From Thermococcus radiotolerans (lineage in GTDB: Archaea; Methanobacteriota_B; Thermococci; Thermococcales; Thermococcaceae): DNA of 64,000 nucleotides. A program made the position numbers and the translations under genes. The stretch lies in contig NZ_CP015106.1 of NCBI RefSeq assembly GCF_002214565.1, forward strand, positions 248,001-312,000. The letters are read 5' to 3'. Below the pieces are notes generated by a model, which worked only from the letters and a program-made list of their open reading frames with translations, had not been told where the DNA came from and did not search any database. Positions 1-64,000 of this stretch are shown here, piece by piece; within the stretch, counting starts at the first letter, position 1, and each line of letters begins with the position of its first letter.

Positions 1-20
1 TAATTCCTGGAGGTGAGAGC

Positions 21-890
21 TTGCAGATAGCGGTGAGTGGTGGAAAAGGTGGCACCGGGAAGTCCACGATCGCGATTAACCTGGCGATAGCGCTCAGGGA
101 GCACTACGACCTCGTCCTAGCGGATCTCGACGTTGAAGCTCCCAACGACCACCTGCTCCTCGGCGTGGAGCTGGCCAACGAGGAGCCAGTTGAACTGTTC
201 ATGCCGCGCTTCGACTATCAGAAGTGCACCCGCTGCAGGAAGTGCGCCGAAGTCTGTGAGGAGCACGCGATAATAACCATGCGCGACGGGACGCCCTTCC
301 TGATGCCGAACCTCTGCTCCGGCTGCGCCGCCTGTGAGATAGTCTGCCCGGTTCCGGGGGCGATTCTGCCGGGCAAGAAGCTGATGGGGCACACCTACCT
401 TACTGAAACTCCCTATGGCTTCCCGCTTGTCACGGGAAGGCTCCTTGAGGGTGAGGAGAGGGCGATGCCGATAGTTTCCAGGGCCAAGAAGCGCGCCCAG
501 GGGCTTGAGAAGGAGCTTTTGATGGTTGACACCGCCGCGGGAACGAGCAACACCGTCTCGAAGGCCCTTGAGGACTCGAGGCTCATCATAGCCGTCACCG
601 AGCCAACTCCCCTCGGAATTCACGACGGCGAGTTGATTCTCAGGCTGGCGAAGCTGATGGAGGTTCCCGCGATGGTCGTTGTGAACCGCTCGGACCTCGG
701 CGACGTGGCCAAGGTGCGCGAGATTGCCGAGAAGTACGGTGCGGAGGTAATCGCAGAGATTCCCTACAGCGAGAACATCATAAGGAGCTACGTTGAGGGG
801 AAGCCCATAGTCCTGACGGATTATCCCGAGGCGGGGCTCTTCAGGGAGATTGCTTCCAGGGTCGTTGAGTTCCTCGGAGGTGGTGAGTGA
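21..890 (+). CDS. MinD/Mrp-type ATPase with ferredoxin insert, first of a pair
   Basis: P-loop ATPase of the MinD/Mrp superfamily carrying an inserted two-cluster ferredoxin domain. Relatives are thought to carry or transfer Fe-S clusters in the cytoplasm; the client is unknown. The deviant Walker A GGKGGTGKST is at residues 7-16 and the DLDVEAPN motif near 35-42. Two CxxCxxCxxxC sets (Cys69/72/75/79 and 99/102/105/109) should bind two [4Fe-4S] clusters. The start is TTG, chosen because GGAGGTGA at 9-16 is at the right distance and the Walker motif follows directly. The next gene is a paralogue whose start overlaps this stop by one base, so the two are probably cotranslated and may form a heterodimer (inference). 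Confidence 0.9.
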   Translation: MQIAVSGGKGGTGKSTIAINLAIALREHYDLVLADLDVEAPNDHLLLGVELANEEPVELFMPRFDYQKCTRCRKCAEVCEEHAIITMRDGTPFLMPNLCSGCAACEIVCPVPGAILPGKKLMGHTYLTETPYGFPLVTGRLLEGEERAMPIVSRAKKRAQGLEKELLMVDTAAGTSNTVSKALEDSRLIIAVTEPTPLGIHDGELILRLAKLMEVPAMVVVNRSDLGDVAKVREIAEKYGAEVIAEIPYSENIIRSYVEGKPIVLTDYPEAGLFREIASRVVEFLGGGE

Positions 891-1777
891 TGCAGCTGGT
901 CATAGCGAGCGGCAAGGGAGGCGTTGGAAAGAGCACGGTTACTGCCTCGCTCCTCTACCTGCTGAAGGACGAGTACCGGTTCGTTGCCGTTGATGCTGAC
1001 GCTGACGCGCCGAACCTCGATCTGCTCCTCGGTGTGGAGCGCTGGGAGGAGGAGAGGGAGCTGGTAGGGGCGAAGGTGGCGAGGATAAACACGGAGAGCT
1101 GCATAAGGTGCGGCATCTGCCAGGAGCGCTGCCCCTACGACTGTATCAAGGTCATAGACGGCGACTACGTTGTCAGCGAGCTGACCTGTGAGGGCTGCAA
1201 CGTCTGCGGCCTCGTTTGTCCGGTTCCGGGGACGATAAGTCTCGACGAGGTTCGCTCTGGAGTCGTCAGGAAGACCACTACCCGCTACGGCTTCCCGCTG
1301 ATTTCGGCCCAGCTCGACGTTGGCAGGCCCAACAGCGGAAAGCTCGTCACCGAGGAGAAGGAGTGGGCGAAGAAGCTCATGGGCGAGCTCGGCCTGAAGC
1401 ACATGGTGGTTGACAGCGCCGCAGGAATCGGCTGTCAGGTTATAGCGAGCATAGGCGGGGCTGATCTGACGATACTCGTGGCGGAGCCTACGCCTGCTTC
1501 CCTCAGCGACGTGCAGAGGGCATACAAGGTCGTCCAGCACTTCAGGCAGCCGGCTTACCTCATCATCAACAAGGCCGACTTCAACCCGGGCTTCACGGCT
1601 CTGAGGGAGTGGGCCGAGGCCGAGGGAATCCCGATACTCGGCGAGATACCCTACGACAGGGCCATTCCGAGGAGCATGAGCATGCTCAAACCCTTTGTCG
1701 AGGCCTTCCCCGACTCGAAGGCGGCCGATGCGATGAGGGAGATAGCGGAGCGGATAAGAGAGGAAATCCTGAAATGA
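890..1777 (+). CDS. MinD/Mrp-type ATPase with ferredoxin insert, second of a pair
   Basis: Paralogue of the preceding gene with the same architecture. Walker A GKGGVGKST is at residues 8-16, DADADAPN near 35-42, and two ferredoxin Cys sets at Cys71/74/77/81 and 100/103/106/110. A role as Fe-S carrier or assembly ATPase is family-level inference. The ATG at 890 is preferred over the GTG at 887: GGAGGTGGTG lies just upstream, and TGATG joins stop and start of the two genes. An adjacent paralogous pair with intact nucleotide and cluster sites suggests a heteromeric ATPase. The gene converges on an unrelated minus-strand gene three bases away. Confidence 0.9.
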   Translation: MQLVIASGKGGVGKSTVTASLLYLLKDEYRFVAVDADADAPNLDLLLGVERWEEERELVGAKVARINTESCIRCGICQERCPYDCIKVIDGDYVVSELTCEGCNVCGLVCPVPGTISLDEVRSGVVRKTTTRYGFPLISAQLDVGRPNSGKLVTEEKEWAKKLMGELGLKHMVVDSAAGIGCQVIASIGGADLTILVAEPTPASLSDVQRAYKVVQHFRQPAYLIINKADFNPGFTALREWAEAEGIPILGEIPYDRAIPRSMSMLKPFVEAFPDSKAADAMREIAERIREEILK

Positions 1778-1780
1778 TTA

Positions 1781-2617
1781 CTACGGATTTCCGAGGGGAA
1801 GGTTTATCCCTTCCCCGTTCACCACCACTGCAATCCTCATGGAGATGGGGAGGTTTTCTTCGTCCTTCACTGTTTCGTTGAGGATTATCACAAAGGAACC
1901 GTAGTGTCCTTTTGCCCAGATTCCAACCGAGTTTTTGTCGTCGATTACCATAGGTATGAACGTCTCCGTTCCGTCTCCCTCGCAGGAGCCTACCTCTGCC
2001 CCATTCTCGGTGTAGTGCCAGCATCTCCAGGCTATCTCGCCGGTAGTCTCGACTATGCTGAGGTTCTTTGGATAGAAGAGCGAGATGCCCTCGACTCTTT
2101 CAACCGTCGCGGGATTTGACAGATAATACAGGAACACAACTCCTTTTCCGTCCATCTCGGTGTATATCATGCCGTAGAGGATGTCAAACTCCTTGGTGTC
2201 GGGGGTTATCTCTCTGATCGGAGGCACGGCCAGATAACGTTCTTCCATATCCCAACCCGAGGAGGCGCTGACGATCTTGGAACAGTTGGCGAAGGAATAG
2301 GCGTACCTCTGATAGACCCTTTCTACCTTTCCCTCCTCGACCAGTTTTTTCACAAGGGTAATGGGGTAATTAGGGTCGAGCGAAGCGTTGAATGACTTCA
2401 TCAGAACAGCCACGAGGCTTTCAGGGCCGCTCACTTCCTTGGCCCATTCTTTAACGTACGCTGGATTCACGAAGGGGCATACCGTGTACGAGACGTGATT
2501 CGGTGGCTGGACGTTTTCACGGGGATTCCGGAGGTCTGAGAAGGATACGATGAGCCCGGCTGCGATGACAATGATCATTCCAACAACCAGCAACTTCCCG
2601 AAGCTCATGGCGATCAC
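1781..2617 (-). CDS. Membrane-anchored extracellular protein, unknown
   Basis: I do not recognise this family. The N-terminus has a short start followed by a strongly hydrophobic stretch at about residues 8-26 (signal anchor or uncleaved signal peptide). A mostly polar domain of about 250 residues follows, with scattered Cys and NxS/T sequons, so it is probably anchored on the outer face of the membrane. Two in-frame ATGs, at 2617 and 2608, are both possible starts. The gene stands alone: it diverges from prefoldin alpha and converges on the ATPase pair. No catalytic motif is evident. Confidence 0.75.
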   Translation of the reverse strand: MIAMSFGKLLVVGMIIVIAAGLIVSFSDLRNPRENVQPPNHVSYTVCPFVNPAYVKEWAKEVSGPESLVAVLMKSFNASLDPNYPITLVKKLVEEGKVERVYQRYAYSFANCSKIVSASSGWDMEERYLAVPPIREITPDTKEFDILYGMIYTEMDGKGVVFLYYLSNPATVERVEGISLFYPKNLSIVETTGEIAWRCWHYTENGAEVGSCEGDGTETFIPMVIDDKNSVGIWAKGHYGSFVIILNETVKDEENLPISMRIAVVVNGEGINLPLGNP

Positions 2618-2717
2618 ATAATTTCGTCTTGCACACGGTAAATAACTTTTTCGCCTGCTTGGTAACCCGGACCCAAACCTTAAAAGCCTCCCCGCGTAGT
2701 CTCCCCGGTGGTGTGAA

Positions 2718-3161
2718 ATGGCCGAGATGAACGAGCAGCTTGAAAGGCTCGCTTACGAGTACCAGCTCCTTCAGGCGCAGGCGCAGCTCCTGGCCCAGAA
2801 CCTCGAACTGCTCACCCTTGGAAGGAACGAGTTCCAAGCTGTGAAGGAGACGCTGGAGGAACTCAAGAAGGTCGAGGAGGAGAAGCCGGAGATACTGGTG
2901 CCGATTGGAGCCGGCTCCTTCCTGAAGGCGCACATAGACGACAAGGAGAACGCGATAGTCAGCATCGGCGCCGGCTACGCCATAGAGAAGAACCTCGACG
3001 ACGCAATAACTTATCTGGACGCGCGCATAAAGGAGTACGATGAGGCGATAGCCAAGACCCAGGAGGCGCTCAGAAAGCTGGAGGGGCAGCTGGGAGAGCT
3101 CGCCCAGAAGGCGCAGGAGCTCCAGCAGAGGCAGGCCATGGGTTTCAGCGTGAAGAAGTGA
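2718..3161 (+). CDS. pfdA: Prefoldin alpha subunit
   Basis: Alpha subunit of the archaeal hexameric co-chaperone prefoldin (GimC), which captures unfolded proteins in the cytoplasm and passes them to the thermosome. The 147 residues form the expected pattern: N-terminal coiled coil (about 1-55), a central beta-hairpin region ([24 protein letters not shown] at about 60-95) and a C-terminal coiled coil rich in Gln, Glu and Lys. The ATG follows GGTGGTG with four-base spacing, and a TATA-like CTTAAAAG lies near 2682. Length and hairpin sequence match the family. It is a single-gene unit here; the beta subunit is not in the window. Confidence 0.93.
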
Positions 3162-3215
3162 CGGCGATTCTTTCTTCCTCCTTTTCGGGGCGGAAAGCGA
3201 AGCCGAGGGGATAAG

Positions 3216-3223
3216 ATTTTAAA
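3216..3223 (+). promoter_or_regulatory. TATA box for a leaderless transcript
   Basis: ATTTTAAA at this position lies about 27-30 bases before the ATG at 3250. No Shine-Dalgarno sequence lies between them, which fits a leaderless archaeal mRNA. This supports ATG 3250 over the upstream in-frame TTG at 3241. Confidence 0.5.
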
Positions 3224-3249
3224 CTTTTCTCGCGAATCAATTGTTTAAT

Positions 3250-4692
3250 ATGAGGCGGCTGAGAATAACCCTCCTCTCACTTGCGCTCTTGCTGCTGGTG
3301 TTGACCGTTGGGTTAGCCGTTCCCAGCATCAATGTCAACGTCCAGGAACTCGGTGCTGGAAGCCAGAGGGTTGTGAGTCCCACCGGGGAGGGAGGGTTTT
3401 ACGTTACAACGTATTTATTTGGCCTCCTGGTGTACGATGTCCATGTGATATTCCCCACCAAACTTGAAGCGGGTACAGTAGTCAACGTTTCCCTCTACAG
3501 TTCGAATGGCCGTCTTTTGGGCTCCAGGGGTGTCAGGCTCACGGACGACCAGCCCGCCAACACGCCGCTCGTCTTTGATTTTTCCTCGGATCTCATATGG
3601 AGCAGTAGTGTCGATCTTAGTAAGACCACCGTAAACATTGTCGATGGCTATTACAGCGAGGCCGGTACTGGGAGCATTGAGGTGATAACGCAGAAGATTG
3701 GGGTAGGTAAACCGGAGGATTATCCTGAATACGTGAATCCCATCAATATCACGTATTCCGGCTCGACGACGCTCACCGACTGGCCCGTGAAGGTCGTTCT
3801 CTCTGGCAGTGATGTTGCATGGAGCGTTCTGGATAGCAATCCCGAGAGCCTCTACTTCATGGACCCGGATGGAAACCCGCTCCACTACTGGGTAGAGATC
3901 CTCGACACCACCAACGACTACGCAGTCGTGTGGGTGAACGTCCCCAGGATTTCTCCCGGAGGCACCGTGGTCTGGATGTACTACGGTAACGGCGACTACT
4001 CCTCATACAACGACGGAAGCAGGGTTTTCCCGTTCTTTGACGACTTTGAGGGCTACGGCAGCATAACGGACGGTGGGTGGGAGTGGTACAATCCCAACAA
4101 TCCGGGTGTGCGGATGGGTTCCGATAATTTTGAATACGGCGGCTCCCAGTCTGCGGAGAAGTACCAGTACTTTGACAGGCAGGATGGGGTTCTGAAGGCT
4201 CTGGGCTTCACGGTGGACAGGGCCTCCCAGAGTGTTGTCCTTGAATACTGGGACAAGAGAGTGAACGTCACGAGGGGGTCGCTGGATAGGGTTGGGCTGG
4301 TGGACGCATCGGGCAACGGATTTGGGGCCGTTCTCGATGTTCCGGGCGATGATATCCGCATCGACACCAGGACCAGCTATCTTGGGACAACCCACGCTAG
4401 GGTGAACAACCTGGGCCTTAGCACAGGCACGTGGTATCTGGTGCACCTTGAAATCCTGAGCAATGGAACCGTTAGGCTGCTCGTCTACGATGAGTCGGGA
4501 TACCTTACGGACAGCCCCCTGGGGAGCACTGAATACGATGATGATGCAAACTTTCTGTTCAATCGCGTGTACATCAAGGGAGGGAGCACCTACCGTGTGG
4601 ATGCCCTCAGGGTAAGGCCGTACACCCCGAATGAACCCCAGGCTCAGGTGGATGAGTGGTACTATCATCTCGTGTTTCATCCGCGGCCGTGA
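3250..4692 (+). CDS. Exported DUF2341-domain protein
   Basis: Secreted or surface protein. Residues 1-20 form a signal peptide ending near GLAVPS, followed by the mature start INVNVQ. An N-terminal beta-rich domain of about 130 residues shares its pattern with the next gene (NVQ..G.G, VxTQxxGVG). A DUF2341 domain follows (LTDWPVKVVLSG, VWMYYGNGDYSS), a family found in extracellular archaeal proteins, then a lectin/glucanase-like beta region (FFDDFEGYG onward). Ligand and role are unknown. The in-frame TTG at 3241 is less likely than ATG 3250, which sits at leaderless distance from a TATA box. The paralogous N-terminal domain in the next gene suggests tandem duplication. Confidence 0.8.
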   Translation: MRRLRITLLSLALLLLVLTVGLAVPSINVNVQELGAGSQRVVSPTGEGGFYVTTYLFGLLVYDVHVIFPTKLEAGTVVNVSLYSSNGRLLGSRGVRLTDDQPANTPLVFDFSSDLIWSSSVDLSKTTVNIVDGYYSEAGTGSIEVITQKIGVGKPEDYPEYVNPINITYSGSTTLTDWPVKVVLSGSDVAWSVLDSNPESLYFMDPDGNPLHYWVEILDTTNDYAVVWVNVPRISPGGTVVWMYYGNGDYSSYNDGSRVFPFFDDFEGYGSITDGGWEWYNPNNPGVRMGSDNFEYGGSQSAEKYQYFDRQDGVLKALGFTVDRASQSVVLEYWDKRVNVTRGSLDRVGLVDASGNGFGAVLDVPGDDIRIDTRTSYLGTTHARVNNLGLSTGTWYLVHLEILSNGTVRLLVYDESGYLTDSPLGSTEYDDDANFLFNRVYIKGGSTYRVDALRVRPYTPNEPQAQVDEWYYHLVFHPRP

Positions 4693-4779
4693 TCTCTAGG
4701 CGGGACTGATTCTCGTTACCACGTTTCTGTGATCCCGCGGGAGTAAGGTTTTAATCCCTACTCGTCCTAGTATGCAGTA

Positions 4780-5497
4780 ATGAAATCCAGAATGCGAATG
4801 CTGGCGGTCTCGGTTATCGGCGTCATGCTCTTCGCGGCCATAGGGTTAGCGGTGCCTAGTATCAACGTCAACGTTCAGGGAGTCGGTGGCGGACTGGGTG
4901 GCATCTTCAGTCCAGTCGCCAGCGGTTCCGTGTGCATACCCTACGCCATATACGTGCTCACGTTTCCTTTTCCGCAGATTGTACCCCTCAACGTGACCTG
5001 GGTTTATCCTGGAAACTTCACCGATGACCTTTACGCCGGTACTAATCTCTCCGTTTCTGTTTACTACTCCTCCTCGCAGATTTCCTCAGGGGGGATAACG
5101 CTCAACAGCACCCTTCCGGCGGGAGGATGGACGTCCGTTGAGATATCACCTTCGATAACTGCCTCGCAGGTCCTTGGGGGCGAGTTCCATGTGGTTGTTC
5201 AGGCTCCAGAATACGTGCAGTCCTCATCGGGTCTTATTTCCGTTTTGACCCAGGAGCTGGGCGTAGGACTCCCGAACGGTAACTACAACGATTATGCTTT
5301 CTTGGTCAGCACGTCCCCTCTGGCGTTCCTGCTGGTTAGGTGTTACGACGTGACGTTTACACCCCCTGTATTCTCCGGAAACGGTGTGGCGATCGTTGCT
5401 CCGCTCATCGCGGAGAACGTTCTCTGGGCAGAGAGTTCCATCCCCGTTGGGCATCGGGGGGTTAGAGTTATCCGGCCAGAAAGATGTCACCGTTTGA
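4780..5497 (+). CDS. Exported protein, paralogue of the previous gene; apparent frameshift
   Basis: Exported protein with signal peptide (residues 1-24) and the mature start VPSINVNVQ, shared with the upstream gene. The domain up to VLTQELGVG (about residue 165) parallels the upstream N-terminal domain. The uninterrupted reading frame runs to 5670, but its tail is low-quality and overlaps the opposite gene. Removing one G from the GGG at 5449-5451 restores ESSIPVGIGGLELSG and then a stop at 5495-5497, giving about 238 residues with a typical beta-strand end. I therefore infer a +1 frameshift (sequencing error, natural mutation or programmed). A TATA-like GTTTTAAT near 4748 fits a leaderless start at 4780. 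Function unknown. Confidence 0.6.
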
Positions 5498-5581
5498 GGG
5501 GCCTGTACGTTCTCTTGATGAATTCACCGTACGTTAAGGAGATCCTCCCGAAGATACTGGAAGAATTGGGAAATGAAAGCG

Positions 5582-6508
5582 TTAGCTCTCTGTTTGGGAC
5601 GAATACCACTCCACCGTTTTCTTCAGCCCTTCCTCCAGGCTCCACTCCGGCTCGAAGCCAAGCCCCTTGATCTCGCTTATATCCGCGAGGCTGTGCCTTA
5701 TGTCTCCCGGTCTGGGCTTGTCGAAGAGTACCGAACTGTTGGCGCCGGTTATCTCGATTACCTTCATCGCCAGCTCCAGGATGGTCGTCTGCCTTCCGGT
5801 TGCGACGTTGAAAACCTTTCCGTTGCTCCTACGGCTCTCTGCGGCCAGTATGTTCGCCTTAACGACATCCTTCACGTAGATGAAGTCCCTCGTCTGCTTG
5901 CCGTCCCCGTAGATGACGAGCGGCTCGTTCTTCAGGGCGCGGTTGATGAATATGCTTATGACCCCCGCGTACTGATTGGCGCTCTGCCTCGGGCCAAAGA
6001 CGTTGAAGTAGCGCAGCGCGACGGTTGGAACCCCGTAGAGCTCGTTGAAGACCCGCAGATACTCTTCGGCGGTTGCTTTGGTCACACCGTACGGTGAGAG
6101 CGGTCTCGGCCTCTCAGTCTCCCTCAGGGGCAGGTTTGGGTTGTCTCCGTAGACCGCCGCGGAGGATGCAAAAATCAGCTTTCCCTGGCCTTCCAGAAGG
6201 GCTTTCAGAATGTTGAGCGTGCCGATGACGTTGACTTCCTCGGTGAAAATCGGGTCCCTGACGCTCTCGACGACGCTGACTTGAGCAGCTTCGTGGAAAA
6301 CGTAATCCGCGTGACTTATCAGCTCGGCTATTGATTCGTAGTCCCTTATATCCGCCCTCACGAGCTTCGCTCCCGGTGGAACGTTCTCCTCCTTTCCGGT
6401 GTAGAAGTTGTCTATTATCACAACATCGTTGTCCTTGACAAGCTCCCAGGCGATGTGGGAGCCTATGAATCCCGCTCCCCCGGTGACGACTATCAGCTTG
6501 TTCCTCAT
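5582..6508 (-). CDS. NAD-dependent sugar-nucleotide epimerase/dehydratase (GalE-like)
   Basis: Extended short-chain dehydrogenase of the UDP-glucose 4-epimerase type, about 308 residues. The Rossmann motif TGGAGFIGSH is at residues 9-18, the acidic NAD-ribose position is in IIDNFYTG, the Ser pair FASSAA is at 113-118 and the catalytic YGVTK gives Tyr140/Lys144. It probably interconverts UDP-hexoses for surface glycans or protein N-glycosylation; exact substrate not determinable. The ATG at 6508 is chosen over the GTG at 6520 because GGGGGTAG lies four bases before it. The gene is monocistronic, with a TATA-like TTAAAA near 6540. Confidence 0.88.
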   Translation of the reverse strand: MRNKLIVVTGGAGFIGSHIAWELVKDNDVVIIDNFYTGKEENVPPGAKLVRADIRDYESIAELISHADYVFHEAAQVSVVESVRDPIFTEEVNVIGTLNILKALLEGQGKLIFASSAAVYGDNPNLPLRETERPRPLSPYGVTKATAEEYLRVFNELYGVPTVALRYFNVFGPRQSANQYAGVISIFINRALKNEPLVIYGDGKQTRDFIYVKDVVKANILAAESRRSNGKVFNVATGRQTTILELAMKVIEITGANSSVLFDKPRPGDIRHSLADISEIKGLGFEPEWSLEEGLKKTVEWYSSQTES

Positions 6509-6600
6509 CGCTACCCCCACAGGTAGTGTTTGCCACGGGTTTTAACCTTTTGCCGGCCCGCGGCCCAATCTTTTAACAAATTCATGTTGAATTCGAAACC

Positions 6601-6609
6601 GTTATAAGT
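6601..6609 (+). promoter_or_regulatory. TATA box upstream of purA
   Basis: GTTATAAGT, preceded by the purine-rich BRE-like CGAAACC, lies 32-40 bases before the purA ATG. An AAGGAG Shine-Dalgarno sequence lies between them (about 6632-6637). Confidence 0.5.
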
Positions 6610-6640
6610 CCCCTATTGACTTAAACCTGGGTAAGGAGCC

Positions 6641-7660
6641 ATGCCGAGCTATATCGTTGTTGGTGGTCAGTGGGGAGACGAGGGCAAGGGCTCTGTTATC
6701 GCCTACCTTGCCCTGAAGGACGAGCCTGAAATCATAGCTCGCGGTGGAGTTGGAACGAACGCGGGCCACAGCGTTTTTATCAACGGTAAGAAGTACGCGG
6801 TCAGGCAGCTTCCGACGGCGTTCATCCAGAGAAAGGCCAGGCTTCTCGTGGGTGCAGGCGTTCTCGTTGACCCGGAGGTATTCTTCCACGAGCTTGAGCA
6901 CCTCAAGGACTTCAACGTCGCCGAGAGGGTTGGCATCGACTACCGCTGTTCCATAATTGAGGAGGAGCACAAGAAGCTCGACAGGAGCAACAGCCACCTT
7001 CACGACAAGATAGGAACCACCGGAAGCGGCTGTGGGCCGGCAAACGCCGACAGGGTTATGAGACGGGCGAGGCTGGCGAGGGATATTCCCGAGCTTGAGC
7101 CCTACCTGACGGATGTGGCCGCAGAAGTGAACGACGCCTTGGACGAAGGGAAGCTCGTACTCGTCGAGGGGACGCAGGGCTTCGGCCTGAGCCTCTATTA
7201 TGGAACCTACCCCTACGTGACCTCGAAGGACACGACCGCTTCGGCCATAGCGAGCGACGTTGGAATAGGCCCGACGAGGGTTGATGACGTCATAGTCGTC
7301 TTCAAGAGCTTCCCGACGAGGGTCGGGGCCGGACCGTTCCCGACGGAGATGAGCCAGGAGGAGGCTGAGAAGCTCGGCCTCGTTGAGTACGGGACCGTCA
7401 CGGGAAGGCGGAGGAGGGTCGGCTGGTTCGACTTCGAGTTCGCCCGCTACTCTGCAAAGCTCAACGGCGCGACGATGATAGCCCTTACGATGCTGGACAA
7501 GTACGACAAGGATGCCTTCGGCGTCACGGACTACGACAGGCTTCCGAGGAAGGCCAGGGAGTTCGTTGAGGAAATCGAGGAGCGCGTCGGCGTTCCCGTT
7601 GGGCTCATCAAGACAGGGCCCGAGCTGGAGCACATAATCGACAGAAGAGACGTGGTATAA
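6641..7660 (+). CDS. purA: Adenylosuccinate synthetase
   Basis: Catalyses IMP + Asp + GTP to adenylosuccinate, the first committed step to AMP. The GTP-binding loop [10 protein letters not shown] is at residues 8-17, with the catalytic Asp and the conserved NAGHSV (about residues 41-46). TTGSGCGP and the switch-like EGTQGFGLS follow. At 339 residues it is the short archaeal form, lacking segments of bacterial enzymes of about 430 residues. The ATG has an AAGGAG site and a TATA box about 36 bases upstream. It is a monocistronic housekeeping gene. Confidence 0.95.
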
Positions 7661-7665
7661 GTTCT

Positions 7666-8580
7666 TCAAAACTCCCAGTTTTCTTCTTCCTTCAGGCTGA
7701 CTTCGATGGGATACTCGAGTATTTCCCTAGCCATGGGTTTCGGCGACCGCAGCCTTATCAGAAACTGCCCGTGTCCCATGACCGCACCCGTGCGACCGAG
7801 GCTTCTGAGGATGTTGTCCACGTCGAGATTGCCGTAGGGACAGAACATGACGGTGCTCTCTTCCGGGAGTAGGGGATATTCAAACTCCTGCATCGAAGAA
7901 TCGGCTATCCTGACGTTGACTTCGGGGCTTTCGGGGGCGCTCATGGTCACTTCAAATCTGCCCCTCCCTCCTGGTGGTGTGTAGAACCTGCCGATCAGCC
8001 TCCCGCCGCGTCCCTCAATCTCTACGTCAACGTGCCCCTCCGTAAGGGTGGCCGTGAGGAGCTTTTTACCGCTGACCACCCCCCTGCTGGTCATGAAGAG
8101 TATCACTGTCCTCTCGTAAGGTTTGCTGAGCACCCTTACCGCCGGAAAGCTGGCGAATCCTCTGCCGATGACGGCTGAGAGCTTGAATTCCTCCGGGGGA
8201 AATTCTATGGAGGAGGACTTCTCTCTTTTCAGAACCTGGAAATTCCTCGCCGAACGCCTTTTTTCCGGATGGCTGAGAAGGGTTACCCTTCCGTACTCGA
8301 ACTCAAGCTCGAGGGGGAACGTTAGGCGGTTTTCTTCGGGGGTGCAGTTCCTCGCAAGCGTGGCGGCCTTCCTGGGTCCCTCTTTCATCTTTTTCAGGCA
8401 GAACAGCATGAGGCCTATCACGATCAGGGCAAAGGTTAGGTACATGGAGATTCCTATGAACGCCTCCCTGGAGGCGCCACCACCCACGAGGGTCAGAAGG
8501 ATGAGGATAATGACTGAAACGAAGAGAACCACAAAGGCCGTGATCAGCTGAGTGAGGAATCTGGTCTCATATGCCTCCAT
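7666..8580 (-). CDS. Two-TM membrane protein with beta-rich soluble domain
   Basis: Unrecognised. From ATG 8580 the protein begins with two hydrophobic segments (about residues 8-31 and 38-60) joined by a short loop, then a basic linker (CLKKMKEGPRKAA) and a soluble, strand-rich domain of about 240 residues. No enzymatic motif is visible. The open frame extends to 8634, but 8580 is preferred because upstream codons lie inside the end of the neighbouring hydrolase. The two genes overlap by 14 bases and are probably cotranscribed. Confidence 0.65.
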   Translation of the reverse strand: MEAYETRFLTQLITAFVVLFVSVIILILLTLVGGGASREAFIGISMYLTFALIVIGLMLFCLKKMKEGPRKAATLARNCTPEENRLTFPLELEFEYGRVTLLSHPEKRRSARNFQVLKREKSSSIEFPPEEFKLSAVIGRGFASFPAVRVLSKPYERTVILFMTSRGVVSGKKLLTATLTEGHVDVEIEGRGGRLIGRFYTPPGGRGRFEVTMSAPESPEVNVRIADSSMQEFEYPLLPEESTVMFCPYGNLDVDNILRSLGRTGAVMGHGQFLIRLRSPKPMAREILEYPIEVSLKEEENWEF

Positions 8581-9391
8581 CACCACAATCCTCATCGCCA
8601 TCATCTTCATTCGCTTTGGTGGAATGTTCCACAAACCACCTCACTATCACCTCGTGGAGTTCATCCGCCCACTCCGGGTCCTCGAATATTTCGTGGTAGG
8701 CCCCTTCGAACTCTTTAATCGCCTTGTCCTCAACTGCCAGCTCTTCCAGGAGCCTTCTTGAGCCCTCTGGAGGGGTTATTATGTCCCCCGTACCGACGAT
8801 GAGAAGCGTTGGAACCCTTATCCTTCCAGCCTCTTCGTGCGCCAGTTCCATGTTCTCGAAGATGCTCCTTCCGAGCTTTGCGGAAATCCTGTCGTGAACG
8901 AGTGGGTCTTCGACGTAGCGCTTCACTGCCTCGGGGTTCCTAGACAGCAGTTCAGGCTTCAGTCCGTTGGAGAGCGTTACGCTTGGGGCGATCCTTCCGA
9001 GGAACTTTGCCAGGGCCACCATGAAGTCCGGCGTTTCCGGGCTCTTGGCGAGAGCGGGTGAGGACGCTACCACTCCCCTTATTCTATCTGGCCGGGTTTC
9101 GGCGTAGCGGATTACTGTCAGACCGCCGAGGCTGTGGCCGAAGAGGAAGGGTTTTTCGCCGATTTCATCTATAATGCCGTCTATTATCTCCATCGCCTCT
9201 TCAACGCTCGTATGCCCCCTCTTGCCCGGGCTCTTTCCGTGGCCAGGCCAGTCGAAGGTATAGACGGCGAAGCCGGCATCGTTGAGCTCTCTTATTAATC
9301 TCTCGTACCTTCCGCTGTGTTCCCCTAGGCCGTGGACGAGAACCACCCAGCCGAGCCTCGGTTCACCGAAGCTGACTTTGTAGACATCCAT
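8567..9391 (-). CDS. Alpha/beta hydrolase, monoacylglycerol lipase/lysophospholipase type
   Basis: Serine hydrolase of the PldB/monoglyceride lipase group. The oxyanion motif HGLGEHSGRY is at residues 20-29, the nucleophile elbow GHSLGG has Ser87, the acid is in GTGDIITPPE and the catalytic His in GAYHEIFEDP near the C-terminus. Family members cleave acyl esters of glycerol or lysophospholipids; in an archaeon with ether lipids the physiological substrate is uncertain. ATG 9391 has the RBS-like GGTGGA just upstream; GTG 9400 is the alternative. It lacks a signal peptide and is probably cytoplasmic. Confidence 0.85.
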   Translation of the reverse strand: MDVYKVSFGEPRLGWVVLVHGLGEHSGRYERLIRELNDAGFAVYTFDWPGHGKSPGKRGHTSVEEAMEIIDGIIDEIGEKPFLFGHSLGGLTVIRYAETRPDRIRGVVASSPALAKSPETPDFMVALAKFLGRIAPSVTLSNGLKPELLSRNPEAVKRYVEDPLVHDRISAKLGRSIFENMELAHEEAGRIRVPTLLIVGTGDIITPPEGSRRLLEELAVEDKAIKEFEGAYHEIFEDPEWADELHEVIVRWFVEHSTKANEDDGDEDCGDGGI

Positions 9392-9457
9392 AACATCCAC
9401 CGCCCTAGAAAATGAATGGAAGGGGCATTTAACGTTTTCCCTGGAGGTAAAAAGGGT

Positions 9458-10114
9458 TCATGAGGAGAATGGGCTCTCCTTAAGCTTCTCGTTGACGAAG
9501 CGCACTATCCTCTCGATGTCATCTTCGATAGTGTCCGGTTCGGGTTTCATAAGGACATAGAATACGTTGGTCTTTGGAGTCAGCGAAACGTGCTTTACGT
9601 TGTGGGGTTTGGAGAGGCCCCCAACGAGCTCCCTAAGCTTTTCGACGTCCCTTTTCTTCTCGTAGAGGGCCTCATATTTCTTTCCCGCTATCTCGATCGT
9701 CTCTTTCTGGAGGAGGGGCTCGTTCTCGATGTCCGGCTTGAGCCGGTAGTAGCCCTTCTGGATGAGGTGTGCCTCACGCTTTATCTGGGCAAAGGGCTTC
9801 ACCACGAAGTAGAGCTTGTCATGCCTGCTTGTAAGCAACGCTATTGGGAAGTACAGAAGGCTGTGCCTCGGAAGGAGGGTCAGGGTGTACTCAAACTTCC
9901 TGATGTTGTCGCGGTTGATCTTGTAGCTGGCTCTGAACCCTATGTAGCCACCGAGCCACACGTAGTCCTTATCCTCAGGTTTAACGACTTCCTCGATCTT
10001 CCGCAGGTAGAAGTCCATGAGTTGAAGGTTCAGCTTTCTCCCTTTGTAAAACTGAATCGATGTCAAAGCAGCTAACACCATTATGGCGAGCAGGATTCCA
10101 GACGTAAGTTCCAT
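9458..10114 (-). CDS. Membrane-anchored protein of the ArsA-like operon, unknown
   Basis: A single N-terminal hydrophobic segment (about residues 5-21) is followed by a basic, charged cytoplasmic-looking domain of about 195 residues. I do not recognise the family. The ATG has GGAGGT seven bases upstream and the gene starts four bases after the DUF59-like gene, making it the last member of a five-gene minus-strand operon (11991 to 9458). The context with an ArsA/Get3-like ATPase suggests a membrane-associated partner (inference). Confidence 0.75.
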   Translation of the reverse strand: MELTSGILLAIMVLAALTSIQFYKGRKLNLQLMDFYLRKIEEVVKPEDKDYVWLGGYIGFRASYKINRDNIRKFEYTLTLLPRHSLLYFPIALLTSRHDKLYFVVKPFAQIKREAHLIQKGYYRLKPDIENEPLLQKETIEIAGKKYEALYEKKRDVEKLRELVGGLSKPHNVKHVSLTPKTNVFYVLMKPEPDTIEDDIERIVRFVNEKLKESPFSS

Positions 10115-10117
10115 CCC

Positions 10118-10426
10118 TTATACCTCCAGATCATCTTCCAAAGGATAATATCGTTGCAGAGTGGTGTCATCGACTATCTCAAGGTATCCCACCTTATCCT
10201 CTAAAACCTTTACCATTTCCCTCACGATCTTTGCCTGGAGGGGCCAGTTCACGGCCATGGTGAAGGGATGTGCCGGGGTGTTCCTCGCGAAGGCAACGTA
10301 TACCCTAACCCTGTTCTCCACCTCGTCTATTTCGACCTTCGTTACCAATCCTTCCGTCACGATATCCATGTTGGTGAAGGGATTCTCCACCTTTCGTAGC
10401 TCCTTAAGTATGTCCTCACTCTTCAA
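10118..10426 (-). CDS. DUF59/MIP18-like small protein
   Basis: 102-residue protein with the DUF59 (MIP18/PaaD) pattern: an N-terminal helix (EDILKELRKVENPFTNMDIV), EGLVTKVEID, then AFARNTPAHPF and a long helix. DUF59 proteins take part in Fe-S assembly or related maturation. This one lacks Cys, so any cluster binding would need a partner. The start is TTG, because GGAGGT of the upstream gene's final codons is correctly spaced and the two overlap by 11 bases. Two further DUF59-like paralogues lie at 50133 and 50487. Its role with the ArsA-like ATPase is not known. Confidence 0.75.
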   Translation of the reverse strand: MKSEDILKELRKVENPFTNMDIVTEGLVTKVEIDEVENRVRVYVAFARNTPAHPFTMAVNWPLQAKIVREMVKVLEDKVGYLEIVDDTTLQRYYPLEDDLEV

Positions 10427-11408
10427 GGACCATACCTCCGAGCTTCTCCAGCCATTCGAGACCCCGCGGTTCTTCGGCGAACATGGGTATTTTCACTATC
10501 TCAACTCCTGAGAAGGTCTTGCCGATCTCCTCCAGCACCTTTCTCTGGGCCTCCAGCTTTACTTTTATCTCGGGAATCTCCCGTCCCACGGTTATAACCT
10601 TGTTGATGAGAATCATATTGAAGGGGACTTTGAACTTCTTCAGGCTCTCGTAGGCCCTCTTTGTTTCATATAGCGGGAGCATCTCGGGGTTCATAACCGT
10701 GACGACGCTCGTTTTCTTGGGGTCGGTTATAACATCTTCGACGAATTTTACCTCGGAGCGGTAGGCCTTCAGCTCCTTCATAACCGGATCCTCTTCTTCC
10801 TCCTTCGGGAGAACGAATTCCTGTCCATCAACTTGGAACTTCTGGTCTCCGTGGATCTTCACTATCATCCTCCGTCTCTCCAGTATCTTCCTGCGGATTT
10901 CGATCAGCTTGTCTGCCCATATGAGGGAAATCCTCGGTAAGGCTAAAACGCGTAGCGTAAGTCCCGTGGGTGGGGTATCAAACACTATCACGTCCCACTC
11001 CTCACCCTGAAGGAGGATGTTTCTAATCGCTTCGAGGGTGGCGTACTCCTCTATTCCGGGGGAGAAGCTTAGAACCTCGAAGTACTTCTCTAAGTTGATC
11101 ACCGTGAGGTAGCGGTACATATGCTTCAGGTTTTCCTCCAAGTGCTTGAGGTACGACTTTATCAGCTTCTCCATGTCGAGCTCACTTGCGTAGAGGTTAT
11201 CGGCCAGTTCTTTGGGCTTATCCTCCAGCTTAACCATGAAGACGTCCCCGAGGTTATGGGCCGGATCGAGCGATACTATGAGCGTTTTGTATCCCTTCTT
11301 TGAGAGGGCCGTCGCAAGGGCGGCGCTGGTGGTAGTTTTTCCAACGCCCCCTTTGCCTATCACGAACACAACCCTAAAATCCTCCTTGGGAATGAGGAAT
11401 TCCCTCAT
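10416..11408 (-). CDS. ArsA/Get3-like ATPase
   Basis: About 330-residue P-loop ATPase of the ArsA/GET3 family. The P-loop GKGGVGKT is at residues 18-25, switch I is SLDPAHNLGDVF and switch II FDTPPTGLTLR. Bacterial ArsA energises arsenite efflux and eukaryotic Get3 targets tail-anchored proteins; no arsenite permease neighbours this gene and no ArsA Cys triad is evident, so a Get3-like or novel targeting role is more plausible (inference). ATG 11408 is preferred over TTG 11426 because GAGGTGG sits six bases before it. It is third in an operon with two paralogous 93-residue proteins upstream and a DUF59 plus a membrane protein downstream. Confidence 0.85.
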   Translation of the reverse strand: MREFLIPKEDFRVVFVIGKGGVGKTTTSAALATALSKKGYKTLIVSLDPAHNLGDVFMVKLEDKPKELADNLYASELDMEKLIKSYLKHLEENLKHMYRYLTVINLEKYFEVLSFSPGIEEYATLEAIRNILLQGEEWDVIVFDTPPTGLTLRVLALPRISLIWADKLIEIRRKILERRRMIVKIHGDQKFQVDGQEFVLPKEEEEDPVMKELKAYRSEVKFVEDVITDPKKTSVVTVMNPEMLPLYETKRAYESLKKFKVPFNMILINKVITVGREIPEIKVKLEAQRKVLEEIGKTFSGVEIVKIPMFAEEPRGLEWLEKLGGMVLEE

Positions 11409-11418
11409 CTCTACCACC

Positions 11419-11700
11419 TCAGTCAATATCGAACATTCCGGCTATCTCCCCAAAGATGTCGTCCATGTCTATTGCCCTCCTCTGCATGACGTGCATCTCC
11501 CTTACCATGTGGGGCATGAGCCTTATGACGAGGGTCGTTGGGGGAGAGGGTATTCCCACGAAGGAGCCCATCAGTATTAGGGCGAAAACGTTCTCCAGCT
11601 CCCTCTCCTCGAACTCTATATACTCCGTTGATTGATGTTTGAAAGCCCCCCCAAATCCTCTCAGGAAAGCCCTTATGTCCTCAATTACTTTCTTCACCAT
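11419..11700 (-). CDS. 93-aa protein, paralogue of upstream neighbour
   Basis: Unrecognised small protein. It shares with its upstream neighbour the pattern ELEN.FALIL.G...G.P.PPT.L..RL.PH..RE..VMQ over about 45 residues, so the two are tandem paralogues of identical length. The Pro-rich turn and predicted helices could form a docking surface, and the shared region is moderately hydrophobic. A good RBS (GAGGTGA, four-base gap) supports the start. Its place just before the ArsA-like ATPase suggests an accessory or client-adaptor role (inference). Confidence 0.75.
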   Translation of the reverse strand: MVKKVIEDIRAFLRGFGGAFKHQSTEYIEFEERELENVFALILMGSFVGIPSPPTTLVIRLMPHMVREMHVMQRRAIDMDDIFGEIAGMFDID

Positions 11701-11709
11701 TTTCTCACC

Positions 11710-11991
11710 TCAGACTCCTATCCAGCCGGTTTTGAGGGAAACCTCCTTCAGGCTCTTTTCCTGCATCACGTAAAGCTCCCTGAGGACGTGGGGCAGCAGG
11801 CGGTAGGTTAGCTCCGTTGGGGGGTGGGGAAGGCCTATGTAATCTCCAAACAGTATGAGCGCGAAGATGTTTTCGAGCTCCTCTTCCTCCCATTTAACCC
11901 CCTGGAGGTAATACAGCTGAAACCCCTTGTGGAACTCCCACAGGATTCTGATGGGTATTGAAATCCAGTAGAGAAGTTTTCTTATGCTCAT
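11710..11991 (-). CDS. 93-aa protein, first gene of the ArsA-like operon
   Basis: Tandem paralogue of the downstream 93-residue protein, with the same ELEN.FALIL.G...G.P.PPT.L core and PHVLRELYVMQ. Its N-terminus is more hydrophobic and basic (IRKLLYWISIPIRILW), which could associate with the membrane. GGAGGA lies six bases before the ATG. A TATA-like TTTTATTT near 12009-12016, just past the end of cstA, is the likely operon promoter. Function unknown. Confidence 0.75.
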   Translation of the reverse strand: MSIRKLLYWISIPIRILWEFHKGFQLYYLQGVKWEEEELENIFALILFGDYIGLPHPPTELTYRLLPHVLRELYVMQEKSLKEVSLKTGWIGV

Positions 11992-12028
11992 CAGTCTTCC
12001 TCCAAAAAGAAATAAAAGGGAAGGCTCC

Positions 12029-13762
12029 TCAGGCCTTTGCCGCTTCGTATTCCTCTGCCGGCTTCTTCCACGCTGCCCAGAAGTCTATGGCCAGTAGGAA
12101 GTTCAGGAGCAGACCGACGAGGGTTATCAGTCCGACCGAGTACTTGGTGAAGGCATCGCCTATTCCTGGAACCACTACCACAAGGAACCAAGCAAGGGCG
12201 AGGGTCACGGTGATCCATAGGAACAGTGCGGGTATGAGAACGGCCCAGCTCCACTTTCCGGCCTGCTGGATCTTTGTAACCCACAGTGCGCCGGTCATCA
12301 TTGCAATGCTTGCGAGCATCTGGTTCATACCGCTGAAGGCCGGCCAGAGGATGAGCCACTGGTTGCCCCAAGCAAGGAGAACGCCGAGGGCAGCGATTAT
12401 CGCTGACGCCACCCACCTGTTGGTGACCGCCTTCCAGATTCCCTCGCTGGTGTCAACCACCATTCCAAAGACTTCCTGCCAGGCAAAGCGGCCGAGCCTC
12501 GTGGCGGTGTCGAGGGACGTGAGGGCAAATGCTGAAACCCACAGGCTCGCGAAGACGACGCCAAACTTGTAGTCAATTCCAAAGGCGTTTGTGAGGCCGT
12601 AGGCGTAGCTCTTGGAGAAGATTCCTACCTTGCCTATCTCATTGGCAACCTTGGGAGCATAGATTGCGGCCCAGTTGGAGGCGTTTATGTCGATTCCAGC
12701 ATCGGCGAAGACCTTGATTCCGTAGACGGCTATTGAGGCTATGACTATGGTTGAGAGGAAGCCCTCGGTGAACATTCCACCGTAGCCGACGAGTAAGCCG
12801 TGTATCTCGTTGTCAAGCTGTTTTGACGACGTTCCCGAACCGACGATGGAGTGGAATCCGCTCAACGCTCCACACGCGATGACCAGCGGTATTGTGGGCC
12901 AGAAGGGAGAGGGCTTTCCGCCGACGACGTTGGCCGACCAGGTGGTGTAAGCTGGAGCCGTGAACGTTCCCTTGCTCCCTATTAAGATGAACGCAAGGCC
13001 ACCGAGGATGAGACCGAACCACAGGACGTATGCGTTGAGGTAGTCCCTGGGCTGCAGTAGTACCCATACTGGAAGTGATGCGGCTATGATAATGTAGACG
13101 AGGAGGAAAAGGGCCCACTGGTGGTAGGTGGCGTGAATCGGGAACTTGAAGCCGAGCCATACGGAAAGGGCGACGAGTATCAGGCCCACCACAGTTGCTC
13201 CCGCGAAGTGCAGGCTGGTCTTGTACATCAGGTACCCCACGATAACGGCCGAGACCAGGAAGAGGATTGATGCAGTGGCTGCCTCGGGAGTGCCGGTGTA
13301 AATGCCCGCTATAACGGACGTAAAGGCCGCCACAACGAGCAGCAGGGCAAACCATATGTACAGCTCGAAGGCGATTCCCGTCCTCTTGCTCATCAGCTTT
13401 CCTGCAATCCACTGGACGGATTTACCATCGTAGCGAACTGATGACATCAATGCCAGGTAGTCATGGACGGCACCAATGAAGACGTTTCCGAACCAGACCC
13501 AGATGAGTCCCGGAAGCCATCCCCAGGCCATTGCAACGGCCGGACCAACTATTGGTCCCGCGCCGGCAATACTCGCGAAGTGGTGGCCGTAGAGCACCAG
13601 CGGGTGTGCTGGAACGTAGTCAACGCCGTCGTAGAGCTTGTGCGCTGGAGTTGGCCTGTTGGGGTCGGCCCTCACGACCTTGTTCTGGAGGCTCTTTCCG
13701 TATGTGAAGTACATGGCCACGTATATAACGGCGGCCACCAAAATTACCACAGCGGAGTTCAT
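12029..13762 (-). CDS. cstA: Carbon starvation protein CstA-like transporter
   Basis: Polytopic membrane protein of the CstA family. Bacterial members are peptide or pyruvate transporters induced by carbon limitation; the archaeal substrate is presumably peptides or pyruvate, in keeping with peptide-fermenting Thermococcus (inference). The signature region VRADPNRPTPAHKLYDGVDYV (split here: VRADPNRPTP then AHKLYDGVDYV) at about residues 31-51 and HHFASIAGAGPIVGP are intact, followed by about 15 hydrophobic segments. ATG 13762 is preferred to GTG 13768 because GGGGGTG lies five bases before it. A TATA (ATTTATATGG on the minus strand, about 13812-13821) with an upstream hairpin controls it. Confidence 0.88.
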   Translation of the reverse strand: MNSAVVILVAAVIYVAMYFTYGKSLQNKVVRADPNRPTPAHKLYDGVDYVPAHPLVLYGHHFASIAGAGPIVGPAVAMAWGWLPGLIWVWFGNVFIGAVHDYLALMSSVRYDGKSVQWIAGKLMSKRTGIAFELYIWFALLLVVAAFTSVIAGIYTGTPEAATASILFLVSAVIVGYLMYKTSLHFAGATVVGLILVALSVWLGFKFPIHATYHQWALFLLVYIIIAASLPVWVLLQPRDYLNAYVLWFGLILGGLAFILIGSKGTFTAPAYTTWSANVVGGKPSPFWPTIPLVIACGALSGFHSIVGSGTSSKQLDNEIHGLLVGYGGMFTEGFLSTIVIASIAVYGIKVFADAGIDINASNWAAIYAPKVANEIGKVGIFSKSYAYGLTNAFGIDYKFGVVFASLWVSAFALTSLDTATRLGRFAWQEVFGMVVDTSEGIWKAVTNRWVASAIIAALGVLLAWGNQWLILWPAFSGMNQMLASIAMMTGALWVTKIQQAGKWSWAVLIPALFLWITVTLALAWFLVVVVPGIGDAFTKYSVGLITLVGLLLNFLLAIDFWAAWKKPAEEYEAAKA

Positions 13763-13819
13763 TTCCACACCCCCATGAACGTTTTCGTACTAATGTAACA
13801 GTATGTCCATATAAATGCC

Positions 13820-13838
13820 TTTCGGCAAAAAACCGAAA
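13820..13838 (-). promoter_or_regulatory. Inverted repeat abutting the cstA TATA box
   Basis: TTTCGG and CCGAAA form a six-base inverted repeat with a seven-base A-rich loop, directly upstream of and touching the minus-strand TATA box of cstA. It may be a regulator site or part of the BRE. T-rich sequence follows on the plus strand, so a terminator is the alternative reading. Confidence 0.35.
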
Positions 13839-13913
13839 CTTTTTCGTTTTTAAACTGAATGTTTGAAACTCCGTTGCGCTCCAGTGAGAAGACTTTTTGT
13901 GCAGGGAGTTAAA

Positions 13914-13932
13914 AGAAAGAAGGGCGGAGAAG
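13914..13932 (-). terminator. T-rich stretch after the carboxyltransferase gene
   Basis: On the minus strand the sequence just after the stop at 13939 is pyrimidine-rich with CTTCTTTCTTTT, the kind of T-rich tract that ends archaeal transcripts. No strong hairpin is needed in archaea. Assignment rests on position and composition only. Confidence 0.4.
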
Positions 13933-13938
13933 GCGGTT

Positions 13939-15735
13939 TTACTCCAGCTCCATCAGTGTTTGTCCGGTGTCGACGGTGTCGCCTTCTTTTACGAGGATTT
14001 TCTTCACTACTCCGTCTTTTGGTGCTGGGATTTCGTTCTCCATTTTCATTGCTTCGAGGATTAGGAGTCCTTGGCCGGTTTTGACTTCATCGCCCTCCTT
14101 GACTAGTATTCTCAGAATCTTGCCCGGCATTGGGGCTGTAACTGCACCCTCCCCAGCTGGAGCTGGAGTTGGCGCTGCTGGCGCAACCGGGGCCGGAGCT
14201 GGGGCAGCAACGGGCGCAGGCGAAGGAACAGGGGCAGTGCCAGTTTTTGGAGCACTGGGCGGGGCCAAAGTCCCGACTATCTGGGGCAGGTACCTGAGGG
14301 CGCTCAGGTCGACGCCCTCAACGCCGACCTCGAACTCGACGCCGTTAACGTAGAGCTTGAACCTCTGAACCGCCGGCGGTACCTCGGGCTTTCTCCTGCC
14401 CTCCTTCCTTGCCCTGAAGAACTCCAGCGCCACCTGTGGGAAGAGGCAGTAGGTCAGAACGTCCTCCTCCTTCTCCAGATAGCCCAGTTCCTCGAGCTCC
14501 TTTCTGCATTTCTCCAGCGCGGGTTCGAGCAGTTCTCCTGGCCTTACGGTTATGGGTTCCTCATCCCCAAGGACCTTTGCACGCAGCTGGGGGTTTATCT
14601 CCCCCGGCGGCCTTCCGTAGAGTCCCTTGATGTAGTTCTTAACCTCCTCGGTTATCCTCTCGTACCTCCCGAAGAGGACGTTGAGAACCGCCTGCGTCCC
14701 GACTATCTGGCTGGTCGGCGTCACCAGCGGCGGCCATCCAAGGTCTTCCCTGACGCGCGGAATCTCCTCCAGAACCTCCTGGAGCCGGTCGAGGGCTTTC
14801 ATCTCCTTCAACTGGCTTATGAGGTTGGAGTACATCCCGCCTGGAACCTGGTACTTCAGAACGTAGGGGTTCACCATGAGGGCCTCCTTGTGCAGCATCC
14901 CCGAGTACTTCTCGTCGAGGAGCCGCTTGAGGTAGCGTGAGACCTCGTGGATGAGCTCCCTGTCGAGGTGGCTCCCGACGGCTTCAGGTAGGGCGTGCCA
15001 GATGGTCTGTATTCCCGGCTGGGCGGTTCCAAAGGCGAGCGGGCTTATGGCAGTGTCTATGTAGTCCGCCCCGGCCTCGACGGCCTTGAGGTACGTTGCG
15101 ACGGCCATTCCCGTTGTGGAGTGTGTGTGAACGTTGACTGGGACGCCGTAGCTCTCCTTTATCTCGCTCACCAGCTCGTAGGCCTTCCAGGGCGTCAGCA
15201 GGGCCGCCATGTCCTTGATCGTGATGACATCAACGTCCAGCGCGAGCAGCTCTTCCACTTTCTTCATGTAGTACTCGAGCGTGAACACCTTGCCCGTCGT
15301 GTAGGCTATCGCACCCTGAACCTCGGCACCGATTTCCTTCGCCTTCCTTATCGCCACCTCCATGTTCCTGACGTCGTTGAGGGCGTCGAAGACGCGGAAG
15401 ATGTCTATTCCGTTCCTGTGGGCCAGCTCGACGAAGCTTTCAACCACGTCGTCGGGGTAGTGGCGGTAGCCGACAACGTTCTGCCCGCGCAGGAGCATCT
15501 GGAGTTTGGTTTTGGTGATGTTCTCCCTCAGGAGCCTCAGTCTCTCCCAGGGGTCCTCGCGGAGGTAGCGGATGCAGACGTCGAACGTTGCTCCTCCCCA
15601 GACCTCCATTGAGTAGAAGCCGATTCTATCCATCTTCTCAGCTATTGCCAGCATGTCTTCCGTTGTGAGTCGCGTCGCTATGAGGGACTGGTGAGCGTCG
15701 CGGAAGGTCGTGTCAATTATCTCAACGCGCGCCAT
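13939..15735 (-). CDS. Biotin-dependent carboxyltransferase (oxaloacetate decarboxylase alpha / pyruvate carboxylase B type)
   Basis: 598 residues: an N-terminal TIM-barrel carboxyltransferase domain (DTTFRDAHQSL near residues 8-18, metal ligands in HTHSTTGMA), a conserved helical domain, an Ala/Pro linker of about 40 residues, and a C-terminal biotinyl domain with LEAMKMENE, whose central Lys carries biotin. It transfers CO2 between biotin and pyruvate/oxaloacetate. Whether it works as Na+-pumping decarboxylase or as pyruvate carboxylase subunit B depends on partners not in this window. The ATG has an AGGTGAGAGA site. The biotin ligase that should modify it lies 1 kb away. Confidence 0.88.
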   Translation of the reverse strand: MARVEIIDTTFRDAHQSLIATRLTTEDMLAIAEKMDRIGFYSMEVWGGATFDVCIRYLREDPWERLRLLRENITKTKLQMLLRGQNVVGYRHYPDDVVESFVELAHRNGIDIFRVFDALNDVRNMEVAIRKAKEIGAEVQGAIAYTTGKVFTLEYYMKKVEELLALDVDVITIKDMAALLTPWKAYELVSEIKESYGVPVNVHTHSTTGMAVATYLKAVEAGADYIDTAISPLAFGTAQPGIQTIWHALPEAVGSHLDRELIHEVSRYLKRLLDEKYSGMLHKEALMVNPYVLKYQVPGGMYSNLISQLKEMKALDRLQEVLEEIPRVREDLGWPPLVTPTSQIVGTQAVLNVLFGRYERITEEVKNYIKGLYGRPPGEINPQLRAKVLGDEEPITVRPGELLEPALEKCRKELEELGYLEKEEDVLTYCLFPQVALEFFRARKEGRRKPEVPPAVQRFKLYVNGVEFEVGVEGVDLSALRYLPQIVGTLAPPSAPKTGTAPVPSPAPVAAPAPAPVAPAAPTPAPAGEGAVTAPMPGKILRILVKEGDEVKTGQGLLILEAMKMENEIPAPKDGVVKKILVKEGDTVDTGQTLMELE

Positions 15736-15852
15736 TCTCTCACCTCCATTTCGGGGCTAATTCATGTACATTTAAAAGTCTAACGACGTTCGATGGATAA
15801 GAATTCGACAATCGCCTAAGGAAAGCGGTAAAGGGGTAAAGAAACGCAGGGG

Positions 15853-16698
15853 TCAGAGAAGTCCCTCTGCCTTTGCCGCCTCCTCTGGCTCCTCGTTGCG
15901 GTGTATGATCCTTATGAGTGCCTTTATGAGGGGCTCCGGGTTCTCGCGCTGGAAGATGTTCCTTCCCACGACGGCTCCGGCTCCGCCAGCCTCAACGACA
16001 TCGTAGACCACTTTCAGGAAGTCAACCGGGTTTTCGGTCTTTGCCCCACCGCTCAGGAGAACCGGAACGCCGGCGGCGGCATCAACGACCTTGGCGAAGG
16101 TCTCCCTCGAGCCGGTCCAGTAGGTCTTTATCATGTCCGCGCCGCTCTCGACCGCGGCCCTGGCACCGTACATGACGACGCGGTAGTCCTCCTTTTTCCC
16201 GTACTTCTCGTTTATGTACGGCCCGCGCGGGTAGGCGAACTGGACGACAGGGAAGCCAAGGTCGTGGGCGTAGCTCGCTATTTCAGCGAACTGGCGCATC
16301 ATAACGTCTTCCTGCGGGCTGCCCCAGTAGACGGTCGCGGCTATGGCATCGGCGCCGAGCTTTATCGCGTCCTCGACGTAGCCGAGCTGGCTCTGGAGGA
16401 GCTGGTCGTCCTTCGGGCGGAGGTTGGTCTTGCTGGTGAGCTTTATCATCAAACCCCTGTCGGGCTTCACGTCGTTCCCGGCTATTCTTGCTAAACCGGG
16501 GAGCATCATAACGCCGTCAATTCCGGCCCTCATAACTTTCTTTATGATTATCCTGGGGTTAACGTGCTTCCAGTGCTCCTCGAAGTCCGTCGGCCCGTGC
16601 TCGAAGCCGTGATCCATGGCGAAGATGAGCGCCCTTCCGTCCCTTCGGAAAAACCTTCTGAGGCGCCTCTTAATGCCAACGTTCTGGTATGCATCCAT
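15853..16698 (-). CDS. fba: Class I fructose-1,6-bisphosphate aldolase, archaeal FbaB type
   Basis: 281-residue Schiff-base aldolase of the archaeal DhnA/FbaB family, acting in the modified Embden-Meyerhof pathway and gluconeogenesis. [10 protein letters not shown] lies at residues 27-36. [10 protein letters not shown] contains the Schiff-base Lys191, and the phosphate-binding VLLSGGAKT and [10 protein letters not shown] follow. The open frame continues far upstream through birA on the other strand, but ATG 16698 with GGTGATT four bases before it gives the family length. A Tgr-type operator overlaps the predicted transcription start, implying repression when sugar is absent. Confidence 0.94.
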
Positions 16699-16701
16699 AC
16701 T

Positions 16702-16718
16702 AATCACCGGGAGTGATA
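16702..16718 (-). promoter_or_regulatory. TGM element (Tgr/TrmBL1 operator) at fba
   Basis: AATCAC-CGGGA-GTGATA matches the Thermococcales glycolytic motif TATCAC-N5-GTGATA in 11 of 12 fixed positions. It lies downstream of the minus-strand TATA (CTTAAATC, about 16731-16738) and overlaps the likely start site. In this family, sites downstream of TATA repress glycolytic genes. Confidence 0.75.
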
Positions 16719-16794
16719 TATGACTTGGAGGATTTAAGGTTTTCCTTGACGGAAAGGTGTTTAAGGCTGAGGTCGAGTTTTTGGTGGTGGTTCG

Positions 16795-17517
16795 ATGGAT
16801 GAGGGCAGGGAAACCATGATAGGCATCAGGGTCATCAAGCTTGACGAGACGGATTCCACGAACGAGTACGCGAAGAGAATAGCCCCGGAGGTTCCGGAGG
16901 GCACGGTCGTCATCGCGAAGAGGCAAACTGCTGGGAAAGGTAGAAAGGGCCGCTCCTGGGCGTCCCCGGAGGGCGGTCTCTGGATGAGCGTCATTCTGAA
17001 GCCCCAGAAGGTGGACCCCAGGCTCGTCTTCGTCGGAGCTCTGGCCGTCGCGGATACGCTCTCTGATTTTGGCCTCGCCCCGGGGATAAAGTGGCCGAAC
17101 GACATCTGGGTTGCGGGCAAGAAAATAGCCGGCATTCTGGCGGAGGGAAAGGCGGACGAATACACGGTTCTGGGAATCGGGCTGAACGTTAACAACCCCA
17201 TTCCCCCCGAGCTTCAGAGGGATGCGATTTCCATGATGGAACTGATCGGAACCCCGTTGCCCATGGACAGGGTTCTTGAGAGGCTGCTGTTCCATCTAAA
17301 CGCCTGGTACCGGATTTTCAAGGAGCGTCCGGATATCATGATGGCCAAAGTTCGCGAGAGGACCTTCATCCTCGGGAGAACCGTGAGGATTGTTGAGGAT
17401 GATAATGTCCTAATAGGTCGTGCAGTGGACGTTTTAGATGACGGATCTCTTCTGCTCGACATTGACGGACAGTTAAGGAGAATTTTATACGGAGATGTTT
17501 CGTTAAGGATTCCCTAA
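16795..17517 (+). CDS. birA: Biotin--protein ligase, monofunctional
   Basis: Activates biotin as biotinyl-AMP and attaches it to the acceptor Lys of biotin carboxyl carrier domains. TDSTNEYA lies near residues 19-26, the adenylate-binding loop [10 protein letters not shown] at 46-55, KWPNDIWV and KIAGILAE follow, with a small C-terminal SH3-like domain. At 240 residues it lacks the N-terminal helix-turn-helix of bacterial BirA, so it should not act as a repressor. The ATG is preceded by GGTGGTGG. Its natural substrate in the window is the biotinyl domain of the carboxyltransferase ending at 13939. Confidence 0.93.
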
Positions 17518-17547
17518 TTTTTCTGACGTTTTGACACACATTCGCCC

Positions 17548-17563
17548 GGAAAGTTAATATACT
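17548..17563 (+). promoter_or_regulatory. BRE/TATA promoter of the symporter gene
   Basis: GGAAAGTTAATATACT reads as a purine-rich BRE followed by a TATA box, about 55-70 bases upstream of the symporter ATG, leaving a leader of about 35 bases that contains the GGAGGAGGTG ribosome binding site. Confidence 0.55.
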
Positions 17564-17617
17564 TACAGCCTGTAGCCTTATACTGCTGTCGTTCGAAATC
17601 CGGAGGAGGTGCTCCAG

Positions 17618-18904
17618 ATGGGGCTCCTGAGAAAGTACTTGGACTACCCGGTTCTGTGGAAGATACTGTGGGGTTTAATTCTCGGTGCAGTTTTTGGTTT
17701 GATAATGGGTTATCTAGGCTACGCAGAGTTCGTCAAGACCTACATCAAGCCACTCGGTGACCTCTTTGTCCGCCTGTTGAAGATGTTAGTGATGCCGATA
17801 GTTCTGGCATCGCTTGTCGTCGGTGCCGCCAGTATCAGTCCAGCAAGGCTCGGAAGGGTCGGTGTGAAGATAGTGGTCTATTACCTCCTCACGTCGGCCT
17901 TCGCAGTGTTCTTCGGCCTGCTGATGGGCAACCTCTTCAGGGTCGGAACGGGCATAAGCCTTGGGACCGGCGAAGGAAAGGCAATCGAGGCGCAGCCACC
18001 CTCCCTCGTAAAGACCCTCCTCAACATAGTGCCCACGAACCCGTTCGCCTCCCTGTCCAACGGTGAGGTGCTGCCGGTGATATTCTTCGCCATAATCCTG
18101 GGCATAGCCCTGACGTACCTCATAAACAAGGAGGACGAGAGGCTCAAGAATGCGGGAACGACCCTCCTCAGGGCATTCGACGGCCTGGCCGAGGCGATGT
18201 ATCTCATAGTCGCGGGTGTCATGCAGTACGCTCCGATAGGTGTCTTCGCCCTCATAGCCTACGTCATGGCCTCACAGGGAGTCAAAGTCGTCGGTCCGCT
18301 CGCCAAGGTCGTCGTCGCGGTTTACGTCGGCCTCACGGTGCAGATACTGCTGGTGTACTTCGTCCTGCTCAAGGTCTTCGGCATCGACCCGGTCAAGTTC
18401 ATCAAGAAGGCCAAGGACGCCATGCTCACGGCATTCGTCACGAGGAGTTCAAGCGGAACCCTGCCGGTTACGATGCGCGTCGCCGAGGAGGCAATGGGAA
18501 TTGACAGGGGAATATTCTCCTTCACCCTCCCGCTGGGGGCAACGATAAACATGGATGGAACGGCGCTCTACCAGGGTGTCACGGTTCTCTTCGTCGCCAA
18601 CGCCATCGGCCATCCGCTCACGCCTAGCCAGCAGCTCATCGTAGTTCTAACCGCCGTCCTGGCCTCGATTGGAACCGCAGGTGTTCCGGGGGCGGGAGCG
18701 ATAATGCTCGCCATGGTCCTCCAGAGCGTTGGCCTCGACCTCACCGCGGGAAGCCCTGTTGCCTTGGCCTACGCCATGATATTGGGCATTGACGCCATCC
18801 TCGACATGGGCAGGACTATGGTCAACGTCACCGGCGACCTTGCGGGAACGACCATAGTGGCCAAGACGGAGGGAGAGATAGACTTCTCCAAGTGGGAGCA
18901 GTAA
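17618..18904 (+). CDS. Na+-coupled aspartate/dicarboxylate symporter (GltTk/GltPh type)
   Basis: 428-residue member of the DAACS family, very close in sequence pattern to the structurally studied GltTk and GltPh aspartate:3 Na+ symporters. HP1 motif [10 protein letters not shown] is near residue 276, NMDGT near 311, HP2 GTAGVPGAG near 352-360, and the substrate residues of TM8 lie in [13 protein letters not shown] (Arg399 region). Eight membrane segments plus two re-entrant hairpins are expected. ATG 17618 is preferred to GTG 17609 because GGAGGAGGTG is then correctly spaced. It imports aspartate for a peptide- and amino-acid-using cell. Confidence 0.92.
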
Positions 18905-19028
18905 TTTTTGATTCTTTCTGCTCTTTTCTTGCCTTTTGCCAGGTTTTTCTTTCCCTACTTCTGGGATAAAGTTAAATACTCCGATGCGGCGCTAGTTACC
19001 AGTACAGATGGAATGGAGGTAGTGTGTA

Positions 19029-20498
19029 ATGAAGAGATTGCTTGCGGTGCTTTTCGCCGCGATTCTCCTGACACCTCTCATCGGCTCGAGCCTGGGCCTT
19101 GCGGAGGATTTTCAACCGAAAACGTACAAACAGGACTTCGTTTTTACAATAGTGATTATGCCCAACGGGAACGCCAATATAACCATGAAGACCGTCTGGC
19201 TTGAACCGAAGGACGAGATTCAGAAGCAGATAGAGCAGATCCTCAACGAGACCCAGAACGGCAACATGACCCTTGAGGAGGCCATAGCGAAGTTCGAGGA
19301 GGAGCAGCTCCAGCGTTACATCCAGAGCCTGAGCCAGTCCGGCATGAACCTCACCAACGAGAGCATAAAATCCTACGGCATCGAGGAGGGCAACAACATA
19401 ACCCTCGTCTTCAACGCCATAGCCCTCAACTTCTCCAAGTACTACTCCTACGGTGATTACTGGGAGGTTCACCTCGACCCGACCAGGGGGTACGCGACGA
19501 TAAACGTCCCCGACACGGGCCTCCCGTTCGCGGTTGACATAAACAACACTTTCATCATAAAGCTCCCCGAGAACGCAACCCTGATTGAGTACCCGAAGGC
19601 ATTCGCCCAGCAGTACAACACGAGCAAGTTCTTCGTAACCTCGCAGGTCGAGGGCGACACCGTGATAGTGAAGTCGTACATTTACCTCGAGCCCTTCCTG
19701 CCCCCCGACGGGTACAACGCGCTCTTCGGCAGCTACAAGGACTACTACATCCGCTACAAGGCGCCCTACAAGGGTGAGGAGCACTACCAGAGCAGCGTCA
19801 TGAACGAGTACGTCACCCTGGACATATACAACAACGGAAGCGTCAGGCTCCACATGAGGGACGAGTACGTGGAGCCCAAGTCGGAGGTCGAGGCCAGGAA
19901 GGCCGAGATAATCTCCTACGGTGTCGAAAATGTTACGGAGTACATCCTTAGAACCTACTCGATAGCGCTCGGCTACAGGGGCGCCATCGTTGACGACGGT
20001 AAGGTCAGGATACTCGGTCTCAACGAGACCGACTCGCCGCTGATAATAGATGCCGAGTACATGCTCAGAAACTTCACGACCTTCGAGAACGGCTCCTACG
20101 TCTACCAGTTCGACCCGACGCTCGGTCTCAGCAACGGGCTCACCGACAGGCTGGAGTACGCGGTTAACCACACGCTGTACATAACGATAAACCTCCCAGA
20201 TGGTGGAGAGTTCCTCGAGGTGCCGGACAACATAAGCGAGACCCTTAACGGCAACGAGTTCAAAATGACCGTCGTGAAGGAAGGCAACAGCCTGAAGATA
20301 ACATCCCACGTCTTCATACGCTACGGTGCCACGGCGGAGGACGTCACCAAGATGCTCTCCAACCACACGACGGCGACGATAAGGTACACGATTCCGGGCG
20401 AGAAGAGCGGGGGCCTGACTGGAACACAGCAGATGGCGGCTGTGGTAATTGCGGTCCTCATCATAGCCTTCGCGGTGTTCTTCTGGAAGAGGCGCTGA
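19029..20498 (+). CDS. Surface-anchored protein with internal duplication
   Basis: 489 residues with a signal peptide (about 1-25, ending GLAED) and a C-terminal hydrophobic anchor (about 465-485) followed by KRR, so it is probably displayed on the outer face. Many NxS/T sequons suggest N-glycosylation. The ectodomain looks duplicated: PNGNANITMKTVWLEPKDEI pairs with NNGSVRLHMRDEYVEPKSEV, and LPENATLIEYP with LPDGGEFLEVP, each followed by a similar strand pattern. I do not recognise the family. The RBS is GGAGGT, eight bases upstream; TATA-like TTAAATAC lies near 18971. Confidence 0.8.
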   Translation: MKRLLAVLFAAILLTPLIGSSLGLAEDFQPKTYKQDFVFTIVIMPNGNANITMKTVWLEPKDEIQKQIEQILNETQNGNMTLEEAIAKFEEEQLQRYIQSLSQSGMNLTNESIKSYGIEEGNNITLVFNAIALNFSKYYSYGDYWEVHLDPTRGYATINVPDTGLPFAVDINNTFIIKLPENATLIEYPKAFAQQYNTSKFFVTSQVEGDTVIVKSYIYLEPFLPPDGYNALFGSYKDYYIRYKAPYKGEEHYQSSVMNEYVTLDIYNNGSVRLHMRDEYVEPKSEVEARKAEIISYGVENVTEYILRTYSIALGYRGAIVDDGKVRILGLNETDSPLIIDAEYMLRNFTTFENGSYVYQFDPTLGLSNGLTDRLEYAVNHTLYITINLPDGGEFLEVPDNISETLNGNEFKMTVVKEGNSLKITSHVFIRYGATAEDVTKMLSNHTTATIRYTIPGEKSGGLTGTQQMAAVVIAVLIIAFAVFFWKRR

Positions 20499-20560
20499 GC
20501 CCTTCCTCTTTTTCGATATTCATTTAAATGTCAAAGCCCAACACTTCTGAGGTGGTAAAT

Positions 20561-21202
20561 GTGACGCGCAAGCTCTACTACGAGGATGCATACCTCAGGG
20601 AGGCGAAGGCTAAGGTTCTTGAAGTCAAGGAAAACGCCCTCCTCCTCGACCAGACTGTATTCTACCCTACCGGTGGGGGCCAGCCCCACGACAAAGGCTG
20701 GATAAACGGCGTCGAGGTTCTGGACGTCTACAAGGACGAGGAAGGAAACATCTGGCACGTGGTTGCCGAGCCAGAGAAGTTCAAGCCCGGCGACGAGGTC
20801 GAGCTTAAACTCGACTGGGACTACCGCTACAAGCTCATGAGGATTCACAGTGCGATGCACCTCCTAGAGCACGTGCTGAACGAGGTTCTCCCCGGTGAGT
20901 GGGAGCTCTACGGCAGCGGCATGAGCGTCCAGAAGGGCCGCTACGACATAACCTACCCTGAGAACGTGAACCAGTGGAAGGGGCAGATAATCGAGCTCTT
21001 CAACAGGCTCGTTGATGAGGGCGGCGAGATGAAGATATGGTGGGAGGGAGAGACCCGCTACACCCAGATAAGGGACTTCGAGGTAATTCCATGCGGCGGA
21101 ACCCACGTGAGGGACATAAAGGAGATAGGCCACCTGAAGAAGTTCAAGCGCTCCAGCCTCGGAAAAGGAAAGCAGAGGCTTGAGATTTGGCTGGAGGACT
21201 GA
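20561..21202 (+). CDS. alaX: Alanyl-tRNA editing protein AlaX
   Basis: Free-standing trans-editing enzyme that hydrolyses mischarged Ser-tRNA(Ala) or Gly-tRNA(Ala). FYPTGGGQPHD is the substrate loop. Zinc-binding HSAMHLLEHV and CGGTHVRDI are the HxxxH and CxxxH motifs shared with the AlaRS editing domain. At 213 residues it is one of the compact AlaX forms without the AlaRS aminoacylation domain. The frame opens at ATG 20528, but GTG 20561 is preferred because GAGGTGGT lies four bases before it and homologues start at TRKLYY. Confidence 0.9.
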   Translation: MTRKLYYEDAYLREAKAKVLEVKENALLLDQTVFYPTGGGQPHDKGWINGVEVLDVYKDEEGNIWHVVAEPEKFKPGDEVELKLDWDYRYKLMRIHSAMHLLEHVLNEVLPGEWELYGSGMSVQKGRYDITYPENVNQWKGQIIELFNRLVDEGGEMKIWWEGETRYTQIRDFEVIPCGGTHVRDIKEIGHLKKFKRSSLGKGKQRLEIWLED

Positions 21203-21205
21203 GGG

Positions 21206-21877
21206 TTAAACGCAGTCTTCTATCTTGGTCTCCATTTCTTTCCCGTACTCGGCAACGTTCGGGGACTTGATGACTTTAAGAACAACGGCGTTCTCCTCGA
21301 ACCTGACTCTGAAGACTCTGCTGGCGTGCTCCCTGAGCTCCTTTAGGGTTCTCTCGGTGAAGAGCTCGGTATTTATGAAGTAGACCGTCGTCCTCCTCTC
21401 GTCACCCAGGTACGGCCTGATCATGTAACCAAACAGGGATTCCAAATCTTTTCTGTCCACCTCGTGCATCGCCAGGACCTTGTCGAAGCCGAGAACGATT
21501 CTGACCGTGTAGTCCGCGTCCACTTTCTTCAGCGCTTCCTCGTAGTGCTTCTTCCTTATCGGGAACTCCTTGCTGAGGTCAACCCTGCCGAGGACTTTTC
21601 CGGTCTTGAGCAGTCCGCCTATTTTTATGACGTTGGCGGTGTCTATGAGTTCGGTGTCAACGCCGGCCAGCTTGAGCTGCGTCCTGAAGACGTGGAGCTG
21701 GTCCAGTTGATCCACTATTATAACGGGAACCCCGTTCTCCCGCAGGCACCTCAGGAGGAGGTGAAAGAACATATGAACAGGTTCCCCGGAGGTGTATTCG
21801 ATTAGAACGTCCTCCCCCGGCTTGATACTCCGGAAGTATTCAACCAGCGGCTCATCACCAGCGCTCGTCATGGCCAT
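21206..21877 (-). CDS. DUF257-family protein (Thermococcales)
   Basis: 223-residue cytoplasmic protein of the DUF257 family, common in Thermococcus and Pyrococcus and with a fold thought to resemble RecA/KaiC-type domains but without an obvious Walker A motif here. The recognisable segment is VDQLDQLHVFRTQLKLAGVD (about residues 56-75). Function unknown. The start could be ATG 21877 or ATG 21871; a TTTTTAAAA TATA-like sequence lies just upstream. It converges on alaX with a three-base gap. Confidence 0.82.
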   Translation of the reverse strand: MAMTSAGDEPLVEYFRSIKPGEDVLIEYTSGEPVHMFFHLLLRCLRENGVPVIIVDQLDQLHVFRTQLKLAGVDTELIDTANVIKIGGLLKTGKVLGRVDLSKEFPIRKKHYEEALKKVDADYTVRIVLGFDKVLAMHEVDRKDLESLFGYMIRPYLGDERRTTVYFINTELFTERTLKELREHASRVFRVRFEENAVVLKVIKSPNVAEYGKEMETKIEDCV

Positions 21878-22041
21878 CCCCGTTTTAAAAAGAAAGATTC
21901 AATGTAAAAAGGTTTTGTTAACCAGCACTGCAAAAACCATTCCAAAAATGAAAGTTCTGACGCTCATGTTCTAACGCCGGATGTGGGAGTCTCGTTGGGC
22001 GAGAATCTTTCATTTCTGGAAAGATACTCTTGAAAATTGGT

Positions 22042-22065
22042 GCAGGGAGGCGTCATCCCTCCTGC
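22042..22065 (-). terminator. Hairpin after the small membrane protein gene
   Basis: GCAGG(G)AGG and CCTCCTGC form an eight-pair stem with one bulged G and a seven-base loop. On the minus strand it lies 12 bases past the stop at 22077 and is followed by CCAATTTTC. The position suggests a terminator or mRNA end stabiliser. Confidence 0.4.
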
Positions 22066-22076
22066 TCTGCTCAAGT

Positions 22077-22211
22077 TCACTCCTCCAAGCTTCCGAGCTT
22101 ACTTGCAAGCCCGCCGATGAAACCCGCCACCAGAATTATCACTAAGAAAATTCCCACAATTATGAAAAAATCCAGTATCAACAGCAGACCCACGTACAGT
22201 GCAGGGTGCAT
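22077..22211 (-). CDS. 44-aa single-span membrane protein
   Basis: Short gene, 44 residues: a brief start (MHPALYVG), a hydrophobic segment of about 26 residues (LLLILDFFIIVGIFLVIILV) and a small polar tail (LASKLGSLEE). The ATG has the strong site GGGAGGGGT three bases upstream, a TATA-like GGTTTATGG lies near 22247-22255 and a hairpin follows the stop. This supports expression although the protein is tiny. Function unknown. It sits at the left edge of the CRISPR island, on the same strand. Confidence 0.6.
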   Translation of the reverse strand: MHPALYVGLLLILDFFIIVGIFLVIILVAGFIGGLASKLGSLEE

Positions 22212-22708
22212 AGACCCCTCCCACCCTATGCGTTTGAAGGCCATGCCCATAAACCTTTCTAACGGGGAAGGTTTTGAGTGTTCTTACCTTCCTCCCCCGA
22301 AGAGAGCGAGGTCGGCGGAGAGTGCAAACTCTCGCCGATTTAACTTAAACTTTTGCCTGATTGTGCTCTGTGTGTTCTGTGTGCTCGTGCGTACTCACAC
22401 TATTTTGAGGCTATGAATATATAGCCCTATCAAGCCGCATGAAAGTTTCACGCGGCTTGACGGGTTGACACCGAATGCAGTGCTCATAGTGGGCGGGTAC
22501 ACACCGAGAGAGTGTCACCAGCACGTATTTTCGCTATGCTGGTGCATACCAGATGTGGGCGCATCATGCTGAAAGGGCGTTAGTGCTAGAGAAAGTACGA
22601 ACAAAGAGGGAAAACGGGGTGAAAGTTTTGACAATGCGCCCGGTATAACCATGTTATAAGTGGAACCCTTTGACAAGCTCTTCGTGCAAAATCTTTCCGT
22701 TTATGCCA
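22212..22708. other. Gene-free, hairpin-dense region beside array A
   Basis: No convincing protein gene on either strand. Four inverted repeats lie within about 235 bases: 22312-22338 (TCGGCG/CGCCGA plus AGAG/CTCT, one bulge), 22409-22426 (GGCTAT/ATAGCC), 22430-22460 (TCAAGCCGC/GCGGCTTGA with an inner TGAAA/TTTCA), and 22516-22544 (CACCAGCA/TGCTGGTG), the last next to ACAC/GTGT (22501-22515) and enclosed by GGTA/TACC (22496-22550). It could be a structured RNA, the end of a lost mobile element, or regulatory DNA. GC content looks modest for a stable RNA of a hyperthermophile. Confidence 0.5.
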
Positions 22709-23035
22709 GTTCTTACACAACTATGTTCTACTGAAACAGGTCTTGTGACATTTCGACAAGTGCTTTTGTAGTGTCCATGACCATGTTTCCACACAACTAT
22801 GTTCTACTGAAACATTCTTAGGGCTGTGATTGAGGAGAACGGGCTGGACATCGAGTTTCCACACAACTATGTTCTGCTGAAACGTGACGATATGATAAAC
22901 ATTGACAAGGTATTGTTCATAGAGTACAGGCCGTTTCCACACAACTATGTTCTACTGAAACTCGCGTGCCGCGGAACAGGGTTCTGCGCTTGGTGAAGTG
23001 GTACGCGTTTCCACACAATTATGTTCTACCGAAAC
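22709..23035 (-). CRISPR. CRISPR array A, 5 repeats
   Basis: Five 29-base repeats at 22709, 22785, 22855, 22933 and 23007. The plus-strand form begins GTTTCCACACAA, continues CTATGTTCTA and ends CTGAAAC. Spacers are 47, 41, 49 and 45 bases. Only two repeats match the consensus exactly; both ends are altered, so the array looks old. By comparison with array B and the shared leader motif, the leader is on the right (23036 onward) and transcription runs on the minus strand, giving crRNA-sense repeats ending GTGTGGAAAC. Spacers 22814-22854 and 22884-22932 read like protein-coding DNA. Confidence 0.95.
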
Positions 23036-23089
23036 TTTCCGGTTTCTTGTCCTGTTTCGTTATATCTCTTCTTTCCTTGCTCTATTTAA
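23036..23089 (-). promoter_or_regulatory. Leader of array A with TATA element
   Basis: AT-rich sequence next to the last repeat. CTATTTAA at 23082-23089 (TTAAATAG on the minus strand) starts 47 bases from the repeat edge, the same as in array B (48) and C (46), predicting a start site about 25 bases before the first repeat. The pyrimidine-rich run TCTTCTTTCCTTGCTC resembles the array B leader. Confidence 0.65.
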
Positions 23090-23450
23090 GCATTTCTTCA
23101 TGAAACCCGTGTTACTGGCTTTTCTTTATAAATACGTGCTGGAGTTGAACTCCGTTTTAGGATCTCTTTTGGCTAGAATTTCATTACATCATCTCTCAAC
23201 TAGTCTTTTAGAGTGAACATAGTTTTGTTGTAGTTAAAAGGGGCTGTGGTGTGAGTAATGGTCTCTCATCATGAAAGAAGCTTTGAGTGAGGGATCACGT
23301 TGTCACTCATTTTTGGACAACAAATCGGAATCCCCCCAAACTGTACGTTAGTTCCTCCAAAACGGCCTGTATCATCATTTTGGCCTTGAACAGTCTTTTG
23401 TTCTTTCTGGAGTTTTCTCTCAAGGCATTTTGGTTTGCTGGTGTTACAGG
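23090..23450. other. Gene-free AT-rich stretch between array A leader and cas2
   Basis: I see no supported gene, strong hairpin or repeat here. It probably holds the distal part of the array A leader and the 3' end of the cas1-cas2 transcript. Confidence 0.5.
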
Positions 23451-23705
23451 TTATATTATGTTCTCCTGAGGGTTTCTTTCGTGGCCTATGACGTGAACTT
23501 TGAATTTTCCGGAGAGTTCATATATTAAAACTGAGTCGTCACTGTCTATCAGTTTTGAGAGGCCCTTTTTAACCTCCTCCAGTTGTCTATAATCTATTTC
23601 TCCTTCAAAGACACTATTCTGTCGCCAGCACAGGTATCTTGCTAGAAAGTCGTGAACTTTGACAACCCTCTTCTTGTCCACGTCGTAAACGACGATGACG
23701 TGCAT
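23451..23705 (-). CDS. cas2: CRISPR-associated endoribonuclease Cas2
   Basis: 84-residue Cas2, structural partner of Cas1 in the spacer integration complex. The ferredoxin-fold start MHVIVVYDVD carries the conserved Asp8, followed by RYLCWRQNSVFEGEI and a C-terminal strand region. The ATG at 23705 overlaps the cas1 stop by one base (TAATG) and has GGTGGT just upstream, so cas1 and cas2 are translationally coupled. The in-frame GTG codons further up are less likely. No cas4 lies nearby. Confidence 0.93.
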   Translation of the reverse strand: MHVIVVYDVDKKRVVKVHDFLARYLCWRQNSVFEGEIDYRQLEEVKKGLSKLIDSDDSVLIYELSGKFKVHVIGHERNPQENII

Positions 23706-24658
23706 TACCACCACGCTCTGAGGGACTTGTACTTTCTTTTCCCCGTTATATGGTTTCTAAAGGAGTATAGCTCTAACCTCATTATGTACCTCACGGAGGT
23801 GTACCTTTTGAGTTGGGGATGTCGAACTTTTCTCTCTAACTCCCTGTTGAACCCTTCGACGAGGAGTCTCTTGCCCTCATCAGTCAGATAAACGCCGTTC
23901 CCCCTTTTGAAATGTTCCTCCTGTATTTCCCGCCTGTTCGTCATCCGGGATGTCACTCGAAACACGGTGATTGGTTTGAAGATGTCAGCTATGTCGAAGA
24001 CGAGGGAGTTCCTCCCGTCTCTTGGCTCGTGAAGGTAGCTCACAGTGGGGTTTAAACAGGTTTTGTGAATCTCTGAGAGAATCACGCCGTAAAGAACTGC
24101 GTTCCCGTAACTTATCATCGCGTTCACTTCGTCGCCTGGTGGCCGCCTCTTCCTACCATCAAACCTGAAGTGCTTGAGGGATAGGCCAAAGAGCCGGTAG
24201 AACTCTCTCCACAATTGGCTCTCTAAGCCCAAAAGCTCATTCGGCGTTTCGGCTTTTATCTCCACCACTTCAATCTCTCTGGTGTCTATCCCTAGAGAAC
24301 GGAGGAGGGATAACATCGAAGCCTTTATTCCCTCGATGAACTGGGTCGCTATGTAGCACCGCTTCTCCGCATCAAGATAGTGATCAACTTGGGCGATGAG
24401 TGTTGAACCGCAAGGATTCGAGTCGGCTGGAATGAAAGATCCCCGGTAGTTTCCCCTTGTGCTGTAGCAGTGAACGGGAATTCCTTCTCGGGACAACAGC
24501 CTCAATGCCCCGCTCGTTAGTGTCACAGGAGCAAGACAAAAGACCTCACTCGTGGCCTTTACGGGAATAGTCCTCTTAATACCCTCCCCCTCGAACCTGA
24601 GCGTACCCTTAAAGCACCTGAGGATCCCTGGTTTAGTTATGTACAGGGGCCTTTTCAC
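23705..24658 (-). CDS. cas1: CRISPR integrase Cas1
   Basis: 317-residue metal-dependent DNA integrase for spacer acquisition. Metal ligands are visible: Glu146 in LLGLESQLWREFY, His210 in SYLHEPRDG and Asp222/225 in FDIADIFKP. The N-terminal beta domain (RPLYITKPGILR) and C-terminal helical domain are complete. The start is GTG 24658, which overlaps the stop of a 43-residue membrane protein gene by four bases (GTGA). No promoter is apparent between that gene and array B, so transcription may come from the array. Confidence 0.95.
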   Translation of the reverse strand: MKRPLYITKPGILRCFKGTLRFEGEGIKRTIPVKATSEVFCLAPVTLTSGALRLLSREGIPVHCYSTRGNYRGSFIPADSNPCGSTLIAQVDHYLDAEKRCYIATQFIEGIKASMLSLLRSLGIDTREIEVVEIKAETPNELLGLESQLWREFYRLFGLSLKHFRFDGRKRRPPGDEVNAMISYGNAVLYGVILSEIHKTCLNPTVSYLHEPRDGRNSLVFDIADIFKPITVFRVTSRMTNRREIQEEHFKRGNGVYLTDEGKRLLVEGFNRELERKVRHPQLKRYTSVRYIMRLELYSFRNHITGKRKYKSLRAWW

Positions 24659-24786
24659 CTTAATCTCCCCGTGAGGTCGTTGATCAACCGGTCTAGCCCC
24701 TCCATCATGCCCCTAAAAATCGCCCAGATAACCCAGAGGATAATCAACCAGACGATAAGTCCGATGAGTAAGTCCAGCATTTCCAT
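24655..24786 (-). CDS. 43-aa membrane protein coupled to cas1
   Basis: Short open frame of 43 codons. It encodes an N-terminal acidic start (MEMLD), a hydrophobic segment rich in Trp and Ile (LLIGLIVWLIILWVIWAIF), then a charged amphipathic tail (RGMMEGLDRLINDLTGRLR). Its TGA overlaps the cas1 GTG by four bases, strong evidence for translational coupling. It starts 21 bases after the terminal repeat of array B. The upstream ribosome site is weak (GAAGG); ATG 24780 is a second possible start. It is not a known Cas protein to my knowledge. Possible roles are membrane tethering of the adaptation machinery or merely a coupling ORF (inference). Confidence 0.6.
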   Translation of the reverse strand: MEMLDLLIGLIVWLIILWVIWAIFRGMMEGLDRLINDLTGRLR

Positions 24787-24807
24787 CAGGCCTTCTGTGG
24801 TTCCCAC

Positions 24808-25627
24808 TAAGCGATACAACAGTGTTCTGCGGAAACCGGGAATTGACTACGGGAAGGACAGCCCAGTCAGAGTGCTCATGTTTCCACACAATTCTGTTCT
24901 ACGGAAACAAGCGGAGGACGAGGATCCAGGTTCCCCTCACATGCAGGCGGTAGTTTCCACACAATACTGTTCTACGGAAACTCAAGGAAATGTATGAACA
25001 TTTAGCAGAGAAGATTTGGCAGGATACTTTCTACACAATACTGTTCTACGGAAACCGTGTTCCAAGTCGAAAATTACCCGCTCGCAAGCCTAGAAAAGTT
25101 TCCACACAATACTGTTCTACGGAAACATTAGTGAAGACCTACCGGAAAGTAACCGGTAGGCGTGAAGTTTCCACACAATACTGTTCTACGGAAACTTCAT
25201 TCCCGCCGGCAAATACCGGTACCCGAGGAATCTCCTCAAGTTTCCACACAATACTGTTCTACGGAAACCATCTCCAAACCTCCTTTTCGTTTTATAAAAG
25301 GAAAGAAACAAGTTTCCACACAATACTGTTCTACGGAAACCACGCCCCGATACCGAGCCGGAATACCGAGGAGAACCCGGAGTTTCCACACAATACTGTT
25401 CTACGGAAACTTAAGGGTTTGGTCAGAATGGATAATTTGGCCGAAGTTGTTATTCAAGTTTCCACACAATACTGTTCTACGGAAACAGGGCTCTGAGGAG
25501 GCTGGTTTCTTGTGGCGTGCGGTGTTTGTTTCCACACAATACTGTTCTACGGAAACTTTGGGAGGAGATACAAGAAAGGAGGTACATGTGATGAGGAGGT
25601 TTCCACACAATACTGTTCTACGGAAAC
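24808..25627 (-). CRISPR. CRISPR array B, 12 repeats
   Basis: Twelve 29-base repeats start at 24808, 24880, 24953, 25027, 25098, 25167, 25240, 25312, 25382, 25458, 25528 and 25599. The plus-strand form begins GTTTCCACACAA, continues TACTGTTCTA and ends CGGAAAC. Nine are identical. The 24880 copy has one change, 25027 two, and 24808 is heavily degenerate, marking the left end as the old trailer end. Spacers are 40-47 bases. The leader is therefore on the right and transcription is on the minus strand, the same strand as all cas genes. This is the best-preserved and probably active array. Confidence 0.97.
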
Positions 25628-25682
25628 TTTCAGGATTTTCAGTTCTTTTGGTGTGTAATATTATTTTCTTCCTTCTATTTAA
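25628..25682 (-). promoter_or_regulatory. Leader of array B with TATA element
   Basis: CTATTTAA at 25675-25682 starts 48 bases from the repeat edge, matching arrays A and C. The sequence between is AT-rich and starts TTTC.GG.TTT as in array A. It predicts a minus-strand start near 25655, just ahead of the first repeat. Confidence 0.7.
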
Positions 25683-26120
25683 TTGTTTCTTGGGAAATCG
25701 GTAGCACCGGCACTCATTTATAAAGGGGTGCCAGGATAACGGAGATTGCTCTTCACTGGGATTTCGTAGCTGCCCTGTTATAATCCTTTGTGGGGAAATT
25801 CCAACTCGAACAGTGACATCACGGCTGATTAAGCGTGCTATCGTGATTTTTAATCTCTAAAACCTGTGTTCTCCATCCGGGTAGGCTTTTCTGGGATGGG
25901 AGATTTTCTATTCCACATAAGGGCGTTTTTCCGGGCTTTAATTTTCTTGGAACTCACCCCCTCTTCGGTTCCGAAGGACTCATCCCTGAGAATCTAGCTC
26001 CCTTTTCAGCATTTTTAGAAGAAAGAAACACCTGAATAGTACTCCTTAAGGAGAAATAGGGAAGAACGGTCTTAATTTGTCCCGGACAGGCTCGTTCTCC
26101 CTTTTCCTTTCTTACCGGTG
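25683..26120. other. Gene-free stretch between array B leader and csx1
   Basis: No supported gene on either strand. It holds an 11-base inverted repeat, GGTAGCACCGG at 25700-25710 and CCGGTGCTACC at 26115-26125 (the latter includes the csx1 stop), and a 12-base perfect palindrome CTCCTTAAGGAG at 26042-26053. It is probably an extended leader plus the 3' region of the csm operon. Confidence 0.45.
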
Positions 26121-27401
26121 CTACCCTTCGAGGGTTCTCGTCAGGATTGTTTCAATGACCTTCCACGGCTCTTTCATCGCCCCGCCGTATTTCACGTTCT
26201 CTTTTGTGTATCTAACGTACAGCTCGCCCTCGCGCTTCACCTCTATTAGGTTGGCCTCAAGGCCGGCGTGGGCCAGGAAGTTCCTGTCATCGACCTGCGA
26301 GTTTGGGTTCTTGCCCAGCAACCTCAGGAGTTCGGAATACCTGATCCATCCGTTGGTGTCCAGCTTTACGGACTTCGCGAGCCTGTCAAGTTCAGTCTTT
26401 GTTGATGCCAGGACCCTTCCCCGGAAGATGCGCTCCGATATCTCCACCAGCTCCTCCATGGAAAGCTCTTCCTTTGGAAGTCTATCCATTTCAAGAACCT
26501 TTGCCTGGAATGAGAGCTTCACTAGGGCCCCGAAGCCCCTCCCGAGGGAGAGCTTCCGCTCGACACTCCCCGGCGAAACCTCCACCGCGCGGGTATAGAC
26601 GTCGGCCAGCTCTTCAACTGCCCCGGAAACTATCTCCATCTCCGGAAATGCAGAGGTGAAGACGAGGGGGAGACCGTTTACGACCGATGAAATCCAGGCG
26701 TTGAGCCTGCCGCGCTGGTCTCGTATCTCCCGAAGCTTCTTGAGTGACTGGAGCACGTTTCCGTAATCCTCCCCTTGAAGGGAGAAGTTGCCGAGGTAAT
26801 CCTTCGTGTTCGGTGGTAGCGGTTCGAAGAGAGGGAGGGGTTTCACCTCTCCAGCCTCGATAACGTTTATCGTCAGCTCCTTCGTGATGTCCGGTACGAG
26901 AGGGTCCGAATTGTACGCCGTGAAGGTTACTTTGTTAGTTATTGCCGCTATTCCAAGGAGCTCCTTCAGCGCCCTGTACGCTAGGAGTGTGATGTAGTTG
27001 AGCCCGTGGGTCGAGTCGAAGTGAACGTCGAGGTCTCCCTTAGGGGGGAGTATCTGGCTTATCCCGTGGAGCAGATAGTAGTATGTGTCCATGGCACCCC
27101 CTTTGAACGTGCCGTGTGCAAAGTGGCCTATCCCTGGGACGATCAGGACGTCAACTTCCCTCCCCGCACCGATCCTTTCGAGGAAGTCCATTACCCTGCT
27201 CTTCACGTCTTCCCTAAGGGCTTCAATGGAGGAGAAGTCCCTCCCGAGGGTGTCTGAGAGCACTATAACCGTCCAGTCCGGCTTTATTGCCTTTTGGAGT
27301 ATGGGGAGCGTTGATGGGCCGACGGAGCTTTCTTCACCGAAGCGGTACTTGGTCTCCCGCCACCTCTCGAAGTCCCCCCATGAAATGACGAGGAGCTTCA
27401 T
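26121..27401 (-). CDS. csx1: CARF-HEPN ribonuclease, Csx1 family
   Basis: 426-residue type III accessory effector. An N-terminal CARF (Rossmann-like) domain includes LVISWGDFERW, the ligand-site motif STHGLNYITLLAYRALKELLG (shown in parts: STHGLNY then LLAYRALKELLG) and long helices. The C-terminal HEPN domain has RNFLAH (Arg373-x4-His378), the RNase active site. Csx1 proteins are switched on by cyclic oligoadenylate made by Cas10 and cleave RNA nonspecifically. The ATG overlaps the csm5 stop by four bases, making it the last gene of the csm operon. Confidence 0.87.
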   Translation of the reverse strand: MKLLVISWGDFERWRETKYRFGEESSVGPSTLPILQKAIKPDWTVIVLSDTLGRDFSSIEALREDVKSRVMDFLERIGAGREVDVLIVPGIGHFAHGTFKGGAMDTYYYLLHGISQILPPKGDLDVHFDSTHGLNYITLLAYRALKELLGIAAITNKVTFTAYNSDPLVPDITKELTINVIEAGEVKPLPLFEPLPPNTKDYLGNFSLQGEDYGNVLQSLKKLREIRDQRGRLNAWISSVVNGLPLVFTSAFPEMEIVSGAVEELADVYTRAVEVSPGSVERKLSLGRGFGALVKLSFQAKVLEMDRLPKEELSMEELVEISERIFRGRVLASTKTELDRLAKSVKLDTNGWIRYSELLRLLGKNPNSQVDDRNFLAHAGLEANLIEVKREGELYVRYTKENVKYGGAMKEPWKVIETILTRTLEG

Positions 27402-28618
27402 TCGAGCACCACCCAGCCCATCGGCATTCCTTTGGCGAGCCTTCTCGTCTTGGGGAAGTCCCTTGAGAGCCCCCTCCCTCCGGGCTTCTGGCCGAGGCCC
27501 AGCTGCCTTCTAACGCCCTCCCACCGTCGGTTTTCCTTGAGGAGGACACCGATTGTCATGGCCAGCCAGCCACTCCCCCAGCCGATGCGTAGAACGTGTC
27601 CTCCGTGGCCCTCCAGTGAGGAGTAGAACCTCTTAACCTCCGCTGCCTTAGTTCCGAACTTCCTGGCTTCGGCCGTCTCGGCTTTCCTGACGGCCGTATA
27701 GAACTCTTCCACAGCCTCCCAGAGGAAGGTCTCAAAGGCTTCCCAGGGCCGTCCCCAGTCCCTCAGGCACTCCCACAGGACCCCGTTGAAGTAATCCGAG
27801 TTCAGCCGGAGGAGTTCGGTATCGACCTTCACCTCTATCTCGGCGGTGGTTCCGGGTTCCAGGGCCTCGACCCAGATGGGTATCGGCTGAACGTTTCCGA
27901 TGACGTCAACGTGATAGACGGCGAGGCGCTTCTTCCCTATCGCCCCGCTGTCCCTCACGATCAACGCCCTCATGGGGTCGCGCTTCGGTTCGTACTTAAC
28001 CCCGGAGCGCCTGTCCGATTCCATCCCGAACACGATGGCCTCAAGCAGGTCGTCGGCGTGCTTTCCATCCGTTCTCTCCTGCGGGAGCTTTGCCAGATAA
28101 AAGTCCACGAGGCTCTCGCTCCAGCCTATTTCTCTGGCCAGTTCCGCGGTTTTTCTCTCTACCTGTCCCCTTTTGTTTTTTATCCCTGAAACAACGTTCA
28201 TAGCCGTGCCAGAGTCGCCGCACTCCTTCAGAGCCTTGTAGAGAACCGCCGTTCTCAGCGCTCCTTTAACGCTTGAACCTGGGATGTAAGGCCTCCCGTT
28301 CAGCTTTATGAACTCCTTTATCTGCATGCTCCTCCGTCCGGGCTCTCCGTGGATCCTTAGGGCGTAGAGTGCATAATCCGAGGGGTTCAGGTGGAGTTCA
28401 TCTATGTACCCCTTCCAGACGTAGGCGTCGCCAGGCGGGTTCTTGAGCAGGTGTAGTATCTCTTCGAGGCTTATTCCCATATTAATAAGATCTGCGGTGA
28501 GCTTTCCGGTATCGAGGACGTAAACGACGCCATCGCCGGGATATATGTCGAGGGGAGTTAACTCTCTGCCGTTGCCGATGTGGAGGGGGGAGAGCACCTT
28601 CAGAGTCATCCCTGTCAT
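27398..28618 (-). CDS. csm5: Csm5, type III-A RAMP subunit
   Basis: 406-residue RAMP subunit that caps the 3' side of the Csm complex and helps crRNA maturation. The N-terminal SPLHIGNGRELTPLD is the Csm5/RAMP signature, RPYIPGSSVKGALRTAVL the second conserved loop, and the C-terminal half ends with Gly-rich GWGSGWLAM. The ATG overlaps the csm4 stop by four bases and has GGAGGGT six bases upstream. Order csm4-csm5-csx1 is typical of III-A loci. Confidence 0.92.
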   Translation of the reverse strand: MTGMTLKVLSPLHIGNGRELTPLDIYPGDGVVYVLDTGKLTADLINMGISLEEILHLLKNPPGDAYVWKGYIDELHLNPSDYALYALRIHGEPGRRSMQIKEFIKLNGRPYIPGSSVKGALRTAVLYKALKECGDSGTAMNVVSGIKNKRGQVERKTAELAREIGWSESLVDFYLAKLPQERTDGKHADDLLEAIVFGMESDRRSGVKYEPKRDPMRALIVRDSGAIGKKRLAVYHVDVIGNVQPIPIWVEALEPGTTAEIEVKVDTELLRLNSDYFNGVLWECLRDWGRPWEAFETFLWEAVEEFYTAVRKAETAEARKFGTKAAEVKRFYSSLEGHGGHVLRIGWGSGWLAMTIGVLLKENRRWEGVRRQLGLGQKPGGRGLSRDFPKTRRLAKGMPMGWVVLE

Positions 28619-29460
28619 TCCAGACCCTCCGGGAGAAGCGTTGGAATTTGGAATGTTAAGCCGTAGACCTGAACCTTGAAGAGAAGGCCGAGGTCGAGGC
28701 TCTCAAACCTTCCTGGGTCTCCCTTCACAACCGAACCCTCCGCTATGAACGTCATCTTGGGCTTCCTTCGTCCGAAGCTCCAGCCGCCCTTTCTCAGGAT
28801 TTTCCAGAGAACGGGTGTTTTTGTCGGCAGGGCATTGGAGATGGTGACGGAGTACTGGCTCTCGGGGGCTTTTATCTCGATTGAGTCAAAGGAGGGATTG
28901 AACAATCCTGAGCCCCAGGTGGACTTTCCGCCGATTCCGGTATCCGCAAGGAACCTCACCGCAGGCTCTATAAAATCCCTGAAGGTGTCTTCAGGCCCTG
29001 AGTAGAGGAAGTAGAATCCCGCATTCTCCTTGAACCGCACTTCCTCCCAGAAGTATATCGCCGAATCTTGGGTCACCCTGTCAAGGACGACCTTGGGAAC
29101 GTCTACGATGGCGTGGGTATCCCTCTCTGGAACCTCGAACGGTTCCAGCTTCAGGGCTCTCTCAAAGTTTTCAAGGTCAAGATATGCCGCCCGTTTTATC
29201 CTCTTGGCCTTGGCCGTGTCGTTTCCGAAATCCATCAGTTCAACGGTCAAGGGTTTTGGGAGGTAGTAAGTGTTCCCAAGATACGGAAAGGCCGAGCTTA
29301 TCCTCGCTCCCCCCTTGAATGCCTCCAGCAGTTCCTCAACTGCCATCTGTCCATAGAGGAGAGAGACGGCATTGGCTATGGCCCCGAAGAGCGTGTCGGA
29401 ATGTGGAATTTCCCGTAAAGCCCCCTTGGGCTTCAGCCGCACCACTCTGAACTTCGCCAT
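28615..29460 (-). CDS. csm4: Csm4, type III-A RAMP subunit
   Basis: About 281-residue Cas5-like RAMP subunit that binds the 5' tag of the crRNA and contacts Cas10. Signature segments are IPHSDTLFGAIANAV (residues 18-32), the central FKENAGFYFLYSG and the Gly-rich TGIGGKSTWGSGLF. ATG 29460 is chosen over GTG 29463: it shares one base with the csm3 stop (TGATG) and has GGAGG seven bases upstream. It is part of the overlapping csm operon. Confidence 0.92.
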   Translation of the reverse strand: MAKFRVVRLKPKGALREIPHSDTLFGAIANAVSLLYGQMAVEELLEAFKGGARISSAFPYLGNTYYLPKPLTVELMDFGNDTAKAKRIKRAAYLDLENFERALKLEPFEVPERDTHAIVDVPKVVLDRVTQDSAIYFWEEVRFKENAGFYFLYSGPEDTFRDFIEPAVRFLADTGIGGKSTWGSGLFNPSFDSIEIKAPESQYSVTISNALPTKTPVLWKILRKGGWSFGRRKPKMTFIAEGSVVKGDPGRFESLDLGLLFKVQVYGLTFQIPTLLPEGLE

Positions 29461-30299
29461 CACCCGGCCTCCAGCCTGCTCTTCACCCCCGAGAAGAGCT
29501 CCTCAAAGTTCTTCAGAATTTCTGAAACTGGCTTTCCTTTGGCCCCATCTATCTTCACCTTCTGCCCCTCGTCCCCGGTTCTGTAGTACTCCGGGGTCTT
29601 GAACTCGACGGATTCAAACTCGAACTTCACCTTTCCATAGCCTCTAGAACCCGAACCGCCGAGGTAGCTGTCCTCGAGCAGGGCCATGGCCGTGAGGATG
29701 TTTCTCACATCGTCTTCCCACTGGTCGAGCCTCTCGACGTTGTAGATTATCTCGAACTCAAACTCTGTTCCGGCAACAACACGTTCAAACTGTCTTAGAT
29801 TTGTTTTGGAAGTAATTCTGTCTATTGAAACCTCGGGCTTCACCTCAGTTAACTCATCCAGGGGCCTGCCTTTCCACTCTGGTGTGAGATGGAGGTCTCG
29901 CACTATCACTCTGGATGGAAAATTGCTCTTATCACCGCTGGCTCCAAAGAGCCTGCACACTGGACAGTTGAGGGCAGACTCATAATCGGGGCAGACATGG
30001 ATGTTAATGGGGTTTTCCTTAGTTCCGATATTCTTGTTGAAAAAGTTCTCTGTGGTGTTGATGTTGTATTTTTCTCTGTTTGAGTTAACATAGATTTCAA
30101 ATAGGCTCCTGAGACGTCCCTTGAGAGAGGAACCTGGAATGTAGGGGTAGTGCGTTAGAGGGTCTCTTATTACTGGAGAGTCAACACCCCCAATCTCTGC
30201 AACGTTTCTACCGGCCCCTATTTTGAGGCCAGTCTCTGCTTTGAGTTTTCCCGTAAATATGATCTTTCCATAAAATCCGCGGTCTCTACCCTCCATCAT
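29460..30299 (-). CDS. csm3: Csm3, backbone RAMP and target RNA endonuclease
   Basis: 279-residue Cas7-like backbone subunit. GLKIGAGRNV (residues 24-33) is the Gly-rich RNA-binding loop. In EIGGVDSPVIRDP the Asp40 aligns with the catalytic Asp of known Csm3 proteins that cut target RNA at six-base intervals, so RNase activity should be intact. YIPGSSLKGRLRSL and a Cys-bearing CPDYESALNCPVCRLFG segment (putative Zn site) follow. The ATG overlaps the csm2 stop by four bases with GGAGGT upstream. Confidence 0.93.
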   Translation of the reverse strand: MMEGRDRGFYGKIIFTGKLKAETGLKIGAGRNVAEIGGVDSPVIRDPLTHYPYIPGSSLKGRLRSLFEIYVNSNREKYNINTTENFFNKNIGTKENPINIHVCPDYESALNCPVCRLFGASGDKSNFPSRVIVRDLHLTPEWKGRPLDELTEVKPEVSIDRITSKTNLRQFERVVAGTEFEFEIIYNVERLDQWEDDVRNILTAMALLEDSYLGGSGSRGYGKVKFEFESVEFKTPEYYRTGDEGQKVKIDGAKGKPVSEILKNFEELFSGVKSRLEAG

Positions 30300-30901
30300 T
30301 CTCTACCTCCAAAGTAGCGGTGATAAGCAACAATGGCTTCAAAGAACATGTACACCTTCTCAAAATTCTCAGGGCTTGCATTTTGATCTAAGGACAGCCA
30401 GTTCAAAATTGGCTCTAATACCTCCTGGATGGGAAGGACACTTTTGTTTTTTCCTGCATAGTATGCCATTAACATGTTCATTCTTACGGCTTCTTTTTTG
30501 ATTTTCTGAGTAACGGCTGTCATGTCCTTTTTAGTAGTTACCTCAGTATGAAGACTCTTTGCCATTTCAATTATTTTGCGTATCTGAGTTGTCCTTAAAT
30601 CGTTAACAACGGCATATGCGGCCACTATAGCGGCGTTTTTGAGGACTTCAATCTCGTCCCAATTTTTAAAGCCTTTCCCGTTTTCTTCTCTTGCCTTGCT
30701 TTTCACTTCTTGATACAGACTTTTGAGTGCATCACGCACCTCAGACTTCCGAAGGCTAGTCCGAACTTCCGAAAAATTGCCCTCCTCAAAAGCCTTCTTA
30801 ATGCCTCTTATGGTCTCAGGGTCTTGCCTCGGATGTTGGTGCCTACGCTCCTGTCTTTGGGGGGAATGCCTCCCCTTACCATATCCACCTTGGTAACCCA
30901 C
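30296..30901 (-). CDS. csm2: Csm2, small helical subunit
   Basis: About 201-residue small subunit of the Csm complex, with a basic His/Arg/Gln-rich N-terminal extension (about 1-27) and an all-helical body that lines the target RNA. The body matches Csm2 in length and helix pattern (LKNAAIVAAYAVVNDL, ALYQE-like segments) and ends FEAIVAYHRYFGG. GTG 30901 is well spaced from GGAGGTGA; GTG 30910, overlapping the cas10 stop, is the alternative. The long basic N-terminus is unusual and may add RNA affinity (inference). Confidence 0.85.
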   Translation of the reverse strand: MGYQGGYGKGRHSPQRQERRHQHPRQDPETIRGIKKAFEEGNFSEVRTSLRKSEVRDALKSLYQEVKSKAREENGKGFKNWDEIEVLKNAAIVAAYAVVNDLRTTQIRKIIEMAKSLHTEVTTKKDMTAVTQKIKKEAVRMNMLMAYYAGKNKSVLPIQEVLEPILNWLSLDQNASPENFEKVYMFFEAIVAYHRYFGGRE

Positions 30902-30906
30902 AACCT

Positions 30907-33255
30907 TCACCTCCTAACCGCCATAAGCAGGATTTTCAAAACACCATCAATCCAGTAAATTGGCTGGGGCTCGTTCTTTTCGACTGCAGTCGCGTCAATC
31001 CCGACGAGCTTCGGGAAGAAACCCGAAAGCCCGTGCCTACCGAGAAGGTAAGCCGTTAGGTACGCCCAGCGGACGTCGTTGGGATCCCTCACGTACAGCT
31101 CCCTCAGCTCAAGAAGTCGCATCAGCAGGCTCTTCTTTGAGTCGAAGGGTTTTCTGAGCCTCCCGTTCCCGGCGTATATTTTTGAGGTGTACTCCCTCCA
31201 AAGCTCCTTATATTCGTCCCAAGTGTACGCTGCCGGGTGTCTCCCATCCTCTGGGTGGCTTCTTTCAATTACCACTATCCTGTCCCGCCCCTCGTCCTTG
31301 GCAGTTTCAAGTCTCCCGCTGACAACCTCCGCCATCCTGTATATAGGGGTCTTCGTGTCGAAGTACCCAAGGCCCGCGGAGAGGGTAAGTCCCTCACCAG
31401 TGTACGCCCTGAACGTTTCCCTTATCCTGAAGGCCAGCTCGAACGTCTGATCCCACGCCCCAACGATGAAGAAGTCATCGCCACCGGCGTAGACCACGAC
31501 GATGTCCGGGACCTTGGGCCATTCCCTCAATGAGGGAACCGTTCCTATTACGTATCCGGATTTCCCCTCGATAACGGCCCTCATGTATCCCTTGAAGAAG
31601 TAGTCCATGAAGCGTGAAGCCGTCGCAAGCTTCGATGGACTGTCCATTGAACCGAAGAACTCCCCGAGCCTGTCAACGTCCCCCTTGAGAACCCCTATCC
31701 TTCTCGCGCCCGTTGAAGCCTCCGCGAGCTCCTCGAAGTCCGCCATGTGGCCTTTTTCAGACTCCCTGAAGTAGTCGGCCACGAAGTATGGGACGAACTC
31801 CATTGACTCCGGAATCTCGGGCGGGTTCAGCGTATTCTTGAGCAGGAAGAACTCTCCCCTCGGAATCGGCCCTCCCGCGTAGGGGATTAGATTCCTGAAT
31901 GGTCCCCGTGTCACGCCCTCCTCTTCCCATGCTTTCCTGTCTAAAATGAAGCCCTTAACCTTTGGAAGCCTCGCCCCAAGTTTGGCGAGCTCGTTGCACG
32001 TCCTGCAGACCTTGACCTCTTGGTCGAGAATGAAGGGTTCAAGATTCCTCTCTGGGACTTCCTTCCCACAGACTGGACACTCCACCAGCCTTTCCGCCTT
32101 TGGTGCCGTGAACAAGCCCTCAACTTCACCGAAGCGCCTGAGCTTCCTTACGTTCAGCTTCCTCCTAAGCCGCTTTCTTGCCTCTTCAAAGAGGTTTCTG
32201 TCCCCCTTCCGTCCGAACTCCTCGCCGCTTATCGGCTCCCATTCAATGGCCAGATACAGGCTTCCCTCAAACTCCCTGTAAAGCCACTCGGAGATGACTT
32301 TTCTAATGCTCACGAGCTCCTCAACGGCCCTATCCGTGTTGGGGGCTATCACTAGGAAGTGACCGCCGGCGTTGAAAACCACGTTGGCCCTCGTTAGGCC
32401 AAGCCTCCCGAGGATTTCAAGTACAACGTCCCAGTTCATCAGCTCTAGGTAGGCACTCCTGGCGCGCAGGTATTTGAGCGTTCCTTTTCCCCTCACGCTA
32501 TAGATGAAATCCTGTATGCCCGAGAAATCGCCCTCAACCAGCAGGAAACGCTTCTCCCTCCTGCATGCGCCGGACTTAACATCCTCCGCCTTGCACCCAG
32601 AGAGAAGCATTGTGAGGGCGATTGCGGAAGTCATCCTCATGTGGTCGTAGAGTGAGATGGTGTTCCCTGAGAGCGTTACCGAGCTTACAAAGGTTAAGTA
32701 CTTTTCAAGAACCGGCATCACTCTGTCGATTTTCAGAGGGGTCTCCAAGAGCTCCGTGGCCATGGCTTTCACGAGGTTTCTGTAGTGCTCTCCCGATACA
32801 CGAACGTCCTTGACGGGCATTGGAAGGTCCGGAGACCCATCGAATTTTAATGTCCCCAGAGGATACTCCAAGTCTCTCCCGAAAACCGAGGTTAATGGCC
32901 TGAAAACGTAGAACTCCCCACCGCTTCCTTCCCGTTCAGCGGAGGAGAGATTGTCTGCCTCATAGACTATCCACAGCGCTTTTAGAACGTCTTCCTCGGT
33001 CAGTCCAAACCTCTCAGGGGAAACCTCTCGAATCTTGGCTCTCATGTTCTCCTCGTTTTTCATGTGCTCGTAGTGGTGGAACTCTGAGAAGAGCGCCAGA
33101 AGCTCGTACTCCGCCCTCCCAGTGCTCCTTGCTAACTCCCTGAGAAAGAGGGCACCCTGTGCAGAATGGTCGCCGGAGTAAAGGCCCGCCCTCTGAACGG
33201 GCTTCCCTATGTCGTGCAAAAGCCCGCCGAGAGCCACCAGTTCATGAATTTCCAC
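30907..33255 (-). CDS. csm1: Cas10/Csm1, type III-A signature protein
   Basis: 782-residue large subunit. The N-terminal HD nuclease domain has LLHDIGKPVQ (His14/Asp15) and GDHSAQGA, for target-activated ssDNA cleavage. A Zn ribbon has Cys393/396 and Cys417/420. The second Palm domain has VVYAGGDDFF with GGDD at 591-594, the cyclic oligoadenylate synthase site. Both catalytic centres look intact, so DNA cleavage and cOA signalling to Csx1 are expected. The start is GTG 33255, placed by GGAGGTGA four bases upstream. It follows cas6 with a four-base gap. Confidence 0.95.
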   Translation of the reverse strand: MEIHELVALGGLLHDIGKPVQRAGLYSGDHSAQGALFLRELARSTGRAEYELLALFSEFHHYEHMKNEENMRAKIREVSPERFGLTEEDVLKALWIVYEADNLSSAEREGSGGEFYVFRPLTSVFGRDLEYPLGTLKFDGSPDLPMPVKDVRVSGEHYRNLVKAMATELLETPLKIDRVMPVLEKYLTFVSSVTLSGNTISLYDHMRMTSAIALTMLLSGCKAEDVKSGACRREKRFLLVEGDFSGIQDFIYSVRGKGTLKYLRARSAYLELMNWDVVLEILGRLGLTRANVVFNAGGHFLVIAPNTDRAVEELVSIRKVISEWLYREFEGSLYLAIEWEPISGEEFGRKGDRNLFEEARKRLRRKLNVRKLRRFGEVEGLFTAPKAERLVECPVCGKEVPERNLEPFILDQEVKVCRTCNELAKLGARLPKVKGFILDRKAWEEEGVTRGPFRNLIPYAGGPIPRGEFFLLKNTLNPPEIPESMEFVPYFVADYFRESEKGHMADFEELAEASTGARRIGVLKGDVDRLGEFFGSMDSPSKLATASRFMDYFFKGYMRAVIEGKSGYVIGTVPSLREWPKVPDIVVVYAGGDDFFIVGAWDQTFELAFRIRETFRAYTGEGLTLSAGLGYFDTKTPIYRMAEVVSGRLETAKDEGRDRIVVIERSHPEDGRHPAAYTWDEYKELWREYTSKIYAGNGRLRKPFDSKKSLLMRLLELRELYVRDPNDVRWAYLTAYLLGRHGLSGFFPKLVGIDATAVEKNEPQPIYWIDGVLKILLMAVRR

Positions 33256-33259
33256 TTCC

Positions 33260-33973
33260 TCACCTCCTAACAGGGTTTAAGAATCCAAACCCAAGACTGT
33301 TCTTCTCCCCGAGACCCGCTTCCATGATAAATGCGTAGAACCTCTTCTCCTCGGCTCCAATTCTGTCCTTTTCCAGAAGCTCCCAGTTGGAGCCTATGAC
33401 CGGGAAGGGTTGCCCAGCCTTCACGACCTTCACGTAAACGTCGAGCTTTCCGTTCTTCCTGAACTTGGGCACCATACGGTCAAATATCGGCCCATCGAGA
33501 TGGAAATCGTCGTCGTAGAACGCGTTGTACTTCTTCTCCGCGTTCTCCTTGAGCCTGTTCAGGAAAAAGTTCAAGTCCCTGTGGGCATGGAGTTTGAAGT
33601 ACTCGTTCTCCCGCGAGTTCCTGTAGATGACAATGGGAGAGCCCGTTTGGAAGCGCTTTCTTAGGGGCAACTTGAACTTCTTTACCTCTGCAATCACGAG
33701 CTCCTCGGTGCCAAGATAGACCCTGACTCTATCCTTCAGGTTAGAGTGGAGGGCGTTGATGAAACCCTCGTCCGGGGAGGATATTATGAACGTCGGCCTG
33801 CCGTCGCGATCGAGGAAGAAGTCTGAAAACGTGAAAAACTTGAACTTGGCCTCATCGTGCCTATCACCGTAATTGGTACCCTTCAGCATGTTGTAGATGA
33901 AACCCTGGACAGCGTGTTTGTTCGGTCTGAAGTTGCCGTTCCCATTTGGATAAAAAGACAGTTTGAGTCTCAT
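33260..33973 (-). CDS. cas6: Cas6 crRNA-processing endoribonuclease
   Basis: About 237-residue Cas6 that cleaves pre-crRNA within repeats to leave the 8-base 5' tag. The tandem ferredoxin fold, the N-terminal HAVQGFIYNML helix (with a candidate catalytic His) and the C-terminal Gly-rich loop GLGEKNSLGFGF are visible. ATG 33973 is chosen because GGTGA lies five bases upstream; GTG 33982 is less likely. It is the first gene of the csm operon, behind a promoter with a palindrome. Confidence 0.92.
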   Translation of the reverse strand: MRLKLSFYPNGNGNFRPNKHAVQGFIYNMLKGTNYGDRHDEAKFKFFTFSDFFLDRDGRPTFIISSPDEGFINALHSNLKDRVRVYLGTEELVIAEVKKFKLPLRKRFQTGSPIVIYRNSRENEYFKLHAHRDLNFFLNRLKENAEKKYNAFYDDDFHLDGPIFDRMVPKFRKNGKLDVYVKVVKAGQPFPVIGSNWELLEKDRIGAEEKRFYAFIMEAGLGEKNSLGFGFLNPVRR

Positions 33974-34009
33974 CCGGGTCACCGGAAGATTTGAACGGTA
34001 TAACTTTTT

Positions 34010-34030
34010 GGGTTATGAAGTTTATAACCC
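34010..34030 (-). promoter_or_regulatory. Palindrome overlapping the cas6-csm promoter
   Basis: GGGTTAT-N7-ATAACCC is a perfect seven-base inverted repeat. It contains the minus-strand TATA-like GTTATAAAC, about 50 bases before the cas6 ATG. Its overlap with the TATA box makes it a candidate operator for the whole cas6-csm-csx1 operon. Confidence 0.5.
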
Positions 34031-34185
34031 TTTCGAGGTAATCAGTGTTCACAATGCAGGGGGTGCCCAGAAACTGCCGATTGAAGCTGTTATCTCTCCG
34101 GAACGTGCCGTCTTGTTGGGATACAATCCTGTGACTGCAGAAACTTCTCGATTAACTTGATTAAGCAGGCGAGGAATTCAAACCA
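34031..34185. other. Gene-free stretch between cas6 promoter and array C
   Basis: No gene or clear repeat seen. The segment joins the trailer end of array C to the cas6 promoter. Confidence 0.4.
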
Positions 34186-34967
34186 ACTCCCATACAATCG
34201 TGTTCTACGGAAAACCCATGTTTGCGGCGTTGATAATCCTGAAGGGCGCCGTCCCGGTTGAGTTTTCACACAATCATGTTCTACCGAAACTGGGAGGAGC
34301 TTAAGGGGAGAGAAGGCAAGAAAGACCCGTTTCCACACAATATTGTTCTGCGGAAATCTGGTGGCTGTATGAAGGGCCTTGTTTCATACCATGAAGCGTT
34401 TTCACACAATATCGTTCTACGGAAACCCTGACATAGTAATAGGCTGGCGTTACGGCTGGGGGGAACTTTAGTTTCCACACAACACTGTTCTACGAGAACT
34501 AGCTTTTCAGAGCGGGACCCTCAGCGGCGGCTACATCGCAATCGAGTTTCCATACAACTATGTTCTGCGGAAACTGGGTGGTATCCGAGATGGATAAAGT
34601 CCAACCTTTGGGTGTTTCCACACAACTATGTTCTACTGAAACAGGTTGCGCACTTGGCAAAACTCATCAATAGTTACATGGGGTTTCCACACAATACTGT
34701 TCTACGGAAACGCTACAAGGTCGAGGTAGAAACTGCAAGCAACATTTTAGAGGCTGAGCGCCTGGCGTTTCCACACAATTCTGTTCTACGGAAACCTCGG
34801 AGAAATGGTCGTAATCCACACGACCACCGGAGACTTCTAGTTTCCACACAATACTGTTCTACGGAAACCTTGAGGAGTGCCTTGGAACCTCAACCAAATA
34901 GACATAAGGAGGAGGAAGGAAGGATACACCGTCTTTTAGTTTCCACACAATCCTGTACCCCGGAAAC
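34186..34967 (-). CRISPR. CRISPR array C, 11 degenerate repeats
   Basis: Eleven repeats start at 34186, 34262, 34329, 34398, 34471, 34545, 34614, 34683, 34767, 34840 and 34939. The 34614 copy is identical to the array A consensus, 34683 and 34840 to the array B consensus; most others carry one to several changes. Spacers range from 38 to 70 bases. The leader-side repeat (34939) is itself mutated (CCTGTACCCCGGAAAC), so new spacers are unlikely to be added. Orientation follows the shared TATA element on the right. It is probably an ageing or recombined array that may still be transcribed. Confidence 0.93.
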
Positions 34968-35020
34968 AATCAGCCTTCTTGGTGCTGTCCAGAAGGAGGT
35001 AACACGCCTGAAATATTTAA
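34968..35020 (-). promoter_or_regulatory. Leader remnant of array C with TATA element
   Basis: ATATTTAA at 35013-35020 starts 46 bases from the last repeat, matching arrays A and B. It lies at the 3' end of the next minus-strand gene and so cannot be that gene's promoter, supporting an array promoter. Confidence 0.6.
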
Positions 35021-35045
35021 ATTTTCTGAAAGTCTTGTTTGAGTG

Positions 35046-36044
35046 TTAAGGCTTCTCAAACACGTAGAAGTACCTCTCCAGGCTCTTGTGCACGCGCTGA
35101 TAGTACTTTCCTACCAGTTTGAAGCCCACCTTTTCAGCCTCCGCCTCTCCATCAAAGCTCGCCGGAAAGGCTATCGCCAGCCTGCTGCCCTCCTCAAGAA
35201 CCCCGTAGATGCTCTCCAGCACCTTCTCGTACAGCTCGTCCCTCTTTCTTCCCGCGAGCGTCGCTGAGGTTCCATAGGGCGGGTCTGTGGCCACGGCCTC
35301 GAACTTCTTCCCCGGAAACAGCTCCTCCAGCTTTGTCGCATCGCCAAGTTTGAGCTCGTAATCCCTTATCCCGTAGTGCCTGAGGTTCATCTCGGCCCCC
35401 TCAACCATCTCCGGCCGTATGTCCACCCCGTAGACCTTCAGGCCGAGAAGGCCCGCCTCCATAAGGATTCCACCGGCACCCATCATGGGATCGAGAATTT
35501 CTCTCTTGGCTTTCGTGAGGTTCACGAGCGCGCGTGAAACTCTCGGGTGGAGGGAAATCGGCCTGAAAAACGGTCTGTGGTGGGCTTTTCTGCTCTCGAA
35601 GTCCTTGGGGTCGAAGAAGCGGAGCCTTATCCCGGCGTAGAGCTTCTCGCCGCAGTAAACCCTGACGAGGGTGTCCGGCTTCGAGAGGTTCACCCTGAAA
35701 CCCTTGGCGTGAATAACCGCGCCGAGCTTCCTGGGGAGGTCGAGAACGTCGTGTCTGCAGTTGGCCATGGTTTCGGTGTCGACCTTAAAGGTCCCTTTAA
35801 TCGGCCAGTCCACATCTCTCGCCTTCTGGAGGAGCTCCTCGATGGAGTTCGCCTCCACTAGCAGCATCCCGTACTCGTGGGCTAGGCCGAGGCGGTTTAA
35901 GTATGGGAATGCCCCCTCATCGGCGTCTATCTTGAGGAAGAGGTAATCCTGGCCGGCTATCCTTCCACCGGCCAGCTCCAGCATGGCCTTTGCCTCATCC
36001 CTCGCCATCTCAGGCAGGTTTCCGAGTATCTCAATGTAGAGCAT
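35046..36044 (-). CDS. tRNA (guanine-10,N2)-dimethyltransferase
   Basis: 332-residue SAM-dependent methyltransferase of the archaeal Trm-G10 (Trm11-like) family that forms m2G/m2,2G at position 10 of tRNAs. A THUMP-containing RNA-binding half (about residues 1-150) is followed by a Rossmann methyltransferase domain: [14 protein letters not shown] (motif I), [10 protein letters not shown] and the catalytic TDPPYGTSA (motif IV). Length matches the characterised Pyrococcus enzyme. The ATG opens 24 bases upstream of the HAD gene's end, so it is separate from the his operon but on the same strand. Confidence 0.9.
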
Positions 36045-36068
36045 GGTTGGAGCTTTTCGGGGAGGTTT

Positions 36069-36800
36069 TTAAGTTTGTTCCCCGACCAGCAGTTCCACCA
36101 GGAACTCGTTAACGTCCCTCACATCGCGCCCCACCATGACGAAGTCGAACTCTTTTCCGTATCTCCTCCGGTAATTCTCGATGAAAATGCCGTCGTTGAT
36201 TGTATCGCCGACGTAGATTCCAGGTTCGCCCCTTACGAGCTCCCATAACGCCCTGGGGTCCGGCTTGAGGTAGGCCTCCCTCGTGACGGCGTTTTCGAAT
36301 TTGAACCCGATTATCCTCTCCGCGAGCTCCATCTCGAGGACGCTCCTCCCGGTAACGACCCCAATCCTGAAGCGCTCGGACGCTTCCTCCAGCAGTTTTC
36401 TCCTGACGATGGGCGTCTCCCTTTTCCACAGCCCAGGGAAGTCAAAGAGCCTCTCCGGGTACTCCCTTCCCAGGTAGAACGTGTTGAAGACCCTCTCTAT
36501 GCTCCCTCCGTAGACCTGAAAGCCAAACTTCTCGCGAACCCACTCTATGGTTTCCCCCTCCGGAAACTCCTCGATGAGGCCGTCAACGTTTCCCGCGAGG
36601 GTGAAGAGTATCAGCGCCTCGCTGACCTTGAAATCATCGCCGAAGGAGCCCTTTCTCCTGAGCTCCCTGGCCCACTCGGGCTTTATCTCCCTCTCGATTC
36701 CAAAGAGTCTGAGGAAGTACTCCGCGGTGAGCTTCGTGGCGGTGTCGTAGCTCTCCCGCACGTCTATGAGCACGCCGTCAACGTCGAATACTATCCACAT
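36069..36800 (-). CDS. HAD-family phosphatase, likely histidinol-phosphatase
   Basis: About 243-residue HAD hydrolase. FDVDGVLID (nucleophile Asp6, Asp8), VVTGRS (motif II), LKPDP (motif III Lys) and YVGDTINDG (motif IV) make a complete active site. It is the last gene of the histidine operon and overlaps hisC by ten bases, and no other histidinol-phosphatase is in the cluster. A HAD/DDDD-superfamily histidinol-phosphatase has been reported from a Thermococcus his cluster (recalled, not checked). ATG 36800 gives MWIVFDVDG at the correct N-terminus; the frame extends upstream without reason. Confidence 0.85.
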   Translation of the reverse strand: MWIVFDVDGVLIDVRESYDTATKLTAEYFLRLFGIEREIKPEWARELRRKGSFGDDFKVSEALILFTLAGNVDGLIEEFPEGETIEWVREKFGFQVYGGSIERVFNTFYLGREYPERLFDFPGLWKRETPIVRRKLLEEASERFRIGVVTGRSVLEMELAERIIGFKFENAVTREAYLKPDPRALWELVRGEPGIYVGDTINDGIFIENYRRRYGKEFDFVMVGRDVRDVNEFLVELLVGEQT

Positions 36801-37807
36801 CCCCTTACCTCCAAGAATTCTCTGAGGGCCTCTATCAGCTCCCTGTTCTCCCACTTCCTCCCCACGGTCACCCTGATGTGGCCATCGAGCCTTCCCGAGA
36901 GCTTTCTTACGACTATGCCCTTCTCTAAGAGGAACTCATAGGCGTTCAGCCGCATCAGGAGGAAGTTCGCGTCGCTCGGATAGGTGAACTCCCGGAAGGC
37001 CTTCCTTATCCGTTCCCTCTCCTCGATTATCTTCGCCACGCGCCTCTCCACAAGCTCGTGATGCCTGAGCACGACCTTCACCGCCGCCATCGTCATGACT
37101 CCAACGCTGAACGGGGACTTCACCCGGTAGAGCGCATCGACAACCTCCTCATTCGCCAGGAGGTAGCCCGTTCTGACGCCTGCCAGGCTGAACGCCTTGG
37201 AAAAAGTCCTCAGCACGATGAGGTTGGGGTACTCCTCTATGAGCCTCCAGAGGCTCTTCCCCGCGAATTCGGCGTAGGCCTCGTCGAGAACGACGGGCCT
37301 TCCGGTTTCTAGGACTTTGATTATTTCCTCCTCTGGCTGAAGGTTGCCGGTCGGGTTGTTGGGCGAGGCTATGAAGATCACCCTCGCGTTTTTGGACCTC
37401 TCCGCTATGGCGTGGCCGTCTATCGTGAAATCCTCCAGCAGGGGCACTTCAACCACTGGAATTCCGTTCAGCTTCGCGTAGAAGTTGTACATGCCGAAGG
37501 AAGGTGGTGTCGTGACTACTTGCTCCCCCTCGAAGAGCCAGACCAGGTAGCTTATCAGCTCGTCCCCCCCGTTTCCAACGGCAACGTTCTCCGGGGACAG
37601 GCCGTAGAAGTCGGCTATGGCCTCCCTGACCGGCATCGAAGTTATGTGCGGATAGCGGTTGAAGCTCAGGTCCTTGAGCTCCTCAAATATCTCCTCCTTC
37701 ACCCACCCGGGCAGGTCGTAGGGATTCTCGTTCTTATCGAGCCATATCCGATAGTTCCCCTCCACAACTTTATACGGCTGGAACGACTTCACAAACTCCC
37801 TGATCAT
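36791..37807 (-). CDS. hisC: Histidinol-phosphate aminotransferase
   Basis: 338-residue PLP-dependent class I/II aminotransferase converting imidazole acetol phosphate and Glu to histidinol phosphate. [35 protein letters not shown] and the PLP-Lys segment [16 protein letters not shown] are present, with the C-terminal Arg region GHIRVTVG. The start overlaps the hisIE stop by four bases, so the genes are coupled. Confidence 0.94.
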
Positions 37808-38427
37808 CCCCTCCGCCTCCTCAGCTCAGCCATAACTTCGCCGAGGGTAACGTCGTTGTAGACCAACAAAACGAGCAGATGGTAGAGCATGTCGGCCGTT
37901 TCGTAGATTAAACCTTCTCTAGTTTCAGCAACGAGAACTTCTATCGCTTCCTCGCCGAACTTCTTGTATATCCTTTCCCGGCCTTCACGGAACAGCCTTG
38001 AGGTGTACGAGCCCTCGACGGGCTTCTCCTTCCTCGTCCTTATCAGCTCCTCAAGCTCCCGAAGGATGGTCAGCGAGTAGTCCATCGGCAGAACCCTCTC
38101 CGGCTCGCCCAGCTTCCTGTAGAAACAGGAGTAGTTTCCCGTGTGGCAGGCTGGGCCCTTCTGCTCGACGATGAAGAGCAGCGCATCGCTGTCGCAGTCT
38201 ATCCTAACCTCCCTAACGCGCTGAACGTTTCCACTCACCTCTCCCTTCATCCTCACCCTTCTCCCGGAGCGGGAGTAGTAGTGGGCGTAGCCGGTTTGGA
38301 GGGTCCTCTTCAGGGCTTCCCTGTCAATGTAGGCGAGCGTCAGCACCTCACCCTTCGTGTCCTGGACGATAACGGGAACGATTCCGCCGTTCTTTTCCCA
38401 GCCAACCTTCTCGATGAGTTCCTCCAT
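37804..38427 (-). CDS. hisI: Bifunctional phosphoribosyl-AMP cyclohydrolase / phosphoribosyl-ATP pyrophosphatase
   Basis: Fusion of HisI and HisE (207 residues), steps 2 and 3 of histidine synthesis. The cyclohydrolase half (about 1-105) has [14 protein letters not shown], the metal site [10 protein letters not shown] and [11 protein letters not shown]. The pyrophosphatase half (about 115-207) has [12 protein letters not shown] and [12 protein letters not shown]. It starts nine bases after hisF and overlaps hisC by four bases. Confidence 0.94.
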
Positions 38428-38436
38428 GCTATCACC

Positions 38437-39195
38437 TCAGTAGTCCAGCCTGACGGGGATTCCTCTCTCGGCCAGGAATCCCTTCAGCTCGCCGACGGTG
38501 TATTCGCCATAGTGGAAGATTGAAGCCGCCAGTGCTGCCTCCGCCCCAGCTTTGAAGGCCTCGTAGAAGTGTTCCGGCTCCCCCGCTCCCCCCGAGGCTA
38601 TGACCGGTATATCCACAGCCTCCGCAACGGTCCTCGTCAAAGGTATGTCGAAGCCCTCCTTCGTTCCGTCCGTGTCCATGCTCGTGAGCAGTATCTCGCC
38701 GGCGCCGAGTTCTTCCACTCTCTTCGCCCACTCAACTGCATCAATCCCCCTCGCCTTCCTTCCCCCGTGGGTGTAGACCTCCCAGAAGGAGCCGTTCCAC
38801 TTGGCGTCTATCGCCACCACGAGGTTTGCACTGCCTACGAGTTCAGCTATCTCCCTCACCAGCTCCGGCCTCTCAACGGCGGCGGTGTTGATGAAAACCT
38901 TATCGGCACCGCGCTTGATTATCTCTCTAGCCTCTTCAACCGTCCTTATGCCGCCCCCGACGGTAAAGGGGACGTATATCCCCCCGGCTATTCTCTCGAC
39001 GAGTTCCAGCAGGATTCCCCTCTTCTCATAGGACGCCGTTATGTCGAGGAAGACTATCTCGTCTATCCCCTCACTCTCATAGCGCTTTGCCAGCTCAACC
39101 GGGTCGCCCGCATCGCGAATGTTCCTGAACCTAATTCCCTTGACGACCCTCCCGTCCTTTATATCCAGCGCCGCGATTATTCTTTTGGCAAGCAT
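38437..39195 (-). CDS. hisF: Imidazole glycerol phosphate synthase, cyclase subunit
   Basis: 252-residue (beta-alpha)8 barrel that with HisH makes IGP and AICAR from PRFAR and ammonia. Catalytic Asp residues lie in [12 protein letters not shown] (Asp11) and [12 protein letters not shown]; phosphate loops are VGGGIRT and [10 protein letters not shown]. It overlaps hisA by 19 bases; both are half-barrel duplicates of common origin. Confidence 0.95.
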
Positions 39196-39875
39196 TCCGC
39201 CACCTCCAGCAGTTCCTCAAGGGCCACGCGGCCTTCATACAGGGCCTTCCCGACTATGGTCCCAGAAAAGCCCGCTTTCGCGAGCTTTCTAAGGTCGGCA
39301 ACGCTCGAAACTCCCCCCGCGTAGATGAACTCCTCGCTTTCCCAAAACCTCTCTATCTCCTCTATCCCAGTCAGCGTCCCGTCTCTCTCGACTGAGGTGT
39401 AAACGAACCTGTCCACGTAGTTCCTCAGCAGTTCGTAGGCCTCTTTGACTTCCATCCCGCTCTCAAGCCAGCCCCTCAGGGCCACCCTTCCATCCTTCGC
39501 GTCGAGGCTCGCTGTTATGCCCTCAAACTCGGAGGTAACTTTTTCAAGAAACTCCAGGTCAAAGGCCTTGGTTCCGATTATCACGTTTTCCACACCGATT
39601 TCGTACGCCCTCGCAACGGCCCCGTAGCTTCTGAAGCCGCCCCCGAGCTGGACCCTTAGACCGGTCTTCTTGATGATCCTTGCGACCACGCCGAGGTTCC
39701 TTGGGAAACCCTCGAAGGCACCGTCGAGGTCAACGATGTGGATTTTGTCAACCAGCTCTGCAAAACGCTCCGCTATCTTCACCGGATCGCCGTAGACCTT
39801 AACATCCTCTCTCCTCCCCTTGTAGAGCCTCACCGCCTTCCCGCCCATGAGGTCTATGGCCGGATAAACCTCCAT
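39177..39875 (-). CDS. hisA: ProFAR isomerase
   Basis: 232-residue (beta-alpha)8 barrel catalysing the Amadori isomerisation of ProFAR to [17 protein letters not shown] holds the catalytic Asp8, QLGGGFRS the phosphate loop, and [12 protein letters not shown] the second catalytic Asp. It overlaps hisF by 19 bases and sits two bases after hisH. TrpF-like bifunctionality cannot be judged from sequence. Confidence 0.94.
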
Positions 39876-39876
39876 C

Positions 39877-40473
39877 TCAGAGCCCCCTGAAGTTTCTCAT
39901 AACGGCCAGCCCGTTCCTCCCGCTCTTCTCCGGGTGGAACTGCACAGCGTAGACGTTATCCCTGCAGACCGCTGACGTGAAGACTATCTCCTTCCCCTTC
40001 GACCCGTAGTCGGTAACGCCCGCGATTATCTCCTCCTCGCTCGGCCGGGCATAATAGGAGTGGACGAAGTAGAAGTACGCCCCATTCCTGATTCCCTCGA
40101 AGAGCGGGCAGTCCTTCTTCTTCCACAACTGGTTCCAGCCGATGTGCGGAGTCCTAACTCCCTGGAACCTGACCACATCTCCTCTGAAAACCCCAAGGCC
40201 GGGCTTTCCGGGGCTCTCCTCGCTTCCCTCGAAGAGGAGCTGGAGGCCCAGGCATATCCCGAGGAAGGGCTTTCCGTCGTTTATCGCGTCGAGTATGACT
40301 CCCCTCAGCGGTTCGAGCCTCTCCATGACCGCCCCGAAGTTACCAACGCCTGGAAGAACGAGTTTCTCTGCTTTTTCAATCTCGTAGGGGTCGCTCGTGA
40401 TGACTCCCCCCAAAGCCTTCCTCACGTTGGCGAGGTTTCCTATTCCGAGGTCGACTATCGCTATCACCCTCAC
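39877..40473 (-). CDS. hisH: Imidazole glycerol phosphate synthase, glutaminase subunit
   Basis: 198-residue class I glutamine amidotransferase that feeds ammonia to HisF. The nucleophile lies in LGICLGLQLLF, and the His-Glu pair in AVQFHPEKSG. VLPGVGNFGAVM is the family oxyanion-region motif. The start overlaps the hisB stop by four bases. Confidence 0.94.
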   Translation of the reverse strand: MRVIAIVDLGIGNLANVRKALGGVITSDPYEIEKAEKLVLPGVGNFGAVMERLEPLRGVILDAINDGKPFLGICLGLQLLFEGSEESPGKPGLGVFRGDVVRFQGVRTPHIGWNQLWKKKDCPLFEGIRNGAYFYFVHSYYARPSEEEIIAGVTDYGSKGKEIVFTSAVCRDNVYAVQFHPEKSGRNGLAVMRNFRGL

Positions 40474-41006
40474 ACCTCCAGCAGGCCCTTCGTGCTCTCC
40501 AGCTTCCCACTCTCCCCGATGGCCTTGCCGAGGGCGGCGCCGAGTCCCTTGAATGCTGCCTCGATAACGTGGTGCGCGTTAACCCCGCTCAGCGTTTTCA
40601 CGTGGATCGTTGCCTTCAGAGAACGCGCCAGCCCCCAGAGGAACTCCCTCACTAAGGCCTTCTCGAAGCCTTCTTCACCCTCCTCAAAGGAGAGCTCAAC
40701 GCTCGCGTAGGGCCTTCCTGAAATATCAACCGCCACCAGCACGAACGCATCGTCCATCGGCATTATTGCGCTTCCGAAGCGGGCGAACCTCTCCGGGAGC
40801 TTGGAGCGCAGCTCCTCGCCGAGGGTTATTCCGACGTCCTCCCACAGGTGGTGCCTGAGGTCGTAGCTGGCCCTAACCTTCGCCTCCCGACCCATGTAGA
40901 AAAAGAGGGCCGTGAGGAGGTGGTCGAGGACTTTGTCGCCAGTCAATATCCCTCCGGCCGCGTCGAGCTCCACGGTTACGTCCGTCTCCCTCGTTTTCCT
41001 GTTCAT
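40470..41006 (-). CDS. hisB: Imidazoleglycerol-phosphate dehydratase
   Basis: 178-residue monofunctional dehydratase (no fused phosphatase), Mn-dependent. Duplicated His motifs are visible: [12 protein letters not shown] and [14 protein letters not shown]. The absence of the HisB-N phosphatase domain means a separate histidinol-phosphatase is needed, consistent with the HAD gene at the operon end. The gene overlaps hisD and hisH by four bases each. Confidence 0.94.
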
Positions 41007-42136
41007 TTCCTCACCTCCATGCTCCTCCCGTGGAAGGCCATTCCCTCTATCTCTGCCAGCCTCAGTCCAAGCTCCCTCTCGGCGAGGAACTCCTCCCTGC
41101 TCACCTGGGCGATGCTTATCGGCTTGAGAAAGTCCCTAACCGTCAGAACACCGCTGAATCTCGCCGCTCCCCCCGTCGGCAGGACGTGGTTGACGCCGAG
41201 GAAGTAATCTGCTGCCGGAACGGGCGTGTACGGGCCGAGATAGATTGCACCGGCGTTCTCGATTAAGTCAACGAGCTCCATCAGCCGAGCGGTGATTATC
41301 TCGAGGTGCTCCGGCGCTATCTCGTTGGCCTTCTCGGTGCACTCCTCAAGGCTCCCGCAGAGTACGACTTCTATTCCCTCGCGCGAGCAGTATTCGGCAA
41401 GTTCCTTTGAAGTGGTCAAGAGCCACGCCCTGCTGTCTTTTCCGTGCTCAAGCTGGCTGAGGAGGTCGGCCAGAACGTAGTCTTTCTCCGCCGTCCCGTC
41501 CGCTATCACCGCTATCTCCGACGGCCCGGCGAGGCTGTCTATGCCGACAACTCCAAAGACCTGCCTCTTGGCCTCATTGACGAACTTGTTTCCGGGGCCG
41601 AATATCTTGTCCACCTTCTTCATGCCGATGCCGTACGCCATCGCTCCTATCGCCTGAACGCCGCCCAGCTTGTAGACCTCATCGATGCCGAGCAGCTTGG
41701 CCACGTAGAGCACATAGGGGTTCACTCTGCCCTCCTTCGGCGGAATCGCCACCGCTATCTCCTTAACTCCCGCTATCTTCGCCGGTACCGCCACCATCAT
41801 CAGCGTTGATGGCAGCGGCTTCCCGCCAGGAACGTAGATTCCTATCCTCCTTATCGGGCGGTATATCAGTCCGTATAGGGAGCCTTTTTTGAGGAACAGC
41901 CTCTCCTTCTCCATCTGCCTCTCGTGATACTCCCACAGGCGCTCGATAGTGCGGAGGATTATCTCGCGGTCTCTCTCGGGAATCGCTTCCAGCGCCTCGT
42001 TGAACTCCTCATCGGTTACACGGAAAGGACCATCATACCCATCGAACTTGAGGGAATACTCCCTGACGGCCTCGATTCCCCTCTCCTTGATGTCCCTCAG
42101 CATTCCGGCAACGTAGCCCTCAAGCTCAAAATCCAT
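41003..42136 (-). CDS. hisD: Histidinol dehydrogenase
   Basis: 377-residue NAD- and Zn-dependent enzyme oxidising histidinol to histidine in two steps. [37 protein letters not shown], the Zn/catalytic region [13 protein letters not shown] and IAPEHLEI are intact. It is shorter than bacterial HisD (about 430), as usual for Thermococcales. The start overlaps the hisG end by 11 bases. Confidence 0.94.
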
Positions 42137-42767
42137 CCCTAATCACCTCCTTTATCGCAAAGACGAGACCGTTTATCTCCTCGAACTTCGTTTTCTGGGC
42201 TATCCTGTTCACGAGGAGCAGGGCGGAGACGTCCATCACCTTCTCCACTTCAACGAGCCCGTTGGCGCGGAGTGTGTTCCCGGTCTCTACGATATCCACT
42301 ATCGCGTCGGCTATCCCTATCTTCGGCGCCAGCTCAATGCTCCCGTGGAGCTTCAGGATTTCCACTTCAACGTCAAGCCCCGCAAAGAAGCGCCTCGTTA
42401 TCCTCGGGTACTTGGTAGCTATTCTGTAGCCGTCCATATCCTCGGGCTCGACTGTGTCCTCAGCGGGCATGGCCAGACTCAGCCGGCACTTTCCAAATGG
42501 AAGCTCAAGGGGTATGAGAACGTCGCTCCCGCGCTCCTCAACCACATCGCTCCCGGAGATTCCGACATCGATTCCATACTCGACGTAAACCGGAACGTCA
42601 AACGCCCTCGCCAGGAGGACCTCGTAGTTACCCACACTCTCGATGAGCCTCCGCTCGGCCGGAACCCTCAGCTCGATTCCAGCTTTTTTCAGGACTTCCA
42701 GAGAACCCTGGAGAAGCCGCCCCTTGGGGAGAACGAACCTTACCGGAGAGCCGTTGGAACGCTTCAT
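42126..42767 (-). CDS. hisG: ATP phosphoribosyltransferase catalytic subunit, short form
   Basis: 213-residue HisG(S), the first committed step. [16 protein letters not shown] opens the protein, [11 protein letters not shown] and [20 protein letters not shown] form the PRPP and ATP sites. The short form lacks the C-terminal regulatory ACT-like domain and needs HisZ, which is encoded immediately upstream. The ATG directly follows the hisZ stop and has GGAGGTGGA upstream. Confidence 0.94.
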
Positions 42768-43658
42768 TCACTCCACCTCCACAGGGATGCCCATCCTCAC
42801 GAGCCTCTTGGCCTCAGCAAAGACCTCCCCCGGCTTCCCGCTCAGCTTCTTCCGGTTCCTGTCTCCTTTTTTCTTGAAGAGCTTCGAGAGTGCCCCCATA
42901 TCGAAGGCAAAGCCGAAAGCTGGTTTCCCCTTGAACGTGTACTCCCCGCCACCGCCGAGGGGCTTCCCGAGTTCTGGCGAGTAAACCTCGAAGAGTACGT
43001 CGCGGTAGTAGGGTAGTGGCCTAACGGTGCCGAAGTCAATGAACAGCCTTTCGTCGTTAACCGCCTCGACTATTCTGTCCAGCTTCCGGTAGCCGCTCTC
43101 CTTCCCCCAGAAGTTGAAGAGCTCCCAGAGCTCCTCCTTCTTCTCCCCGCTTATCGGGAGGCGCTCGATTATCTCAAAGTTCCTCCTCACGAGTGCCCTG
43201 TAGACCTCCCCTCTGAACTCTGCTATTTCTTCAGTGGCCTCCTCCCAGACCCTCAGACTTCCGACGTCTACGTAGAACTCCTCTATCCCAAGGGCTTCGA
43301 GGGCGGTTACGGCGGTTAGGATGACCTCGGCGGCCATCTTCGTAACGTCCCCTCCAATGTACTCCACCCCTGCCTGCCATTGCCCCCTAACTCCCCCGTC
43401 AAGAACCTCGCTGATGTAGTAGAGCTTGAGCCTCTCAGGGGGCTCCTTGATGTTCTCCAATATCTGAGACGTTATGTCGGGTTTTATAACGTAGAATCCG
43501 TTGTTGTAGGCGAATCTCGTGCCCTTCCTCAGATTCTCGCTGTACTCCTCAATGGCGGGCAGGAAAATCTCGCGATAGCCCCACAGCTCGAAGGTTCTCC
43601 GCAGGTACCTGCCCACCTCAGACAGGTTCTCTGACTCCACTAGCAATCCCTTCCTCAT
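42768..43658 (-). CDS. hisZ: ATP phosphoribosyltransferase regulatory subunit
   Basis: 296-residue HisRS-like paralogue without tRNA-charging function that activates the short HisG and confers histidine feedback. YLRRTFELWGYREIFLPAIE and the class II fold motifs are present, with the Gly-rich LGGGGEYTF near the end. It is the first structural gene of the his operon. Its ribosome site GGAGGGG lies in one arm of an inverted repeat, so access may be controlled. Confidence 0.88.
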   Translation of the reverse strand: MRKGLLVESENLSEVGRYLRRTFELWGYREIFLPAIEEYSENLRKGTRFAYNNGFYVIKPDITSQILENIKEPPERLKLYYISEVLDGGVRGQWQAGVEYIGGDVTKMAAEVILTAVTALEALGIEEFYVDVGSLRVWEEATEEIAEFRGEVYRALVRRNFEIIERLPISGEKKEELWELFNFWGKESGYRKLDRIVEAVNDERLFIDFGTVRPLPYYRDVLFEVYSPELGKPLGGGGEYTFKGKPAFGFAFDMGALSKLFKKKGDRNRKKLSGKPGEVFAEAKRLVRMGIPVEVE

Positions 43659-43661
43659 ACT

Positions 43662-43703
43662 AACCCCTCCAGATTCGCTATCAAAACAGCCCTCACAGGG
43701 GTT
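43662..43703 (-). promoter_or_regulatory. Inverted repeat masking the hisZ ribosome binding site
   Basis: On the minus strand AACCCCT (43703-43697) can pair with AGGGGTT (43668-43662), which includes the hisZ Shine-Dalgarno GGAGGGG and ends three bases before the ATG. A smaller competing hairpin CCCT-GTG-AGGG uses the same first arm. The geometry allows on/off exposure of the site. Confidence 0.45.
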
Positions 43704-43715
43704 CTAACAAAGGCA

Positions 43716-43814
43716 TCAGAACAGACGATGATGACAGTAATCCACCGGAAGGGGCACTACATCGGTGCTCGACAGGACAATCTTTCGAATTTCTTTCGGA
43801 TTCTCTGCGGTCAT
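43716..43814 (-). CDS. Leader ORF of the his operon, 32 aa with tandem His codons
   Basis: Short open frame starting MTAENPKEIR and ending DYCHHRLF. Its ATG has a near-perfect site GGAGGTGGC four bases upstream and lies about 16 bases from the start site predicted from the TATA box at 43852-43860. Two adjacent CAT (His) codons are placed five and four codons before the stop. It is the first translatable frame of the his mRNA. It could be a leader peptide sensing His-tRNA charging, or a small protein of unknown role; there is no experimental basis here. Confidence 0.5.
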   Translation of the reverse strand: MTAENPKEIRKIVLSSTDVVPLPVDYCHHRLF

Positions 43815-43848
43815 TCTTGCCACCTCCACCGATGCCCGCTTCTGGTTG

Positions 43849-43863
43849 AACGTTTAAAACGTT
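43849..43863 (-). promoter_or_regulatory. his operon TATA box inside a perfect palindrome
   Basis: AACGTTTAAAACGTT reads as AACGTTT-A-AAACGTT, a 15-base palindrome containing the TATA-like TTTAAA. It also contains GTTTAAAAC, which fits the SurR core GTT-N3-AAC, though a TATA box can give that by chance. AACGTT recurs twice at 43961-43966 and 43977-43982 near the divergent ferritin-like gene's promoter. Confidence 0.5.
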
Positions 43864-44021
43864 ATTCGAAAATTTTCTGTCTAAATTCATCGTGATTGGT
43901 ATTTATTTGACGTATGTTCAAAGGGTATGGTTGGATATGGCCGATATATGCCGAAATGATAACGTTGACCTTCCGCAACGTTAATATCCCCTTCCGTCGA
44001 TGTTCTATCGGGTGATTCTTT
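43864..44021. other. Divergent promoter region, his operon and ferritin-like gene
   Basis: No gene. It holds two AACGTT copies (43961-43966 and 43977-43982), a plus-strand TATA-like TTAATATC near 43981-43988 and GGTGAT at about 44010-44015 before the ATG at 44022. Confidence 0.5.
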
Positions 44022-44546
44022 ATGGAGATAACTGACAAGGAAGTTTTTGAGATTGCCATAAACGCCGAGATTAGGGCCAAGGAGGCCTATGAGAAGCTGG
44101 CCTCGCTCGTCAAGAGCGACATCATACGCGACGAACTCATCTTCCTGGCGAGAGAGGAGGACAAGCACCGCGAGATAATATCGAAGATGGCCGAGAAGTT
44201 CGAGGGTGAAAGAACGGAGGCGAAGACGATAGACATCGACTTCATGGGCGAGTTCAAGGTCATCGCCGAGAAGATGGGAGAGGTCATCAAGAAGCCAGAC
44301 GTCAACATAGACGAGATCTACGAGATATCCATGCAGGCAGAGCTCGTCAGTGAGAAGCTTTACAAGGAGCTCGCCGGCTACGCGGCGACCGACACTACGA
44401 GGCTGATCCTAGAGATGCTCGCCGACATGGAGAGGAACCACTACAACATCCTCCGCAAGCAGTACGACTACATAACCCGCTATCCAGACATATACAAGGA
44501 GGAGTTCTACGACCAGCTGATGAAGGACATAAACTTCAACTTCTGA
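44022..44546 (+). CDS. Rubrerythrin-like ferritin-fold protein (no rubredoxin domain)
   Basis: 174-residue four-helix protein of the ferritin/rubrerythrin superfamily. Di-iron ligand pattern: ...NAEIRAKEAYEKLA, REEDKHREII, then the second pair in MQAELVSEKLYKELA and MERNHYNIL. It lacks the C-terminal rubredoxin centre, so electrons must come from another protein. Probable role is peroxide reduction or iron handling. GGTGAT precedes the ATG. It overlaps the end of the convergent acetyltransferase gene. One of seven ferritin-like genes in about 9 kb. Confidence 0.85.
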   Translation: MEITDKEVFEIAINAEIRAKEAYEKLASLVKSDIIRDELIFLAREEDKHREIISKMAEKFEGERTEAKTIDIDFMGEFKVIAEKMGEVIKKPDVNIDEIYEISMQAELVSEKLYKELAGYAATDTTRLILEMLADMERNHYNILRKQYDYITRYPDIYKEEFYDQLMKDINFNF

Positions 44547-45075
44547 CCTCTTTCCATTTCAGGACCACGAACTCCTTATAGTCCATCACCTTGACGAAGC
44601 CCTTTCCCATATAATATGAATAAGCCTCAAGCTCGGGGAAGGTTATCACGTAGGGCACCTTGCCGAGTTCACGAAGTCTCTCAATCGCAAACTCCAGCAG
44701 CCGGGAGCCGTACCCCCTGCCCTTGTACGAGGGGTCAACCATGAGGAACTCTATGAGTCCCGTCTTCGCGTCATTGATTTCATCCGGCACCCACCAAACG
44801 TCCTTGCCTTCAAGGTTGTAAACCAGCGCCACGGTGCCGATTATCCTCCCGTCACTATCGCGCAGGACGTAGAGCTCGTCGAACTCCTTCCCCAGGCGGA
44901 ACTCGAGGAACGGCTCGTAGACCTCCCTGAATCCATCAAAGTCATCCGTGCCCGGCTTGTTCTCCACCCACTCCAGCGCGGGATACGCTCCGTTCGTGCC
45001 CTGATAAACCCTGAAAACGAAGAGAACCAGCTCATCCTTCAGTGAGAGCGGCTCCTCGACCCTTTCAATACTCAT
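44536..45075 (-). CDS. GNAT-family N-acetyltransferase
   Basis: 179-residue acetyl-CoA-dependent acyltransferase. IGTVALVYN and LMVDPSYKGRGYGSRLLEFAIERL give the acetyl-CoA motif A (Q/RxxGxG/A as KGRGYG), and the C-terminal YSYYMGKGFVKV matches motif B. Substrate unknown. It diverges from the rubrerythrin-like gene at 45130 and converges on the one at 44022 with an 11-base overlap. Confidence 0.85.
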   Translation of the reverse strand: MSIERVEEPLSLKDELVLFVFRVYQGTNGAYPALEWVENKPGTDDFDGFREVYEPFLEFRLGKEFDELYVLRDSDGRIIGTVALVYNLEGKDVWWVPDEINDAKTGLIEFLMVDPSYKGRGYGSRLLEFAIERLRELGKVPYVITFPELEAYSYYMGKGFVKVMDYKEFVVLKWKEVRS

Positions 45076-45129
45076 CTCTGTCCACCAAAGGTTATTAGGA
45101 CCCGAAACCTAAAACGTTTTGGTGATAAC

Positions 45130-45609
45130 ATGAACGAACTCCAAGCTTTGGCCCTGGCCCTCGAAGTCGAGAAGGCTGAGTTGAAGTTCTACATAAGGCT
45201 GGCGAAAAAGGCCAGCGACGAACGGGCTAGGAGAATGTTTCTGTTTCTGGCAAACGAAGAGGCAGGCCACTGGGAGCTGTTCGAGGAAAAGTTCGTCGAA
45301 AAGCTCATAGAGAAATGCGAACTCCCCGCGGTCGACAGGGCTGCCCTTGAGAGCCTCTTGGTGGAGGCCGACGAAAAGAAGCTGAGCGAGGTGGACGCCG
45401 TAAAGATAGGAATGGATCAGGAAAAGAAGACTTGGGAGTTCTACGAGATGGCCGCGAGGGAAGCTGAACACGAGGACGTCAAGCGCGTGTTTGAGGAGCT
45501 GGCAAAGGTTGAGAAAGGTCACTACGAGCTTCTGAAGGCTCAGTACGATTCGGTGATGAAGACCGGCATTTGGATGGACTACCAGGACTTCAGCCTCGAG
45601 GTGGACTGA
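45130..45609 (+). CDS. Rubrerythrin-like ferritin-fold protein
   Basis: 159-residue four-helix protein. Ligand pattern: LEVEKAELKFYIRLA, NEEAGHWELFEEK, then MDQEKKTWEFYEMAA and VEKGHYELLKAQY, giving two ExxH pairs. No rubredoxin domain. The ATG has GGTGAT three bases upstream and a TATA-like CTAAAACG about 24 bases before it. It is paralogous to the genes at 44022 and 49605 and is probably a di-iron peroxidase or iron-binding protein. Confidence 0.83.
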   Translation: MNELQALALALEVEKAELKFYIRLAKKASDERARRMFLFLANEEAGHWELFEEKFVEKLIEKCELPAVDRAALESLLVEADEKKLSEVDAVKIGMDQEKKTWEFYEMAAREAEHEDVKRVFEELAKVEKGHYELLKAQYDSVMKTGIWMDYQDFSLEVD

Positions 45610-45708
45610 ATTCCACCGTGATAAAGAATCACAGGAGGAATTGAGAGCGCTGGGACTCTCGGTTCCTGCTTTTTAACCCTTCATTGCTGGGGGTGTGGGG
45701 CGTCAGGA

Positions 45709-46353
45709 TCATATGATATCGGGCAAAACTTCGGGTGCTTCCAATAATTGAACATCATACCTTTTACGAAGCTCCTTACGCAACCAGTACGAATGCTCCG
45801 CTCCAACCAAGACCAGCATTTTGCCGTCCCTCTTTCCTTCATTCGCCTTGAGGATCTGTTCCAGAAAATGCTGGTTCCATTTTTCCCATGCTATACTCTC
45901 CTTGTCCCCGAATAACGAGTTCTGGTATTTGCGCTTGATCTCAAAATGGTGGTCCGTCTCGTAGGAATTGACGTCAAGAACTGAACTCCACCACTGGAAA
46001 AGCACCTCGTACAAAGCCTCCACGTAGAGCTTGAAATGCTCCAGAGCCTCTGGATTGTTTTTCTGGAGGTTCTCCATTGATTCCCTCGCTATCTGCAGCA
46101 GTTCAGAATACTTCGGTTCGGGCGGTTCGAGTGGGATGACTTCGCACTTCAGTTTGTCAATCAGGGGATAAACGCTTTTCTGGTACTCCTGCTTTATCTT
46201 CTGTGGCACCCTGCCTTCAACGTCGGAAGGCCTCAGTTCAACGGCAAGAACGTCCGGTGAAAAACTCAAAATTATATGCGCGAGGTCTTCATAGGTGTAG
46301 TAATCCACGTGGCCGTGGAACTGGTGCAAGGTGGAGAGAACCAGAACTTTCAT
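45709..46353 (-). CDS. Protein resembling TraB/TIKI superfamily, uncertain
   Basis: 214 residues. The start VLSTLHQFHGH, FSPDVLAVELRPSD and the end LVLVGAEHSYWLRKEL resemble the order of motifs in TraB/TIKI-like proteins (GTxH, VxVEL, VGAGH), but the match is weak and the Gly of the first motif is replaced. The gene is more A/T-rich than its neighbours, which might mean later acquisition. It has no signal peptide or membrane segment. The TATA-like CTATAAAG lies about 20 bases upstream of the ATG. Function unknown. Confidence 0.5.
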   Translation of the reverse strand: MKVLVLSTLHQFHGHVDYYTYEDLAHIILSFSPDVLAVELRPSDVEGRVPQKIKQEYQKSVYPLIDKLKCEVIPLEPPEPKYSELLQIARESMENLQKNNPEALEHFKLYVEALYEVLFQWWSSVLDVNSYETDHHFEIKRKYQNSLFGDKESIAWEKWNQHFLEQILKANEGKRDGKMLVLVGAEHSYWLRKELRKRYDVQLLEAPEVLPDII

Positions 46354-46470
46354 AATATCACGTCCTTTATAGTGTTAGAGAAACGGTACTATAAAAGACT
46401 TTTCTAGAGAACTATCTCTACCGCCTCTAAGAAAGGGAAAGATGACTAATGTGGCCCTTTGTATTTGTCT

Positions 46471-46848
46471 TCATTCCACCAAAACGTTGACGAGCTTAAC
46501 GTTCCGACCGGTTTTCTCCCTTATCCTTTCGATTATCTCCGGGTCGTTGAAGTCGATAACCTTGCCACCGCTTATCAGGTTGATGTGCGGCTCCGTGTTG
46601 AGCTCCACCCTTGTTTCCCCGTCCAGGGAGAAGAGTTCGAGCAGGCCAAGCTCTCTCAGCGTTAGGACGTTGGAGTAGAGTGTGGAAAAGCTCATGGTCG
46701 GGAATTCCGCTTTGATTTCATTGAGGATATCCTTGAGCGAGGGATGTTCGTCCCCGATTCTATCGAGTATCTCCACCAGTTTGAGCCTCTGGGGCGTGAG
46801 CTTGTATCCGCTCTCCTTGAGCCGTTCGATGGCTTTTTCCTTCCACAT
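46471..46848 (-). CDS. Fur/PerR-family transcriptional regulator
   Basis: 125-residue winged-helix regulator. KLTPQRLKLVEILDRIGDEHPSLKDI and TMSFSTLYSNVLTLRELGLLE are the Fur DNA-binding domain; TRVELNTEPHINLISGGKVIDF replaces the usual HHHHHLICxxC block. It lacks the structural-zinc Cys pairs and has few His, so metal sensing is reduced or altered. It diverges from dpsL across two palindromic sites and likely controls both. A TATA (CTTATAAG, 46870-46878) lies near its start. Confidence 0.85.
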   Translation of the reverse strand: MWKEKAIERLKESGYKLTPQRLKLVEILDRIGDEHPSLKDILNEIKAEFPTMSFSTLYSNVLTLRELGLLELFSLDGETRVELNTEPHINLISGGKVIDFNDPEIIERIREKTGRNVKLVNVLVE

Positions 46849-46880
46849 GGTTTAACCTACACAGCCAGGCTTATAAGTCT

Positions 46881-46909
46881 TTCTAATTAGAAATTACTTC
46901 TAAATAGAA
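46881..46909. promoter_or_regulatory. Tandem palindromic operator between regulator and dpsL
   Basis: TTCTAATTAGAA (46881-46892, perfect palindrome) and TTCTAAATAGAA (46898-46909, one-position break) are centred 17 bases apart between the divergent Fur-family and dpsL promoters. A plus-strand TATA-like TTTTATTA follows at 46912. Probably the binding site of the adjacent regulator. Confidence 0.7.
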
Positions 46910-46951
46910 AGTTTTATTAAGTAGGAACGCTAACAGTCTATGGTGAAAACT

Positions 46952-47503
46952 ATGTCTGAACACAACCGAAGACTTGTTGAGAAAGCAGGAATAGACGTGG
47001 AAAAACTCCTGGACATGCTCCTTAGGGCCGCGGCCGCGGAGTTTACGACCTATTACTACTACACGGTTCTGAGGAACCATGCGGCAGGTATGGAAGGCGA
47101 AACGATAAAGGAGATAGTCGAGGACGCCCGTCTCGAGGACAGGAACCACTTCGAGGCCCTCGTTCCGAGGATATACGAGCTGGGGGGTGAGCTCCCCAGG
47201 GACATCGTTGACTTCTCCAAGATGGCCTGGTGCCGCGACGCATACCTGCCGGAGGAGCCGACCGTTGAGAACATCCTCAAGGTTCTCCTGGAGGCGGAGC
47301 GCTGTGCGGTCGGTGTTTACACCGAGATATGCAAATACACCTTCGGAAAAGACCCGAGGACTTACGACTTGGCTTTAGCCATACTCCACGAGGAGATCGA
47401 GCACGAGGCCTGGTTCGAGGAGCTTCTCACGGGCAAGCCGAGCGGCCACTTCAGGAGAACCAAACCCGGAGAGAGCCCCTTCGTTTCGAAATTCCTGAGG
47501 TGA
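46952..47503 (+). CDS. dpsL: DpsL (Dps-like thioferritin)
   Basis: 183-residue Dps-like protein, closely matching the remembered Pyrococcus furiosus DPSL in sequence: [38 protein letters not shown], and the second pair [20 protein letters not shown] and [23 protein letters not shown]. Cys in CRDAYLP and [12 protein letters not shown] are typical of DPSL and thought to form a thioferritin site. It self-assembles as a 12-mer cage that oxidises Fe with H2O2. ATG 46952 has GGTGA five bases upstream; ATG 46940 is weaker. The promoter carries the tandem palindrome. Confidence 0.92.
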
Positions 47504-47546
47504 AAAGGGTTATTAACGTCGGGACGTATTATGCCGTGGTGATACC

Positions 47547-47849
47547 ATGCTAGCCGAAAAACCCTACCTTCTCGGGAGGGAGAAGCCCCTCTCAAAGAAG
47601 GAAATAGCCCAGGCCCTACGCTGGGCCATCGAGGCCGAGCTCGATGCCATAAGCTTCTACGAGCAGTTGGCCGAGCTTATAGAAGACGAGAGGATAAAGC
47701 ACATCTTCTACGACGTTGCCAACGAGGAGAAGGAGCACGTTGGGGAGTTTTTGGCGGCCCTCCTCGAAGTTGACCCTGAGCTCCTCAGGTACATGAGGGA
47801 GGGCTTCGACGAGGTTGAGGAAGAGACCGGCATAAAGGTCGAACTGTGA
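47547..47849 (+). CDS. Stand-alone encapsulin-type ferritin-like protein
   Basis: 100 residues with AIEAELDAISFYEQLAE and NEEKEHVGEFLAALLEVDPE, the encapsulated-ferritin (EncFtn-like) pattern that in P. furiosus is fused to the N-terminus of the encapsulin shell protein, which in that organism neighbours dpsL (recalled). Here the domain stands alone: the frame stops at 47849 and no shell gene follows. Its end (EEETGIKVEL) stops where the shell-linked domain would continue. GGTGAT is three bases before the ATG; the gap to dpsL is 43 bases, so probably cotranscribed. Likely Fe binding or oxidation. Confidence 0.78.
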   Translation: MLAEKPYLLGREKPLSKKEIAQALRWAIEAELDAISFYEQLAELIEDERIKHIFYDVANEEKEHVGEFLAALLEVDPELLRYMREGFDEVEEETGIKVEL

Positions 47850-47975
47850 CCTTTTCCTTCCCCTTTTCCATTCCTTTCCTTCGATTCTCGTGCACTAGGC
47901 AGTGGGTTAATGTACCGTTGCACTCAATGAAAAACGTTATTAAGGTTCGATGTTCATATAGTTCTGGTGATGTGC

Positions 47976-48419
47976 ATGGTTGAACCCCTTGTTAAGAGGG
48001 CGTACGAAACTGAAAAGAAGGCTGCCGCGAGCTATACCGATGGTCTTGCCCTCGTGAGAGGCCAGGGACTCAGGTACACGAAGGTTGAGGAACTCGTTGG
48101 AAGGATAGCCGTTGACACGATAATCCACAAACACCTGATGAAGGCCATCCTCGATGCCCAGAAGGAGCTGGAGAAGCTCGCCGGCGAGGGACCGGTATCC
48201 GAAGTCAAGGATGTCGAACTCGCACCGGAGCAGAAGGCCTTGGTTAAGCGCTTCGCGGAGATGCACCTCGACATCGAGAAGGACATGATCGAGACCTACC
48301 AGAAGATGGCCGAGAAGATGACGCACCCGCTGTTCAAGGGCCTCGCGGAGGCGCTGGTTGAGAACGAGAAGGAGCACCACAGGATTCTGGCGGAGCTCAT
48401 AGCGAAATATAAAGAGTGA
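47976..48419 (+). CDS. Helical ferritin-like protein
   Basis: 147 residues, mostly helical, with a ferritin/rubrerythrin-like arrangement: YETEKKAAASYTDGLAL, HKHLMKAILDAQKELEKL, DIEKDMIETYQKMAEK and ENEKEHHRILAEL, two candidate ExxH-type pairs. The match to rubrerythrins is weaker than for neighbours. ATG 47976 has GGTGAT four bases upstream; GTG 47967 is possible. A TATA-like GTTATTAAG lies near 47936. Function by analogy: iron or peroxide handling. Confidence 0.7.
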   Translation: MVEPLVKRAYETEKKAAASYTDGLALVRGQGLRYTKVEELVGRIAVDTIIHKHLMKAILDAQKELEKLAGEGPVSEVKDVELAPEQKALVKRFAEMHLDIEKDMIETYQKMAEKMTHPLFKGLAEALVENEKEHHRILAELIAKYKE

Positions 48420-48424
48420 GCCTG

Positions 48425-49474
48425 TTACCGGAGTGTCCTGATTAATAGGGTCCACTCCTCTTTTTTCCAGACGTCTTTCTCCGTGACGATGATCAGCGTG
48501 CCATTGAACAGGACCGCCATGTCCCTGAGTGCTGAGAGCATCTTCAGAACGCCCCTGAAATCATTGTACAGCCTGAGAAATTCTGGGGCCTCAACTATTA
48601 CGATTCCCTGCTTCTCCACTGTCTTCATCTCATGGAAATACTGGGAGACGAGTTGGGTTATTTTGTAGAGAGACGTTGGGGGGACGGTGTTATGTCCTTC
48701 GATGGTCCTTATCCAGTAGGTTATCCACCCATTCTTTGGCTCGATACTCCTTAGAAATGCTAGTGCAGGGAACCCCTCGAGTCTGGGACTAATCTCTTGG
48801 AGATCCTTAGATGATAATATATGTACTCCCGCGGGGATATCAACACTCGATAAGCTATCCTCTGACCGGATTTTTTCCACAGCTAAGAACCGTTTGCTGT
48901 ATATAACCTCGTAGTATGCGTAGGCTGTCAGGAGAGCCAAGGAAGCTGCCAAGTACACGACTACATCGTCCGAAATAAAGCCGTTGAAATAGGCCAACGG
49001 ATACATCATGCTTGCTATCCCCGACAGAAGAATGGCCATACCAAAAAGCTTGGCCTTTCCGTGGTAGTATCTAGAGAGGAACTCTATGAGAACCCCTCCC
49101 CCTATCAGGAGCAGGACTCCGGAGACTACATAGGTGCCGGAGCAGCTTCGAGTCATTAGGGCTTCAAGGACGCCGTATGCGGAAGGGATTACGGGAAGGG
49201 TCACATGCATAGCGAGGGGAGATTTCCTTCCAGTTTCCTCTTCCACCAAGAATAGTATGCCCAAAAGGGTGAAGGATGTGGATATGCCAATCAAAACTGA
49301 CTCCATGTGTATTCCATGAAAGCCCGGAACCCCCGCAGGTAGTGTGGCGCTTGCCATCCATCCAAGGGAGAGAAGAAGGGCGGATTTTCGTTGGCTCTTA
49401 ATAAACGCTCTCAGAAATATAAGGGTCATGGCGAGTTTAATAGAAACTATGAAGAGTTCGAGGTTCACTGTCAT
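48425..49474 (-). CDS. DUF835 membrane protein
   Basis: 349 residues with about seven membrane segments in the first 210 and a cytoplasmic C-terminal DUF835 domain (VDIPAGVHILSSKDL, FPALAFLRSIEPKNG, IVIVEAPEFL) typical of Thermococcales. The domain is thought to be involved in signalling, with unknown ligand. ATG 49474 is 35-40 bases from a minus-strand TATA (CTTATAAAC, 49510-49518). It converges on the preceding gene six bases away. Confidence 0.82.
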   Translation of the reverse strand: MTVNLELFIVSIKLAMTLIFLRAFIKSQRKSALLLSLGWMASATLPAGVPGFHGIHMESVLIGISTSFTLLGILFLVEEETGRKSPLAMHVTLPVIPSAYGVLEALMTRSCSGTYVVSGVLLLIGGGVLIEFLSRYYHGKAKLFGMAILLSGIASMMYPLAYFNGFISDDVVVYLAASLALLTAYAYYEVIYSKRFLAVEKIRSEDSLSSVDIPAGVHILSSKDLQEISPRLEGFPALAFLRSIEPKNGWITYWIRTIEGHNTVPPTSLYKITQLVSQYFHEMKTVEKQGIVIVEAPEFLRLYNDFRGVLKMLSALRDMAVLFNGTLIIVTEKDVWKKEEWTLLIRTLR

Positions 49475-49604
49475 TTAAATCCCTCGCTTTTTACTGCCAT
49501 TGTGTGGCGCGTTTATAAGCTTTCCGTCCGGAGTATTTCATTCCATCCGTGTAGTGGAAACATGAAGGCATTCAAAATCAAGACAAAAAAGAGGGGAAGA
49601 ACAC

Positions 49605-50129
49605 TCACGGTCCAACGTGCATCATCTGGCTGTACATCTCCCAGTCGAGGAGAAGCTCGTACTCGGCCCTTAGGGTGTAGTAGTGGCCCTTCTCCATGTC
49701 GCTGAGGTAGCGCATGAGCCTCTTTCTGTCCTCGCTGTCAACCATTTTCTCGATCTCCTCGTAGAAGTGGGCGGCGATTTCCTCCGCTCTCATGGCCCAG
49801 CGTATGAGGTCCACGATGTCCTGAACGCCCTGAAGTTCGCGGGCAACGGGCTTGAGCTCCGGCCCTATGTGCTCCGCGGGATATACGATCTCCTTTCCGG
49901 GAAACATTGACGCGTACATCTTCCTGAGCAGGGCCTCGTGCCTCGACTCCTCGCCGGCGAGCCACTCTATCTTCTCTTTCAGGGTTTCAATCTCTATCCT
50001 CTCGGCAAGGCTTTCGTAGAACTTCCTCGCCCCTATCTCGGACTTTATGGCCATGCCAAGAAGCTCCTCAAGGGAGAAGTCCTTGACCCTCTCGATGGAG
50101 AGTCCCTCATCAAGTTCAGGTGGAACCAT
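49605..50129 (-). CDS. Rubrerythrin-like ferritin-fold protein
   Basis: 174-residue four-helix protein. LGMAIKSEIGARKFYESLA and LAGEESRHEALLRKMY form the first ligand half, MRAEEIAAHFYEEIEKM and MEKGHYYTLRAEYELLL the second. No rubredoxin domain; resembles the 44022 and 45130 proteins. It follows a DUF59-like gene by three bases, and their start/stop arrangement suggests one operon (51550 to 49605), linking Fe-S assembly with iron/peroxide protection. Confidence 0.85.
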   Translation of the reverse strand: MVPPELDEGLSIERVKDFSLEELLGMAIKSEIGARKFYESLAERIEIETLKEKIEWLAGEESRHEALLRKMYASMFPGKEIVYPAEHIGPELKPVARELQGVQDIVDLIRWAMRAEEIAAHFYEEIEKMVDSEDRKRLMRYLSDMEKGHYYTLRAEYELLLDWEMYSQMMHVGP

Positions 50130-50132
50130 AAA

Positions 50133-50483
50133 TCATCCCTCCGCTAGTAACAGTCCAATTTCATTGTAAACCTTTATCTTATTAAACCCTTCCTGCTTCA
50201 GAACGGAAACTATGTCGTTCAAAATCTTGCTTTGAACGTTCACGGCAAGCATCTGACAGGCGTGACACTCCGGCGTTGAGCGGGCCATTAGGAGAAAAAC
50301 CTCAACGTTCCCTTCCTTTACAGTCAAGCCGTAGAGCAGGCCCTCCTCCACGATGTTCAGCTCGGTTTCGGGGTCCTTTACCCTCTCCAGGTTTTTGACG
50401 ACCTCGGAGACTTCCGGGGGAAGATCCTCCCTGGGGCGTCGTTTTGGCGTTTTTCGATGTTTGAGAAAGTTAAGGAGGTCCAA
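50133..50483 (-). CDS. DUF59/MIP18-like protein with Cys motif
   Basis: 116 residues: a basic N-terminus (KHRKTPKRRPRED) then the DUF59-like core VVKNLERVKDPETELNIVEEG (two parts: VVKNLERVKD, PETELNIVEEG) and LMARSTPECHACQML, with Cys in ECHAC at the site where other family members bind or transfer Fe-S. It shows the pattern of the 10118 and 50487 proteins. It is three bases from both neighbours, so translation is probably coupled. Role in Fe-S assembly is inferred. Confidence 0.8.
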   Translation of the reverse strand: MDLLNFLKHRKTPKRRPREDLPPEVSEVVKNLERVKDPETELNIVEEGLLYGLTVKEGNVEVFLLMARSTPECHACQMLAVNVQSKILNDIVSVLKQEGFNKIKVYNEIGLLLAEG

Positions 50484-50486
50484 ATC

Positions 50487-50846
50487 TTAGACCCTCTCGG
50501 TGCTGATGTCCTCTATGGTGTAGCCCCTCTTGTTCTCGAAAACTCCCACGGGATTGTTTTTGAGGTCGTAGACGTAGACGTTCTGGAACTTTACGAGGGC
50601 GAAGCGCTCGATTATGTCCCCGATTATCTTTGAATAGGCTATGGCACTCGCACCTGTTATGTTGTACTCCGCGTGACTCTCGAAGTTGAGCCAGACCTTG
50701 AGTGTGTCCTCACCAACCTCCAGGCCTGCAACGACTCCAGAGTCCAGGATGTCCCCTCCGGTGACTGGGTCAGTTATGTTCGCCAGTTCCTCAAGTACCG
50801 CCCTGTAGTGCTCCGGCCATTCCCTGCCCGGCATGTAAACCTTCAT
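50487..50846 (-). CDS. DUF59-like protein without Cys
   Basis: 119 residues from ATG 50846 (GGTGAG four bases upstream); the frame extends to 51044 but only as an overlap with the membrane protein gene. NITDPVTGGDILDSGVVAGLEV matches the DUF59 start and SHAEYNITGASAIAYSKIIG replaces the Cys motif. It precedes the Cys-bearing paralogue by three bases; the two may form a heterodimer (inference). Function unknown. Confidence 0.72.
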   Translation of the reverse strand: MKVYMPGREWPEHYRAVLEELANITDPVTGGDILDSGVVAGLEVGEDTLKVWLNFESHAEYNITGASAIAYSKIIGDIIERFALVKFQNVYVYDLKNNPVGVFENKRGYTIEDISTERV

Positions 50847-50878
50847 TTTTCTCACCAAGTGGCCTTTTTCATGTCCGG

Positions 50879-51550
50879 TTATAAGCCTTCCTGGCCACTT
50901 CTGGGTAGGGGAAGGTAGTCCGGGGAGACCGAGAGGTACATTGAGATCAGCACCATCACCCACACGATGACTGAGATGGAGTACGGGGCAACGATGAGCG
51001 CCTTGAGCACTCCCGAGGTTTCGTCCAGCAAGTAGCGTGTCCACGAGAACAGCACCATCATCCAGGAGGCCAGCACCAAGAGCCGCCTTCTGTTCCCCTC
51101 TGTCACTATTATCTGGGCGTTCATCAGAAGCAGAACCGCCAGGAACGGCCCCACGTACGCTATGTCAACAGTCACAGTGGAGTAATGCCCCGCGCCCAGA
51201 AGGCTGAGCAGCAGAACCGCACTCTGGAGGAGCAGCCTCACGCTCACACCCTGGAATCCCATGTCGTAGAGGGCGTAGCCTATCATGGCGGGACCAACGA
51301 GTATCAGCGTGAGCATGGTCTGGCTCATGTTCCGTCCGTTTAGCACACTGAGGGAGAACCCCAGCGACGTGAGTAGCCCTCCGATAAGCAGTAGGGCGGA
51401 CGACGTCCGCGATTCACCAGTAACGCGCTCTATCTTCCTGCGTATCATCCATGTAAGGACAATGCCAACGAGAATCAGAGCACCACTAATGCTCATTATT
51501 AAATCGTACCAAAGTTCCCTCATCTTTCCGGCATCCAACCATTGATACAT
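50879..51550 (-). CDS. Polytopic membrane protein, unknown
   Basis: 223 residues with about seven hydrophobic segments and a short cytoplasmic tail; no recognised transporter signature. ATG 51550 is about 24 bases from a TATA-like GGTTTATC (51570-51578) without an obvious Shine-Dalgarno site, fitting a leaderless mRNA. It starts the operon leading to the DUF59-like and rubrerythrin-like genes. Function unknown. Confidence 0.72.
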   Translation of the reverse strand: MYQWLDAGKMRELWYDLIMSISGALILVGIVLTWMIRRKIERVTGESRTSSALLLIGGLLTSLGFSLSVLNGRNMSQTMLTLILVGPAMIGYALYDMGFQGVSVRLLLQSAVLLLSLLGAGHYSTVTVDIAYVGPFLAVLLLMNAQIIVTEGNRRRLLVLASWMMVLFSWTRYLLDETSGVLKALIVAPYSISVIVWVMVLISMYLSVSPDYLPLPRSGQEGL

Positions 51551-51632
51551 CTAAAGTCATCTTCAACCTAGATAAACCTTCCGGATGTTACTCAGGCGGG
51601 ATATCAAAAAAGAGGGGGTTGGGGCAGAGAAA

Positions 51633-51980
51633 TCACTCAAGCGTGACCTCGTTCTCCCAGAGGCCGTGGATGTTGCAGTAGCTGAGGGCGTATAGCTTGC
51701 CCTTCTTTTCGGTCCTGAAGAAGAACACAGCCCTCGGCTCGGTCAGCGGGTCGCTGTGGTTTGTGAAGGCAACCCTGCCGACGAGGATCGGGAAGTTCTC
51801 CCCCTCGGGGTGGAAGTAGAGCTCAATCCAGGCTATGTGGTGCTCAGGCGTGTTCGGGTGCGGTATCTCCTTGCCGACGCTGACCTCGACCTTGACGAGG
51901 TCGCCCTCCTTCTCGTACTCTATAACGGGGACGTGCTTCTCCCCCTTCCAGTCTCCACTCTTTACCGTTCCGCTCAACAT
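51633..51980 (-). CDS. sor: Superoxide reductase
   Basis: About 115-residue mononuclear-iron superoxide reductase that reduces superoxide to peroxide using rubredoxin electrons without making O2. Ligands are visible: GDWKGEKHVPVIEY (Glu and His), IPHPNTPEHHIAWIELYF (His pair) and the Cys-His of YCNIHGLWENEVTLE. It lacks the N-terminal desulforedoxin domain (1Fe class). ATG 51980 has GAGGTG six bases upstream. It follows rubredoxin in one operon. Confidence 0.95.
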   Translation of the reverse strand: MLSGTVKSGDWKGEKHVPVIEYEKEGDLVKVEVSVGKEIPHPNTPEHHIAWIELYFHPEGENFPILVGRVAFTNHSDPLTEPRAVFFFRTEKKGKLYALSYCNIHGLWENEVTLE

Positions 51981-51990
51981 CTCAACCACC

Positions 51991-52152
51991 TCACTCTATC
52001 TTTTCAAACATGTCCTTGGGCGCACCGCAGAGCGGGCAGACCCAGTCCTCGGGGAGGTCTTCAAACTTGGTTCCCGAGGCTATCCCGGCGTCCTCGTCAC
52101 CCTCATCCTCATCGTAGATGTAGCCACAGACTATACACTTCCATTTCGCCAT
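51991..52152 (-). CDS. Rubredoxin
   Basis: 53-residue redox carrier with two CxxC motifs ([14 protein letters not shown] and VCPLCGAPK) that bind one Fe. It should pass electrons from NADPH:rubredoxin oxidoreductase to superoxide reductase and rubrerythrin. The ATG has GGTGGTGA five bases upstream and a TATA-like CTTATAAG near 52180. The stop lies 11 bases from the sor start, so they form an operon. Confidence 0.95.
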
Positions 52153-52231
52153 TTCTTTCACCACCCTAATGTTATTAGTCCGTCCTTATAAGGTTTGCGC
52201 CTCAAACTTGAGAAACGGAAAAGCGAAAGGT

Positions 52232-52747
52232 TCACTCAAAGACCACGAACTTGTCCCTGGGGGCACCGCATACTGGACAGTACTCGGGCGCCTCGTCAAC
52301 TGTGGTATAGCCGCAGACCGGGCAGATGTAGACCTTCTTCACCTCGATATCCGTTCCGCTCTCGGCCTTCTCCTTGGCGGCTTTGTAGAGCTCCGCGTGT
52401 ATCTTCTCGGCCTCGAGGGCGTAGTGCGTCGTTCTCACGGCGTCCTTCTCGCCCTGGAACTCGGCGGTGTTCTTGAAGACGGGGTACATCTCCCCGACCT
52501 CGTAGGTCTCTCCGTCTATGCCCGCCTGCAGGTTCTCGGGAGTCTTCCCGAGGTGCCCGAGCGCTATGAAGTGGTTCTTCGCGTGAATGAACTCCGCGTG
52601 GGCGATAGCCCTGAAGAGCTTGGCTATGTTCGGGAAACCCTCCTTCTCGGCCTGTTCGGCAAAAATCAGGTACTTCATGTGGGCCATGCTCTCGCCGGCG
52701 AAGGCATCCTCCAGAAACTTCCGGGTCATTGCTCTCTTAACTGGCAT
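52232..52747 (-). CDS. rbr: Rubrerythrin
   Basis: 171 residues, the length of P. furiosus rubrerythrin. N-terminal ferritin domain: FAGESMAHMKYLIFAEQAEKEG, HAEFIHAKNHF (first segment split: FAGESMAHMKY, LIFAEQAEKEG) and LEAEKIHAELYKAA; C-terminal rubredoxin domain CPVCGYT...CPVCGAPRDKFVVFE. It reduces peroxide with rubredoxin electrons. ATG 52747 is preferred over GTG 52759. A TATA (CGTTATATAG) lies about 30 bases upstream. Confidence 0.95.
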   Translation of the reverse strand: MPVKRAMTRKFLEDAFAGESMAHMKYLIFAEQAEKEGFPNIAKLFRAIAHAEFIHAKNHFIALGHLGKTPENLQAGIDGETYEVGEMYPVFKNTAEFQGEKDAVRTTHYALEAEKIHAELYKAAKEKAESGTDIEVKKVYICPVCGYTTVDEAPEYCPVCGAPRDKFVVFE

Positions 52748-52850
52748 GGGATACACCATAAAAAGGAGGAAACGAAACTATATAACGGTTTTCTGAACCT
52801 TTGGTTTGCCCTTCCGCTTACTTCCATTGGAAGACAGTTCGCGGCTGGTT

Positions 52851-54080
52851 CTATGAGATCCAGCTAATGAGTTTCCTGACTGCCTCCCTCAACCGCTCCT
52901 CGTCCTCCTTTCTGAGCATTCCCCTGCCCTCAACGGTGTCGACGTGATCAAACTTGCTCCTCGCTATGAGTGTCTCGATCTTCCTTCCAGCAACGCCGCC
53001 CCAGCCGTAGGCACCGACGATGAGGACGGGCTTCTCGTAGTTGGCCTTGTCGAGGAGCTCAAAGAGTGTGTATCTTATTCTGGGATGGATATCGGCCTCA
53101 AAGGTCGAGGCGCCGATGATTATCGCCTCGCTGTCCGGGACCTCACCCAGTATATCGCTCACCGCGGGGGCCTCCTTGTCCGTGAACCGGTAAACGACCG
53201 GGTTCAGTCCGTTCTTCCTCAGCTCGTCGAGGACTATCTCCATCCTCCTCTCAACGAAGCCGTACATGGAGTCGTAGAGCACCAGAACCTTGCCCTTCGT
53301 GGCCTTTCCAGCTCCGACTGCCTCGTAGTGCTCGAATATCCTGGCCGGGTTCTTCCTCCATATGAGTCCGTGGCCGGGAAGTATCATTCTGGCATCATCA
53401 ATTATTCCTAGGTTTCTCAGCTTCTTGATGTTCTGGACGATGTACTTGTGGTAGTGGCCTATGATGGTCACTATGTACTTGGTCACGTGGGGCAGGTAGC
53501 GCTGAACGACCTCCTCGTCGCTGTCGTCTATCCTTTCCGGAATCCCGTAGCCTCCCCCGGCGTCGCAGCTGAATATGAGCCCCTCCTCAACTACGTAGGT
53601 TATCATAGTGTCCGGCCAGTGGAGCCAGGGAACGGTTATGAAGCGGAACGTCTTGCCCCCTATGCTCATCTCCTCGCCGTCTTTGATCGTGTGGAAGTTT
53701 TCAACGACTTTCTCGCCGTAGAAGCCCTCCAGGAAGCGCTTCGCGAAGCTCGTGCCTATGAGTTTAGCTTTGTAGCCGTTGGCCTCAAGGAAGGCCGGCA
53801 GGGCCCCGGTGTGGTCGGGCTCGGTGTGGTGGATTACGACATGGGTTATCTCCTTTGGATCAACCAGCTTTCCAAGGGCTTCCATGAAGAGGTCTGTGTA
53901 TTCCCGCTTGCTCAGGTCGAAGAGAACCGTCGCACCATCGAGCTTCATCAGGTAAGCGTTGTAGGTTATCCCCTCGGGAATGCTCCAGGTGGCCTCGAAG
54001 TACCTTATCCTATCATCATCGACCCGGATTATGTAGAGCTCCGGATCGTCGCGAATCTTTTCAACTTTCACATCGGGCAT
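52851..54080 (-). CDS. A-type flavoprotein (FprA-like flavodiiron protein)
   Basis: About 409 residues: an N-terminal metallo-beta-lactamase-like di-iron domain (HHTEPDHTGALP holds the HxExDH ligands; VPWLHWPDTMIT and GHYHKYIVQN more) and a C-terminal flavodoxin domain (KVLVLYDSMYGFVERRM). Reduces O2 to water or NO, probably with rubredoxin-type electron supply. ATG 54080 has GGTGAT four bases upstream; GTG 54089 is weaker. It sits next to rubrerythrin and is part of the oxygen-detoxification set. Confidence 0.93.
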   Translation of the reverse strand: MPDVKVEKIRDDPELYIIRVDDDRIRYFEATWSIPEGITYNAYLMKLDGATVLFDLSKREYTDLFMEALGKLVDPKEITHVVIHHTEPDHTGALPAFLEANGYKAKLIGTSFAKRFLEGFYGEKVVENFHTIKDGEEMSIGGKTFRFITVPWLHWPDTMITYVVEEGLIFSCDAGGGYGIPERIDDSDEEVVQRYLPHVTKYIVTIIGHYHKYIVQNIKKLRNLGIIDDARMILPGHGLIWRKNPARIFEHYEAVGAGKATKGKVLVLYDSMYGFVERRMEIVLDELRKNGLNPVVYRFTDKEAPAVSDILGEVPDSEAIIIGASTFEADIHPRIRYTLFELLDKANYEKPVLIVGAYGWGGVAGRKIETLIARSKFDHVDTVEGRGMLRKEDEERLREAVRKLISWIS

Positions 54081-54280
54081 TTCTATCACCGAACCTATTT
54101 GGTGCGGAAGAATAAAAAGCCTTTCTTGATCAAAAAGTTAGGAAATGAATTGGTAGCGTCAAAAGTTGAAAGGGACCCTACCTCGCGAGAGTTGGGCATG
54201 TGCCCATATCGCCTACGAGCGGCTCTTCGAACAAACCCCGTAACCAGAAAATTTATCGCACCAACCGCAAATTATGAACC

Positions 54281-54838
54281 ATGCTACGGTATCTGAGGTA
54301 TTCCGGAATAGCCGGCGGGGTGGTCTACTGGCTCTTCGTTGCCTGGAGCATAAGCCGAAATCCCTGGTTCTCGTTCTTTGAAAACGCCCTCAGCGACCTC
54401 GGGGCCGAAGGGGCAACCTCTCCGTGGATATACAACTACGGGCTGATAATCACCGCGGTGTTTGTGTTCGCGTTCTCGCTCTGCCTGATCTTCGCTGCCG
54501 GGAACAAGCTCGGGACGGTGGGTGGGGCATACGTCAGCATCTCCGCGATATTCCTTGCACTCATCGGTGTTTTCCCCGGCGGAACGAGGCCGCACGGATT
54601 CGTCTCAACGTACTTCTTCGTCCAGTTCTTTCTGGGAGTGCTGGTCTACGGGGCGGGTTCAAAGGATAGGGTTATCCGCTACGGTTCCGGGCTTCTCTTC
54701 GCCCTGGCTGTGGTTGGAACGTTTCTCCACTGGCCGTCCGTGGCCCTGATAGAGACCTATGAGATAGCGCTGATAATGGCCTTCACCGTCATCGTCTCGG
54801 TTAGGAAGCGGGATTGCGCACCCGGGCTTGGCCAGTGA
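54281..54838 (+). CDS. DUF998 membrane protein
   Basis: 185 residues with six membrane segments and the DUF998 motif FENALSDLGAEG near residues 33-44. Function unknown. ATG 54281 lies about 27 bases after a TATA-like AATTTATC (54250-54257) with no ribosome site, fitting a leaderless transcript. The next gene starts 50 bases on and has its own TATA. Confidence 0.82.
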   Translation: MLRYLRYSGIAGGVVYWLFVAWSISRNPWFSFFENALSDLGAEGATSPWIYNYGLIITAVFVFAFSLCLIFAAGNKLGTVGGAYVSISAIFLALIGVFPGGTRPHGFVSTYFFVQFFLGVLVYGAGSKDRVIRYGSGLLFALAVVGTFLHWPSVALIETYEIALIMAFTVIVSVRKRDCAPGLGQ

Positions 54839-54888
54839 TCCGATGGGAAAAGAAAAGCCTCATATATCCCGAGGTTCAACGTTTAGTG

Positions 54889-55875
54889 ATGAGCCGTATG
54901 CTGAATCACAGGAGGAGCGTTCTGGTCATTGCGGTGGGCCTTCTTCTGCTGATTGGAGTTGCCGGATACCTCTCTTTTCTTGAGAGTCACAGGCCGTACC
55001 CCAGCGATGTGAGGGGCTCCATCCGAGTTGGCGGGCTGGAGAGGACGTACATAGTACACTTTCCTCCGAATTTTTCTAAGGATGAGCATCCACCCCTTCT
55101 GATAGCCCTCCATGGAGGCGGTGGGGCCGGTTTCGACATGGAGCGCCTCACACGGGGCGGCCTTAACACCCTGGCCGACCGGGAGCGCTTTGTCGTGGTC
55201 TACCCGGACGGCATAGAGAGGCACTGGAACGATGGCCGGAACCTATCGCGCTATCGCGCGCAGAGGGAGAACATAGACGACGTTGCGTTCATATCGGCGC
55301 TCATCGACCTGTTCGTGACGAAATACGGTGTGAACGGGAGCAGGATTTACGTTACCGGGATGTCGAACGGCGGGCTGATGACCTACCGGCTCGCCTGCGA
55401 GATTCCCGAGAGGCTGGCGGCGGTGGCTATCGTTGGCGTCTCCATGTCCGAGAACCTCTACAACGACTGCCCCTCCGATAGCCCCCTCCCGATTCTGATG
55501 ATACTTGGGACTGACGACCCCCTAGTCCCCTGGAACGGCGGTGAGCTCCACTTCGGGCCGATTGAGCTTGGGCGGGTCGTTTCCATCGAGAAAACCGTTG
55601 GGTACTGGGCGGTCAGAAACGGCTGCACCGTGAGGCACGAGAGAGAATACCTTCCGGACATCGACCCCGAAGACGGAACGCGCGTCTGGGTCGAGAGGTA
55701 CTCGAACTGCACCGATGAGGCTGAGCTCGTTCTATACGGTATCGAGGGCGGAGGTCACACGTGGCCGGGTGGCTACCAGTACCTCCCCCAGAGCATCATC
55801 GGGAGGACGAGCAGGGACATGGACGCCAACGAAATCATCTGGGAGTTCCTCAGTGGCCACCGGAGGAACGGCTGA
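54889..55875 (+). CDS. Membrane-anchored PHB-depolymerase-like esterase (LpqC family)
   Basis: About 328 residues: an N-terminal hydrophobic anchor (about 12-32), then an alpha/beta hydrolase domain. LIALHGGGG is the oxyanion region, TGMSNGGLMTY the nucleophile elbow (Ser), LGTDDPLVPW the acid and GGGHTWPGG the catalytic His. Relatives are feruloyl/acetylxylan-type or polyhydroxybutyrate-like esterases; the substrate is uncertain. The extracellular orientation fits polymer use. ATG 54889 is leaderless relative to TATA CATATATC (54861-54868); the frame opens earlier but without support. Confidence 0.83.
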   Translation: MSRMLNHRRSVLVIAVGLLLLIGVAGYLSFLESHRPYPSDVRGSIRVGGLERTYIVHFPPNFSKDEHPPLLIALHGGGGAGFDMERLTRGGLNTLADRERFVVVYPDGIERHWNDGRNLSRYRAQRENIDDVAFISALIDLFVTKYGVNGSRIYVTGMSNGGLMTYRLACEIPERLAAVAIVGVSMSENLYNDCPSDSPLPILMILGTDDPLVPWNGGELHFGPIELGRVVSIEKTVGYWAVRNGCTVRHEREYLPDIDPEDGTRVWVERYSNCTDEAELVLYGIEGGGHTWPGGYQYLPQSIIGRTSRDMDANEIIWEFLSGHRRNG

Positions 55876-55946
55876 GCTCCCAAAAAGTTATACGGCCTTT
55901 TTCCACACCCGGTATGTAGGCAGGTGTTCATTGAGGAGGTCTCGCC

Positions 55947-56423
55947 ATGTCTCCTGTGCCGCCACCGATAAGAGGAAGACCCGACCGCTGGAGGGAGCTC
56001 ACGCCGGAGCTTGCCGAGAGGGCGATAGAGACCGTGAAAAACGCCCTTCCCTTTTTCACCGCTGGAACGCCGATCGTCCATCACGCACCCCATGGCATTC
56101 ACGTGGATGTCCCGGTCATGTACCTGAGCTTTGCCGTGGACAGGATTCACTACAACCCTGAGACGAAAACCCCGGCTCCAAAGGGCCTGCCGCCGGAGTC
56201 TATGGTAGCCGAAGTCAATCCGGAAGAGGTTAGGGAGCGGGTTCAGGCGCTATTGAGCGAACTCAGCGTTCTCAGTGGGGCCGAGTTCCGTGCAGAGGAT
56301 TGTTGGGTCGTGCCGGTTGCGTGGAAAAGCTTTATAATCCTGCACGTCCGCGTCTCGGCTGATGGCAAGGAGCTCATCCCGGATTACGGCCTTACAGAGG
56401 AGGTTAGGAGACACGGCGTTTGA
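55947..56423 (+). CDS. Conserved hypothetical protein
   Basis: 158 residues, no recognised domain. Features seen: ELTPELAERAIETVKNALPFF helix (two parts: ELTPELAERAI, ETVKNALPFF), HHAPHGIHVDVPVMY with four His that might bind metal, and AEDCWVVPVAWKSFIILHV. The start has GGAGGT six bases upstream. It overlaps the next permease by 62 bases on paper and lies upstream of it, so cotranscription is likely. Function unknown. Confidence 0.65.
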   Translation: MSPVPPPIRGRPDRWRELTPELAERAIETVKNALPFFTAGTPIVHHAPHGIHVDVPVMYLSFAVDRIHYNPETKTPAPKGLPPESMVAEVNPEEVRERVQALLSELSVLSGAEFRAEDCWVVPVAWKSFIILHVRVSADGKELIPDYGLTEEVRRHGV

Positions 56424-57501
56424 GAGGCTGAAGGGCTTCGTAAGACGTGAGTGGTTCCTCACGGTGCTCCTGGTGCTTTACCTAGTCCTGGTTCTCAACG
56501 ACCCCTCCCTCCCAGATAGAACGCCCAACCTGGTGGACTGGAGGAGCCTGGCCCTGATAACGTCGCTCATACTCGTCTCAAAGGGTCTTGAGCTGTCGGG
56601 AATCTTCACTCGCCTTTCCATTGGGCTCATATCGCTCTCCGGCGGCTCCGAGCGGAAACTGATGCTTCTCCTAATTCCCATCATAGCCCTCTCCTCAGCG
56701 GTGATAATGAACGACACCGCGATGCTCGTCTTCATCCCTCTGGTCGTCATCACCGCTCGGCTCGCCGGGATAAACACCGCCCGCGCCGTCACGCTCTCGG
56801 CAATAGCGGCGAACGTCGGCTCGGCGCTGACTCCGATCGGAAACCCCCAGAATATCATAATCTGGAACACGTACGGCCTTTCCTTTCTGGGGTTCGTGGG
56901 GGCGATGCTGCTCCCCGTGACCCTGTGGCTCGTCCTCATCGTCCTTTTCACGCTCACGATACGGGAAAGGCCAATATCCATCGAGAGGCTGCCCCCAGTG
57001 GCGATTAAAACGAGGCTCTTTGCCGCATCGCTCTTCCTTCTGATCGGGGACATACTCCTCACCGAAACCGGGAGGCCGCTCTGGACCCTTCCGCTGACCC
57101 TGCTGGTTCTGCTCATCCTCGGCAGGGAGGCTTTGCTGGGCTTCGACTGGGCGCTGGTTTTGACCTTTGCCTTCATCTTCGTGGACTTCGGTGAGGTTGC
57201 CCGCCTGATTTCCGGCTCTTCCTGGCTTCCCTCGGGGGGACTAGTTCTCCTCCTCGCCTCTGCCGGTCTGAGCCAGCTCATCAGCAACGTTCCCGCGACG
57301 GTGGTCTTCATAGGCTCGCGGCCGGAGTGGTTTCCCCTCGCCCTCGGCGTGAACCTGGGCGGAACGGGGATAATAATCGGCTCCCTCGCGAACCTCATAG
57401 CCCTCCGCATCTCTGGAATCGGCATTAGGGACTTCCACAGGTTTTCGATTCCGTACTTTCTGGTGGCCTTGGTGGTTTCGATTCTGATATTCCTGCTCTG
57501 A
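56362..57501 (+). CDS. Anion permease of the ArsB/NhaD/SLC13 superfamily
   Basis: 379 residues with about 10 membrane segments. NDTAMLVFIPLVV and GSALTPIGNPQNIIIW are the paired ion-binding motifs of ArsB/NhaD-like carriers, and LISNVPATVVFIG the second repeat. Substrate (Na+, arsenite or dicarboxylate) cannot be fixed by sequence. The start is uncertain: ATG 56362 lies 62 bases inside the preceding gene and has no obvious ribosome site, but no later start in frame leaves the first segment intact. Confidence 0.78.
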   Translation: MARSSSRITALQRRLGDTAFERLKGFVRREWFLTVLLVLYLVLVLNDPSLPDRTPNLVDWRSLALITSLILVSKGLELSGIFTRLSIGLISLSGGSERKLMLLLIPIIALSSAVIMNDTAMLVFIPLVVITARLAGINTARAVTLSAIAANVGSALTPIGNPQNIIIWNTYGLSFLGFVGAMLLPVTLWLVLIVLFTLTIRERPISIERLPPVAIKTRLFAASLFLLIGDILLTETGRPLWTLPLTLLVLLILGREALLGFDWALVLTFAFIFVDFGEVARLISGSSWLPSGGLVLLLASAGLSQLISNVPATVVFIGSRPEWFPLALGVNLGGTGIIIGSLANLIALRISGIGIRDFHRFSIPYFLVALVVSILIFLL

Positions 57502-57537
57502 CCCTCTGAGGGTTTCGAAATGGGAAGGTTTATAAGA

Positions 57538-57561
57538 ACATTTGCACAACTGCTCAAATGT
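57538..57561 (+). promoter_or_regulatory. Operator-like inverted repeat before the ArsR/CadC gene
   Basis: ACATTTG-N10-CAAATGT is a perfect seven-base inverted repeat just after the TATA box (GTTTATAAG, 57528-57536) and over the likely start site, with GGTGA following. It resembles ArsR/SmtB-type operators in form and position. Confidence 0.6.
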
Positions 57562-57574
57562 AGTGGTGAAGAAA

Positions 57575-57931
57575 ATGACCGAGGTCTGCAAGGTGTACGA
57601 AGAGCATCTGGACAGAATCCTGGAGGCCCAGGCGAAGCTGCCCGAGGAGGAGAGTATACTCGAGGCGGCGGACTTCTTCGACGCCCTTGGGAACCCCACC
57701 AGGCTTAAAATCCTGCTCGCGCTCATGGAGGCCGGGGAACTCTGCACCTGCGACCTCTCTGCGATAACCAAGCTTTCCGTCTCGGCCATCTCTCACCAGC
57801 TCCGCATCCTCAAGGACAGGAAGATAGTCGCCTACCGCAAGGATGGCAAGAACGTCTTCTACCGCCTGGACGACGAGCACATCAGGAAACTCCTGAGGAC
57901 CGCCCTCGAGCATCTCTCGGAGGCAAAGTGA
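57575..57931 (+). CDS. ArsR/SmtB-family metal regulator (CadC-like)
   Basis: 118-residue winged-helix repressor. ADFFDALGNPTRLKILLAL starts the domain, ELCTCDLSAI gives the CxC metal site in the recognition region and Cys5 near the N-terminus completes a CadC-like thiolate set. KLSVSAISHQLRILKD is the DNA-reading helix. Metal binding would release the operator just upstream and induce the ATPase gene, with which it overlaps by one base. ATG 57575 has GGTGA five bases upstream. Confidence 0.88.
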   Translation: MTEVCKVYEEHLDRILEAQAKLPEEESILEAADFFDALGNPTRLKILLALMEAGELCTCDLSAITKLSVSAISHQLRILKDRKIVAYRKDGKNVFYRLDDEHIRKLLRTALEHLSEAK

Positions 57932-59997
57932 TGCCGCAGAAGCTCGTCCTTGAGGGACTCGACTGCGCGAGCTGTGCATATGAGATAGAGGAGGCCCTCA
58001 AAAAGGAGGGCTTTGAGTTCGCGCTCGTGAACTTCACAACTAAGGAGCTGGTTATAGAGGGCAACGTCGAGAAGGCCAAGGAGATAGTGAAGAGGGTCGA
58101 GCCCGACGTTGAGGTTCTCGAAAAGGATGAGCATGACCACGTCCACAATCACGGTGAGACTGACTGGGGGACGGTTTACTCCATAGGCCTCTCGCTGGTT
58201 CTCTTTGCCGTTGGAATCGTGATGCGCTACCACTACGGCATTGACGACTGGGTGGTCTTTGGCATCTTCCTCGCGAGCTACCTGATGGCCGGCTGGCGTG
58301 TGCTGAGGAGTGCGGTGATCAACTCCCTCCACGGCAACGTCTTCGACGAGAACTTCCTCATAGCGGTCGCCACGCTGGGAGCCTTCGCCATTCGGGAGTA
58401 TCCTGAAGGGGTCGCCGTCATGCTGTTCTACGTTGTCGGCGAGTTCTTCCAGGACCTAGCGGTGAACAGGTCGCGGCGCTCCATAAAGGCACTGCTTGCA
58501 CTCAAGGCCGAGTATGCGAACCTGCTCGGGGACGGCGAGGTCATCAGGGTGAAGCCGGAGGAGCTGAAGGCCGGCGACGTGATCCTCGTGAAGCCCGGCG
58601 AGAAGGTTTCCGTTGATGGCGTCGTTATGGAGGGCGAATCCACCGTGGATGCGTCCGCACTGACTGGCGAGAGCGTTCCAAGGGCCGTGCGGGAAGGAGA
58701 GGAAATCCTCTCGGGCATGGTCAACCTCTCCGGCCTCCTCAAGGTTCGCGTGACCAGAGAGCTTAGCGAGTCCACCATATCCAAAATCCTTGAGCTGGTG
58801 GAGAACGCTAGTGCCAGAAAGGCCAAGACCGAGAAGTTCATAACTCGCTTTGCCCACTACTACACGCCCGCCGTTGTGGGGATAGCCGCCCTAATAGCAA
58901 CTGTTCCTCCGCTGATAACCGGAGACCCCTTCACTCCCTGGATTTACAGGGCTTTAGTCATACTAGTGATCTCATGCCCCTGTGCCCTGGTTCTCTCCAT
59001 ACCCCTCGGCTACTTCGGCGGCATCGGAAGGGCGGCCAGGGAGGGAATACTCGTCAAGGGTTCCAACTACCTCGACACCCTCAAGGAAGCTAGCATCGTG
59101 GCCTTCGATAAGACCGGTACGCTGACAAAGGGCGTTTTCAAGGTCACGAAGGTTAAAACGAGGAACGGATTCAGCGAGGAAGAGATCATCGGGTTCGCAG
59201 CTTTGGCAGAGGCCCACTCGAACCACCCGATAGCGAAGGCCATACGCGAGGCTTACGGCGAGGACATCAACGAGGCAGAGATAGTCGAGTACGAGGAGAT
59301 AGCCGGCCACGGTGTCAGGGCTAGGATAGACGGCGTCGAGGTCATGGTCGGAAACGACAGGCTCCTCCACAGGTTCAAGGTCGAGCACGACACCTGCCAC
59401 GTTAGGGGAACCGTTGCACACGTCGTCATCAACGGAAAATATGCGGGCTACATAATTATCTCCGACGAGATAAAGGACGACGCCCCGCTCGCTGTGAAGG
59501 AGCTCAAGCGCCTCGGGGTCAAAAAGGTCGTGATGGTGACCGGTGACAGCAGGGACGTTGCCGAGGAGATAGCGGAGCAGCTTGGCCTCGACGGGTTCTA
59601 CGCTGAGCTCTTGCCGGGGGACAAGGTGAGGGTCATAGAGGAGCTTGAAGCGGAAGCCGAGGGGAAGGTTGTCTTCGTTGGTGACGGCATAAACGACGCA
59701 CCGGTGCTGGCCAGGGCCGATGTGGGCGTTGCGATGGGGGCCCTTGGAAGCGACGCGGCAATAGAAACGGCCGACGTCGTCATAATGGACGACAAACCGT
59801 CCAAGCTGCCCACGGGAATCAGGATAGCGAGGACAACCCAGAGGATAGTGTGGCAGAACATAATCTTCGCCCTCGGCGTTAAGCTCGCCTTCATAAGCCT
59901 TGGAATCCTCGGGGAGGCGACCATGTGGGAGGCGGTCTTTGCCGATGTAGGGGTTGCCCTCATAGCGGTCTTCAACGCGATGAGGATTCTGAGGTGA
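57931..59997 (+). CDS. P1B-type heavy-metal ATPase (CadA/ZntA-like, CPC type)
   Basis: 688 residues. N-terminal heavy-metal domain GLDCASC (residues 9-15) and a His-rich linker HDHVHNHGE; the membrane CPC motif is in VISCPCALVLS; phosphorylation site FDKTGTLTKG, TGES and GDGINDAP follow. It exports divalent soft metals (Cd, Zn, Pb). CPC plus a His-rich N-terminus favours Zn/Cd over Cu. GGAGG precedes ATG 57931 and the start is coupled to the ArsR gene by TGATG. It ends next to a convergent acetyltransferase gene with a 26-base overlap. Confidence 0.92.
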   Translation: MPQKLVLEGLDCASCAYEIEEALKKEGFEFALVNFTTKELVIEGNVEKAKEIVKRVEPDVEVLEKDEHDHVHNHGETDWGTVYSIGLSLVLFAVGIVMRYHYGIDDWVVFGIFLASYLMAGWRVLRSAVINSLHGNVFDENFLIAVATLGAFAIREYPEGVAVMLFYVVGEFFQDLAVNRSRRSIKALLALKAEYANLLGDGEVIRVKPEELKAGDVILVKPGEKVSVDGVVMEGESTVDASALTGESVPRAVREGEEILSGMVNLSGLLKVRVTRELSESTISKILELVENASARKAKTEKFITRFAHYYTPAVVGIAALIATVPPLITGDPFTPWIYRALVILVISCPCALVLSIPLGYFGGIGRAAREGILVKGSNYLDTLKEASIVAFDKTGTLTKGVFKVTKVKTRNGFSEEEIIGFAALAEAHSNHPIAKAIREAYGEDINEAEIVEYEEIAGHGVRARIDGVEVMVGNDRLLHRFKVEHDTCHVRGTVAHVVINGKYAGYIIISDEIKDDAPLAVKELKRLGVKKVVMVTGDSRDVAEEIAEQLGLDGFYAELLPGDKVRVIEELEAEAEGKVVFVGDGINDAPVLARADVGVAMGALGSDAAIETADVVIMDDKPSKLPTGIRIARTTQRIVWQNIIFALGVKLAFISLGILGEATMWEAVFADVGVALIAVFNAMRILR

Positions 59998-60622
59998 GGC
60001 TGCCTTTGCTTTCCCCTTTCAGCTCCTTCACCATTCTATAGAACTCGTAAGTCTTCCCTTCAAGCTCTAAGGAGTGCTCCCTCTCAACGGAGTAGCCGAG
60101 CTTTTTGTATATGGCTATCGCCCTCTCATTGTCCCTCTCAACGTCTAGGACTATTCTCTCTGCCCCGCTCTCCTTGGCGAGCCTTTCCGCTTCCAGCATG
60201 AGGGCCTTTCCGATTCCCTTTCCGCGGAATTCCGGGTAAACGGCGACGTTGCTGACGTAGTAGTCTCCCTTTTCCAGTCTCCCAGAACCCGATGTGGAGC
60301 TTATGAACCCTGGAAGCTTCCTCAGAAAATCAAAGCCGAGGCTCTTCATCATCAACCAGCCCGTTCTCTTCTCTTCCCTCTCCTTGACCTTCCAGTCGTA
60401 GCTCAGGAGCATTCCGGCTATCTGTCCTCTGTAAATCGCAAAGACGACGTGCTCGTGGCTGAAAAGGTTTTGCTTTTCGAGGAAGAGCCTTCTGAAAAGC
60501 TCGGAGAACCTCGGCCCGAGCAGGGCTGGGAAGTACTCGGGCGCGGAAATTTCCATGAGCCTAGCGAAGTGCTCGGCCTCGGTTTTCTTCCCCTCTCCAG
60601 CCTTTAGAACTACCCCTACCAT
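59972..60622 (-). CDS. GNAT-family N-acetyltransferase (RimI-like)
   Basis: 216 residues. VSNVAVYPEFRGKGIGKALMLEAERLAKE gives the acetyl-CoA motif (FRGKGIGKAL) and VLDVERDNERAIAIYKKLGY the C-terminal motif B, together typical of RimI-like protein N-acetyltransferases. Substrate unknown. It overlaps the metal ATPase end by 26 bases on the opposite strand; no cotranscribed partner. Confidence 0.87.
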   Translation of the reverse strand: MVGVVLKAGEGKKTEAEHFARLMEISAPEYFPALLGPRFSELFRRLFLEKQNLFSHEHVVFAIYRGQIAGMLLSYDWKVKEREEKRTGWLMMKSLGFDFLRKLPGFISSTSGSGRLEKGDYYVSNVAVYPEFRGKGIGKALMLEAERLAKESGAERIVLDVERDNERAIAIYKKLGYSVEREHSLELEGKTYEFYRMVKELKGESKGSLTSESSSR

Positions 60623-60745
60623 GATTACGTTTTGTGGGTCAATGTTTATAACCCTGCTCCAGCCCTTCTGGTTTCCCGGATCTATCTGCTTGGTGGGTCA
60701 GGACTCCTATTTTAAAAGTTCAGACGGCTTTGGTTTACATTCTGG

Positions 60746-60770
60746 TAATAATAAGCCTATTAGGGTCTTA
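60746..60770 (+). promoter_or_regulatory. Copper-region promoter motif, copy 1
   Basis: TAATAATAAGCC, then TATTAGGGTCTTA, upstream of the CopB-type ATPase. It combines a TATA-like TAATAATA with AAGCC...GG.CTT, matching the copy at 62904-62928. Candidate site of the CopR-like regulator at 63266. Confidence 0.55.
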
Positions 60771-60797
60771 GATCAAATGTTGTGATAGGTGAGTAGG

Positions 60798-62849
60798 GTG
60801 AAGAAAGAAGCCGGCGGCCATGATGGTCATGATATGGGTGCAAATGAACATGAGGGTCACAAAGGCATGAAACACGAGAAACACGAACATGAAGGTCATT
60901 CTCATGCAAAGCACCACGAGATGATGATGGAGGACTTCAAGAAGCGCTTTATGGTCTCAGTGATACTGACGGTTCCGATTCTGATTCTGTCCCCGCTGAT
61001 ACAGGACTTCTTCGGCTTCGAGCTGGCCTTCCCGGGAGACCGCTACGTTCTCTTTGGACTTTCCGCGGTGGTGTACTTCTACGGCGGCTGGCCGTTCCTG
61101 AAGGGCATGAGGGACGAGCTGAAGAAAAAGTTGCCAGGAATGATGACGCTGATAGCGCTGGCAATCACGGTTGCCTTCTTCTACAGCGCCGCGGTAACCT
61201 TCGGCCTGTCTGGAAAAACCTTCTACTGGGAACTGGCAACGCTTATTGACATCATGCTTATCGGACATTACATAGAGATGCGCTCCGTCCTCGGAGCTTC
61301 AAGGGCACTTGAGGAGCTTATAAAGCTCATGCCAACCGAGGCTCACCTCGTAACGCCCGAAGGGGTGAAGGATGTCCCCGTCAGTGAGCTGAAGAAGGGT
61401 GACGTGGTTCTGGTCAAGCCCGGCGAGAAGATACCCTCCGACGGCATCGTTGTCGGGGGGGAAACGAGCGTCAACGAGGCGATGCTCACCGGCGAATCGA
61501 AGCCCGTCTACAGAAAGCCTGGGGACGGTGTCATAGGCGGTTCCATAAACCTCGAGGGCGCGATAAAGGTCAGGATAGAGAAGACTGGAAAGGACACCTA
61601 CCTGATGCAGGTCGTTGAGCTCGTCAGGCAGGCGCAGGAGACGAGGTCAAAAACGCAGGATCTGGCGAACAGGGCGGCTTTCTACCTCACGCTCATAGCC
61701 ATAACAGCTGGAACTGTGACCCTCGGGACGTGGCTCTACATCGGCAAGCCCTTCGTCTTCGCCCTTGAGAGGATGGTCACAGTAATGGTCATAACCTGCC
61801 CCCACGCCCTCGGCCTGGCCGTCCCGCTGGTCGTCTCTGTCTCGACCTCGCTGTCGGCGAAGAAGGGAATCCTCATCAGGAACAGAGAGGCCTTTGAGAG
61901 GGCGAAGGATGTGAAGGTGGTTGTCTTTGACAAGACCGGAACGCTGACAGAAGGGAAGTTTGAGGTGACCGAGGTAATAGCGCTGGACGAGCTCGGCGAG
62001 GAGGAGATCCTGAAGTACGCTGCTGCCCTCGAGTCCCACTCAAGCCACCCGATAGCCCAGGGAATAGTCGAAAAGGCCAAGGAGCTCGGCCTTGAGCCCT
62101 ACGAGGTCAGTGAGTCGAAGGTTCTTCCGGGCAAAGGTGTCCAGGGCGTTATCAACGGCAAAGAAGTCCTCGTTGTGAGCCCCGGCTTCCTGAAGGAGAA
62201 CGACCTGTGGAGGGAGGACGAGCGCGTTAAGGAGGTCCTAGAGCAGGGTAAGACGGTGGTCTTCCTTGTAATCGACGGCAAGCTCGTTGGCGCTTTGGCA
62301 CTGGCGGATAGGATAAGGCCCGAATCGAGGGAGGCCGTGAAGAGGCTCCACGAGATGGGTATAAAGGCCTACATGCTCACCGGCGACAACGCCAAGGTTG
62401 CAAAGTGGGTTGCTGAGGAGCTCGGCCTTGACGGCTTCTTCGCCGAAGTCCTGCCCCATCAGAAGTCAGAAAAGATAGTGGAGCTTCAGAAGCAGGGATT
62501 GGTCGTTGCGATGGTCGGTGACGGAATAAACGACGCCCCAGCCTTGATTCAGGCAGATGTCGGGATAGCCATTGGAGCGGGAACCGACGTGGCGATAGAG
62601 AGCGCTGATATAATCCTCGTCAAGAACGACCCGAGGGACGTCATAACCGGGGTACACCTCGCCAAGGCAACCTACAGGAAGATGGTGCAGAACCTTGCCT
62701 GGGCGACGGGATACAACACCTTTGCGATTCCCCTGGCGGCAGGTGTGCTATACAGCTACGGAATCCTTCTCAGCCCCGCCCTCGGTGCCCTGCTGATGAG
62801 CATGAGCACCGTGATAGTGGCAATAAACGCGAGGTTCCTGAAGGTTTGA
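60798..62849 (+). CDS. copB: CopB-type copper P-type ATPase (CPH motif)
   Basis: 683 residues. The first 40 are His-, Met- and Gly-rich (GGHDGHDMGANEHEGHKG) in place of CxxC domains; the membrane CPH motif is in VITCPHALGLA; FDKTGTLTEG, TGES and GDGINDAPAL follow. CPH marks the P1B-3 (CopB) group, which moves Cu(II) or Cu(I) out of the cell. Start GTG 60798 is preferred: GGTGA lies five bases upstream, while GTG 60789 does not fit. The upstream motif is shared with the next promoter. Confidence 0.92.
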   Translation: MKKEAGGHDGHDMGANEHEGHKGMKHEKHEHEGHSHAKHHEMMMEDFKKRFMVSVILTVPILILSPLIQDFFGFELAFPGDRYVLFGLSAVVYFYGGWPFLKGMRDELKKKLPGMMTLIALAITVAFFYSAAVTFGLSGKTFYWELATLIDIMLIGHYIEMRSVLGASRALEELIKLMPTEAHLVTPEGVKDVPVSELKKGDVVLVKPGEKIPSDGIVVGGETSVNEAMLTGESKPVYRKPGDGVIGGSINLEGAIKVRIEKTGKDTYLMQVVELVRQAQETRSKTQDLANRAAFYLTLIAITAGTVTLGTWLYIGKPFVFALERMVTVMVITCPHALGLAVPLVVSVSTSLSAKKGILIRNREAFERAKDVKVVVFDKTGTLTEGKFEVTEVIALDELGEEEILKYAAALESHSSHPIAQGIVEKAKELGLEPYEVSESKVLPGKGVQGVINGKEVLVVSPGFLKENDLWREDERVKEVLEQGKTVVFLVIDGKLVGALALADRIRPESREAVKRLHEMGIKAYMLTGDNAKVAKWVAEELGLDGFFAEVLPHQKSEKIVELQKQGLVVAMVGDGINDAPALIQADVGIAIGAGTDVAIESADIILVKNDPRDVITGVHLAKATYRKMVQNLAWATGYNTFAIPLAAGVLYSYGILLSPALGALLMSMSTVIVAINARFLKV

Positions 62850-62903
62850 GGCCCTTTTACTTTATTTTTTGTGAAAATTTTTGTTCGTTTCTTTTCGTTT
62901 TGC

Positions 62904-62928
62904 TAATGATAAGCCCTATAGGCTTTAC
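62904..62928 (+). promoter_or_regulatory. Copper-region promoter motif, copy 2
   Basis: TAATGATAAGCC, then CTATAGGCTTTAC. The core AAGCC-CTATA-GGCTT is a perfect five-base inverted repeat, following TATA-like TAATGATA. Same layout as 60746-60770. Confidence 0.6.
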
Positions 62929-62955
62929 CACTGAGTAGTGTTCGAGGAGATCAAA

Positions 62956-63258
62956 ATGATGCTTGAAAACGTTAATCCGGACTTTCTGGTCCACATGGAA
63001 GAGGGAGAATGGGGGTGGCACGAGATGATGGGATTCGGCTGGTTTGGAATCTTTGGGGCGATATTCATGTTCCTGTTCTGGATTTTGATAATCGTTGGAG
63101 TGGTCTGGTTCATCAAATGGCTGGTGGAACAGGGCTCGGGCGGAAGCACCGGGGCTTCAAAGAAGAGCGCCATTGAGATACTCGATGAGAAGTACGCGCG
63201 GGGCGAAATAGACGACGAGGAGTACGAGAAGAGAAGGAGAAAGCTGCTTGAGGCATGA
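62956..63258 (+). CDS. SHOCT-domain membrane protein
   Basis: About 100 residues: an acidic start (NVNPDFLVHMEEGEWGWHEMM), a hydrophobic segment (about 30-52) and a C-terminal SHOCT motif (AIEILDEKYARGEIDDEEYEKRR, read in two parts: AIEILDEKYARGEI and DDEEYEKRRRKLL). SHOCT domains are oligomerisation motifs. ATG 62956 has GAGGAGAT four bases upstream; GTG 62938 is the leaderless alternative. It shares the promoter motif with copB, so may be copper-induced, and abuts the regulator gene. Confidence 0.75.
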   Translation: MMLENVNPDFLVHMEEGEWGWHEMMGFGWFGIFGAIFMFLFWILIIVGVVWFIKWLVEQGSGGSTGASKKSAIEILDEKYARGEIDDEEYEKRRRKLLEA

Positions 63259-63265
63259 CGGACCG

Positions 63266-63844
63266 TCAGCCACTTTTCTGTTTTTTGGAGGCCCTTTCCA
63301 GGTTCTCCCGCGTTTTCTTAAACTCCCTGAGGCAGGTGGGACAGCAGAAGAAGTAGACCCTGTTGTGGTACTTGTACACTATCGGCTCGTCCACAATCTC
63401 CTTGCCGCAGTAGTCGCATTTGAAGGGGACCTTTACCTTCGGCGGGTTCGCTCGCTCAAAGCTCTCCAGGATTGGCATTATCTCGATGACCTCAAAGCCG
63501 GCCCCCTCGATGACCCTTTTCAGTTCCCCCATGCTCTCGATGGCGATTTTTATGAGGTACTTTCTGCTCGTGAAGCGGTTTATCTCGATTATCTCCTGGA
63601 ACTCCTCCATTCTCTCGGGCTCGTCCGTTTTGACGATGAGCGCAACGATGTTGTGGCCCCTTATCAGCTGGGGGTTGAGCTTGATGGTGTATCCCTGTAT
63701 AACCCCCTCTTTCTCAAGCTTTTCAAGCCTAGATTTGACTGTCGGCCTGCTGACGCCGAGCCTCTCGGCAAGCTCCGAGACACTCAACCTGGAGTTGTCC
63801 ATTAGGAGGTAGATGAGCTTCAGGTCGAGGGCATCGAGTTTCAT
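63266..63844 (-). CDS. copR: Lrp/AsnC-type regulator with TRASH domain (CopR-like)
   Basis: 192 residues: an N-terminal HTH (DALDLKLIYLLMDNSRLSVSELAERLGVSRPTVKSRLEKL, read as segments), a central ligand domain and a C-terminal TRASH zinc-finger-like domain (CDYCGKEIVDE, then FFCCPTCLREF) that binds Cu or other soft metals. Proteins of this type (CopT/CopR) are known copper sensors in Sulfolobus and Thermococcus. It probably controls copB through the paired motifs. ATG 63844 has GGTGA five bases upstream; the TATA-like TTTTTATAG lies near 63880. Confidence 0.88.
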   Translation of the reverse strand: MKLDALDLKLIYLLMDNSRLSVSELAERLGVSRPTVKSRLEKLEKEGVIQGYTIKLNPQLIRGHNIVALIVKTDEPERMEEFQEIIEINRFTSRKYLIKIAIESMGELKRVIEGAGFEVIEIMPILESFERANPPKVKVPFKCDYCGKEIVDEPIVYKYHNRVYFFCCPTCLREFKKTRENLERASKKQKSG

Positions 63845-63856
63845 GTATTTCACCAA

Positions 63857-64000
63857 CCTAACTAAGCTTCCAAACTATAAAAATCCTCTGTTTTGGCCGG
63901 ATGTCTATAACAACTTGCTAGTATACAACAGGGTATTGAAACTATTCGCAACCAACGATTTGTGATGGACATGACCTTTGCTCCTCCGATAAATCAATAA
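63857..64000. other. Intergenic end of the window
   Basis: Contains the minus-strand TATA region of copR; no gene or clear repeat is seen. Sequence is cut at the edge. Confidence 0.4.

Follow-up and report, generated by a model that had tools for sequence, protein, structure and literature searches.

What is a short hydrophobic reading frame doing between a CRISPR array and cas1? The question arose in a stretch of 64,000 nucleotides from Thermococcus radiotolerans (the window; all coordinates are positions within it), where such a frame begins close behind array B and ends inside the cas1 start codon. The original prediction took it for a membrane protein that might tether Cas1-Cas2 to the membrane, act as a switch for adaptation, or only deliver ribosomes to cas1.

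The ORF and its CRISPR locus

The features needed here are as follows.
23451..23714, minus strand: cas2 (Pfam CRISPR_Cas2, 1.2e-21)
23705..24658, minus strand: cas1, 317 aa, with a GTG start and a 4-nt overlap with the ORF (Pfam Cas_Cas1, 7.7e-67; the M-K start is kept in relatives)
24655..24786, minus strand: the ORF, a predicted 43-aa single-pass membrane protein (translation, homologues, shuffle test, dN < dS, AF2 helix)
24665..24670, minus strand: GGGGAG, the Shine-Dalgarno-like (SD) sequence of cas1, within the last codons of the ORF (anti-SD duplex -8.0 kcal/mol)
24808..24836, minus strand: degenerate repeat that closes array B, a short way upstream of the ORF (from the sequence; relatives have degenerate terminal repeats too)
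24880..25627, minus strand: CRISPR array B, 11 near-identical 29-nt repeats, reading towards the ORF and cas1

Pfam identifies cas1, cas2, csx1, csm1-5 and cas6 in the window, csm3-5 being recognised as RAMP proteins and numbered by gene order. Loci of this type in relatives have the order csm - csx1 - cas8-cas7-cas5 - array - cas1-cas2-cas4-cas3 - AlaX, though some genomes lack parts of it. The window retains csm, csx1, the array, cas1, cas2 and AlaX (the csm, cas1 and cas2 region being 23451-34000), and neither Cas4 nor Cas3 has a match anywhere in this genome, save one helicase-like hit at 26%. To judge by its gene content, the genome has apparently lost the type I half of a composite type I/III-A locus. 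The earlier label of type III-A is incomplete as to descent: related loci combine III-A with type I, and here the type I part has apparently gone.

The product of the ORF is MEMLDLLIGLIVWLIILWVIWAIFRGMMEGLDRLINDLTGRLR, read from an ATG at 24786 to a TGA at 24657-24655 on the minus strand, a strand that the original prediction did not give. It was correct that the frame ends in the cas1 start codon (GTG at 24658-24656, hence GTGA) and that it starts about 21 bases beyond the degenerate terminal repeat, which runs from 24836. The codons upstream of the ATG are open too, making 63 in all, with a TTG at 24819.

Of random sequences, 15-21% would be expected to have an open 43-codon frame at this site, and on length alone the ORF might be a chance frame. 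However, none of 20,000 random sequences was both open and as hydrophobic as the ORF (19-residue mean 2.94), and homologues in other genera already refute chance, which we regard as virtually excluded. Within the 64-kb window, 0.22% of all open 43-codon stretches match the hydrophobicity of the ORF, and these are presumably mostly true membrane genes. Since it has homologues in other genera, the ORF is, as far as sequence can tell, a genuine protein-coding gene.

Homologues, selection and predicted form

Relatives were sought in 94 genomes of the family Thermococcaceae, one per species. By tblastn the best is in G012 (44% identity, E 3e-7), with weaker matches in genus g4. Local alignment scores were then compared with those of 5000 shuffles, in which the N-terminus, membrane segment and tail were kept apart. 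Against the window ORF this gave z 10.2 for G012, 7.3 for G083 and 6.3 for G074 (0/5000 in each case), and 4.7 for G084, 4.2 for G075 and 4.1 for G086. The G015 copy scored z 0.2 against the window ORF and z 6.4 (1/5000) against G012; because it is significant against G012 alone, it is considered only a probable relative. With a profile search came G079 and G086, another copy in G012, and copies in G076, G077 and G081 that are broken; a wider one added a second G076 copy and a G042 copy, probably frameshifted, and found no convincing relative beyond the Thermococcaceae.

Weak tblastn matches in G053, G049, G006, G009 and G082 were rejected as chance, as they lie in large other frames or contain stops. 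Searching the 94 genomes at the DNA level with the ORF region gave only short chance matches, tblastn against phages and plasmids gave no relative of the ORF, and searches for related loci in genome contigs and viral contigs, with cas1 or the 54-aa version of the ORF as query, gave none. The product has only sub-threshold matches in Pfam, NCBIfam, PADLOC and the PDB, and the open-licence literature holds no mention of such a protein. The earlier statement that no such protein was known at these loci thus stands, in that no family in these four libraries fits, and the family had been missed by all of them.

As a control we used a 57-aa frame of similar hydrophobicity (22250..22077, minus strand), which matched only itself and had no relative in the 93 other family genomes (E 0.01). 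This control frame, MGMAFKRIGWEGSMHPALYVGLLLILDFFIIVGIFLVIILVAGFIGGLASKLGSLEE, overlaps a plus-strand ORF and is flanked by array A on one side and by the gene at 21206-21877 on the other.

The family members share an alignable transmembrane helix, a conserved G-x3-W (G9 and W13 are invariant) and an amphipathic tail. The original prediction had named lack of conservation or of synonymous bias as grounds against it; instead, there are relatives in other genera, and each of the eight pairs compared had a pN lower than its pS, several pairs being saturated (window-G012 0.30 vs 0.50; G083-G074 0.21 vs 0.70). These substitution ratios indicate that the family is under purifying selection as protein. 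The claim of a membrane protein-coding ORF inside the cas operon is borne out.

AlphaFold2, run on the single sequence, gives one helix over residues 2-42 (pLDDT 94.8), of which residues 16-42 are amphipathic (hydrophobic moment ~0.6). The predicted form is one transmembrane helix running on into an amphipathic C-terminal helix. The N-terminus is negatively charged and the tail has four Arg against three acids, a charge distribution that suggests a topology that is probably N-out/C-in.

Three genomic settings

The family occurs in three settings: at a CRISPR locus, behind an ADP-ribosylglycohydrolase gene, and beside a GGGP synthase gene. The CRISPR setting comprises the window, G012 and probably G015, which is 3 of the 23 loci surveyed. 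The G012 copy lies not after an array but about 54 nt after cas3, facing AlaX, and the probable G015 relative is placed alike. Because both sit at the opposite end of this locus type, after cas3, the CRISPR link of this subfamily is real but looser than a linkage to cas1.

The second setting is found in G086, G012 and G076. In G086 and G012 the peptide ATG overlaps the stop codon of the ADP-ribosylglycohydrolase gene, a TPR protein is encoded next, and genes for McrB-like, DUF2357-nuclease and HerA proteins are nearby, marking defence islands. It is worth adding that a cluster of GGACT, ADP-ribosylglycohydrolase and a small membrane peptide recurs (L107 6781-9644, L106 6172-9682, L138 226-1638). 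The islands that contain it have McrB-like or HerA genes, and in L106 and L107 a TPR protein comes next. The cluster may represent a defence or stress module that has yet to be described.

The third setting is confined to genus g4, where the copy beside the GGGP synthase gene is intact in G074, G075, G079, G083 and G084. Some GGGP synthase-side copies have their own promoter-like and SD sequence. The copy is broken in the other 5 of 10 species, by stops in G073 and G078, by truncation in G077, by an insertion in G076, and also in G081. The G076 copy (L111) is split by 2.2 kb containing transposase-like and TnpB-like ORFs, so named from their sequence. With five copies intact and five disrupted, the family is dispensable in this genus.

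In the family tree, which is only indicative as the alignment has just 52 columns, the three settings form three clades, with two changes of context. Without the long G015 row, the window and G012 copies are joined at 98/98; with it, the three CRISPR copies group together at 90/97.

The window copy could belong to a real family and yet be idle here, a mere passenger as a hypervariable defence locus is rearranged. Its sporadic occurrence (the 3 of 23 loci), its varying position among loci, the frequent decay in genus g4 and the weak ribosome-binding site of the ORF all fit such a passenger. Against this, the frame is intact, the conserved residues are in place, pN is below pS in comparison with G012, and the CRISPR copies form one clade, hence a lasting association. 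We consider an idle copy possible but unlikely.

On balance we favour, as somewhat the more probable account, a membrane peptide that is accessory, autonomous and dispensable. Defence loci would have captured it, in one instance the composite type I/III-A CRISPR locus, and it would act at the membrane alone and not as a subunit of Cas1-Cas2. Its position suggests that the ORF is probably translated from a transcript reading through array B into ORF-cas1-cas2. Autonomous action is preferred to a tether because the partners differ by context and the g4 copies stand alone, though the peptide may depend on some partner at each locus. Since the CRISPR copies form a clade of their own, there is room for a CRISPR-specific role that this account underplays: the copies in the window, G012 and G015 may be a membrane peptide specific to the composite locus, working with the adaptation or Cas3 module, for instance at the membrane where foreign DNA enters. 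We hold this to be less probable still than an idle copy. A functional CRISPR clade would mean a membrane component encoded next to cas1 or cas3, and no description of one was found in the open-licence literature.

Relation to cas1 and to known membrane peptides

The overlap with cas1 had been read as the strongest kind of coupling signal, and this did not hold. All surveyed cas1 genes of the clade start with NTGAAR, that is, ATG, GTG or TTG with AAA or AAG as the second codon. Such a start contains TGA one base in, so that any preceding frame in that register stops there; short repeat-derived frames of 25-28 codons in L005, L009, L012, L016 and L025 likewise stop at cas1. Because the TGA is automatic, the GTGA overlap is weak evidence of coupling, and start-stop overlaps with cas1 in this lineage are inherent in the cas1 start and no sign of coupling. 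Moreover, cas1 is equipped with a ribosome-binding site stronger than that of the ORF: the cas1 SD duplex of -8.0 kcal/mol compares with -3.3 at the first ATG of the ORF, with -5.0 at the third codon of the ORF and with a mean of -3.9 for the window background. The site of the ORF itself is weak, and translation of cas1 should be independent of coupling to it. A role purely as a translational relay, in which the ORF matters only through ribosomes that finish there and restart at cas1, has the 4-nt overlap in its favour; the automatic stop, the stronger cas1 site and the conservation of the ORF's amino acids across genera make it very unlikely.

A search for short transmembrane ORFs directly upstream of cas1, which the original prediction had called for, found none of this family before 28 related cas1 genes (one, L018, is too near a contig end to be decided) or before 40 further cas1 genes of Thermococcaceae. 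Among the latter, L159 has a hydrophobic frame ending 81 nt upstream of cas1, which is unrelated to the family. Nearly all other cas1 genes are therefore without the ORF. The conserved linkage expected of a component of the Cas1-Cas2 adaptation module is not found in either set (28 + 40 cas1 genes), and from the absence before 68 other cas1 genes it follows that Cas1-Cas2 does not need the ORF.

The proposed role with Cas1-Cas2 is left without support by these 68 upstream regions and by the relatives away from CRISPR loci. As a membrane tether or switch, the peptide would bind Cas1 or Cas2 through its cytoplasmic helix and bring spacer capture to the membrane. The ORF does overlap cas1 and precede cas2, the charge distribution suggests that the amphipathic helix is cytoplasmic, and two relatives are in cas1-cas2-cas4-cas3 operons. 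Set against the 68 cas1 genes, the relatives with no Cas1 nearby and the partners that vary by context, this makes a tether improbable, and an optional accessory gene is more likely than a part of the spacer-acquisition machinery.

Type III CRISPR systems have known membrane effectors, namely Csx23, Cam1, Cam2, Cam3 and CorA (PMC11014256, PMC10808066, PMC11229360); they exceed the ORF product in size, and most carry a sensor domain (PMC11229360). Their genes, like the ORF, lie in CRISPR loci that also encode Cas10, and their products too are membrane proteins. In favour of a signalling effector at the membrane, the window locus has both Cas10 (Csm1) and the CARF nuclease Csx1. However, they have sizeable domains, mostly including a soluble sensor, whereas the ORF product has 43 residues and a single predicted helix, and has relatives outside CRISPR. 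It has no soluble ligand-binding domain of the Csx23 or Cam1 type and no match in PADLOC or Pfam, and such an effector is highly improbable.

Equally improbable is a CreTA-like arrangement, in which the array supplies a crRNA-like RNA that keeps a toxic peptide silent. A small hydrophobic ORF does adjoin a degenerate repeat here, but such terminal repeats are normal before cas1 genes that have no such ORF. No antitoxin match of the CreTA type was seen, the longest match to the ORF region among 21 spacers (a list without the final one, which adjoins the degenerate repeat) being 8 nt, and this reading was rejected.

The nearest likenesses are of a general kind. Bacterial type I toxin peptides (DinQ, PMC3567139; reviewed in PMC8309996) are likewise single-helix, hydrophobic, dispensable and patchy in distribution; the ORF differs in being archaeal, apparently under purifying selection across genera and embedded in operons, and of the marks of a type I toxin its product has only the predicted hydrophobic single helix. 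The archaeal 'dark matter islands' (PMC4158269) likewise hold lineage-restricted small membrane proteins in defence-rich islands; this is a likeness by kind, and the ORF family is possibly among the arCOGs listed there. What is new, judged from the homologues, is a small unnamed accessory membrane protein family of Thermococcaceae with a CRISPR-specific subclade of putative function. A single odd ORF thus becomes a small, testable membrane peptide family that recurs in unrelated defence loci of the Thermococcaceae.

We note finally that in most relatives (L004-L025) the degenerate terminal repeat of the array runs into the cas1 leader, and that in several of them the SD sequence of cas1 is formed by the repeat end, for example GTCGTGCGGTGGTGCT-ATG.
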